DNA from: a virus
DNA: 36,942 bases
Virus record (IMG/VR): IMGVR_UViG_3300036766_000278
Location: 1 to 36,942 of that record
Direction: 5' to 3' (one strand)
The notes under the pieces were generated by a model. It was not told the DNA's origin and did not search any database. It saw only the letters and a list, made by a program, of their open reading frames with translations. Made by a program: the position numbers and the translations under genes. Shown in pieces: positions 1 through 36,942 of the stretch (within the stretch, counting starts at the first letter, position 1; each line of letters opens with the position of its first letter).

Positions 1-900
1 GGCGGTCGCGGCGTAGGTCGCGGCGAGGGTCGCGGCGTCGGTCGCGGCGCGAGTCGCGGCGTGGGTCGCGGCGTCGGTCGCGGCGTCGGTCGCGTCGGCG
101 GTCGCGTCGGCGGTCGCGGCGGCGGTCGCGGCGGCGGTCGCGGCGGCGGTCGCGGCGAAGGTCGCGTCGGCGGTCGCGTCGGCGGTCGCGGCGAAGGTCG
201 CGTCGCGAGTCGCGGCGAGGGTCGCGTCGTAGGTCGCGTCGTCTGTCGCGGCGTAGGTCGCGGCGAGGGTCGCGTCGTAGGTCGCGGCGAGGGTCGCGGC
301 GTGGGTCGCGTCGGCGGTCGCGGCGTAGGTCGCGGCGTCGGTCGCGGCGCGAGTCGCGGCGAGGGTCGCGGCGTCGGTCGCGGCGGCGGTCGCGTCGTAG
401 GTTGCGGCGATGGTCGCGTCGGCGGTCGCGGCGAGGGTCGCGGCGTCGGTCGCGGCGGCGGTCACGGCGCGGGTCGCGTCGTAGGTCGCGTCGGCGGTCG
501 CGGCGTAGGTCGCGGCGGCGGTCACGGCGTCGGTCGCGTCGTAGGTCGCGTCGGCGGTCGCGGCGAAGGTCGCGGCGCGAGTCGCGGCGTAGGTCGCGGC
601 GTCTGTCGCGGCGGCGGTCGCGGCGTCTGTCGCGGCGGAGGTCGCGGCGATGGTCGCGGCGAGGGTCGCGTCGCGAGTCGCGGCGAGGGTCGCGTCGCGA
701 GTCGCGGCGAGGGTCGCGGCGGCGGTCGCGGCGTCTGTCGCGGCGTCGGTCGCGGCGTGGGTCGCGTCGCCGGTCGCGGCGTGGGTCGCGGCGTAGGTCG
801 CGGCGGCGGTCGCGGCGTGGGTCGCGGCGTAGGTCGCGGCGTCGGTCGCGGCGACGGTCGCGGCGTGGGTCGCGGCGTCGGTCGCGGCGTAGGTCGCGGC
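1..900. repeat. 12-bp tandem repeat, 75 units in perfect register
   Basis: Consensus on the plus strand is GGTCGCGGCGTC with variants. Every 60-base line holds exactly five units and there is no indel across 900 bp. Variation is concentrated in one triplet per 12 bp; a second triplet alternates GGC/GTC. On the minus strand this codes (A/D)-A-T-X. The array ends at about 900, where the unique N-terminal coding sequence begins, and continues off the left edge. Some 24-bp blocks recur, for example 661-684 and 685-708 in tandem, and 37-60 again at 337-360, so units seem to have been copied as blocks. Confidence 0.95.
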
Positions 901-1305
901 GCGGGGGTGATTCTGCGCCGGCTCCCCACGCAGAACAGCAATCCCGCGCGCGCACGCAGCCGCGACAGCAGAGCGCGTCCCGGCCATCAGCTCGGCCTCG
1001 CTCACGCTGCTTCCAAACAGCGCTGCGTGCTGCTCAGGGTGATCGCGAAGCCACCAGACGCACGACGCCGCGACGGCAGCGATTGCACCTCCGATGGGCG
1101 AGGCGCAGAACACCCCGCGCTCGGGCACGGGCAGCTTTGCGGCATCGTACATGCCCCGCATGGCAACGCGGCACGCATCGCGGTCGGCGTCGGTCTGCGG
1201 CTCGGTGCGTAGAACGTGCGCGATCCATTTATCCCGCCAGGCCGGCAACTGCGCCTTGTGCTCTGGGTGGTCGTCGAACGAGTACTTTTTGTTTTTGCGG
1301 CTCAT
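1..1305 (-). CDS. Tetrapeptide-repeat protein, C-terminus cut by window edge
   Basis: The frame starts at an ATG (1303-1305) after a strong GGGAGGAT Shine-Dalgarno and stays open to base 1, giving 435 visible residues. Residues 1-135 are unique sequence (starts MSRKNKKYSFDDHPEHKAQ; contains LPAWRDKWIAHVL, and GVFCASPIGGAIAAV near residue 64). From residue 136 the protein is 75 uninterrupted tetrapeptides (A/D)-A-T-X with X mostly A, D, Y, L, R or H. The start lies 3 bp after the stop of the upstream nuclease gene, so it is the last visible gene of the leftward operon. From memory, the N-terminus resembles uncharacterised proteins that continue into long SVxDSVRAS- or AATD-type repeats; I could not check this. 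Ten Thr-codon changes in the repeats (ACC to ACT or ACA) are silent in this frame, which supports it over the other open frames. Function unknown. Confidence 0.8.
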   Translation of the reverse strand, partial: MSRKNKKYSFDDHPEHKAQLPAWRDKWIAHVLRTEPQTDADRDACRVAMRGMYDAAKLPVPERGVFCASPIGGAIAAVAASCVWWLRDHPEQHAALFGSSVSEAELMAGTRSAVAAACARGIAVLRGEPAQNHPRAATYAATDAATHAATVAATDAATYAATHAATAAATYAATHAATGDATHAATDAATDAATAAATLAATRDATLAATRDATLAATIAATSAATDAATAAATDAATYAATRAATFAATADATYDATDAVTAAATYAATADATYDATRAVTAAATDAATLAATADATIAATYDATAAATDAATLAATRAATDAATYAATADATHAATLAATYDATLAATYAATDDATYDATLAATRDATFAATADATADATFAATAAATAAATAAATADATADATDAATDAATHAATRAATDAATLAATYAATA

Positions 1306-1308
1306 GGT

Positions 1309-2160
1309 TCAATCCTCCCAGGATAAATTACGGGGTTTTACGACGCGCGACAGCTTCGCCGGATCCACGAGGGCCACGGCTACAGCACTGCGGGAGCCTT
1401 GCGGGCAGGTGTCGTACCAGCCGCAGAACTTCGGGGAACACACCCGGCTCGTGGGGTCGGCCGGCAGGAACACGCCGGCCGCGATGCCGGCCGCCACGGC
1501 CCCGAGGCGTTCGAGAGCGGCCGAGGCGTCGGCGTCGGTCACTTCCGCCACGATGCTTACGGCCTTCGGGACCTTGGTCTTGACCAGCCCATCGAGCTGG
1601 ATGCGGTCGGGGGCATGGCCGTCCGTCGCCATGATGGCGGCTCGGTAGAGACCGAACTGTGCAGACCGCAGGTCACCCAGCGACGGTGCCTTTGCCGCGG
1701 TCTTCGTGTCGTGGATCGTGGTAGCGGTCTGGATGTCCACGCGGCAGACGATCTCCAAGCCGAGATCAGGCGAGTCCACCACCAACTCGCGCTCGACGTG
1801 CGTGGGTTCGATGTGCGGCGCGATGTGCTTGTGGTGGCAGGCTGCGAGGGAGGCCGCCAAGTCGATCGCAGCGCCGAGCGCCGCCGCCTCGTTCTGGCCG
1901 TCCAGGACCGGCGCCTCCTCAGACCAGCGCCGGGTGACCGACTCGCTGGCGATGGCTTGCGGGGCGCCATCCTCCAGCAGCTCGCCCGTGTCGAGCTTCG
2001 AGCGCATGTCGCGTTCCACTGCCTCGTGCGTCCCGGAGCCCACTAGCAGCGCGACCCCCGGGGGCCGGCGCTCGCCACGCGCATAGCGATAGTACCATTG
2101 CAGGCCACAACGCAGGTACGTGTTCGCCTGCGAGAACGATAGATGCGGCTTGTCGCTCAC
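1309..2160 (-). CDS. PD-(D/E)XK nuclease, RecB/Cas4-like
   Basis: This 283-residue protein has the layout of the PDDEXK_1 family (RecB C-terminal/Cas4-type exonucleases). The N-terminal signature LSFSQANTYLRC carries Cys18. His45 is in GTHEAVE. The core acidic residues are Asp142 (CRVDIQ) and Asp151-x-Lys153 (HDTKTA), followed by Gln168 and Tyr172 of the QxxxY motif. A C-terminal cluster Cys241-x4-Cys246-x5-Cys252 together with Cys18 could hold a 4Fe-4S cluster, as in Cas4 and AddB. The start is GTG at 2158-2160, overlapping the stop of the upstream mini-gene (GTGA). Next to an ERF annealing protein, it probably resects DNA ends for single-strand annealing, a job analogous to lambda Exo with Beta. 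The pairing is inference; the fold call is strong. Confidence 0.88.
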   Translation of the reverse strand: MSDKPHLSFSQANTYLRCGLQWYYRYARGERRPPGVALLVGSGTHEAVERDMRSKLDTGELLEDGAPQAIASESVTRRWSEEAPVLDGQNEAAALGAAIDLAASLAACHHKHIAPHIEPTHVERELVVDSPDLGLEIVCRVDIQTATTIHDTKTAAKAPSLGDLRSAQFGLYRAAIMATDGHAPDRIQLDGLVKTKVPKAVSIVAEVTDADASAALERLGAVAAGIAAGVFLPADPTSRVCSPKFCGWYDTCPQGSRSAVAVALVDPAKLSRVVKPRNLSWED

Positions 2161-2288
2161 GGCGCCACCTTGCCGGTTCGGCGCGGCCGCGACATGGCCT
2201 CACTGACGCGCTGCCTTGCACCCCATGACTCGTCTACTCCGACAACTACGAGTCGGCCAAACCGCTGGCCCACCGCCAGGACACTCAC
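2157..2288 (-). CDS. 43-aa protein with GQRFGRL motif, possible remnant
   Basis: This small ORF lies exactly between the ERF gene and the nuclease gene. Its GTG start overlaps the ERF stop and its TGA overlaps the nuclease GTG, so all three are coupled. The sequence VGQRFGRLVVVGVDES resembles the first segment of many phage and mobile-element proteins that begin G-x-R-F-G-R-L-x-V and continue into a CDCG zinc element with HNH or AP2 domains. That continuation is absent here, so it may be a truncated remnant or just a coupling peptide. Function unknown. Confidence 0.45.
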   Translation of the reverse strand: MSVLAVGQRFGRLVVVGVDESWGARQRVSEAMSRPRRTGKVAP

Positions 2289-3142
2289 TGTTTCACCGTG
2301 ATAGAGCGCAAAAACAGGACGGCGTTGTTCGCCTCGTCGTCGGTCTGGCTCATCAAGTTCGCGATCGGATGGCCCGCGCGGTCCTGCACCACCTCCATCA
2401 ACGCTTCTATCGAGGTCAGGCCGGCGGCACGGCCGATGTCCACGAACTTGACCCACGAGCGCAGCTCGGCCTGCGCGCGGGTCATCTCGGCCGGCGTCAG
2501 ATCTTTGGACGAGGCGATATCTCGCTCGCACACTTGCGTGAGGTAGGCGAGGCGGCGCACCCGCTCGGCCTCCTCGCGCTCCTTGCCCTTGGCGTCGATG
2601 CCGTAGCTAACTCCAGCCTCGTTCATCAGCGCCATGAGGGTCTTGAGGTCATTGGGCTGCGTTGCAGGGGCTTTTGGGGGCGGCACGATCTCCGTCGTGA
2701 GCTTCTTCGGTGCGGGGGGGGCCGGCGCCTTCGCCACCTTCGGCGGCTGGGGTGTGGCCTGCCGTTGCGGCTGCGCCCGCTCTGCGTCATCGTCATCCTC
2801 CCCCGCGAGCGACAGCACGGATTGCAACACATAGCGGCGCGCGTATGTGATCGCGCTGCCGCGCTCCTGCGGCGTGGCGCCACTCAGCGGGTACTCTCCG
2901 CAGTCGAGGGACTCGCCCGACGCGTGTAACACCGTCGTCGATAGTACCAGGGCGCCGGCAGGGTTCGTGCGCGGGGCCTGGACCACGACCAGGCCGTTCG
3001 CGGCGAGGGGGCCAGCCGCGCACGCAAGAATCTCGTCGAGCGGCGCGAAACGTGCGTGAAAATGCGGGTTGACGGCGGTCTTCTTCGGGGTCGGCATGTC
3101 GCGCCGCGCCGCGGACAGGGCCTCGAACAGGAGCTTGCTCAT
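2285..3142 (-). CDS. erf: ERF-family single-strand DNA annealing protein
   Basis: The protein has 285 residues. NPHFHARFAPLDEIL (about 25-39) and GSAITYARRYVLQSVLSL followed by AGEDDDDAE (about 95-121) are diagnostic of the ERF superfamily (P22 Erf type), which anneals complementary single strands in recombination and genome circularisation. A Pro/Ala-rich linker (about 123-162) leads to a helical C-terminal domain of about 120 residues. Within that, residues 190-208 resemble part of the small protein coded at 6659-6850. Start ATG at 3140-3142 follows GAAAGG at 8 bases and overlaps the upstream stop. The downstream nuclease makes a two-enzyme recombination module likely. Confidence 0.93.
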   Translation of the reverse strand: MSKLLFEALSAARRDMPTPKKTAVNPHFHARFAPLDEILACAAGPLAANGLVVVQAPRTNPAGALVLSTTVLHASGESLDCGEYPLSGATPQERGSAITYARRYVLQSVLSLAGEDDDDAERAQPQRQATPQPPKVAKAPAPPAPKKLTTEIVPPPKAPATQPNDLKTLMALMNEAGVSYGIDAKGKEREEAERVRRLAYLTQVCERDIASSKDLTPAEMTRAQAELRSWVKFVDIGRAAGLTSIEALMEVVQDRAGHPIANLMSQTDDEANNAVLFLRSITVKQ

Positions 3143-3297
3143 TTGGTGTACCTTTCGTAGTTGTCTCGCATCGGTTGCTCGTCTCGCTGTTCGCCCGTCT
3201 CGGGTGCGTGGTGCGCCCGATCCACGAACTGCTCGTCGATGCGCTGGCGCTCCGCCTCGTGGTGGTAGGCGGACTGCTCGGCCCGCTCGTCGGTCAT
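3139..3297 (-). CDS. Charged 52-aa hypothetical protein
   Basis: I do not recognise this protein. It is strongly hydrophilic (MTDERAEQSAYHHEAERQRI near the start) and probably helical or disordered, with no cysteine or membrane segment. The ATG at 3295-3297 follows GGAGGG, a good Shine-Dalgarno, and overlaps the upstream stop as ATGA. Its own TGA overlaps the ERF start in the same way. The tight coupling to the ERF gene is the main support that it is real. Confidence 0.65.
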   Translation of the reverse strand: MTDERAEQSAYHHEAERQRIDEQFVDRAHHAPETGEQRDEQPMRDNYERYTK

Positions 3298-3647
3298 GGT
3301 GCGATCCCTCCGAGAATGCGCAGCGCGTCCGCTACATGTCCGATGATGATCGCGTCGTCCTGTGGTTGCGTCTGGATCATGATCGCGCCGAGGTGGCTGC
3401 GGGCCTCGTACATGGCAGCTCGCATCGCCTTGAGTTCCAGGCACAAAAGCTCCGTCTGTCCGGGCACTCGATCGAGCCCCTCGCTCTCTCGCTGGGCGAC
3501 GCATGCCCGCAGGATGCGAGACGTGCGTGCTTCGAGCCAGCACGCTTCGCAGAAGTCGCGCCAGCCGCCGCCAGGCGACCTCGTGGACGCCACCTCGAGC
3601 GCGAGCTTGCCGCAGCAGTCGCATCGCAGATAGATACCGATGCTCAT
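3294..3647 (-). CDS. Zinc-finger-like hypothetical protein, 117 aa
   Basis: The N-terminus holds two cysteine pairs, CDCCGK (about residues 9-14) and CEACW (about 33-37), spaced as in a zinc ribbon. After that comes a helical, leucine/alanine-rich region with further single cysteines (LRACVAQRES, LLCLELKAMRAAM). No family is recognised. ATG at 3645-3647 overlaps the upstream stop and its stop overlaps the next gene. A nucleic-acid or protein-binding role is a guess from the cysteines. Confidence 0.72.
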   Translation of the reverse strand: MSIGIYLRCDCCGKLALEVASTRSPGGGWRDFCEACWLEARTSRILRACVAQRESEGLDRVPGQTELLCLELKAMRAAMYEARSHLGAIMIQTQPQDDAIIIGHVADALRILGGIAP

Positions 3648-3880
3648 GGCTTTGCCCTGTTAACGAATGCCTCCGCCTCTGCGGCCGTTGGTTCGCTTCC
3701 TAGTGGCTCGTCCCGGCCTTCCCATTGAATCAGTGCGGCATCGAGGCACGCGAAAAGGTCGCGCGCATCTTGCTCCGAGAGTGATAGGTCGTCGTTTCCG
3801 TACACGATCGAAAACGGCAACTGATTCCCTTCGTCCGCAGTGACCTTGAAATCTCCCTGATGCACGTTCGCGCGCCTCAT
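3644..3880 (-). CDS. 78-aa acidic hypothetical protein
   Basis: Starting at the ATG at 3878-3880 gives MRRANVHQGDFKVTADEGN and onward. The start is chosen because it forms the operon's usual ATGA overlap with the upstream gene; the frame extends further upstream only into overlap with that gene. The first half looks beta-rich (FKVTADEGNQLPFSIVYG) and the second helical (SEQDARDLFACLDAALIQW). No known motif or membrane segment. Function unknown. Confidence 0.68.
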   Translation of the reverse strand: MRRANVHQGDFKVTADEGNQLPFSIVYGNDDLSLSEQDARDLFACLDAALIQWEGRDEPLGSEPTAAEAEAFVNRAKP

Positions 3881-4119
3881 GGTGACCCCGCCTCGCCCGA
3901 GGCGCAGAGCTGGAGCTTGCACCTCGGGCACGTCCGCTGTTCCCAGCCGGCCAGAACCCAGGCCAGGTGCGAGCACGTTGCCTGCATCATGCTCCGGTCG
4001 GGGGCCGCACACGCGGCCTCCCAGGCCTGCTGCTCGGCCACGTCTGCGGCGTCCGCTGCCGCCCGGGCCTCGCGCGCTGCCGCCCTGGCGGCCTGCCATC
4101 GTGCGTCGGCGGCGGTCAT
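3877..4119 (-). CDS. 80-aa Ala-rich helical protein with zinc-knuckle end
   Basis: Starting at the ATG at 4117-4119, residues 1-40 form an alanine/arginine-rich helix (ARAAAREARAAADAADVAEQ). The C-terminal part carries Cys49-x-His51 and CPRCKLQLC (Cys64, Cys67, Cys71), a plausible zinc site. Similar short CxH...CPxC proteins are common in phages, with no agreed function. ATGA overlaps exist at both ends. Confidence 0.68.
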   Translation of the reverse strand: MTAADARWQAARAAAREARAAADAADVAEQQAWEAACAAPDRSMMQATCSHLAWVLAGWEQRTCPRCKLQLCASGEAGSP

Positions 4120-4307
4120 CGCGCCCACCCGGCCGATACGGCCGCCTCGCCGTCGGCGACGCACGATGGGCACATGGGCAGGTTGGCTTCGATCACAGCG
4201 GCAGGCCGAAGCGGATGAAACTCGCACGGCGCCACCAAGCCCCCCTGGTGGCCGTAAACGCAGCGGCACTCGTCGGGAGCGTGGGTACACGCGATCTCGT
4301 TCGTCAT
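4116..4307 (-). CDS. 63-aa cysteine-rich hypothetical protein
   Basis: This small protein has cysteines and histidines typical of metal binding: Cys7, Cys14-x-Cys16, Cys28-x2-His31 and CPSC near residue 46. GGAGG is eight bases upstream of the ATG (4305-4307). It is the first gene of the sub-operon running to the left edge: upstream (4308-4403) there is no minus-strand gene, only about 96 bp and then a plus-strand gene. A promoter for this sub-operon is therefore likely in 4308-4403, but I see no clear -35/-10 pair. Confidence 0.68.
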   Translation of the reverse strand: MTNEIACTHAPDECRCVYGHQGGLVAPCEFHPLRPAAVIEANLPMCPSCVADGEAAVSAGWAR

Positions 4308-4403
4308 GGGATCGACCTCCGTTCAAGGGTTTTGTACATCGAAGCGAAACGGTTAGCAAGAGAATTCGTAGACAGCGACGGGCAAACGTGGTAAGCGTAT
4401 CGC

Positions 4404-4577
4404 ATGGCTCTTCTTACGGCGATCCAGCGCGCGGCGGCGAAGATGGGCCGCAAGGGCGGCAAGACTAGCAGGTGGCGCATGACCGCGAAGGAGCGAAGCG
4501 AAGCGGCGGCCCACGCAGCCAAGGCTCGATGGGCGCTGCGCGACGCGAAGGCAGCGGAGGCGAAGCGGGCGGGGTAG
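4404..4577 (+). CDS. Small basic protein with GRKGGK...AAKARW motif
   Basis: This is the only plus-strand gene within the leftward arm. It codes 57 residues, strongly basic and helical: MGRKGGKTSRWRMTAKERSE then AAAHAAKARW. The pattern GG(K)-x-basic, then T-x-E/K-x-R-S, then A-A-x-A-R-W is familiar from many short bacterial and phage proteins, often read as DNA-binding-like. The protein coded at 8524-8763 has a related pattern. No good Shine-Dalgarno is visible upstream of the ATG. Its orientation implies its own promoter in 4308-4403. Function unproven. Confidence 0.6.
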   Translation: MALLTAIQRAAAKMGRKGGKTSRWRMTAKERSEAAAHAAKARWALRDAKAAEAKRAG

Positions 4578-4617
4578 CTCACGGGGCGTGGGTTCCTTTC
4601 GTGTGGGGGGGTTAGGT

Positions 4618-4682
4618 GCCGGGCTTGCCCTAGCCGTGGCCCGGCGATCACGGTGACGGAGTGCGCGGTAGGGCTCCGCGCA
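4618..4682. terminator. Two hairpins between convergent genes
   Basis: The 116-bp gap between the plus-strand gene ending at 4577 and the minus-strand gene ending at 4694 holds two perfect 7-bp stems. They are GCCGGGC (4618-4624) with GCCCGGC (4639-4645), and TGCGCGG (4662-4668) with CCGCGCA (4676-4682). The position between convergent stops suits a bidirectional terminator. No clean U-tract follows either stem, so this is only a candidate. Confidence 0.4.
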
Positions 4683-4693
4683 AAAGGGTTTGC

Positions 4694-5347
4694 TTATGGT
4701 GCAACCTTGAGGGCGAAGCTCACCAGGACCGAGCACACCTTGCGGGCCTGCTCGACGGTGAGGCTGTTCAACTCGATGTTGACGCTGCCGCCGCTGCACT
4801 TGACCGAGCCGAAGAAATCGCCCCGGTAGATGCTGAACTCACGCGGGCTGTTCTCGCGCGGTTTGGCGGCGTCAACGAGTTGGGCCAGTTCTTTTGCGGC
4901 GTCCTCGCCGGCCTGGTGGTAAGCGTCGTTCGCTTGCACCTTGGCGAGCGCGGCGGGGAACTCGATCGCGTAGGCCGGCATGATCCGGCGCGTGATCTCT
5001 TTTGCGATGGCCTCGGGGGAGCGGTCGCCGGCCACGGTGATGTCCTGGACGGAGCCCACCGACACGGTCTCGCGCTTGGCGCGCATCGGCAGGACGGCGC
5101 CGATCTCGATGCGGCCCTTGCTCGCGCCGTAGCTGATGCGGTGGACGTGCAGCTTGCGGCCTTCGGGACCGGCGAGCGTGGCGGACGGGTAGGGCATGCC
5201 GTCGCAGTCGTGGCTCGACTTGCGGTCGAAGGTGTAGCCCTCCAGGTGGCGAGCGATCTGCATGGCGAGCGCGTGCAGCTCGCGGGATTCGGCGTTGCGG
5301 GTCTCGATGTAGGGATTGACTTCGGGCGTTTCGGTCGTCGTCGTCAT
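4694..5347 (-). CDS. Hypothetical protein, 217 aa
   Basis: I do not recognise this protein. The ATG at 5345-5347 is chosen because GGAG lies 7 bases upstream and the longer frame overlaps the next gene. The sequence begins with a Thr-rich tail (MTTTTETPEVNPYIETRN), has a mixed alpha/beta middle (residues about 40-130, including KGRIEIGAVLPM), and ends with a beta-rich part (REFSIYRGDFFGSVKCSGG) plus a helix. There is no membrane segment. It may be a DNA-metabolism accessory given its neighbours, but nothing specific supports that. Confidence 0.7.
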   Translation of the reverse strand: MTTTTETPEVNPYIETRNAESRELHALAMQIARHLEGYTFDRKSSHDCDGMPYPSATLAGPEGRKLHVHRISYGASKGRIEIGAVLPMRAKRETVSVGSVQDITVAGDRSPEAIAKEITRRIMPAYAIEFPAALAKVQANDAYHQAGEDAAKELAQLVDAAKPRENSPREFSIYRGDFFGSVKCSGGSVNIELNSLTVEQARKVCSVLVSFALKVAP

Positions 5348-5373
5348 TGGGATCTCCGTCACAAGAGACTGAA

Positions 5374-5392
5374 GCCGGGAAACCGTCCCGGC
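5374..5392. promoter_or_regulatory. Intergenic hairpin, 7-bp perfect stem
   Basis: GCCGGGA (5374-5380) and TCCCGGC (5386-5392) enclose a 5-base loop. The hairpin lies in the 76-bp gap between two leftward genes, where the operon's usual stop/start overlap is broken. It could be an attenuator or an mRNA processing or stability element. No U-tract follows on the minus strand. Confidence 0.4.
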
Positions 5393-5423
5393 GCGGCAGA
5401 AAACTGTTAGGCGCTCGCACTCG

Positions 5424-5879
5424 CTACTCGTCGTCGACCTCCTCGACATCGTACCGGCAGGGCTCGTATGACACTGAGTCCAGGCCTTGTTCGCCGGTGT
5501 TCGGGTTCGCGGCCCAGGTATCGCGCGTGAGGCCGCAGCCGCAGCGAACGCAGGCGTAGCTAAAAATGAGTCCGCCACCGTGGCCGTGGACTCCCGGATT
5601 GTCGGCGAGGCCGCCCACGAGCTCGTGTGGGGCTTGCCAGTCATGGTTGTCGTCGTCGCGACAGGGCGGCTCGGGCGGATCGACAGCCACGGTCCCGTTG
5701 CGTTCCTCAGCTGGGTCGTCGGCCGGGCGGGCGCGCCAGCCGATCCAGATGGTCGAGGCGCGTTCCTCGGGCCATCCCTCTGCGGCCGCGTCCGCGGCGC
5801 AGATGCAGGCTGCGTCGAGGGTCGCGCAATCTATCGGCTGCCAGGGGGTATCGTCGGTTCGGATCTCGTATATGGTCAT
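5424..5879 (-). CDS. Zinc-binding-type hypothetical protein, 151 aa
   Basis: The ATG at 5877-5879 follows AAGGAGA. The N-terminal half (MTIYEIRTDDTPWQPIDC...) is rich in Ala/Trp and acidic. The C-terminal half has HDWQAPHELVGG, then GVHGHGGGLIFSYACVRCGC and TWAANPNTGEQGL. The CVRCGC cysteines with nearby histidines look like a zinc site. I recall a family of uncharacterised bacterial and mobile-element proteins with the same GG-x-NPGV-x-GHGGG and DTWA-x-NP-x-TGEQG pattern, but could not check this. The very acidic end (DVEEVDDE) is unusual. Function unknown. Confidence 0.75.
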   Translation of the reverse strand: MTIYEIRTDDTPWQPIDCATLDAACICAADAAAEGWPEERASTIWIGWRARPADDPAEERNGTVAVDPPEPPCRDDDNHDWQAPHELVGGLADNPGVHGHGGGLIFSYACVRCGCGLTRDTWAANPNTGEQGLDSVSYEPCRYDVEEVDDE

Positions 5880-5899
5880 CTGGGTTTCTCCTTCTGGGG

Positions 5900-6409
5900 T
5901 TAGCTGATGTAGGGGTAGGGGTAGGGGGCGATTGACTCGCGGCGGGGCATGCATGCGCATCCGGTATGCGCGCCACCGGCGCGGCATGGCCGGCCGGCCG
6001 GGGCCGGGCGGGGGGCGTCGAACACGGCCCCGAACACGGCGGGGGCAGGGGCAGGCGGAAACGAGAAGAAGGCCGCTTCTTCCTCGTCGGCCAGTGCGGC
6101 GCAGACTTCAGCCGGGGGCTGTACTTCGCCCACAAAGCCGGGCGCATCCTCTACCGCGGCGCGCCATGCCGCAAACGTAGGGTCGCGCCAAAGGTCTACC
6201 CACGGTCCGCGGCACGGGAGCGCGGCAAGCGACACGTTCAAGGCCACAATCCAGTCCGCACATGGCTTGCCAACCCAGTCGGCGAAGTCTGCCAGGTGGG
6301 AGCCGGGCGCGGAGTCCGCGGATTCCAGAAAATCGTACAAGCTAGGCGATGATTCGATCAATGCGTTGATTACCGCGTGCTTACTCTTGTATTTGAGTTG
6401 CGCTTTCAT
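5900..6409 (-). CDS. Hypothetical protein, 169 aa, proline-rich tail
   Basis: The start ATG (6407-6409) overlaps the upstream stop and follows GGAGGG. The first 100 residues look globular (FADWVGKPCADWIVALNVSL; tryptophan-rich PWVDLWRDPTFAAWRAAV). The last 60 are Pro/Ala/Cys-rich and end PYPYPYIS. That end is coded by a short GTAGGG-type repeat near 5911-5928. No family recognised. The low-complexity tail may be disordered. Confidence 0.68.
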   Translation of the reverse strand: MKAQLKYKSKHAVINALIESSPSLYDFLESADSAPGSHLADFADWVGKPCADWIVALNVSLAALPCRGPWVDLWRDPTFAAWRAAVEDAPGFVGEVQPPAEVCAALADEEEAAFFSFPPAPAPAVFGAVFDAPRPAPAGRPCRAGGAHTGCACMPRRESIAPYPYPYIS

Positions 6410-6654
6410 TTGAGCCCTCCAAGGACAGCGCCAGCGAATGCCGCGAAAAGCGGGTCCTCATGAAACATGCTCGCCTGCCGTGGCGCCCGAACCTTGCGCG
6501 CCGTCGGGCGCCCGGCCGGCGCTTGCGCTTGTAGGGTGAAGGGAGCGACGGCGGACGCTGGCGCGGGAGTCTCGGCCACTAGCGGCAGGGACTCGGGGTC
6601 GCGCCAACCTTCCCGCGTAAGCTCGCAGACGAATGATGTATCGGATGGTTTCAT
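6406..6654 (-). CDS. Hypothetical protein, 82 aa
   Basis: The ATG at 6652-6654 gives MKPSDTSFVCELTREGWRDP. A Pro/Ala-rich middle (about 25-55) precedes a C-terminal segment ending FAAFAGAVLGGLK. The final 12 residues are small and hydrophobic but too short to call a membrane anchor. It starts 5 bp after the upstream stop and ends in an ATGA overlap with the next gene. Function unknown. Confidence 0.62.
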   Translation of the reverse strand: MKPSDTSFVCELTREGWRDPESLPLVAETPAPASAVAPFTLQAQAPAGRPTARKVRAPRQASMFHEDPLFAAFAGAVLGGLK

Positions 6655-6658
6655 TGCG

Positions 6659-6850
6659 TTAATCGAGTTTTTCGTCCCGCTCGCGGACATACGCGAGGTA
6701 GGCGCGGCGCCGCACCAGCTCGGCCTCATCGCCCTCCATGCGGCGCTGCCACTTTGTGCTGGTAGCGCGCGCATGCCTGGCGGCATTTACTTGGTCGCCC
6801 GAGTACAGCTCCGGGTGCTCCAGGCGCTCCACCATCGTTTCGTAGGTCAT
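6659..6850 (-). CDS. 63-aa charged protein, paralogue of 7038-7268 product
   Basis: From the ATG at 6848-6850 (ATGA overlap) the protein reads MTYETMVERLEHPELYSGDQ and onward. Residues 9-38 match the product of 7038-7268 at the pattern R-L-x-H-x-E-x-Y-S-x2-Q-V-x-A-x6-A-T-S-x-K-W. Residues 41-59 (DEAELVRRRAYLAYVRERD) match residues 190-208 of the ERF protein at 13 of 19 positions. It therefore looks like a helical module shared between small early proteins and the annealing protein. Function unknown; a protein-protein contact with the recombinase is an inference. Confidence 0.68.
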   Translation of the reverse strand: MTYETMVERLEHPELYSGDQVNAARHARATSTKWQRRMEGDEAELVRRRAYLAYVRERDEKLD

Positions 6851-7041
6851 GACTGCACCGCCCACGCGCTGTCAGCCAGATCAACCGCGTCAACCGCCGC
6901 GCAGGCCCCCGGCCCCCAAACGAGATCAGACATGGCGACACGCGCCTCGGGTACCGTCGGTACCTCGTACGACCACTCGGCCGCCGCTGACTCCCACGCT
7001 GCGCTATCGAGCTCTGCCTGTAGATCCTGCAAGGTCCTCAT
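6847..7041 (-). CDS. Hypothetical protein, 64 aa
   Basis: From the ATG at 7039-7041 the product is MRTLQDLQAELDSAAWESAA followed by a tryptophan- and alanine-rich remainder, mostly acidic. Both ends overlap neighbouring genes as ATGA. No motif recognised. It sits between the two paralogous small genes. Confidence 0.62.
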   Translation of the reverse strand: MRTLQDLQAELDSAAWESAAAEWSYEVPTVPEARVAMSDLVWGPGACAAVDAVDLADSAWAVQS

Positions 7042-7268
7042 GACCGCACGGCCTTGGCGATCTCTACCTGGCTGATGCCCATGGCGCGCGCCCACTTGAT
7101 GCTGGTAGCCAGCTCTGCCTTGCATGCATGTACTTGAGCGACCGAGTACTCTTCCTGGTGCTGCAGGCGATACGCCACCTCGCTTGCCGACTCGGCGATC
7201 TCGGTCAGCACCTCGCCCCGCTCTTCGTCGCGCTCTGCCCGTTCTACCGCTTCGTATTGTGACTTCAT
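7038..7268 (-). CDS. 76-aa helical protein, first gene of leftward operon
   Basis: The ATG (7266-7268) follows AAGGAG at 7 bases. The protein is rich in Glu, Ala and Arg (YEAVERAERDEERGEVLTEI), followed by RLQHQEEYSVAQVHACKAEL and ATSIKWARAMG, the region shared with the 6659-6850 product. The end (GISQVEIAKAVRS) looks like a helix-turn-helix half, so a DNA-binding role is possible. It is the promoter-proximal gene of the leftward arm, next to the TGCGAA motif cluster. Confidence 0.75.
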   Translation of the reverse strand: MKSQYEAVERAERDEERGEVLTEIAESASEVAYRLQHQEEYSVAQVHACKAELATSIKWARAMGISQVEIAKAVRS

Positions 7269-7333
7269 TTGAGTCTCCTTCTGCCGGCGACCTTGCCGGA
7301 CGATTCCAGGGTATTGCAGCTAACGGGCCACGC

Positions 7334-7516
7334 TTCGCACCCGCGATATCCCCCAATTCTCCGAGCCGGCGGTGCGAAACACACTTCGCACTGCGAAACA
7401 CTCTTCGCACAAGCCAAGTACGCGATATCCCAATAGCCTAGCCTCGCAAGCCAGCGTAATCATTCACGTGCGCACAGAGCTACACACTGCGAACCGCGTT
7501 ACGCACACCTTGCGAA
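7334..7516. promoter_or_regulatory. Cluster of seven TGCGAA/TTCGCA sites
   Basis: The hexamer occurs at 7334, 7373, 7385, 7392, 7404, 7488 and 7511, in both orientations, with an eighth copy at 7881. Chance would give about 0.1 in this length. Two sites form TTCGCAC-TGCGAA back to back (7385-7397). TGCGAAACAC occurs twice, and CGCGATATCC occurs at 7342 and 7421. The cluster covers the region upstream of the leftward operon, so it is either an operator set or iterons of a replication origin. No long reading frame occupies it. Confidence 0.7.
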
Positions 7517-7538
7517 TTGCGCCGAGTTGGCGTAAATA
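7510..7538 (+). promoter_or_regulatory. Candidate rightward promoter
   Basis: TTGCGA (7510-7515) is separated by exactly 17 bases from TAAATA (7533-7538). The -35 match to TTGACA is 4 of 6 and the -10 match is weak. The -35 coincides with one TGCGAA site, and a 16-bp dyad begins at about +1 (7545). A GTG start with Shine-Dalgarno follows at 7581. Confidence 0.4.
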
Positions 7539-7544
7539 CGAGGT

Positions 7545-7560
7545 GTGAACAAACGGTCAC
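7545..7560. promoter_or_regulatory. Operator-like dyad, copy 1
   Basis: GTGAACAAACGGTCAC is an imperfect palindrome (GTGAAC against GTGACC read on the other strand). A near-identical 16-mer, 14 of 16 matching, occurs at 8487-8502. Additional GGTCAC half-sites lie at 7645 and 7660. The position just after a candidate promoter suits a repressor site. Confidence 0.5.
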
Positions 7561-7580
7561 GGCCACAGGAAGGAACGCGC

Positions 7581-7871
7581 GTGCAAAAGCGATGGGGGCA
7601 GGTGCGGGAGGTGACCTCGGCTGGGCGATGGGTGTTTCCTCGCCGGTCACAGCGCCGCCGGTCACAGCGCGCCCTTTCGCTCCGCGCGCTCTCTCGCGTG
7701 TTGGGGTGTGAGGGGGCACGGCGCTCTACCATGCTCAGTTCCGTTGTACGCGCGTGCGGCGGGGAGCCGGTGACACGCGCGGCGTGGCGTGCGTGGCTAC
7801 GTGCTGGCGGGCTCGCGGTGGTACTACGGGCCCGCGCACGTAGGGCCAAGCGCCGGGCCCGTAGTACGTAG
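7581..7871 (+). CDS. Possible small arginine-rich regulator, 96 aa
   Basis: This frame could be chance in such GC-rich DNA. In its favour, AGGAAGGA lies 6 bases before the GTG at 7581, and a promoter-like pair and a dyad lie upstream. The product starts VQKRWGQVREVTSAGRWVFP. It then has two RRSQR copies from a 15-bp DNA repeat, and a helical part (ALSLRALSRVLG, then TRAAWRAWLRAGG) that could be a DNA-binding helix pair. It ends in an Arg-rich tail. If real it could be the protein that binds the GTGAAC dyads. I recognise no family. Confidence 0.4.
   Translation: MQKRWGQVREVTSAGRWVFPRRSQRRRSQRALSLRALSRVLGCEGARRSTMLSSVVRACGGEPVTRAAWRAWLRAGGLAVVLRARARRAKRRARST
7821..7867. repeat. 14-bp perfect inverted repeat (strong hairpin)
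   Basis: GTACTACGGGCCCG (7821-7834) and CGGGCCCGTAGTAC (7854-7867) flank a 19-base loop. The stem overlaps the end of the candidate gene at 7581-7871 and merges into the GTAGTACGTAG repeats. No U-tract follows, so it could be a terminator-like, origin or binding element. Confidence 0.7.
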
Positions 7872-7921
7872 TACGTAGCATTCGCACGTAGCGCCTAGCG
7901 CCTAGCACGTAGTACGTAGCA
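7861..7921. repeat. GTAGTACGTAG short repeats
   Basis: ACGTAGTACGTAGCA-type units appear on both sides of a GCGCCTA tandem (GCGCCTAGCGCCTAG, 7892-7906), and an isolated TTCGCAC lies at 7881-7887. The rest, to about 7970, is a GGTGG-rich stretch. Nothing looks coding. This is a structured, probably protein-binding segment. Confidence 0.6.
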
Positions 7922-7971
7922 CGGTGGGCGGTGCGTGGTAGGTGGTACGTGGTGGTGGGTGGTGGGTAGAC

Positions 7972-8061
7972 CCCCCATGGGGGTGGGGTCGCGCGCCCGC
8001 CCAGGTCTCCGTGAGCAAATTCTCCCGCCCAGGTCTCCGTGAGCAAATTCCCCCGCCCAGG
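7972..8061. repeat. Palindrome and three 28-bp tandem repeats
   Basis: CCCCCATGGGGG (7972-7983) is a perfect palindrome. Then units of 28 bp begin CCCGCCCAGG at 7996, 8024 and 8052. Units 1 and 2 agree at 27 of 28 bases and contain CCGTGAGCAAATTC; unit 3 diverges after CCCAGG. Direct repeats of this size beside an intergenic control region resemble origin iterons. A CRISPR array is excluded because there are no spacers. Confidence 0.75.
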
Positions 8062-8214
8062 TTTTGGGTTGCGCCAATCGCCTGCCCGCTGTACAAACGA
8101 GGTGCGGCACGTTCTGCCGACGCAGACCCAATGAATACCGCTGACAGCAAGGGATACGTAGGGGAATCAGGACCCCACGGAATCCCGGGTTCACCCAGGG
8201 GGCCGGGGGACATG

Positions 8215-8242
8215 CTGACGTCGCGGGGGGACATCGTATACT
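8215..8242 (+). promoter_or_regulatory. Candidate rightward promoter with GACGTC sites
   Basis: CTGACG (8215-8220), a 16-base spacer and TATACT (8237-8242, 5 of 6 to TATAAT) form the best sigma-70-like promoter in the window. The palindrome GACGTC lies at 8217-8222 and again at 8246-8251, bracketing the promoter, as repressor half-sites might. It points at the rightward arm. Confidence 0.55.
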
Positions 8243-8295
8243 GAGGACGTCACCGGCGCGCTATGCGTGGCTGTCTCAGGCTTGTGGTTAGTCGG

Positions 8296-8312
8296 TTCCG
8301 AGCTATTCGGAA
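8296..8312 (+). promoter_or_regulatory. Hairpin covering a Shine-Dalgarno
   Basis: TTCCGA (8296-8301) pairs with TCGGAA (8307-8312) over a 5-base loop. The second arm includes part of GGAAAGG (8309-8315), the likely ribosome-binding site of the GTG at 8322. It could lower or switch translation of that gene. Confidence 0.35.
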
Positions 8313-8321
8313 AGGCCCCTG

Positions 8322-8516
8322 GTGTGCCTGGTGATGACTCCGGCTCAGATTGCGGGGAGGAGGAGGAGGTGGGAGAGGATTGGGAGGACTCCCATGGAGG
8401 TGTGGACACGGAAGGCAGAGGAGGCCTTGAGGAAGGCTATCGCCCTCGCTGGCGACAAGCGGCCTGACTATACAAGGAAGCAGACTGTGAACGGACGGTC
8501 ACAGAAACCAGGGTAG
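8322..8516 (+). CDS. Small basic protein, 64 aa
   Basis: GGAAAGG lies 6 bases before the GTG at 8322; an in-frame ATG at 8334 is an alternative start. The product includes MTPAQIAGRRRRWERIGRTP, then a helix (RKAEEALRKAIALAG) and a basic tail. It is the first plausible gene after the TATACT promoter. The second GTGAAC dyad lies inside its 3' end (8487-8502). No family recognised. Confidence 0.5.
   Translation: MCLVMTPAQIAGRRRRWERIGRTPMEVWTRKAEEALRKAIALAGDKRPDYTRKQTVNGRSQKPG
8487..8502. promoter_or_regulatory. Operator-like dyad, copy 2
   Basis: GTGAACGGACGGTCAC matches the 7545-7560 dyad at 14 of 16 positions. It sits 22 bp before the GTG of the next gene (8524) and 12 bp after a TATACA (8469-8474). 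The same factor may act at both places. Confidence 0.5.
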
Positions 8517-8523
8517 GCTGGCG

Positions 8524-8763
8524 GTGGCACGAGGCGTGCTAGGCATGGTGGGTATGAAAGACCATCAAGTCTGGGAATGTCCGTCCTGTAAGGCCCCTCT
8601 CGTCGTTCCCCTGGAGCTCGCCTACCAGACCGTATCTGCCCACCGGGGCCGGGCCGGGGGCGCCGCCCGCGTCAAGAAGATGACTGCGGAAGCCTTGAGC
8701 GCCTCGGGAAAGAAGGCCGCCCTGGCCCGGTGGGGTGTTCCACGTGGAGTCGGTGAGCCGTGA
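8524..8763 (+). CDS. Zinc-ribbon protein with GGxAR...AALARW motif, 79 aa
   Basis: The GTG at 8524 follows AGGGTAGG; ATG codons at 8545 and 8554 are alternatives. CPSCKAPL near residue 20 provides one cysteine pair. It is followed by GRAGGAARVKKMTAEALSAS and KKAALARWG, the same style of basic motif as the gene at 4404-4577. Probably nucleic-acid-associated, by composition only. It ends in a GTGA overlap with the next small ORF. Confidence 0.62.
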   Translation: MARGVLGMVGMKDHQVWECPSCKAPLVVPLELAYQTVSAHRGRAGGAARVKKMTAEALSASGKKAALARWGVPRGVGEP

Positions 8764-8855
8764 CGGTGCGGCAGCCCATGATGATGTGGGCGTGGGGTTG
8801 CGTGGTGGGCTCCTTCGTCGGGTCGCTCTGCGAGACAGGGAGGCGGAGGCCGTGA
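8760..8855 (+). CDS. 31-aa hydrophobic mini-protein
   Basis: The GTG overlaps the upstream TGA and the TGA overlaps the next GTG. The product, VTVRQPMMMWAWGCVVGSF and so on, has one hydrophobic stretch and a basic end (ETGRRRP), so it could be a tiny membrane protein. Short and unverified; coupling is the main support. Confidence 0.4.
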   Translation: MTVRQPMMMWAWGCVVGSFVGSLCETGRRRP

Positions 8856-9028
8856 AGATGGCCCGCATCGTGGCCCTTATAGATGAAGTGGCCACCAGGG
8901 AGCGGACCTTCGCCCAGCTCGCTGTCGAGAACGAAGCCCAGGCCATGGAGTGGATCAAGCGGGGCTGGGACGCCGCCATCAAAGAGATCCGCGAGACCAT
9001 CATCAGACATGTGAAGAGAGGACCGTGA
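8852..9028 (+). CDS. Helical hypothetical protein, 58 aa
   Basis: The GTG at 8852 follows GGAGGCGGAGG, a strong Shine-Dalgarno, and overlaps the upstream stop. The sequence (VKMARIVALIDEVATRERTF, then ENEAQAMEWIKRGWDAAIKE) is one long amphipathic helix and may be coiled coil. Function unknown. Confidence 0.6.
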   Translation: MKMARIVALIDEVATRERTFAQLAVENEAQAMEWIKRGWDAAIKEIRETIIRHVKRGP

Positions 9029-9198
9029 TGAAACCCACGCCGAAATGCATCCCTCGCGGCTGGCGCAAGACCCAATACTACACGTTGTGCAACGAGAGCA
9101 CGCGGGATGGTTTGTGCTTGTACGCCGCCAAGGTGGAACGAGGACTCACTCTCAGATGCGGCCGCCACTGGCCCAAGCCTAAAAGGAAACGCCCATGA
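9028..9198 (+). CDS. Basic cysteine-containing protein, 56 aa
   Basis: The ATG at 9028 follows AGAGGA at 6 bases. Cys7, Cys21, Cys30 and Cys44 with His47 could bind one zinc. The C-terminus is KPKRKRP, strongly basic. A nucleic-acid role is possible. Stop overlaps the next start (ATGA). Confidence 0.65.
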   Translation: MKPTPKCIPRGWRKTQYYTLCNESTRDGLCLYAAKVERGLTLRCGRHWPKPKRKRP

Positions 9199-9416
9199 AG
9201 CCACCATGCGATATCCCTGACTCCCTCTGCGTCGCCATCGCCCAGCGCGCCATCTTCCTTAACGACTGGTCCACCAAGGTCGGTACCCCCCTCACTACCC
9301 TCCACACCGGAGACATGGACCCGAGCGCAAGACAGTCCCTCGTCGCCGCCCACACCATAGATGACTGGCTCGCCTACCGCTTCTTCTACCTCTCCCTCAA
9401 GTGGTGCGCGTCATGA
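9195..9416 (+). CDS. Hypothetical protein, 73 aa
   Basis: No family recognised. The sequence (MKPPCDIPDSLCVAIAQRAI, with LAYRFFYLSLKWCAS at the end) has mixed helical character. ATGA overlaps join it to both neighbours. Confidence 0.65.
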   Translation: MKPPCDIPDSLCVAIAQRAIFLNDWSTKVGTPLTTLHTGDMDPSARQSLVAAHTIDDWLAYRFFYLSLKWCAS

Positions 9417-9640
9417 GGCTCCTGCTCATCTTGGTCCTTGCCTCGTCCTGCGCCTCCCACTGGGCCTGGCAACGGGAGGACGCCACCCAGCAGGACTTCC
9501 GCCGCGACTCCTACGACTGCGAGCGCGACATGCGCCAGTCCGGGTACTACGGCAACGGGCTCATCGGGATGGCCAACGCCCGCGACTTCTTCGACTCGTG
9601 CATGTACGCCCACGGATGGTGGAAGCAGGCAACGCAGTGA
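9413..9640 (+). CDS. Small lipoprotein, 75 aa
   Basis: MRLLLILVLASSC is a classic lipoprotein signal with the lipobox L-A-S-S-C, so the mature protein would begin at Cys13. The mature part has a pattern D-x-Y-D-C-E-R-D-M (near 33) and C-M-Y-A-H-G-W near the end, seen in small bacterial envelope lipoproteins. The position is early in the rightward arm, not in the lysis region, so superinfection exclusion or host-envelope modification is as likely as a spanin role. Predicted to be anchored in a membrane. Confidence 0.75.
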   Translation: MRLLLILVLASSCASHWAWQREDATQQDFRRDSYDCERDMRQSGYYGNGLIGMANARDFFDSCMYAHGWWKQATQ

Positions 9641-9665
9641 ACCCCGCAATACAGGATACCACGCC

Positions 9666-10424
9666 ATGAAAGAACTCGAACTCACTCTGCGTGTCCGCAA
9701 CAACCGCCTTAAACAGAGACGCCTGTCCCTCGGTTTGACTACCCACGCAATCGCAGAGGCTGCCGGAGTGAGCTACTCGGCGTATATCGACATGGAGAAC
9801 ATGAAGAGCAGTCCGTTAATGTCATGGTTTATGCACGAGTGTCGCGTTTCATTCTGCAAGGGCAAGGCTAATGGGCTTACGCAGTGGCGATGCAGCGAAC
9901 ACAAGGGGATTGAATCAGCCCTGGAAGACCATCCTAAACGCACCATCCCAGAGTGGAGACCTTCAGTCATGAAATTGGCCGACTTCCATCACTGCACACC
10001 TGAGGAACTGTTTCCGTCGGCTGTGCTCGCCATCGAGAAATCTACGGCCGTCGTCATCATGGATGCCGCCGATATTGGGATGCTGCTTCCAGAATCTGCC
10101 CGCCAGATGGCGCTGCCACCATCTGATGCCTTTGATGAGATGGAGCGATCGTTGGTCATACGTAAGGCACTGGCAACCCTGTCGCCTAGACAGGAAGTCG
10201 TCGTGCGCAAACACTTTGGCATCTCTTGCGACGAGCAAACGCTTCGTCAGATCGGTGGCGACATGGAGACGTCGGTTGAATGGCAACGTCAGATCGAACT
10301 GGTTGCTCTAAGAAAACTGCGCAAAAGGTCGGACCTGCGCCAGTTGATCGAACTCCGGCCCCAAAAGCCCGTTAGACAAGTCGTTCTTCTACCACGGGGA
10401 ACTTCCCGGCGACGACTGATGTAG
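9666..10424 (+). CDS. Transcription regulator: XRE HTH plus sigma region 4-like domain
   Basis: The ATG at 9666 follows AGGAT at 8 bases; product 252 residues. Residues about 5-45 (LRVRNNRLKQRRLSLGLTTH, then AIAEAAGVSYSAY) are an XRE/Cro-type helix-turn-helix. Residues about 168-222 (ALATLSPRQEVVVRKHFGI, then TLRQIG and QRQIELVALRKLR) match sigma-70 region 4, which contacts the -35 element. Regions 2 and 3 are absent, so it is not a full sigma factor. I recall this layout from GC-rich phages and prophages. It precedes the terminase and late genes with no gap gene, so late-gene activation is likely. In the sigma helix the usual RERIRQIE reads SVEWQRQIE. Confidence 0.8.
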   Translation: MKELELTLRVRNNRLKQRRLSLGLTTHAIAEAAGVSYSAYIDMENMKSSPLMSWFMHECRVSFCKGKANGLTQWRCSEHKGIESALEDHPKRTIPEWRPSVMKLADFHHCTPEELFPSAVLAIEKSTAVVIMDAADIGMLLPESARQMALPPSDAFDEMERSLVIRKALATLSPRQEVVVRKHFGISCDEQTLRQIGGDMETSVEWQRQIELVALRKLRKRSDLRQLIELRPQKPVRQVVLLPRGTSRRRLM

Positions 10425-10434
10425 AATCTACCCC

Positions 10435-10872
10435 ATGCCTCGCGCCCCGCGCCGCAAGAACCCCGCCGAGGACATCCTCCAACAGATGCTCGTTCGCGAC
10501 ATGAAGATGCTCGAACGCGCCAAGGTCCTTGCCGCAAAACCACCCAGCGAGGATGCCGACCTGACCGCCGGCGACCTCCACCTCGCCGAGGCCGCGCGTA
10601 CCGCGCACAACCGCGTCCCCTTCTTCCTCCACGACGCCGCCGAGATGCGCACCATCACCATGAAGCGCGAGGAGTCCCACGCCGAGAAGCCCCCCGTCTT
10701 CATCGTCGTCGCTGACCCCCTCTCCATCGAAGCCTGGGAGCGGCAAGCCCACGCGCTCCAGGCCCAGCACGAGAACGAACGCCTCCACGAGCTGGTGGGC
10801 GTCGCCGTCGACGTCGAATCAACACCCGTCGTCCCGCCACCACGCTTCGCCTGGACCAAGGACGAGGAATGA
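10435..10872 (+). CDS. Likely terminase small subunit, 145 aa
   Basis: The call rests on position directly before TerL (ATGA overlap, stop 10870-10872) and on a helical, charged N-terminus (ILQQMLVRDMKMLERAKVLA). No HTH is obvious. The ATG at 10435 has no clear Shine-Dalgarno. TAGAAT (10422-10427) lies about 8 bases before the ATG, so a leaderless transcript is possible but unproved. Would recognise the packaging site if correct. Confidence 0.55.
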   Translation: MPRAPRRKNPAEDILQQMLVRDMKMLERAKVLAAKPPSEDADLTAGDLHLAEAARTAHNRVPFFLHDAAEMRTITMKREESHAEKPPVFIVVADPLSIEAWERQAHALQAQHENERLHELVGVAVDVESTPVVPPPRFAWTKDEE

Positions 10873-12344
10873 GCGACGAGGACGAGAAGACCGCCGCCGT
10901 CTGGGAAGCCTCCCCGGCCCAGTCCCATTACATGCAGTGCCCCGTGTACGAAGTCCTGTACGCCGGCGAGAAGGGCTCGGGCAAGACCGAAGGACTGGTG
11001 ATGGAGCCGTTCTACAAGGTCTTCGCCCAGGCCCAGAAACGCTATGCCGAGACGGGAAAGCGTACGCACGCTTGGGTCCTCTTCCTCCGCAAGGAACTCG
11101 GGCGCCTGAAGGAAGTCATCGACCGCGCGAAGGAGCTGTTCCCCGGCATCGACCGCGAATCAGCCACCAGGCCAGGCTACGGCTGGTCGCAGCAGGAGAA
11201 AATCTACCGCTTCATGAACGGCTTCAAGTTCGAGTTCGGTCACCTCGAAGAACCGGGCTCCCACCTCGTCTATCACGGTCGCCAGTTCTTCCGCGTCATC
11301 ATAGATGAGGCCCCCGAGATACCGCCGCACCAGATCGCCTACATGCACTCGTGCATCCGCGTGAAGAAGAGCGACGAGCCCTACCTACAGGACAACCTGG
11401 GCATCCGCCTATCTGGCAACCCATACGGTCCCTTCGTCGCAGCCATCAAGAAACGCTTCGTCGACGCCGGCCCCCCCAACACCGTCGTCCGCGAAGAGGT
11501 GGAGCTGCCTGACCACCGCAAGGTCATGCGCGAGCGCGTGTTCATCCCGGCCCGCCTCAAGGACAACCCCCACATCGACTACGACTCGTATGCCGCATCC
11601 CTCGCCGGACTCCCCGAGGTCATGAAGCGCGCCTTCCTTTATGGTGACTGGGATTACGTCCCCGGCGCCTACTTCGACGGCTTCGACGACCGCATCCACG
11701 TCCGCAAGAACATCGAGCCGCCCCCTGGCTCCCGCATCCAGCGCTGCGGTGACTGGGGCTCCCGTGAGCCGGCTTGCTGCCACTGGTACACCACGGACGG
11801 CGACGGCAACATGATCTTCCTCGACGAACTCTATGGTCCAGGACAGGACGGACCCCACTGGGGCCAGGAGATCCTGAACCGCGAGATCGCACGCGGCTGG
11901 CGCTCGTCGGAGATCGACGGACACCTCGACCCTGGCGCATTCAACGACCCCGGAAACTCCTACCCATCGCCCGCCGAGCAGATGCTCGCGATGGGCGTCG
12001 TCTGGTACGAGTCCGACAAGTCCCCGGGCTCTATCGTCCTCGCCTGCGTGGAACTCACCCGCCGCCTCGCCGCCAGGACGCCGGCCGGGATGCCTGGCGT
12101 CACCATCGACGCGCGGTGTAAGCACCTCATCGAGCAGATCAAAAAGGTGCAGGCAGATCAAGACAACCGCGACAAGATCGTCGAGGGGCGCGAAAACCAC
12201 GCTTTCGAGTCGGCGAGGGCCGGACTCCTCGCCAACCCCATGCCGTCCGAACAGCCGTCGCTCGAGCGTGAACTCGGAGTCTGGCGTCGCATCGTCGCCG
12301 GACAGGAGCGGCAGACCGGCAAGAACTCCTGGTACCCGATGTGA
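10869..12344 (+). CDS. terL: Terminase large subunit
   Basis: This 491-residue protein is the packaging motor and nuclease. Walker A is GEKGSGKT (33-40) and Walker B VIIDE ends at Asp146-Glu147. The C-terminal RNase H-like nuclease has Asp295 (RCGDWGS), Asp319-Glu320 (MIFLDELYG) and Asp354 (GHLDPGAF), the usual three acidic positions. The length suits Terminase_6-type large subunits. It cuts concatemers and threads DNA through the portal coded next. A 66-bp gap without a gene follows. Confidence 0.93.
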   Translation: MSDEDEKTAAVWEASPAQSHYMQCPVYEVLYAGEKGSGKTEGLVMEPFYKVFAQAQKRYAETGKRTHAWVLFLRKELGRLKEVIDRAKELFPGIDRESATRPGYGWSQQEKIYRFMNGFKFEFGHLEEPGSHLVYHGRQFFRVIIDEAPEIPPHQIAYMHSCIRVKKSDEPYLQDNLGIRLSGNPYGPFVAAIKKRFVDAGPPNTVVREEVELPDHRKVMRERVFIPARLKDNPHIDYDSYAASLAGLPEVMKRAFLYGDWDYVPGAYFDGFDDRIHVRKNIEPPPGSRIQRCGDWGSREPACCHWYTTDGDGNMIFLDELYGPGQDGPHWGQEILNREIARGWRSSEIDGHLDPGAFNDPGNSYPSPAEQMLAMGVVWYESDKSPGSIVLACVELTRRLAARTPAGMPGVTIDARCKHLIEQIKKVQADQDNRDKIVEGRENHAFESARAGLLANPMPSEQPSLERELGVWRRIVAGQERQTGKNSWYPM

Positions 12345-12410
12345 CTCGCCGCCCTGGGGAATAAATACGCCAATCTTGCGTGATTCATCACCTTGCGCTA
12401 GGGTTCTGCC

Positions 12411-14585
12411 GTGCCGCTCCTTGATGCGCCGGCCGAGATGCTTGGTCCGAACACCGGCATCCCAGTAGAAGCGCAAGGCGATCCGCCCGAGATCGTCAAT
12501 CTCGTCACCGAGTTGTCCGAGGACGAACTAAAGGATCTGGCGAAGGCCGTAGAACAGGGTTTCGAGGACGACCGCACCTCACGCGAGCCCCGCATGCGCC
12601 GCATGCGCAAGGCGCAGAAGTTGGTCGCCTCCGACCTCGACCCGAAGACGGTTCCCTTCCAGAACGCCGCGAACGTCAACGTCCCTGTCCTGCTGAACGC
12701 GCTGCGGCAGTACAGTTCCAGGCTTTGGGACATGCTGGTCCCAGGCTCTGGGAATATCAGCCACGTCAACGCGACCTCGGTCAAGAACGTCGAGCGGGCG
12801 CAGGCGGCAGAGCGGTACTTCAACAGCTTCATCAAGTACGAGCTGCCCGTCTATGCCCTCTCCTGGTACCAGACGATCTACCAGGTTTGTGGCCCCGGCT
12901 CGGGCTTCCGGCGCCGCTGCTACGACCTCCGCGAGAAGCGCATCCGCGTGGATTCCCTCTCGATGGAGAACGTTGTCGTCTCCTACAACGAGCAGAACCT
13001 CGACCCCACCATGCGCGGCGTTCGACGGTACTCCGTCGTGCTCCGCATGGACGAGCGCGAGATGGCCCCACTCCTCGCCGACAAGACGTTTGTGCTCCCG
13101 AAGGACGAGGGAACGAAGGGCCTGAACACGGGCGACGACGAGATCCCCAAGAGCGAGTTCGCGAAGGGCATCGACAAGATCGACGGCGTGAACCCGCCCG
13201 CCGACAGCAAGACCACCCGACAGCCGCACTCCATCATCGAGCAGTATCTCTGGTGGAAGCTGCCGTCGAAGAAGAAAGTCCCAGGCTTTGACGGCGAATG
13301 GCACCCCATCATCGCCTGGCTCGACGTCCGCTCGCGCAAGGTGATGCGCGTCGTGCTCCGCGAGGAGGACGATCCGACCGACAAGCGGCGCTTCGACCGT
13401 CAGGTACAGGACAAGAAAGACTGGATGGCGGCGCTCATGATGCGCCAGCCCGAGATGGACGAGATGGGGAACGCCGTCCCCGGCAGCATGGAGATGCAGC
13501 CCGAGCCCCCCGAGCCCGAGCCCGTCCGCCAGCGCGAGACGTGCTTTCTACTTCACGTCCGCGGCTTTGCCAGCGATGGCTTCTACGGCTCAGGGTTCTA
13601 CGACACCCTCGGCGCCCTGAACGCAGCCATCAACGTCATCGCCAATCAGGTCATCGACACCGGCACCATGAAGAATGCGGGAGGTGGTTGGTACTCCTCC
13701 CAGATCAGGATGCCAACGGGTGGACTCTCGTTCTCGCCCGGCGAGTATCACCGCATCGAAGGCCCGGCCGCCCTCCTCAAGGACGGCATCCGCGAGCGGA
13801 TCTCTCCGGAGCCTTCCGTCGTCTCGATGCCGATGGTGCAGTTCCTCCAGGGCTCTGCCGAGCAGGCCACATCATCGGGTGGCGTCATGTCCGGCGAGAA
13901 GCCTGCCTCCCACGAGGCCGCCACCACCACACAGATCCGTGTCGAAGAGGCCCGCTCGCAGATCCTCGTGCTCGCCCGCCTCATCGCCATCGCCATGTCG
14001 GCCGAGTTTGTCGGCCTGTGGCGCGACCTCTCCCTCTTCCTCGACGAGAACGAGGCCCAGCGCGTCGTGGACGACGACGGCACCGTCCAGGAGTACCGCC
14101 TCAAGCGCAGCGACTTCGTGGCAGACGCCGACGTGATGCCATCGGCCGACCCTGGCGTCACCTCGCAGAGCGAACTCGTCGCCAAGGCGCAAGGTTTCCT
14201 CGGCGCAGTCATGCAGAACCCGCTCACCGCCCAGAGTCCCGAGATGGTTCGCGCCGCTACTGTCGATTACCTCTCCGCCATCGGTAAGCGTGCATACGTC
14301 AAACTGATCCCACCAGCGCCGCCACCCGGTCCACCCCCTCCGGTCCCTCAGTGGAAGGAAAACGCCGGCTTCCTGATGGAGCAGGACTCCCAGGTCAACC
14401 CGCAGGACGACGACGACGAGCACCTTCACGAGATGGGCCTCTTCCGTGGCGACCCGTACGGCTACGACCACCTCACGCCGACCGGCCAGAAGATGTACGA
14501 CGCCCACGCGCGCGCCCACATGGCCAGCAAGCTTATAAAGGAGAGGACGGCAGACCATGCCCCCCAGCAACTTCAAGCCGTTTGA
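12411..14585 (+). CDS. Portal protein, 724 aa
   Basis: The GTG at 12411 follows AGGG at 8 bases. The length is close to P22 gp1 (725 aa). The pattern ANVNVPVLLNALRQYSSRLW near residue 90 and NAAINVIANQVIDTG near 405 is typical of dodecameric portal proteins of large podovirus type. A Pro-rich segment (PPAPPPGPPPPVPQW, about 635) and an acidic DDDDEH tract lie near the C-terminus. It forms the ring through which TerL pumps DNA and to which the tail machine attaches. Gene order TerL-portal supports this strongly. Confidence 0.88.
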   Translation: MPLLDAPAEMLGPNTGIPVEAQGDPPEIVNLVTELSEDELKDLAKAVEQGFEDDRTSREPRMRRMRKAQKLVASDLDPKTVPFQNAANVNVPVLLNALRQYSSRLWDMLVPGSGNISHVNATSVKNVERAQAAERYFNSFIKYELPVYALSWYQTIYQVCGPGSGFRRRCYDLREKRIRVDSLSMENVVVSYNEQNLDPTMRGVRRYSVVLRMDEREMAPLLADKTFVLPKDEGTKGLNTGDDEIPKSEFAKGIDKIDGVNPPADSKTTRQPHSIIEQYLWWKLPSKKKVPGFDGEWHPIIAWLDVRSRKVMRVVLREEDDPTDKRRFDRQVQDKKDWMAALMMRQPEMDEMGNAVPGSMEMQPEPPEPEPVRQRETCFLLHVRGFASDGFYGSGFYDTLGALNAAINVIANQVIDTGTMKNAGGGWYSSQIRMPTGGLSFSPGEYHRIEGPAALLKDGIRERISPEPSVVSMPMVQFLQGSAEQATSSGGVMSGEKPASHEAATTTQIRVEEARSQILVLARLIAIAMSAEFVGLWRDLSLFLDENEAQRVVDDDGTVQEYRLKRSDFVADADVMPSADPGVTSQSELVAKAQGFLGAVMQNPLTAQSPEMVRAATVDYLSAIGKRAYVKLIPPAPPPGPPPPVPQWKENAGFLMEQDSQVNPQDDDDEHLHEMGLFRGDPYGYDHLTPTGQKMYDAHARAHMASKLIKERTADHAPQQLQAV

Positions 14586-14853
14586 CGATCTATCCAAGGA
14601 AGACCGCGAAGCGTGGCGCGGGCTGCCGACAACGCGCGCCTTTCGGTCCCTCCTCGGCAAGCTCACGTACCAGACCAGGGACGCCATGATGGCTTGTGCA
14701 GAAAAGGGCGAGGACGTGCGCGTTCTAGTCGGCAAAGCTCGCGCCTACGAGGCGATCATGTCGGAAGTGCTTTCAGATCCGCCCGACGCCACGGCCGCGC
14801 CGGTTGAGGAGCCCTTCATCGACCCGGCCGACGTCTTTAAGGAGATGCAGTGA
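14557..14853 (+). CDS. Hypothetical protein, 98 aa, overlaps portal end
   Basis: The ATG at 14557 is 29 bp inside the portal gene, with AAGGAGAGG upstream. The sequence is helical and soluble (FDDLSKEDREAWRGLPTTRA), with an acidic tail. Similar small acidic ORFs often sit between portal and capsid genes in phages, sometimes as assembly factors. Function unknown. Confidence 0.72.
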   Translation: MPPSNFKPFDDLSKEDREAWRGLPTTRAFRSLLGKLTYQTRDAMMACAEKGEDVRVLVGKARAYEAIMSEVLSDPPDATAAPVEEPFIDPADVFKEMQ

Positions 14854-15290
14854 AATACAACGAGATCCTCGGCCATCCAGCGAACGACCGCCTACTCGTC
14901 GAACTCATCGATATCCCCGAGAAAACGGCCGGCGGTATCCACATCGCCCTCTCGACCCGACAAAACCTTGAGCGCACATCGGGACGCGGCATCATCGTAG
15001 ACGCCGGACTATCCGCGCGGGACACGATGCGATCCTACAAGTGGGAGATCGGCGATCAGGTCACATTCGGTAAGTTCGCCCCCGTGTACATGGCGGGAAC
15101 CGAATGGGACGACGCCGAGGGGCGCAACCATCGCGGGATCATCCTTGTTATCGGCGACGTGTTCACCAATGTATCGATGGCCGCCCGGCTCAACGCCGGG
15201 ACCGTGAAGATCGAGTTCAACCACGAGATCGCGCAGCACGTCGCCGTTGCTGCAACCAAGAACGGAGCGACGCATGCCATCGCCGTCTGA
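14850..15290 (+). CDS. GroES-like co-chaperonin
   Basis: The GTG overlaps the upstream stop (GTGA). The 146-residue product has the Cpn10 pattern: NDRLLVEL (12-19), the mobile-loop sequence EKTAGGIHI (24-32, as GroES K-S/T-A-G-G-I), GRGIIVDAG (45-53) and WEIGDQVTFGKF (65-76), then RGIILVIGDVF. GroES-type proteins cap GroEL and enlarge or tune its chamber. Cellular GroES has about 97 residues; here a C-terminal extension of about 40 is added. Phage T4 gp31 is a precedent in which a phage replaces GroES to fold its capsid protein. Lying between portal and scaffold suggests use of host GroEL for this phage's head proteins (inference). Confidence 0.85.
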   Translation: MKYNEILGHPANDRLLVELIDIPEKTAGGIHIALSTRQNLERTSGRGIIVDAGLSARDTMRSYKWEIGDQVTFGKFAPVYMAGTEWDDAEGRNHRGIILVIGDVFTNVSMAARLNAGTVKIEFNHEIAQHVAVAATKNGATHAIAV

Positions 15291-16176
15291 GGAACTGACC
15301 GACGACGCCCCCGAGCACGACGAATCTGCGGCGTCTGAGCCTGAAGTAAGGGCGCGTCCAGAGCCAGAGATGGCGCCGGTTCCCGCCCCGCTGGCGCCCA
15401 TCCGACGCGGCGCAAAGCAGGCGTTCGACGAGGTGGCGAAGCTCCGCGACGAGTTCTCCAACTACCGCAGCGAGTCAGAGAAGAAGTGGAACTCCGAGCG
15501 GGAGACGTGGCAGTCCGAGCGCCAGCGCCTCGCCGAGGACACCCGCGCCGCCCGCGAGGCGGCCGACCGCGCCGCGCAGGTCAGACCACGCGACGACGGC
15601 GCGAACGCCGACCGCGACTACGCAGATGCCATCAAGGATCTCACCGGGAAGCGATGGCGCGCAGCCCAGAATAACGACTCAGCCGCGTGGGACGAAGTGG
15701 ATAGCGCAATACGCGAGCTTGAACGCGAGCGCATAAGGCGCGACGTGACGGCCGACATCGAGAAGCGCATAGCCGACTCTCGGCCTCCCGAGTTGCCGCC
15801 TGAGATCGAAGAGCTCGAGCACGAGTATCGGAACCTCGTGGTCAAGCCAGGCGCCCGCCAGACCATCGGCGCCTTCGACTCCGCTCTAGCCGCTCGCGGG
15901 GAACCCAACGGCGCCGCGCGCTACCGCAAGGCGTTCGAGCAGGCCGCCATCGCATACGGCGTCAAGGATCCGCCGGCTGCCGAGAGACAGACATCCGCCC
16001 AGCGCGCCCGGTCACTCCCTGGTGGCGGAGGAGCTGGTGGGACGAACGGTGGCGGCGGGAAGCCGCAGGCAATGATGCCGCCGGGATGGCGCGACGTCGC
16101 CAAGCGCGAGAATATGTCCGAGGACGAATACACCCGGATTTGGATCAAACATCACCCGGAGATGATCCAAGATTAG
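15274..16176 (+). CDS. Scaffolding protein candidate, 300 aa
   Basis: The ATG at 15274 follows GGAG at 7 bases. The N-terminal 45 residues are acidic and Pro-rich. Residues about 50-110 are charged coiled coil (KLRDEFSNYRSESEKKWNSE). Then comes a helical middle and a glycine-rich linker (SLPGGGGAGGTNGGGG) before a basic/acidic C-terminus ending HHPEMIQD. Composition and position between portal and capsid genes match scaffold proteins, which shape the procapsid and then leave. No sequence family is identified. A 133-bp gap follows. Confidence 0.65.
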   Translation: MPSPSEELTDDAPEHDESAASEPEVRARPEPEMAPVPAPLAPIRRGAKQAFDEVAKLRDEFSNYRSESEKKWNSERETWQSERQRLAEDTRAAREAADRAAQVRPRDDGANADRDYADAIKDLTGKRWRAAQNNDSAAWDEVDSAIRELERERIRRDVTADIEKRIADSRPPELPPEIEELEHEYRNLVVKPGARQTIGAFDSALAARGEPNGAARYRKAFEQAAIAYGVKDPPAAERQTSAQRARSLPGGGGAGGTNGGGGKPQAMMPPGWRDVAKRENMSEDEYTRIWIKHHPEMIQD

Positions 16177-16309
16177 CTTGACAAGCGCCACGCTATAGCA
16201 CAGCGTTTGTATTCGTAGCGTTGTCCGTGAGTTCGCCGGGACGCTCCCACATCAGCCAGCTACTCGGGTTCGTGAGTCCACCGAACGAGGAGGCGGCAGG
16301 GAGAGTCCC
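16177..16309 (+). other. 133-bp gap between scaffold and next gene
   Basis: TTGACA occurs at 16178-16183, but no good -10 lies at 16-18 bp; TATAGC at 16194 is too close and TGTATT at 16208-16213 too far. ACGCT (16190-16194) and AGCGT (16202-16206) form a 5-bp stem. The gap may hold an unusual promoter or a weak terminator; I see nothing firmer. GGGAGAG before the ATG at 16310 is a good Shine-Dalgarno. Confidence 0.4.
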
Positions 16310-16777
16310 ATGCCCGAGCCCACGACCGAACCGCAGACCCCGCAGAGACGCAAGGATCCGCCGAGTCGTCCGACGCAGCCGGAGGTTGTGAGGGCGGGAC
16401 TCGTGTCGGGCCGGTTCCTGAAGGAAGCCGGCTGGGTCTACCAGCGCATCCATCGGGACGACATGATGGCCCAGACCTACCCGCGCATGCTGGAGCCGCT
16501 GGGAAAGATGTTCGGAGGCTGGACGCCGGTGCGCGGCGACAAAAACGCCTTCCTGTACCGCCGCGCCGACGACTCCACCGACGAGACATTCGTGATGGAC
16601 GCTGACACGGTGTGGGGGTGTTGCCGCGAGGAGGAGCACGCGCTGCTCTTGGCCAACGAGGCCATGAAGCACGACAACCGAGTCAAGCTGCTCCGCACCG
16701 ACCAGATCGACGAAGGCCAAGTAACAACCGTCAACAAGTGGCGTGGTCCCGAAGGCCGCCCCGTTCTCGAAGACTGA
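16310..16777 (+). CDS. Hypothetical structural-region protein, 155 aa
   Basis: I do not recognise it. It has a disordered, Pro/Arg-rich start (MPEPTTEPQTPQRRKDPPSR), then a mixed core with WVYQRIH, FGGWTPVRGDKNAFLYR and VWGCCREEEHALLLAN. It sits between scaffold and decoration candidates, so a head role is likely. Confidence 0.7.
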   Translation: MPEPTTEPQTPQRRKDPPSRPTQPEVVRAGLVSGRFLKEAGWVYQRIHRDDMMAQTYPRMLEPLGKMFGGWTPVRGDKNAFLYRRADDSTDETFVMDADTVWGCCREEEHALLLANEAMKHDNRVKLLRTDQIDEGQVTTVNKWRGPEGRPVLED

Positions 16778-16787
16778 GGAGAGACCC

Positions 16788-17381
16788 ATGGCAAACAATG
16801 CGAACAACGTCAGTGGCTTCGAGGTCTACCGCCACCGGAGCGGCAAGGCCGTTACCACCATCGAGCGCCCGCTCAACGCGACCCACGCGGCAATGCACGC
16901 CGGATCCTTCGTGAAGCAGGACACCGGGGCCTTCACCTGGATCAAGGCCGTCGCCGGTGATTCGATCTCCAGTCTCGCGGTCGGCTTCCGCTTCAACGAC
17001 GCCTCGGGCAAGGAGGTCCAGTCGGACTTTATCGATGCCAACGTCGCCGGCTTCGTCACCATGATCGACGATCCCGCGAACTGCGAGTACATCGGCATCC
17101 TGTCGAAGGCGGTCATCGCGAACGCCACGACGCTGAACTTCGACATCATCAACGGGACCGACACCGCGGCGAAGTCGCTCCAGACCATCGATGGCGGCAC
17201 GACCACGACTCCCGCAACGACCACGCTTCAGTTGCGCGGCGTGCGCTACCTGAAGAAGCAGGGCGACGACAACGCCCTCGGTGACGATGTGACCGCCGAT
17301 CTCGCGCGGCTCATCGTCCGCATCAACAAGGTCCAGAGCGATCAGGCCCTGGGCACCGTAACCGCCGTCGGCGCGCCGTAA
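16788..17381 (+). CDS. Capsid decoration/stabilisation candidate, 197 aa
   Basis: The ATG at 16788 follows GAGGAGA at 6 bases. The protein is beta-rich with many Gly, Thr and Ala and no membrane part (GFVTMIDDPANCEYIGIL; TIDGGTTTTPATTT loop). Its place immediately before the major capsid gene matches decoration proteins such as lambda gpD, but no family is recognised. Expected to be abundant, judging by its strong Shine-Dalgarno. Confidence 0.6.
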   Translation: MANNANNVSGFEVYRHRSGKAVTTIERPLNATHAAMHAGSFVKQDTGAFTWIKAVAGDSISSLAVGFRFNDASGKEVQSDFIDANVAGFVTMIDDPANCEYIGILSKAVIANATTLNFDIINGTDTAAKSLQTIDGGTTTTPATTTLQLRGVRYLKKQGDDNALGDDVTADLARLIVRINKVQSDQALGTVTAVGAP

Positions 17382-17406
17382 CCCTAGGAACTGAGGAGAC
17401 ACCACC

Positions 17407-18324
17407 ATGCCCGCAGGCGTACAGACCATCAGCGACTGGTTCGCGGCTCACGAGCCAGTCGTCTACAAGCATATCAATCTGGGCAAGACCCAGCACAAGA
17501 AGGTCTACGATAAGATCTTCAAGGTCGGAGAGACCAAGTACCAGATCGAAGACCAGGCTGTCTGGTCCGGTCCCAACACGTTCGATCGCCATCTGGAAAA
17601 CCAGACGATCGAGCCGAAGAAGATCACGGTCGCATGGAAGAGCCGCAAGACGGCGGTGTTCTATACCGCCATGCTGACCGCCTCCAAGGAGTCGCTCATC
17701 GGTGAACGCACCGACGGCGCTCTGCGGCGCAAGGCCGAGCGGATGGGCCTGGCGGGCGAGGTCACGCCGGATTGGCTGACCGCGCTCTTCCTCGACCGCG
17801 GCTTCACCGACGTCACCATCGGCGACGGCAAGTCTCTCTACGCGACCGACCACAACCTGGGCCAGCATGGCACCTTCTCGAACATGTCGAGCGACGCCCT
17901 GTCGCACGCCGGTATCGAGTCGGCCATGGTCGCCCTGTCGCAGATCAAGAACTACGACGGCATCCCCGAGGCCCTGGACGTCGGATGCATCGTGGTCCAC
18001 CCCACCAAGTGGCCGCTGCTCCAAACGCTCATGAAGACCGAGAAGCGCACGGGCGGACTCTTCAACGACGTTTCCTTCGTCCACGACGAGGGCGGCGGAT
18101 GGGACCGAGTGCCCAACCGCTTCCTGCAAACCACGACCTACTGGCACCTCATCACCGAGGTCACCAAGCGTGGCGACGGCCTGTTCCTCAAGTGGCTTGA
18201 GGAGCTGAACTACGTGCGCGATCAGGTGCAAGCGCAGCGCACGGCTCAGTTCATCGGAGCCATGGGCCTGATGTACGGCTGCTACGATCCGCACGGCGCC
18301 TACGGCTCGAACGCGGTCACCTAA
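17407..18324 (+). CDS. Major capsid protein, Mu gpT-like
   Basis: The ATG follows GAGGAGACACCACC. The 305-residue product has the layout of Mu-like gpT and related HK97-fold coat proteins: DFxxx early strand region (KKVYDKIFKVGETKYQIEDQ), KSLYATDHNLGQHGTF (about 140), DALSHAGIESAMVAL (about 161) and the DVGCIVVHPTKWPLL segment (about 194). It ends in YGCYDPHGAYGSNAVT. The HK97 fold forms the icosahedral shell. Its position after scaffold and decoration candidates fits. Similarity to gpT is by pattern, not alignment. Confidence 0.82.
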   Translation: MPAGVQTISDWFAAHEPVVYKHINLGKTQHKKVYDKIFKVGETKYQIEDQAVWSGPNTFDRHLENQTIEPKKITVAWKSRKTAVFYTAMLTASKESLIGERTDGALRRKAERMGLAGEVTPDWLTALFLDRGFTDVTIGDGKSLYATDHNLGQHGTFSNMSSDALSHAGIESAMVALSQIKNYDGIPEALDVGCIVVHPTKWPLLQTLMKTEKRTGGLFNDVSFVHDEGGGWDRVPNRFLQTTTYWHLITEVTKRGDGLFLKWLEELNYVRDQVQAQRTAQFIGAMGLMYGCYDPHGAYGSNAVT

Positions 18325-18345
18325 CCGGAAAGGGGCGGCTCCAAC

Positions 18346-19191
18346 ATGGCCGCGACTTCTTGGCGTCTTTGGGGACGGCTGGCCTCTACCGGGCCGGCCT
18401 CCCTCATCGCACCCGTGCATTTCCGCGCGGCCCCCGGCATCAACGTGCTGTGGGTCGATTCCCTGAACGGGGACGACGCGAAATCTGGCCACAACAAGGA
18501 AGAACCGAAGAAGACGATCGAGTCGGCCGTAGGTGCATCCGAGAACGGGACCATGATCGTTCTCCTGCCTGGGTTCGACCAGGCGGTCCCGTCCGTTATC
18601 AGTCTGGGAACTCCGGTGGGCTTTTCGATCGTAGGGCAAGGGGAAGGAGCCCAGCAAGCCATACTTCGCACCGCTGACGCCGACGGCCTGATCTCAAGCG
18701 GAGGCGGCCTCACCCTGGAAAACATCAGATTCCCCGAGTCGGAGATCGCGCTCACGTCTCCCAAGATTACCGTAGAGTCTGGCGGCAATCTTCGCATGCT
18801 GGACTGCCTAGTTGAGTGCGGAACTAACGACGTGCGCGCAGCGGTCTACAACAACCTCAGCACATTACGTACGAGTGGCTGCACCTTCCGCGTCACATCC
18901 GGCCACCCGCTGCAAGCTATCAAGCACGCCGGCGGAATTACGGAGATTGATACCTGCCTAATCGACGGTGGCGTGTTCGGATGGCGTGACAACGCCGGTG
19001 GCCATCAGGTGGCCGTCGAGGCTGCCGTGTCTGGGTTCCTTGACATGCACGCATCGAAACTCCGCGGTCACTCCGATGTGTTCGTTCACGTCGATACAAC
19101 CCTGGTGGTTGCAGATATTCGCTTCGACGTTGCTTCTGACCGCGGCGACGATTGCTCTGTCCTGTTCGAGGTGGCCGGGGAGTTCGGATAG
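18346..19191 (+). CDS. Right-handed beta-helix protein, 281 aa
   Basis: The sequence VDSLNGDDAKSGHNKEEPKK then TIESAVGA and MIVLLPGFDQ (about 37-80) is the entry motif of pectate-lyase/parallel beta-helix proteins. Residues 110-270 have the repeating short-strand, turn and stacked residue character. No catalytic triad is evident. The beta-helix directly after the capsid gene is unusual; it may be a capsid-bound decoration or a receptor-binding appendage. No signal peptide; the AAPGI at about 28 is not one. Confidence 0.65.
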   Translation: MAATSWRLWGRLASTGPASLIAPVHFRAAPGINVLWVDSLNGDDAKSGHNKEEPKKTIESAVGASENGTMIVLLPGFDQAVPSVISLGTPVGFSIVGQGEGAQQAILRTADADGLISSGGGLTLENIRFPESEIALTSPKITVESGGNLRMLDCLVECGTNDVRAAVYNNLSTLRTSGCTFRVTSGHPLQAIKHAGGITEIDTCLIDGGVFGWRDNAGGHQVAVEAAVSGFLDMHASKLRGHSDVFVHVDTTLVVADIRFDVASDRGDDCSVLFEVAGEFG

Positions 19192-19194
19192 TTC

Positions 19195-20127
19195 ATGTCG
19201 TCAATCGAGACCAGATCGCCAGAGTGGAAGCCGGGCGACTGGCTGACCCAGTGTGCATGGCACCCGTTCACCATCTGGGCCTCCGAGTCATGGATAGACG
19301 CCGAGGGCAAGGTGCGCTGCCGCAAGTTCTGCGGCCAGTACCAGGGATCGCGCACGCTCAAGGAACAAAGTTCCGCCATCGCCCAGGCCCACAAACAGGT
19401 GGAGGCCCCCGCTCCTCCCCGCACCGTCCCCCGCCCGCAGGCCAAGGACTACCTCGGGCCGTGGGCGCGCTGGCCGATGCAGAATACCGTCTCCCGTCTC
19501 CAAGACGCGGCCGGCGTCCACGACGGTATCGCCTCGCCGTTCGCCGCGTCGCTGGTGGACGGGCGCCTTGGTAGCAAGGCGTTCCGTTTCAACGGAACCG
19601 CAGGCTACAAGATTCTGAATTCCGAGGGGGCCAGCCCGACCAAGCCCCCCCCGCCGCCCCCCGTGGCGCCTGCGGGCGGAGGCGGGTTCGCGGTCGCCGC
19701 ATGGATCAAGCCGTCGGCGTTCCCCGCCAGCAACGAGGGGACAATCATCGCCAAGATGCCGACGTCCTTCATTCTCGGCTGGGACCTTGAGATCATCGCC
19801 CCCGATCAGGTCACGTTCTTCTTCGGCGTCACTGCGCCCATCGGGAACTACCAGATCGGCGTATCCACGCCATCGGTCCCAACCCTTCTGACGGCCTGGC
19901 ATCACGTCGCTGCCGACTGGACCGGCGACACGATGGCCATCTACCTGGACGGGGTGCTCGCCGATTCCAAGCCGTCGCCGCTCTACACCGCGTCGGACGA
20001 CCCCATCGCCGTCGGTACGTTCTTCGGATACCCGTCGCCCTTCATCGGCGACATTTACGACGTGCGCTACCTGATGCACCCGTTCGCCGCCGGCGAACTG
20101 GCGTGGATCATGAGTGGAAACTCATGA
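19195..20127 (+). CDS. LamG/concanavalin-like virion protein, 310 aa
   Basis: Residues about 90-300 form a jelly-roll of LamG/ConA type: SKAFRFNGTAGYKIL, FAVAAWIKPSAFPA, then TLLTAWHHVAADWTGDTMAI with YLDGVLADS, and DIYDVRYLMHPF near the end. Such domains bind carbohydrate or decorate virions. An N-terminal cysteine set (Cys20, His23, Cys42, Cys46) could bind metal. A proline run (TKPPPPPPV) interrupts a loop. Coupled (4-bp ATGA overlap) to the next gene; lies 3 bp after the beta-helix gene. Confidence 0.7.
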   Translation: MSSIETRSPEWKPGDWLTQCAWHPFTIWASESWIDAEGKVRCRKFCGQYQGSRTLKEQSSAIAQAHKQVEAPAPPRTVPRPQAKDYLGPWARWPMQNTVSRLQDAAGVHDGIASPFAASLVDGRLGSKAFRFNGTAGYKILNSEGASPTKPPPPPPVAPAGGGGFAVAAWIKPSAFPASNEGTIIAKMPTSFILGWDLEIIAPDQVTFFFGVTAPIGNYQIGVSTPSVPTLLTAWHHVAADWTGDTMAIYLDGVLADSKPSPLYTASDDPIAVGTFFGYPSPFIGDIYDVRYLMHPFAAGELAWIMSGNS

Positions 20128-20855
20128 GCAACCCCGGCACTACCGCCACGTTCGACCTCTCGCGCGCCCGTGTCATCGAGCTCGCGCTCGCCGATGTCTC
20201 TGCCATCGGTCCCGGCCGCAAGCCGACCGCCGAGCAACGTGTCCATGCCGCCACGCTGTTCTCCGAGCTGGCCTCGTCGCTTGCGGCGGCCGGCGTGATG
20301 CGCTTCCTCTATGAGCGTAGGGATCTGACCCTGACGGCCGGCACGGCGCAGTACACGCTCCCAGACGACGTGTGGGACGTGAACGACCCCTTGACCTACC
20401 GCGAGTCGGCGGGGGCAGAGACGCGACGCCCGCTCTGGCCGCTCTCGATATCTGACTACATGCTCCTCGCCAACCGTAACCAGCAGGGTTCCGTCGCCCA
20501 GTACGTCGTCGAGAAGGCGCTGACAGCCGGAGGCGAGGTGGCGAAGGTGTCCTTCTACCAGATCCCAGACGTGACCGGCTCCGTCGTGGAGTACCCCGCC
20601 ATCCTCAAGGTGCGCGACATGACCACGGATGCAAACACGCCGAGCTTCCCGGCCAAGTGGCTCCGCATGCTGCGGTTCGGACTCGCGGCCGAACTGACCT
20701 ATGCCTACAAGGTTCCAATGGAGCGCACGAAGATGCTGATCGACCAGTTCGAGAAGCTGAAGGCAGAGTGCCTGGAGAACGACCACGAAAGAGTGTCGCT
20801 CCAGGTTCTACCTTATGCCAGCAGCGGTGGAGGAGGGAGCGGCTCATGGTATTGA
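20124..20855 (+). CDS. Head-tail adaptor/tail accessory candidate, 243 aa
   Basis: The ATG at 20124 gives an ATGA overlap; a GTG at 20103 is a weaker alternative. The pattern LTAGTAQYTLPDDVWDVNDP (about 72) followed by SISDYMLLANRNQQGS and KVSFYQIPDV is common in proteins that plug below the portal or build the tail hub (P22 gp4-like, T7 gp11-like roles). The C-terminus is Gly/Ser-rich and ends GSWY. Precise class is uncertain. Confidence 0.6.
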   Translation: MSNPGTTATFDLSRARVIELALADVSAIGPGRKPTAEQRVHAATLFSELASSLAAAGVMRFLYERRDLTLTAGTAQYTLPDDVWDVNDPLTYRESAGAETRRPLWPLSISDYMLLANRNQQGSVAQYVVEKALTAGGEVAKVSFYQIPDVTGSVVEYPAILKVRDMTTDANTPSFPAKWLRMLRFGLAAELTYAYKVPMERTKMLIDQFEKLKAECLENDHERVSLQVLPYASSGGGGSGSWY

Positions 20856-20906
20856 CCGTCCTCCTTCCAGGTGTGGCCGTTGACGAGAGAGGATACACCT
20901 AAAGCC

Positions 20907-22661
20907 ATGCCTCGCTTCCTCCTACGCGACCTCGCCACCATCGGCGCCCGCACGACCGACGACGCCCCGGTAGCATCCGGCTTCGTCACGGCCTACGTCC
21001 CCGGCACCACGCGCCTCGCCGTTGTCTACGTCGATGCGACGACCGACCAGGCCCGCGCCCAGCCCATCCTGCTCGACGAGACGGGCAAGGCCACGCTCTG
21101 GGTGGACGCCCCCGTTCGTCTGCTCATCCAGGCCGCGAACGGCACCACCGTCTTCGACGGCGACCCGGCCGACACCATCGTGGCCGCCGCCGTCACGCTG
21201 GAGAACACCGGCTGGCCCGCATCCCTCGACGTCAACGCCGCGCTGACCGCGCTCTACGCCAGCCTCGGTGGCCTCGACGGCAACCATCGGCCAGACCCGG
21301 CCGCCATCGACCTCGCCGTATCGCAGTGGATGCGCGAGGTGTGCGTCTCGGTCAAGAGTTTCGGCGCCACCGGAGACGGGCTGACCGACGACCGAAACGC
21401 CATCGTCGCCGCCTACACGGCGGTGGCCCAGCACACCATCAAGGGTGGGCGCGGTACCCTCTTCTTCCCGGCTGGCGTCTATCGGATGGGCGCGAGCTTT
21501 CCGATCGGTGACAGCGGTATCCGCATCGTCGGCTCTGGCATCGCCTCCACCTTCCTGGAGTTCTTCGCTGGTGATGGCAGTGGCATGGTCATCAACGGCC
21601 CCGATGGGCTTGATGTGGCCCACCTGACCGTGCGCTTCGACGGTGACTCTTCCGGCATCGGCATCGATATTCAGGATGGGGCACGTCTTCGCTTCGAGCG
21701 AGTCGGGCTTTCCATCACTGCCGGCGTAGGCTTCGACAAGGGGGTAAGGCTCTCTCCCACAACGGCTGACATCGATGGCGTAACGTTGGAGGACTGTGAC
21801 ATCGCAGCGACGACCAACGCGCTCTATGCGACTGGTGGCGGCATAGACGATGAAGAGTTCGGGCTGCGTGACCTGCGCGTCTTGGGTGGCCGCCTGGAGA
21901 GTGGAGATATCCAGGCGCAGATGCTCTTCTTCGAGCATGCCGAGTTCGATGGTGTTCGGTTCAAGGGCGCGAATACCGGGATCAACTTCGGGTCAGTCGC
22001 GCACGGGGCGATCGTCACAGATTGCAATTTCCGCGATCGTTCGGCCGGTCCAGACATCGCATTGACCACCGGGTCAAATGACATCAAGACGTGGGGCAAC
22101 CGCTACAGCACGGGCGGTGGGATCAGCGATGGGCACTCTATTGAAGCCCTCGGAACCAACAACATCTTTGGTGATGTATCGCGCAACCCCATCGGCAACC
22201 GGGGGCCGGTCATCGACCTCGGGTTATTGGCAGCGGGAGAGACGTCCGTGCCCATCGATCTGGACAAGGGCAATTTCTGGCACATCAAGGCATCGTTCGG
22301 CGCGGTACAAAAGGCCCGTCTCGAACTCCCGACATCATCCTGGGGGATCAAAGCCGGCCAGGAACTCACGCTCGACTGCGAGATCGGCTTGCTTGCGCCC
22401 GCGGTTGGAGGTGGGTTCTCGCTCGCAACAGGATGGGTTGTAGCCGGCGTCGGGCAGGGTGACATCCTGCTGGTGCCTCAAGATGGAAGCTGGGGATACG
22501 TCGCAGACAATCAGATCGGGGCGGAGGCCGCCGGCAAGCCTATCGACAACACGGCCATCGGGACGTTCATCAACACCGCGGCGGGAACACATACCGTAAT
22601 GACGCTGGCGTGGGACGGCGCGGCATGGCGAGCGAAGTCACGCAAGACGAGCAACCCATGA
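20907..22661 (+). CDS. Tailspike with pectate-lyase-type beta-helix, 584 aa
   Basis: The ATG at 20907 starts PRFLLRDLATIGARTTDD, with FVTAYVPGTTRLAVVYVDAT close by, a typical virion-attachment head. The Pectate_lyase_3 entry SVKSFGATGDGLTDDRNAI is at about 150, followed by GGRGTLFFPAGVYRMG. A long beta-helix runs to about 430 and a beta-sandwich-like C-terminus follows. Tailspikes of this fold bind and often cut surface polysaccharide. Position before the needle-knob gene fits a podovirus spike. A GTG at 20871 is an alternative start. Confidence 0.85.
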   Translation: MPRFLLRDLATIGARTTDDAPVASGFVTAYVPGTTRLAVVYVDATTDQARAQPILLDETGKATLWVDAPVRLLIQAANGTTVFDGDPADTIVAAAVTLENTGWPASLDVNAALTALYASLGGLDGNHRPDPAAIDLAVSQWMREVCVSVKSFGATGDGLTDDRNAIVAAYTAVAQHTIKGGRGTLFFPAGVYRMGASFPIGDSGIRIVGSGIASTFLEFFAGDGSGMVINGPDGLDVAHLTVRFDGDSSGIGIDIQDGARLRFERVGLSITAGVGFDKGVRLSPTTADIDGVTLEDCDIAATTNALYATGGGIDDEEFGLRDLRVLGGRLESGDIQAQMLFFEHAEFDGVRFKGANTGINFGSVAHGAIVTDCNFRDRSAGPDIALTTGSNDIKTWGNRYSTGGGISDGHSIEALGTNNIFGDVSRNPIGNRGPVIDLGLLAAGETSVPIDLDKGNFWHIKASFGAVQKARLELPTSSWGIKAGQELTLDCEIGLLAPAVGGGFSLATGWVVAGVGQGDILLVPQDGSWGYVADNQIGAEAAGKPIDNTAIGTFINTAAGTHTVMTLAWDGAAWRAKSRKTSNP

Positions 22662-24109
22662 ACGCGTCCCGTCTACCCTTCGACGCCGGCCAGTCGTCCG
22701 CCGTGGACGAGTTGGGGGGAGGCACGCCCGAGGTGTTCAACATCCTCGTGGACGGTGGCGGGGCCAACATCCGACGCCCTGGCCGCAAGGCGTTCCTCGC
22801 CGCCCAGGCCCCCGCCACGGGTGGCGTCATCGGGGCCACCATCTTCGACCGCAACCTCGTCTATGCCACGGCCGACCGGAAGATCTGGCGCGTCCATCCT
22901 GGCGCCCCGACGGTGGTTATCCCGCTGTCTTCGGCAGACCCAACGACGCTGCTGGAGGGTGGCGAGCGGGCGACGTTCCTCGAAGCCGACCCCGGCCGGT
23001 TGCTCATCGCGGGCGGAGGGGCCATCCAGTCGTGGCTGCCGGCTGACCTCGTGACCAAGCGCCTCGTTCCGGTGCCGGCCCCGGTCACGAACGACCCACC
23101 CTATGCCACGCACCTTGCTTGGCTCGGAAACCGCGTCATCGGCAACGACCTGCGGAATCCCAACGTCTTCCGGTGGAGCGACGTGCTCGACATCGCGGTG
23201 TGGGATCCCTTCGACGCGAACACGGCGGACGCCCAGGCAGATCCCGTGCGCTGCGTGTTCAGCAACAGCCGCGAGCTGTTCGTGTTTGGCTCGACGACCA
23301 TCCAGGCTTACGCGCTCGGTGGCGACCCCCTCCTGCCCTTCACGCCATCGTCCACCTTGCAGGTTGGGACCTCGGCGCGCGGCTCGGTCATTCCGGTTGA
23401 CGATGTGCTCTACTTCCTCGACGACCGACGCCGTCTCGTGCTGTCGAATGCACGCACCTTCGAGGTGCTGTCCGACGCCATCGCATCCGACCTGCGGGGC
23501 CTGCCGCGGGTGGATGACTGCACCGGGTTTCGGTTGGAGTTCGGCAGCTACTCCTTGCTCATCTGGAACTTCCCGACCGCCAAGCGATCGTTCGTGTTCG
23601 ACCGGAACCGGAAGCAGTGGGGCGAGTGGCCTGGGTTCGTGGGTGGGCAGTTCGGCGGGCTCGACCTCGGGGCATACGTCTACTGGCCCGAGATGGACAA
23701 GCACATCATCGGGCTCGCGTCTGCCCCCAGCATCTTCGAGATGGACACCGACTCGGCCGTGGACTTCGGCGGAGGCGTGATCGCCTTCCAGCGCACGACG
23801 ACGGCCGTGGACAACGGCACCATGGCGTCGAAGGCGTGCGACCGCGACAGGTACGTTCTTCGCCGTGGCCTCCGGCCCTACGGGGAGTCGGACGTCCTCG
23901 AGGTGGCGCACCGTGACGACATCGGGGCCTGGTCTGACTGGACGCAGATCTCGCTCGGCGACCAGAGCGACCTCGAGACGGTCATCGAGGACTTTCCGGG
24001 TGGCGTCTTCCGTCGCAGACAGCGACGGGTGCGGTACACTGGCGATGCAAGCAACTTTACGCTGGTCATGGCGGAAAGCCGCTTCGAGATCCGGGAAGCT
24101 GGCACCTAG
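22658..24109 (+). CDS. P22 gp10-like DNA stabilisation/tail protein, 483 aa
   Basis: P22 gp10 has 472 residues, close to the 483 here. Landmarks agree in style: PGRKAFLAAQAPATGGVIGA near the start, then propeller-like strands such as RSFVFDRNRKQWGEWPGF and RELFVFGSTTIQAYALGG. Such proteins close the portal channel and hold packaged DNA. The ATG overlaps the spike stop (ATGA). It is coupled to ejection proteins downstream. Confidence 0.82.
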   Translation: MNASRLPFDAGQSSAVDELGGGTPEVFNILVDGGGANIRRPGRKAFLAAQAPATGGVIGATIFDRNLVYATADRKIWRVHPGAPTVVIPLSSADPTTLLEGGERATFLEADPGRLLIAGGGAIQSWLPADLVTKRLVPVPAPVTNDPPYATHLAWLGNRVIGNDLRNPNVFRWSDVLDIAVWDPFDANTADAQADPVRCVFSNSRELFVFGSTTIQAYALGGDPLLPFTPSSTLQVGTSARGSVIPVDDVLYFLDDRRRLVLSNARTFEVLSDAIASDLRGLPRVDDCTGFRLEFGSYSLLIWNFPTAKRSFVFDRNRKQWGEWPGFVGGQFGGLDLGAYVYWPEMDKHIIGLASAPSIFEMDTDSAVDFGGGVIAFQRTTTAVDNGTMASKACDRDRYVLRRGLRPYGESDVLEVAHRDDIGAWSDWTQISLGDQSDLETVIEDFPGGVFRRRQRRVRYTGDASNFTLVMAESRFEIREAGT

Positions 24110-24118
24110 GAGAACACG

Positions 24119-24799
24119 ATGGGCTGGAGAGACTACGTACGAACCCCTGCCGCCATCGGCACAATGGGCTTGTCGGAGCTGTACTTCGGTCCCGACGCCG
24201 CGTATCGCGAGGCGCAGGCCGGGGCCAAGAAAGCGCAGGGCCAGTACAGCAACCTGGCTGCCGAGCAGCGCGCCTACCAGGAGAAGGGCCTCGACCGCTC
24301 GCTCGAGTCCTACGCTGGCCTCGCCGACCAGTACAAGCAGCCAGGTGCCTACGAGAACTTCGTTAGCTCGGGCGGCGCGGAGTCTGGCCTCGGCGCGTAC
24401 TACGACCGCATCCAGGGGCAGAACTCCAAGGCGCTCAACGCCCAGTACGCGGCCCATGGTGGCCTCGGCTCGGGAGCGCGCCTCGCCGCCCAGGGCAACA
24501 TGATGAGCGGTCTTGCGGCCGAGCGCGGGCGTGACCTCTCAAGCATCATGGCGCAGTCGCAGAACTTCCAGCAGAACCGCCTCGGCGGACAGGCCGGGCT
24601 CGCCGGGCAACAGGCCGGTCTCGTCCAGGGCGCCTACGGCATGGGCGGCCAGATGTACGGCCAGCAGCAGGAGAACGCCATCGCCGCCGGCATGCAGGGC
24701 TCGATCTACGGGGCGCAGCGCCAGATGGTCCCGGCCAACGCCACCGCAGACATCTACAAGACGGGCGGCGGGCTGCTGATGGCATTCGGGAGACGGTGA
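24119..24799 (+). CDS. Ejection protein, P22 gp7-like
   Basis: This Gly/Ala/Gln-rich protein has 226 residues. Its long helical, repeating QQAGLVQGAYGMGGQM-type segment and GLGSGARLAAQGNMMSG resemble P22 gp7-type injectosome proteins that leave the head with the DNA. The identical Shine-Dalgarno leader AGGAGAACACG precedes this ATG and two later genes. Lying first among three ejection genes, as in P22, supports the call. Confidence 0.72.
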   Translation: MGWRDYVRTPAAIGTMGLSELYFGPDAAYREAQAGAKKAQGQYSNLAAEQRAYQEKGLDRSLESYAGLADQYKQPGAYENFVSSGGAESGLGAYYDRIQGQNSKALNAQYAAHGGLGSGARLAAQGNMMSGLAAERGRDLSSIMAQSQNFQQNRLGGQAGLAGQQAGLVQGAYGMGGQMYGQQQENAIAAGMQGSIYGAQRQMVPANATADIYKTGGGLLMAFGRR

Positions 24800-26646
24800 T
24801 GCCTGTACCTTTCCCCCAGGCGCCGCAGCTCGAAGGCCAGTCGGCACGTCCGTTTCACGACGTCGGCGACTTCCTGTTAGCGATGGCAAACCAGCGCCAT
24901 CAGGAGCAGGCACAGGCCCGTGACTTCGAGTTGCGGCAGCAGGCGCAGAAGCGCGCCGACCAGCTCGCCGGGCTCCAGGACGAGCGTCTGGCCGAGCAGC
25001 ATCGCGTCTCCATGGCGAAGGAGGCGAGGCTGAAAGCTGCCGACAAGCTGGACTTTGTAAACAAGTATCAAGGCGAGCTAGGCGCCGGGGAATTCCAGCG
25101 CGCAGAAGCTCGCAAGAACACCATCGGGCCAGAACTCGGGTACAGCGAGACATGGAAGCCGCCGGCCGGGCAGCCGCCGCAGTTTCCGGACTCTCCCGAG
25201 GCTCAGGCGCGACTCGCGGGAGACGCGGCAGCACAGGAACAGGCGCGGATGGCAACTCAGAGGGCAGAGGCTGAACAGGCCCTAGCCCAGGGCGTGCCTC
25301 CAGAGGAAGGGCCGCTTCAAGACCCACGCTTCGCGCAGCGCCAGGCGATGGCAGCCACCCCACCGGCAGAAGGCATGGAGACGTCGGAAGCGACGCTGGC
25401 CCGTGCGTCGCTCGCGGGGACGCAAGCCGCAGATGCGGCCCTGGCCGACAGGCAACGCATGCTCGCCCAGCGCGGCCCGTGGAACATGCTGCAAGCTGCC
25501 GCCCGTGCCAGGGTCGATGAAGGTCCGATGCAGACACCGGAGTCGGCGCGTGCGACAGCAGAAGCGACCGCCATGACCCCGGAGATGCTCGCGAAGTACG
25601 CCGAGGAGAAGCTCAACTACCCGTCACGGATGGCGGCCTACCAGGCCGGTGGCCAGCGCACCGGCAGCTTCGACGGTGGGCCAGGGTTCACGATGGACAT
25701 GTCGTCACTACGGTACAGCGCCCAAATGGCCGACGCCAACGACATGAAGACCGTGCTCCTTCCCCGTGGAGCGAACCTCGCGAGCATGTTCCAGGGTCAC
25801 GCCGAACAAGCCAAGACCAGGGAGGAGAAGGCGCTTTTCTCGGCAGCGGCGGAGATCGTCCCGTCCTTCATCGACAACCTGATCGGTGAGGTGAAGTCAG
25901 GGACGCTCACCAAGGAAAAGGCCGGCGCGCAGTTCAACGCGAGCTACGACAAGATCCTTGCCCTCATCATGAAGCCCGGCATGTCGTTCGACCAGAAGAT
26001 GGCGCTCGTCAGGGCGGGGGCGAGGGCACAAGCGGCACGCCCAGACGTCGCGCTCGGGAACCTCACAAAGATCGAAGGTCTGTACAACCAATGGGCCTCG
26101 AAAGCCAATCTCACGGCGCTGACCAAGAAGAATACGGAACTCGGCGACGTCCTGGAAGGGTTCAAGGGCGGTGGCATTTCACAGCAACTGGCACGCATGG
26201 CAGAGGTCAAGGCGCGAATGCCGCGCCCGACCAACATGGAGTTCGTCGCGGCAGGACCGCAGGCACAGAGCCTTTGGGACCGCGCGATGACTTCCGTGGC
26301 GAAGGCCGCTACCGGCAAGATGGGTGACGCCTACGTCCAGCAACACATCGACGTTGCCGTGAAGGATCTCGAACGTCTCAAGGGGTACTTCGAGGGCGCT
26401 GGCCCACGGTCCTTCTACAAATACTTCGGCACGCCGAAGTATGCAGACTACCTACCGGAACTCGTCGCACACGCCAAGGGGCAGATGGAACTATCCGGTA
26501 GTACATGGCGTGAGCCGACGGACGAAGAGGTGGCGCTTTCTCGACCAGCCAAAAAAGGTGGGATGGGCACGATCGGCATCCCCAAAACGCCCGCCGCCTC
26601 CAAGAAGAACATCGACGATCTCGCCGCAAAGTTCGGAGGCCACTGA
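24799..26646 (+). CDS. Ejection protein, P22 gp20-like, 615 aa
   Basis: The ATG at 24799 overlaps the upstream TGA. The protein is long, helical and Gln/Ala/Glu-rich (DFELRQQAQKRADQLAGLQD), without signal or membrane segment. Composition and order match the gp20 internal protein of P22-type phages. These proteins assemble a transient channel through the cell envelope. Function by analogy. Confidence 0.65.
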   Translation: MPVPFPQAPQLEGQSARPFHDVGDFLLAMANQRHQEQAQARDFELRQQAQKRADQLAGLQDERLAEQHRVSMAKEARLKAADKLDFVNKYQGELGAGEFQRAEARKNTIGPELGYSETWKPPAGQPPQFPDSPEAQARLAGDAAAQEQARMATQRAEAEQALAQGVPPEEGPLQDPRFAQRQAMAATPPAEGMETSEATLARASLAGTQAADAALADRQRMLAQRGPWNMLQAAARARVDEGPMQTPESARATAEATAMTPEMLAKYAEEKLNYPSRMAAYQAGGQRTGSFDGGPGFTMDMSSLRYSAQMADANDMKTVLLPRGANLASMFQGHAEQAKTREEKALFSAAAEIVPSFIDNLIGEVKSGTLTKEKAGAQFNASYDKILALIMKPGMSFDQKMALVRAGARAQAARPDVALGNLTKIEGLYNQWASKANLTALTKKNTELGDVLEGFKGGGISQQLARMAEVKARMPRPTNMEFVAAGPQAQSLWDRAMTSVAKAATGKMGDAYVQQHIDVAVKDLERLKGYFEGAGPRSFYKYFGTPKYADYLPELVAHAKGQMELSGSTWREPTDEEVALSRPAKKGGMGTIGIPKTPAASKKNIDDLAAKFGGH

Positions 26647-28643
26647 TGGCCTTCGATGAGGCAGGATTTCGCAAGGCCGCCAAGGCCGCGAAGCATTCCG
26701 ACACCGAGATCGAAGCGATCGTGGCGCGCAATCGCACGCCGGTTGCTTCTGCGGCACCGACAGGTCCGACGACGACCGCGGAGATGGGCCCCGAGCGGAC
26801 GCGCCACATGCAGGACGTTATCCGCCGCGGAACGCTGGGGTACAACCCAGGCGACGAGAGCACTCCGGTTGCCCGCGGGGCCAGCCCCGACAAGCCGAAC
26901 ATCATGCAAGAACTTGGATTCGCAAACCGCGAATCGGGGCAGGACGTGAGGGCATTCAACTACGCGGCAGCGAACACTGCGACACTCGGCGCTGCCCCGG
27001 CTATCATGGACATAGCGGGCGTGTCGTCGCCACAAGAACGTGAACAGATCGCCGCCGCGTCCCCAATCGCGAGTGCCATCGGACAGGCGGTAGGCACCTT
27101 CGGTCCAGGACCAGAGATGGCGATCCAGGGCGCTAACGCAGCCGTGCGTGCTGGTGCAGGTGTAGCCGAGAGGTTCTTGCCCCAATGGGGCGCGAGAGCG
27201 GCTGGCGCCATGCGTGGCGCCGAGGCTGCACCACTTGGCCTGGAAGCAGGCGCTACCTTCGCCCCCCGCATCGCTGGCGGCGCAAGCGCGGCGCGTGGGA
27301 TAGCCGGCGGCACTGCCACCGGAGCTCTATCAGGTGCAGCCATCAATGCGGGCGAGGCGGCGGGTAGGGGCGAGGGTCCATCGGGCCAGGCAACGGCTGG
27401 ACTCAAGGGCGCTGGTATGGGCGCGCTGTTTGGCGGATTCGTCGGTGCGGCATCGGCTGCCGGTCGCGGCTTGAGTGATCTTGTCCGTAGCGAAGGCTCG
27501 ACCAGCGCCCGCAAGCTCGCGGCCGTGGAGCGAGCAGGGGGTGAGGCTGGACCTCTCGGGGTGCGCGGTGGGGAGTTTGAACAGGGCGCGCTCAAGGCAA
27601 CGAAGGGCGACCCTCTCGCCGCTGGCGAAGTGGCCCGCGGCACACCGGCGGAGCCAGGTGTCGCCTATCGCCTCGTTGACGATCTGGCCGATCGCTACAA
27701 GGCGAAGAACGAAGCCTTTGGACCAATCGAGAAGAGCGTTCTCGCTGAGGTGGGCGACAAACCATTCGACAACACTTCCATCCTCAAGACGATCGAGGAG
27801 GCGCGTCAAGGCATCACGAGTTCGCGTGGCGAGGAGTACAAGGCGGGAGTGGGGACGGCGCTCGATGAGTTCGAGCGGTATGTAACCCCCAAGCTCATGG
27901 GCGACCCTGCGAAGGTCAAGGCCTTCGAGAATCGACCAGAGTACATGCGGAATGTCTCACCGAAGCAATTCGGCCTGGAACTTGCGGATCCAACCGTGTC
28001 CGACCTCGTGAAGATCCGCCGGCTCGCAGACAGCAAGATGCGCGAGTCGGTGGCGACGCAAGGCGCAACGGCGAAGGATGTGCCGTGGATCGCAATCCGC
28101 AAGGCAGCGGCAGATCAGATCGCGGCTGAGTCACCACAACTCGGTGCAACCTACAAGCAACATCATGATGCGCTGACGAAGCTGGAACAGGAAGGCTACT
28201 ACCTCACCGGCGAGTACAGCACGATCAACGTGCCAGCGGAGGCCCGTGGCGCGCTCTACAAGAAGGCGGCAGCACGACTCGGGCGCGAAGGGAAAGCGAC
28301 CGAGGCCGGTCGCCAGGCCGCGCACGAACTGGAACTTCTTGCGACCAGCCATCCCGAATACCGCCAGGAGATCGATCTTCCGTCGGCGGCCGAGGGACGG
28401 GCTGCGTTGTCATACACCGGCAACGCCAACACGATCTACCCGGCGCGGCGCATCCTTCACTGGGGTCCGGATGTTGATGCGGTGAAGGCGCGTTTGATAG
28501 ACCCTGCCGGCCGCTGGCTTGCGCAGGGTGACCCGGCGCGTGGTGGCGTGGTCGGCACAGGAGGCATGGGCTCCCTCATGGAATGGACCCGACGCAAGAA
28601 CGCAGAAGACGAAGCGAAGAAGAAGCAAGGAGCGCGACCATGA
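26646..28643 (+). CDS. Ejection protein, P22 gp16-like, 665 aa
   Basis: It is the third of the ejection set. Two Ala/Gly-rich hydrophobic parts (about 100-150 and 190-280, e.g. GAGMGALFGGFVGAASAAG) resemble membrane-inserting glycine-zipper segments, expected of a protein that enters the inner membrane. The rest is helical and charged, ending EDEAKKKQGARP. No lytic transglycosylase motif was seen. Confidence 0.65.
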   Translation: MAFDEAGFRKAAKAAKHSDTEIEAIVARNRTPVASAAPTGPTTTAEMGPERTRHMQDVIRRGTLGYNPGDESTPVARGASPDKPNIMQELGFANRESGQDVRAFNYAAANTATLGAAPAIMDIAGVSSPQEREQIAAASPIASAIGQAVGTFGPGPEMAIQGANAAVRAGAGVAERFLPQWGARAAGAMRGAEAAPLGLEAGATFAPRIAGGASAARGIAGGTATGALSGAAINAGEAAGRGEGPSGQATAGLKGAGMGALFGGFVGAASAAGRGLSDLVRSEGSTSARKLAAVERAGGEAGPLGVRGGEFEQGALKATKGDPLAAGEVARGTPAEPGVAYRLVDDLADRYKAKNEAFGPIEKSVLAEVGDKPFDNTSILKTIEEARQGITSSRGEEYKAGVGTALDEFERYVTPKLMGDPAKVKAFENRPEYMRNVSPKQFGLELADPTVSDLVKIRRLADSKMRESVATQGATAKDVPWIAIRKAAADQIAAESPQLGATYKQHHDALTKLEQEGYYLTGEYSTINVPAEARGALYKKAAARLGREGKATEAGRQAAHELELLATSHPEYRQEIDLPSAAEGRAALSYTGNANTIYPARRILHWGPDVDAVKARLIDPAGRWLAQGDPARGGVVGTGGMGSLMEWTRRKNAEDEAKKKQGARP

Positions 28644-28969
28644 AGGGCGGCCTCGCACAGTTCTACGGCAAGAAGAAGTCCGACAAGGACGCCGACGAAG
28701 GGCCGAACCCGAAGCGGAAGTCCGATAACGACCGTGACGAGGAGATGCCGATGCCCTTCAAGTCCAAGGCTCAGATGAAGTACCTCTACGCCAAGGAGCC
28801 CGCCGTGGCCAAGAAGTGGGCCAGCGAGGGGGCGACGGGCCAGGGCCTGCTCGAGCACGTCAAGGGCGCGATGAACGCGAAGCCACCGAAGATGGGGCAC
28901 ATGGCCCGGATGGCGCTGCGCAAGGCCAAGGCGTCGCGCGGTTCCATGGTACAAATGCGCAAGGAGTAG
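28640..28969 (+). CDS. Basic small protein with SKAQMKYLYAKEP motif, 109 aa
   Basis: MKGGLAQFYGKKKSDKDADE then a Lys/Asp-rich stretch precedes FKSKAQMKYLYAKEPAVAKK. The S-K-A-Q-x-x-Y-L-x-A-x-x-P-x-x-A motif recurs in many small phage virion proteins of unknown role. Strong basic C-terminus. ATGA overlap with the ejection gene. Confidence 0.7.
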   Translation: MKGGLAQFYGKKKSDKDADEGPNPKRKSDNDRDEEMPMPFKSKAQMKYLYAKEPAVAKKWASEGATGQGLLEHVKGAMNAKPPKMGHMARMALRKAKASRGSMVQMRKE

Positions 28970-28973
28970 ACCG

Positions 28974-29450
28974 ATGACGACCTTTACCCCGCGTCCAGTT
29001 CTCGCCGTTGGCAAGCTCGCCGCGTCCATCACCGCTGCCGAGACCGGGGGCGCGTTCGTGACCGAGCCGGCTCTAAGCGCCGACAAGGTGCTCTGGGACT
29101 CCGACAATCACGTCGTCGTTTCCGGCGCCGTGGCTGACGCCAGCGTCTCGACGGCCGCCTTGCTCGCGACCAACACGGCCATCCGTGGCGGGGCGACGCG
29201 GTTTCGCCAGCTCATCCTGGCGCTCAAGACGAACATCAACGGCAAGATCCACTTCCGCAACTCGGCCGACGGGCTGAACTGGGACTTCGTGGACACGTTC
29301 ACCTACACGGCGGCAGATGCCACGACCGGCGAGGTGTTCTACAAGCCTCGTGCGCGGCGCGTGCAGGTGTCATTCGAGGACGACGCGGCGGCTGGCCCTC
29401 CGACGACCTGGCGCTTCCAGCTTGAGGGCGACGAGAGCGTAGGTCTCTGA
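28974..29450 (+). CDS. Beta-rich virion protein, 158 aa
   Basis: The AAGGAG at 7 bases gives a clear start. The sequence (TRFRQLILALKTNINGKIHF; PRARRVQVSFEDDAA) looks like a jelly-roll or carbohydrate-binding-type sandwich. I do not recognise a family. Its ATG-TGA overlap with the next gene and the neighbouring fibres suggest a tail tip or fibre-base role. Confidence 0.68.
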   Translation: MTTFTPRPVLAVGKLAASITAAETGGAFVTEPALSADKVLWDSDNHVVVSGAVADASVSTAALLATNTAIRGGATRFRQLILALKTNINGKIHFRNSADGLNWDFVDTFTYTAADATTGEVFYKPRARRVQVSFEDDAAAGPPTTWRFQLEGDESVGL

Positions 29451-30148
29451 TGGCTGCCGGTCCCTACATATCGCCATCCCCAGACGCAGCCCGGTCGCTC
29501 AAGACGGCGAGCGGCGAGGTGGCGATTGCCTCTGCCGCAGCGCCTGCTGTCGGGGAGGTGCTGACCGCCACCAGTGCTACGGCTGCAACATGGCAGGCGA
29601 GCGGAGGTGGCGTGCCGGCTACCCGTGACCTCATCGCCGGCGCCGGCCTCACCGGAGGCGGCACGCTGGCCGCAGATCGAACGTTCAATGTTATCGCGAA
29701 CGCCGACGCATCGATCGTTGTCAACGCGAACGACATCCAGGTTGGCGTGCTCGCATCCGACGCCCAGCACGGTGTACGTGGTGGCGGGACGCAGCACGCG
29801 GACGCCGTTGCGGCGGGGGCGGCGGGATTCTTGACGGGGGCCGACAAGACCAAGCTCGACGCTCTGCCGGCGACCTCGGTTGGAACGACGCGCACGCTGA
29901 CGGCGGGAGCAGGGCTCACCGGGGGCGGAGACCTCTCGGCCGACCGCACCTTTACCGTGGGCGCGGGCACAGGCATCACGGTCAACGCCGACGACGTTGC
30001 CCTCGCCAACACCGCCGTGACGCCAGGCTCCTACACAGCGGCCGACATCACAGTTGACGCTCAAGGCCGCCTGACGGCAGCCGCATCAGGCGCCGCCGGT
30101 GGAACGAGCATCGGATTGGTGCTCGCACTCGCACGGGTTTGGTACTAG
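29450..30148 (+). CDS. Tail fibre protein, 232 aa
   Basis: Two copies of the fibre motif AGAGLTGGG-x-L-x-A-D-R-T-F (about 63-79 and 151-168) and the phage-fibre phrase QHGVRGGGTQHADA plus GFLTGADKTKLDAL (about 105-145) mark it as a fibre shaft. The C-terminus (TSIGLVLALARVWY) is hydrophobic. It likely binds receptor or connects an adhesin. Confidence 0.78.
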   Translation: MAAGPYISPSPDAARSLKTASGEVAIASAAAPAVGEVLTATSATAATWQASGGGVPATRDLIAGAGLTGGGTLAADRTFNVIANADASIVVNANDIQVGVLASDAQHGVRGGGTQHADAVAAGAAGFLTGADKTKLDALPATSVGTTRTLTAGAGLTGGGDLSADRTFTVGAGTGITVNADDVALANTAVTPGSYTAADITVDAQGRLTAAASGAAGGTSIGLVLALARVWY

Positions 30149-30170
30149 CACAAGCACACAGGAGAACACG

Positions 30171-30605
30171 ATGGCCGCGAACACCGCACCGATTTTCAGT
30201 AAGGTAGGCGACGTATCGAACAACGGCACCACGGGCATGAACCAGCTCGTCACGGCGGCTGCCGCTGACTACACCGGCATCAGTGCCAACTACTCTCTCG
30301 TGTTCACTGCCGACGCAACCAACGGCAGTTTCATCGAGCGGCTGCGATTCAAGGCAGGCGGGACGAACATCGCGTCCGTGGCTCGCATCTTCATCAACAA
30401 CGGGTCGACACCAGGGACGGCAACCAACAACGTCTTCTACGGCGAGGTGTCGCTGCCGGCAACGACAGCGATCGCAACTGCGGCGACCATCGAGATCGAC
30501 TATGCGATGAACGTTGCTTTGCCGGCAAGCTTCCGTGTCTACTTCGGCGTGGCTACCGCCGTAGCTGCTGGCTGGGTCTGCACGCCTCTGGGTGGAAAGT
30601 ACTGA
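30171..30605 (+). CDS. Hypothetical virion protein, 144 aa
   Basis: The ATG at 30171 follows the conserved leader AGGAGAACACG. The product is a beta-rich single domain (FIERLRFKAGGTNIASVARI) resembling small tail-tip sandwich domains. Family not recognised. Confidence 0.7.
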   Translation: MAANTAPIFSKVGDVSNNGTTGMNQLVTAAAADYTGISANYSLVFTADATNGSFIERLRFKAGGTNIASVARIFINNGSTPGTATNNVFYGEVSLPATTAIATAATIEIDYAMNVALPASFRVYFGVATAVAAGWVCTPLGGKY

Positions 30606-30608
30606 ACA

Positions 30609-31535
30609 ATGCAGGACTGGCACCATCTAGCGCCTCCGCGTGTATGTGACCGGCAGGTATTCATCGCTCCTCCTGCCACCGTCACCAACACGCAGTGGAT
30701 GACGTGGCAGCGTCCAGCGGGCGCTTCGATGCTCTGGATCACTGCCAAAAGTGGCGGTGGCGGTGGCGGTGGTGGATTCACGGCGGCTGCTAGTAACGCT
30801 CGTGGTGGCGGCGGCGGGGGTGGAAGCTCTGGCATCACCAACGTGATCATTCCTGCGATCTTCCTTCCCGACACCCTGTACGTCCAGGTCGGCATGGGCG
30901 GCGGTGGCGTGGCTTCGGGCGGGGGCACGGCAGGGAGCGGGATTCTTTCTTACGTCTCAATGTTTCAAGACAAGACGGCTGACAACGTGGTGTGCGTCTC
31001 GGGCGCGGCAGCTCCGACGGGTGGCGGCACGGGCACTGGCGGTGCCGTCGGGGGAGCGGGCACCGCAGGCACCATCGCAGTGATTTCTGCGATGCCGGTA
31101 GCAGGGGCGGGAATATTCTTCGCCATCGCTGGCCAGAACGGAGCGGCCGGCGGGGCTGTTGCTGGAGCGGTTGGCGGAGCAATCACGTTGCCCACCACGG
31201 GGGCGCGGGCGTCGGGCGGCTCTGGTGGTGGCGGCACGACCTCGGCTGATTTTGCGGGTGGATTGTTCACCGCAGTGGCGGAGACCCTGCTTTCCGAGTC
31301 TCGGCCGGCCACGGCTCTCGCTGGCAGCAACTCGGGCTCTGGTGGGTCGCTCATGGAGACCATGGGCACCTTTTCTTTTGGTGGATCTGGCGGCGCTTCA
31401 TCCAACGCTGGAGTGGGTGGCAACGGTGCCCCTGGGGCGTGTGGTGGCGGCGGCGGCTCTGGCGGCGGCGGCGGAACCACGGGCGGCCGAGGTGGCGACG
31501 GGGGTTGTGGAAGCGTGATCATCATCGCCTGGTGA
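30609..31535 (+). CDS. Glycine-rich tail adhesin A, 308 aa
   Basis: An N-terminal head WMTWQRPAGASMLWI (about 30-44) is followed by runs of Gly (GGGGGGGG) in a body that is mostly Gly, Ala, Ser and Thr, and it ends GSVIIIAW. The fixed parts FLPDTLYVQVG and FAGGLFTAVAETLLSESRPA match the next gene. Similar glycine-rich domains are known in phage tip adhesins, where polyglycine II helices present variable loops. No upstream Shine-Dalgarno; translation probably depends on coupling. Confidence 0.8.
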   Translation: MQDWHHLAPPRVCDRQVFIAPPATVTNTQWMTWQRPAGASMLWITAKSGGGGGGGGFTAAASNARGGGGGGGSSGITNVIIPAIFLPDTLYVQVGMGGGGVASGGGTAGSGILSYVSMFQDKTADNVVCVSGAAAPTGGGTGTGGAVGGAGTAGTIAVISAMPVAGAGIFFAIAGQNGAAGGAVAGAVGGAITLPTTGARASGGSGGGGTTSADFAGGLFTAVAETLLSESRPATALAGSNSGSGGSLMETMGTFSFGGSGGASSNAGVGGNGAPGACGGGGGSGGGGGTTGGRGGDGGCGSVIIIAW

Positions 31536-31539
31536 CACA

Positions 31540-32454
31540 GTGAACCGCCCATCCCTACCATCGGCTATCCGACACAATGTGAGAGTGTTCACTCGCCCGA
31601 GCATCGTCGACAGTTTGCAATGGGAGACGTGGCGTAGACCGAAGGGCGCTTCGATGCTCTGGATATACGCCATCGGCGCTGGCGGCGGCGGGGGCGGTGG
31701 GGATGGCAATGGGAACGCTGGCGGTGGCGGTGGCGGCTCGGGAAATCAAACCGTGCTGTTAATTCCCGCGCTCTTCCTTCCCGACACCCTGTACGTCCAG
31801 GTTGGCGCTGGCGGCGCTGGCGGCGCTGGCGGCGCTGGCGGCGCTGGCGGCGTTGGCTCTACGGGTGGCATAGGGATTATCTCCTACATTTCTATCAAGC
31901 CTGACACCACGCCTGACAACAACGTGGTAGGAGCCAAGAACGGGAGCGGGGGAGGCGGAGGATCCGTCTCTGCTGGCACCGGTGGTTCCGGTGGATTTCA
32001 GATCACCATTGGCGCCATACCAATAAGCGGAGCGGGAATTATCTCGACCATAATTGCCGGACAAAACGGTGCAGCCGGTGGGGTGTTTAACACCGTAGGC
32101 GATCCGATCACGCCTCCCACTACGGGCGTTCGCGCATCCGGTGGAACTGGCGGCGCAGGGGGGACCTCCGGTGTCAGTGGCGGCCTGTTCACGGCGGTGG
32201 CCGACACGCTCCTGTCGGAGTCAAGGCCTGCTGCTTCCATCGTCGCTGGCTCTGGAGGTCCTCGTCTCGATGCTGCCGGCGGGTTTTCGTTCGGTGGTGG
32301 CGGGTCGGGATGCGCTGCTGGTAACCCGCCCGGCGGCAACGCAGCTTGGGGAGCTGGTGGTGGCGGGGGTGCGGCCTCCAATAGCGGAGGGTCTAACCCA
32401 GGTGCCAGCGGTGGTGTCGGTGGTGGCGGTATGGTTATGATAATCGCGTGGTAA
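31540..32454 (+). CDS. Glycine-rich tail adhesin B, paralogue of A
   Basis: The 304 residues follow the same plan: SLQWETWRRPKGASMLWI near residue 25, Gly runs, ALFLPDTLYVQVG, VSGGLFTAVADTLLSESRPA and the end GMVMIIAW. The start is GTG at 31540, 4 bp after gene A. A 30-bp stretch is identical in both genes (30860-30889 and 31773-31802). It differs by a perfect 9-bp coding repeat (31804-31857) coding G-A-G triplets. Tandem duplication is certain at sequence level. Confidence 0.8.
   Translation: MNRPSLPSAIRHNVRVFTRPSIVDSLQWETWRRPKGASMLWIYAIGAGGGGGGGDGNGNAGGGGGGSGNQTVLLIPALFLPDTLYVQVGAGGAGGAGGAGGAGGVGSTGGIGIISYISIKPDTTPDNNVVGAKNGSGGGGGSVSAGTGGSGGFQITIGAIPISGAGIISTIIAGQNGAAGGVFNTVGDPITPPTTGVRASGGTGGAGGTSGVSGGLFTAVADTLLSESRPAASIVAGSGGPRLDAAGGFSFGGGGSGCAAGNPPGGNAAWGAGGGGGAASNSGGSNPGASGGVGGGGMVMIIAW
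31804..31857 (+). repeat. Five GGCGCTGGC units plus one variant
   Basis: Five perfect in-frame copies of the 9-mer GGCGCTGGC and one GGCGTTGGC code (Gly-Ala-Gly)5-Gly-Val-Gly in adhesin B. Unit-number change would alter length without frame shift. Confidence 0.9.
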
Positions 32455-32467
32455 AAGGAACTCAATC

Positions 32468-32797
32468 ATGCTGACGCTGACCAAGCCTCTTCCGATCACC
32501 GAACCAAAGGCAATCAAAACGCTCGACGTGATCTCGATCCGCGACTTCAACGAGGAGCCAACGTTCGAGATTCTGTTGGCCGATGGCGACGGAGGCCAGC
32601 ATACGATTCGTGTCGGAAACGATGCTGGAATCGGGGTGGCCGAAAGCGCGAACGGTCTCGACAAGATCGGGGTCACGAAGCTCACCAAAGGCTACAAGAG
32701 TTTCCTCGCGGCCATGGAGTCAAGCAAGGACAAGGAGAAGGGCGCTCTCCAGTGGCTCGTCGACAACGGATTTCTTCCCGCGGGAACCATCACATAG
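32468..32797 (+). CDS. Hypothetical protein, 109 aa
   Basis: I recognise no family. Residues 14-60 are beta-rich (IKTLDVISIRDFNEEPTFEI), the rest helical and basic (KLTKGYKSFLAAMESSKDKE). A soluble single domain among fibre genes, possibly a fibre-assembly chaperone; that is a guess. Confidence 0.68.
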   Translation: MLTLTKPLPITEPKAIKTLDVISIRDFNEEPTFEILLADGDGGQHTIRVGNDAGIGVAESANGLDKIGVTKLTKGYKSFLAAMESSKDKEKGALQWLVDNGFLPAGTIT

Positions 32798-32806
32798 GAG
32801 AACACC

Positions 32807-33070
32807 ATGGCCGTCAGCGACCTCGACCCCCGACCGAACGCAAGCACCTCCCTCGACCCGTCCAACCCGGCGTGGAACGCCCCCTCGGGCCTTCGGATCT
32901 CCGGTGACGTCTACCTGCTCACCGGAGCCGGTGCGCCCGTGGATAACTCGACCGGCGACAACTTTGCCGGCATCGGCTCGTCCTACTTCGACGTGACCAA
33001 CGGGAATGCCTACCTCCAGACCGGTGTCATCACCTCGCCCGTCTGGAAACTCGTCACCCGCGCAGCCTAG
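32807..33070 (+). CDS. Beta-rich virion protein, 87 aa
   Basis: The ATG follows AGGAGAACACC, the same leader as two other virion genes. The sequence SGLRISGDVYLLTGAGAP, then SYFDVTNGNAYLQTGV, is typical of small Gly/Asn-rich fibre-tip or trimeric adhesin pieces. No family recognised. Confidence 0.7.
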   Translation: MAVSDLDPRPNASTSLDPSNPAWNAPSGLRISGDVYLLTGAGAPVDNSTGDNFAGIGSSYFDVTNGNAYLQTGVITSPVWKLVTRAA

Positions 33071-33316
33071 ATGAAAGACAAAGGCGACAAGCTCTTCCGC
33101 CTCCTTCTCGGCTCCCTGGGGGTGGCCGCGGTGCAGGTTGCTACCATCGCGGGACTGCCGTCGTGGGTTGCGCCAGTCTGCACCATCGTGGCGGCCATCG
33201 CCGGCGCAGGGTCCCCGTCGCTCGTCGGCGTCAAGCGGACTCAGTTCGTCAAGAGCGCAACAGAAGGCGGCATCTTCCAGGCCGTCGACAACGAGGACCC
33301 GACGACCAAGCGGTAG
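33071..33316 (+). CDS. Small membrane protein, holin candidate, 81 aa
   Basis: Residues about 9-50 (LFRLLLGSLGVAAVQVATIA then WVAPVCTIVAAIAGAGS) form two hydrophobic stretches separated by a short Pro/Ser-Trp turn, in a hairpin like class II holins. The tail is soluble. The ATG abuts the upstream TAG (coupled). The endolysin is about 2.6 kb downstream. Confidence 0.6.
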   Translation: MKDKGDKLFRLLLGSLGVAAVQVATIAGLPSWVAPVCTIVAAIAGAGSPSLVGVKRTQFVKSATEGGIFQAVDNEDPTTKR

Positions 33317-33321
33317 GGCGA

Positions 33322-33876
33322 ATGTCAGACAAGGAAGATGGCGCCGAGCCACATCATGAGATGCCCGACACGACGTCGGGCGTCTGGCACGCCCTCAGCC
33401 AGGATGTGACCAGGGTGCGTGAGAACGCCGCTGCCCTATCGCAGCGGGTCGCGTCGATCGAGGACATCGCAGAGTCAATCAAGAATCGGAACGAGGTCAT
33501 GCATGCGCAATTCTCGAACCATATGGCCGAGACTCATTCCTGGCGCTCGCGGTTCGAGGAGATGCTGAAGACGACCGAAAAGACGCTGTTGCTCCTGCCC
33601 GAGCAGGTCGCCGAGCGGGTGGGTTTGGCGCACGGACGGCTAGAGTCGCGGATGACGGCGCACGAGTCGCTCGACGGACATCCGGTCACCGTCTCGAAGC
33701 TGGCAGAGATGGTCCCGGCGTTTCATGCCGTGCGCGCTGGTCGCAAGTGGTTCATGGGCGCGGTGGCGGTGTCGGCGACCGCCCTGTTCCTGGCGTTCGC
33801 GGTCTTCGCGGTCAACGCGATTGTTCGCGCTGCCATTGTCGAGGCGCGGCAGACCCATCCGGTATCTAAGGAGTAG
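33322..33876 (+). CDS. Coiled-coil protein with C-terminal membrane segment, 184 aa
   Basis: Residues about 20-125 are helical and charged with periodic hydrophobic residues (VTRVRENAAALSQRVASIED). Residues about 141-170 (KWFMGAVAVSATALFLAFAV) are one transmembrane helix. MTAHESLDGHP before it is a possible metal motif seen in some phage membrane proteins. It could be an accessory holin, a spanin-like factor or a tail-linked anchor. It shares no overlap with the holin candidate. Confidence 0.65.
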   Translation: MSDKEDGAEPHHEMPDTTSGVWHALSQDVTRVRENAAALSQRVASIEDIAESIKNRNEVMHAQFSNHMAETHSWRSRFEEMLKTTEKTLLLLPEQVAERVGLAHGRLESRMTAHESLDGHPVTVSKLAEMVPAFHAVRAGRKWFMGAVAVSATALFLAFAVFAVNAIVRAAIVEARQTHPVSKE

Positions 33877-33879
33877 ATG

Positions 33880-35514
33880 ATGCCAGTTCCCACGTCAGAT
33901 CAAGACCCGAGCGCGCCCCTCTACAACGTCGGCAAGATCGCGGCCGACGCCATCGGCAGGCAGTACGTTGCTGGTGAGACAATACCGCGCGGCTCGCTCG
34001 TGACGCTCGACGCTGGCTCAGACGGCATCCGTCTCTTTCTGTCCGGCTCTGCCCTGGCTGCGCCCCGCGACAAGCCAGACGGATACGCGGCGGAGGCTGG
34101 CCTAGCTGGCGTCGTCATCAGCATGACCAACGGCAATGCCGTACCTGTCCCAGATGCCATATGGGACGTGGCCCCGGTGACGGCCGACCTCGGGAAAGAC
34201 GTGCGCCTCTCGGCGACGCCCGGCAAGAGCACTCTGACCGGAGTCGGTGCCATCGCAGGTACGGTCATTGCCGGCAACGAGCTCGGGCAAGTCAACCGCG
34301 GCATGGTCCATGTCGCGCTCCTCGGTCCGCCTGGGGGCGGGGGCGGCGGCGCCGTCACATCAGTCAACACCGAGGTAGGGGCGATCGTGCTCGATGCGCC
34401 GACGGCGGGGAAGTTCACGGCGCTGGGCGGAGGTGGTGTCCGCTTCGACCAGATCGGGATACCTGGCACTGCGACGGATGGGCAAGGTCTCATCAGGACT
34501 GGCGGCGCCGGAAACAACGCGAATGGCCTTCCCGCTAGTTCCGGCGGTGCCGTCGCCGATACGGGCGGTGCTGGCGGAAACGACCTGTCGGGCGCTGGCG
34601 CCCCGGGTAATGGTGGATACGCCACGTATACGGGTGGCAAAGGCGGAGACGCCGACGGCGGCGGAAATACCGCCGGGACAGGTGCGTCTTTCACGGCCAC
34701 GGGCGGCGCGGGTGGTGTCGGCACGGCGGGAGCCGACGGCGGACAAGCTGGGTGGGCGCTTCTGCTCGGGGGCACCGGCGGGGATGCGATCGGAGGAGGG
34801 ACCGGCGGTGTTGGCGGATCCGTATTGATCACGGGTGGCGAGCCTGGCGCCGGCGGGGCAGATCGCTCTGGCGGTGCCGTCGCCATCGCGGCAGGCGCAG
34901 GCTTTGGGACCTCGGCTGGTCGCGACGTTACCAGCGACGCAGGGATTAACCAGACTGGCGCCGGAGGCGCTGGCCATAACATCATGCGCGGCGGCGCTGC
35001 TACCACCGGAACGGCTGGCGACGCTCGTCTCATCGGAGGCGTGGCAGCGGGCTCTGGCACGGCAGGCGATGCGGAGGTCTTCGGCGGCGACTCTGGCACT
35101 GACTCCCTTGGTGTCGTTGGCAACGTCAACATCGGCGGAGGAGACGACACCGGCGGGGCGACAGGCGTCGTCAATATCGGCCTCAGCACGGCGGGCTTCC
35201 CGTCGCTGTCTCGTCTTCGCGCAAGCCTTGACTATGCCTACGTATCCAGCGCCGTTGACAGGGTGCTCGACGTGTCCAACCATGTCCTCAACATCACCGT
35301 CGCCGCGAAGTCAATCACGCTGCCGACCGTCGTGGGTGGCGCGACCGTCGGGCGCGTCTACCGCCTCAAGAGCACGGCCGGAACGACCACCATCAAGCCA
35401 GGCGCCGGCACAATCGATGGGGTGGGCGGCGACGACGCGGCCATCCTCGCGGCGGCAAACTCCTTCTGTACGCTCATCCACGCGGGCGGCAACGCCTGGC
35501 TGCGCATCGGCTGA
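33880..35514 (+). CDS. Large glycine-rich fibre protein, 544 aa
   Basis: AAGGAG lies 6 bases before the second of two ATGs (33880); the first is at 33877. Residues 1-150 are a globular head (RQYVAGETIPRGSLVTLDAG). The middle (about 155-440) is Gly/Thr/Ala-rich with recurring G-G-x-G and T-G-G motifs. The C-terminus (LDVSNHVLNITVAAKSITLP to GNAWLRIG) is like a fibre-tip domain seen in many phage fibres, ending a beta-structured trimer. It is the longest of the glycine-rich proteins. Confidence 0.78.
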   Translation: MPVPTSDQDPSAPLYNVGKIAADAIGRQYVAGETIPRGSLVTLDAGSDGIRLFLSGSALAAPRDKPDGYAAEAGLAGVVISMTNGNAVPVPDAIWDVAPVTADLGKDVRLSATPGKSTLTGVGAIAGTVIAGNELGQVNRGMVHVALLGPPGGGGGGAVTSVNTEVGAIVLDAPTAGKFTALGGGGVRFDQIGIPGTATDGQGLIRTGGAGNNANGLPASSGGAVADTGGAGGNDLSGAGAPGNGGYATYTGGKGGDADGGGNTAGTGASFTATGGAGGVGTAGADGGQAGWALLLGGTGGDAIGGGTGGVGGSVLITGGEPGAGGADRSGGAVAIAAGAGFGTSAGRDVTSDAGINQTGAGGAGHNIMRGGAATTGTAGDARLIGGVAAGSGTAGDAEVFGGDSGTDSLGVVGNVNIGGGDDTGGATGVVNIGLSTAGFPSLSRLRASLDYAYVSSAVDRVLDVSNHVLNITVAAKSITLPTVVGGATVGRVYRLKSTAGTTTIKPGAGTIDGVGGDDAAILAAANSFCTLIHAGGNAWLRIG

Positions 35515-35888
35515 TGCCTCCCAAGATCACGGCCATCGACGCGCCGGCCCCCCGCGAGGGCGTCGAGAACGAGAAGGAGACGGTGCGCCTCCTGCGCCAG
35601 CTCCGCGACTTCGCCAACCGTTTTCGCTCGCAGACCTTCGTCTGGGACCCTCCCGCCGTCCCCGCCTTCTCGACAGCGGACGCGAACTTCGCTGGCGACT
35701 CCTTCACCGGCATGCTGGTTGGGCTTCCCGTCAGCGTCACCCCGCCGGGCAGCATCCCGGCTGGCCTCGTGGCTACCGGCTTCGTCGGCACCATAGACAC
35801 CCTCACCGTGCGCCTGGCCAACGTGACCGCGGCGCCCATCAACGCGCCCTCGGGGACGTGGGCCTTCCTGGCGCTTACGTCACTATGA
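35514..35888 (+). CDS. Hypothetical fibre-associated protein, 124 aa
   Basis: The ATG overlaps the fibre stop (TGATG). The N-terminus is helical and charged (REGVENEKETVRLLRQLRDF), the rest beta-rich (IDTLTVRLANVTAAPINAPS). It could be a tip or assembly factor of the fibre upstream. No family recognised. Confidence 0.68.
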   Translation: MPPKITAIDAPAPREGVENEKETVRLLRQLRDFANRFRSQTFVWDPPAVPAFSTADANFAGDSFTGMLVGLPVSVTPPGSIPAGLVATGFVGTIDTLTVRLANVTAAPINAPSGTWAFLALTSL

Positions 35889-36463
35889 ACGACGACGACA
35901 TCACTAAGCCTGACCACGCCCCGCTGGCCCCGGCGGACCCGCCGCCGGTCACGGACGACACCCCGCCGGCCGTCACCCTCCTCGATGCCGCCGTGGCGTG
36001 CGCCATGGAGACCGTGGGCGTCAAGGAGGTGGCCCGCAACTCTGGGCCAGAAATAGACCTGTGGCTGGCTGGCGTCGGCCTGCTCCCCGGCCAGCCGTGG
36101 TGCGCCGCATGGGTGCACGCGATGTTTTTGCGCGCGGCGAGGGCCATCGGCGCCCCGTCGCCGTGCCCACGCACCGGCTCGGCCCTACGCCTCTACCAGC
36201 TCGCCGACGACAACTTCAAGCTCGCGTGGTCGGTCGCGGTCCGCAACGACATCGTGAGACCTGGCCAGATTTTCGTCGAATCCCACGGCGAGGGGAAGGG
36301 CCACTGCGGCATCGTCCTCGGCGTCGACCCCAAGCTCGGCGGCGTCTGCAGGACGGTGAGCGGGAACACGAACGAAGCCGGCTCCCGCGAGGGAAATGCC
36401 GTGGTCGTCCAGTGGCGGCAGACGGAGAACTGGTTAGGTATACTGGATTTTGGGAGGCCGTAG
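35885..36463 (+). CDS. CHAP-like peptidoglycan hydrolase (endolysin), 192 aa
   Basis: After a Pro/Asp-rich start of 30 residues, the fold has Cys73 in PGQPWCAAWVHAMF (nucleophile position), His140 in GKGHCGIVLGV and the polar residue region SGNTNEAGSREGN (161-170), the order expected for CHAP/NlpC-P60 amidases or endopeptidases. VKEVARNSGPEIDLWLAGVG is typical of this phage lysin branch. No export signal, so release depends on a holin. ATGA overlap with the previous gene. Confidence 0.82.
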   Translation: MNDDDITKPDHAPLAPADPPPVTDDTPPAVTLLDAAVACAMETVGVKEVARNSGPEIDLWLAGVGLLPGQPWCAAWVHAMFLRAARAIGAPSPCPRTGSALRLYQLADDNFKLAWSVAVRNDIVRPGQIFVESHGEGKGHCGIVLGVDPKLGGVCRTVSGNTNEAGSREGNAVVVQWRQTENWLGILDFGRP

Positions 36464-36468
36464 CTGCT

Positions 36469-36651
36469 GTGACTAAAGACGTCGCGAAGGCGACCGTGTC
36501 GTTCTCGGTGGTCGTCTACGAGCCTCCCAGGCCGCGGCGCAGGAGACGCCCGGCGGTGTCAGTGGTCGACTACGTGTGCCCCGCGTGCCACGCCATTCAC
36601 GATGCGCGCAGCGCGACGCTGGCTCTAGGTTGCGCCCTCGGCGCCAGTTGA
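36469..36651 (+). CDS. Small basic CPAC protein, 60 aa
   Basis: The GTG at 36469 follows GGGAGG at 12 bases, a little far. The product has an Arg-rich stretch (PPRPRRRRRPAVS) and CPACHAIHD with a later Cys, a possible zinc knuckle. It follows the endolysin by 5 bp. Moderate support. Confidence 0.5.
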   Translation: MTKDVAKATVSFSVVVYEPPRPRRRRRPAVSVVDYVCPACHAIHDARSATLALGCALGAS

Positions 36652-36828
36652 GATCAAGCGACGCGGCAGGCTACGCTGCACGCGGTTGGGCCATGGCCCG
36701 GATGGTGACGGCGAGGGCGATGACGTGCCGGGCCCAGGCCGAGCGCCTAGCCCTGCGGCCGTTGTAGCGAGATAACCCGCACTCGAAGTTGCCGCCGCAG
36801 CGGTCGATCGCGGCGCCAGAGCGGTCAC
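36652..36828. other. No gene called before the end repeat
   Basis: Short frames exist on both strands, but none has a good start and family signal. The minus strand has a frame entering from the right-end repeat and ending at 36625; it could be the tail of a protein coded beyond the edge, but it overlaps the small CPAC gene. I see no promoter or terminator that is convincing. Confidence 0.4.
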
Positions 36829-36942
36829 GACCTCGACCCCGACCCCGACCCCGACCTCGACCTCGACCCCGACCCCGACCCCGACCTCGACCTCGACCCC
36901 GACCCCGACTCCGACCACGACCTCGACCCCGACCACGACCTC
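36829..36942. repeat. Right-end hexamer repeat, 19 units
   Basis: Nineteen hexamers of GACCCC or GACCTC (with GACTCC and GACCAC variants near the end) run to the last base. A 30-bp block of five hexamers at 36841-36870 is repeated exactly at 36871-36900. Plus-strand frames read D-P/D-L or R-P, minus-strand frames G-V/E-V. No start codon opens the D-P/D-L frame inside the window. Confidence 0.9.

Follow-up and report, generated by a model that had tools for sequence, protein, structure and literature searches.

Does an open reading frame (ORF) lying among the head genes of an environmental virus encode a GroES-type co-chaperonin, and if so, with which chaperonin and on which client would it act? 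The window, i.e., the whole stretch of DNA analysed here, comprises the 36,942 nucleotides of IMG/VR record IMGVR_UViG_3300036766_000278. At positions 14850–15290 of its plus strand, a first-pass annotation made from the letters alone had placed a GroES-like co-chaperonin with a Cpn10 domain, and both the coordinates and the frame proved exact. The ORF, encoding a protein of 146 residues and 15.9 kDa, begins with a GTG codon at 14850 preceded by an AAGGAG Shine–Dalgarno motif, and its stop codon ends at 15290. Its 5′ end overlaps the stop codon of a 98-residue ORF and its 3′ end overlaps the start of a 300-residue gene, indicating translation within a compact cassette of head genes. Against its counterpart in the nearest relative, IMG/VR contig 3300037264_001285 (L002), the gene has a dN of 0.39, well below the dS of 1.16, and is thus maintained under purifying selection.

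The Pfam profile search assigned the ORF to PF00166 with 28.1 bits (E = 2.1e-6) against a curated cut-off of 21.1, and no sequence family except Cpn10 scored above its cut-off; PHROG 3188, 'co-chaperonin GroES', agrees (E = 9.2e-6). We aligned the protein with 121 viral relatives, one contig being represented twice, and with the textbook sequence of E. coli GroES. In this alignment, residues 7–110 cover the whole Cpn10 domain. Individually, 102 of 109 family members match PF00166, and a profile built from these 109 reaches solved Cpn10s at E-values from 4e-8 to 6e-25. An AlphaFold2 single-chain model computed with the 109 members as input has a mean pLDDT of 83, and every one of the 22 PDB chains that Foldseek matched to it at E ≤ 0.001 is a GroES/Cpn10. 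Structural comparison by VIA-align likewise placed Cpn10 chains in all of the top 16 rows (Z 6.7–10.2), with Z values of 10.2 for H. thermoluteolus GroES, 8.6–9.0 for E. coli GroES and 8.3–8.7 for T4 gp31. Alcohol dehydrogenase domains, which also have a GroES-like fold, gave the best non-Cpn10 rows and were rejected as the identity of the protein at Z 5.7 and below. With no better match to another beta-barrel family, the ORF is confirmed as a genuine phage-encoded Cpn10/GroES homolog.

The genes around it, all on the plus strand, include those for the terminase large subunit (10869–12344; PHROG 979, E = 1.8e-26) and a 724-residue, 80.7-kDa portal protein (12411–14585; PHROG 1216, E = 7.2e-11). 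The 98-residue ORF (14557–14853) has no family match and overlaps both the portal and the Cpn10 genes; most relatives likewise have at least one small ORF in its place. Thus, the order portal, Cpn10, scaffold given in the first-pass annotation holds, except that this small ORF separates portal from Cpn10. The scaffold assignment itself must be qualified: the 300-residue gene (15274–16176) matches no family in Pfam or PHROG, and its probable scaffold role is deduced from its position and the acidic composition of its product (pI 5.2). Two genes of conserved position follow, encoding 155 (16310–16777) and 197 residues (16788–17381), which are respectively 56% and 65% identical to their L002 counterparts. 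Further downstream lies the gene for a gpT-like major capsid protein of 305 residues and 34.1 kDa (17407–18324), which matches Pfam Mu-like_gpT (22.4 bits) and PHROG 371, major head protein. The gene order of L002 is identical. Between the window (14850–19191) and L002 (73–4417), the capsid protein is 87% identical and all compared neighbors are 49%–65% identical, Cpn10 at 55%; the difference could reflect strong constraint on the capsid protein or a recent exchange of its gene.

Is this placement of a co-chaperonin gene exceptional, as had first been proposed? Portal, capsid and Cpn10 searches reached twelve annotated phages, from cyanobacteria, from alpha-, beta- and gammaproteobacteria and from environmental samples, and each carries exactly one Cpn10 and no Cpn60. 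They share with the window the order portal, small ORF(s), Cpn10, genes of about 300, 155 and 200 residues, and gpT-like capsid protein. As exceptions, QDWS535 has a gap between portal and Cpn10, and CRP-901/902 and some others have further genes there; the HTVC027P stretch stops short of its capsid gene. Among 161 distinct IMG/VR contigs with a related capsid gene, 123 carry Cpn10 upstream of it, ending 1.8–3.3 kb before the capsid start; the remaining 38 have under 2.7 kb of sequence ahead of the capsid gene, in most cases too little to reveal a Cpn10 gene. Cpn10 is present in all 104 contigs whose sequence extends over 3.5 kb upstream of the capsid gene. When the Cpn10 profile was run against the 10,258 ORFs from all loci, no locus gave more than one match, and every match lay on the plus strand. 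Two controls with gpT-type capsids and a head protease, Mu and Faecalibacterium phage FP_Mushu, are devoid of Cpn10. A GroES match in a 'Listeria phage' record was left out, the record being an unannotated wastewater contig.

These IMG/VR relatives were found through capsid genes. Distant relatives gave alignments of too great a diversity for use as queries, and neither the Cpn10 nor the terminase of the window retrieved any relatives from IMG/VR. Beyond the window and L002, no third close relative was found, nor did the window's capsid gene turn up in bacterial genome contigs. GroES is listed among the 13 genes that form the core of HTVC023P-type pelagiphages (PMC9599517), and the published drawings of the CRP-901/902 genomes also show it (PMC10149686). 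Given this published status and the same place throughout the group, the head-module position is an established trait of a known group; our literature search, with subscription literature mostly outside it, found no paper discussing that position as such. The Cpn10 is thus a fixed part of the head module of this phage group, and the window's copy adds a divergent member to an arrangement already known and does not represent a new system.

With which chaperonin would such a lid work? No Cpn60/GroEL is encoded in the contig, which is perhaps incomplete, in line with the first-pass annotation; host GroEL is therefore the likely partner, as had also been proposed there. Both contig ends probably arose by breakage at repeats. 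At the left, an open frame of at least 435 residues on the minus strand (1–1305) runs off the contig and ends in about 75 four-residue repeats of the A-A-T-x/D-A-T-x type, derived from a 12-bp tandem repeat in which three tRNA-Thr calls are probably spurious; at the right edge (36828–36940) lies a 6/30-bp CGACCC tandem array. Also on the minus strand (1309–3142), a PD-(D/E)XK exonuclease and an Erf-type annealing protein stand close together as a recombination pair.

We consider it likely that the protein is a GroES-type lid that docks on host GroEL, so that a phage head protein, most probably the gpT-like capsid protein, folds inside. In this putative model, seven Cpn10 copies would form a ring, whose mobile loops would dock on host GroEL and close the folding chamber. 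The capsid protein encoded in the same operon, or possibly another head protein, would then fold in the chamber. The basis for this lid is the Cpn10 sequence, the predicted fold, the retained mobile loop, the lack of an encoded GroEL, the recurrent gene order and purifying selection.

The mobile loop EKTAGGIHI (residues 24–32; 14919–14945) retains both the GG motif and the hydrophobic tripeptide (IHI, residues 30–32), with His as the middle residue of the tripeptide. Loss of these residues in relatives would have spoken against a GroES function; in fact, position 30, the first of the tripeptide, is Ile, Leu or Val in 121 of 122 aligned sequences. The third residue is polar in about half of the relatives (58/121 of the hhp pattern), so GroEL binding may differ among them. 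In GroES of Alcaligenes phage QDWS535 (L004:3531–3872), the loop carries an insertion and is aligned without the GG motif. The polar residue and this insertion, together with the adjoining scaffold gene, would suit a protein that has kept the Cpn10 fold but lost its function with GroEL and serves the head in another way, for example in its structure or assembly. We regard such a role as very unlikely, since a protein of this kind would have no reason to keep the mobile loop, whose first tripeptide position is almost always Ile, Leu or Val.

Compared with cellular Cpn10, the protein has four additional residues (40–43; 14967–14978) between the mobile loop and the strand that follows. The spacing from Ile30 to Gly53 is 23 residues in the window and 23–25 in all 121 aligned viral relatives, compared with 19 in E. 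coli GroES, and the same four-residue gap appears when the profile is aligned with five cellular Cpn10 sequences of solved structure. The first-pass annotation had pointed instead to a C-terminal extension of about 40 residues. The extension exists and measures about 36 residues beyond the Cpn10 domain (residues 111–146; 15180–15287); it is absent from E. coli GroES. Its proposed standing as a family feature was not borne out, for among the 121 aligned viral relatives it occurs at full length only in L002, where 12 of 36 residues (33%) are identical, compared with 68 of 110 in the Cpn10 domain. No reproducible fold could be assigned to it, as the models disagree: a helix and a beta-hairpin are predicted for the window, and helices, at low confidence, for L002. 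The extension is most plausibly a tail specific to this lineage, and the insertion of at least four residues after the tripeptide is the better candidate for a structural signature.

The lengthened segment bears on the earlier suggestion that the capsid protein needs a special folding cage. The mobile loop of T4 gp31 has 22 residues, compared with 16 in GroES, a difference held responsible for the slightly larger chamber that takes up the 56-kDa capsid protein gp23; gp31 also lacks the roof (PMC6318259). By analogy, the present lid might enlarge or reshape the GroEL cage through its longer mobile-loop segment, common to all aligned relatives and seen against the solved Cpn10s as well, and through an altered roof, which in the window has 15 residues, compared with 18 in E. 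coli, and is modeled as a helix. However, the roof of most relatives is as long as that of E. coli or longer, and the capsid protein lies far below the cage limit while the portal protein lies far above it. At 34.1 kDa, the capsid protein should fit an ordinary GroEL chamber, so that its size does not call for a larger one. The special cage is thus weak on size, yet left open by the family-wide lengthened loop. We rate enlargement as rather unlikely; the likeness of the lengthened loop to that of gp31 is one of form, with a putative effect on the cage.

The client was also approached through co-evolution. Over all relatives, Cpn10 and capsid distances correlate with a rho of 0.85, which stems largely from a split into two sets; within these sets, the values fall to 0.33 and 0.11, compared with 0.64 and 0.57 for scaffold and capsid distances. 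The weak within-set correlation lends no support to the capsid protein as client. It would agree with a lid for general takeover, in competition with host GroES for GroEL, that assists the folding of many phage proteins during heavy late expression without a special client, as would a 34.1-kDa capsid protein in need of no enlarged cage and the finding that gp31 can generally replace GroES (PMC6318259). We hold this possible though doubtful, because the fixed place in the head cassette suggests a link with head assembly. For the lid acting on a head protein, the capsid protein may be considered the likeliest client by its position and the parallel with gp31.

Phage co-chaperonins are understood mainly from T4, and a widespread group in which GroES always accompanies a small gpT-like capsid gene offers a simple second model. 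The group also poses the question of why a phage should bring its own lid when the host cage should fit its capsid protein. A further proposal, which we put forward tentatively and think somewhat unlikely, is that the gpT-like head module of this group requires a dedicated GroES with a mobile-loop segment about one helical turn longer than in cellular forms, a trait acquired independently of T4 gp31. If true, this GroES would represent a second lineage of capsid-dedicated chaperonin lids.

Among known systems, HTVC023P-type pelagiphages, roseophages CRP-901/902, Pag-Yong1, DSL-LC04, QDWS535 and Caulobacter phage RW likewise have Cpn10 between the portal gene and the gene in scaffold position. 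As in the window, all of these have a gpT-like capsid gene downstream of Cpn10 and no GroEL; their GroES proteins are about 20%–29% identical to the window's, and several have N-terminal extensions instead of a C-terminal one. T4 gp31, named at the outset as the known parallel, is the right functional one: it is a phage Cpn10 without a phage GroEL, matches PF00166, and has a similar predicted fold and a mobile-loop region longer than that of GroES (PMC6318259). However, its sequence matches that of the window's protein at about 1 bit and in the loop region alone, and no sequence relation to gp31 over the whole domain was found. Its gene lies outside the head cassette, and its client gp23 is about 56 kDa (PMC6318259), compared with 34 kDa here. 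Bacterial GroES shares the Cpn10 domain, the mobile loop and a fold match over the full domain, at roughly 20%–28% identity in structural alignments; it differs from the window's protein in lacking the four extra residues after the tripeptide and the C-terminal extension, while the phage gene has no adjoining groEL.
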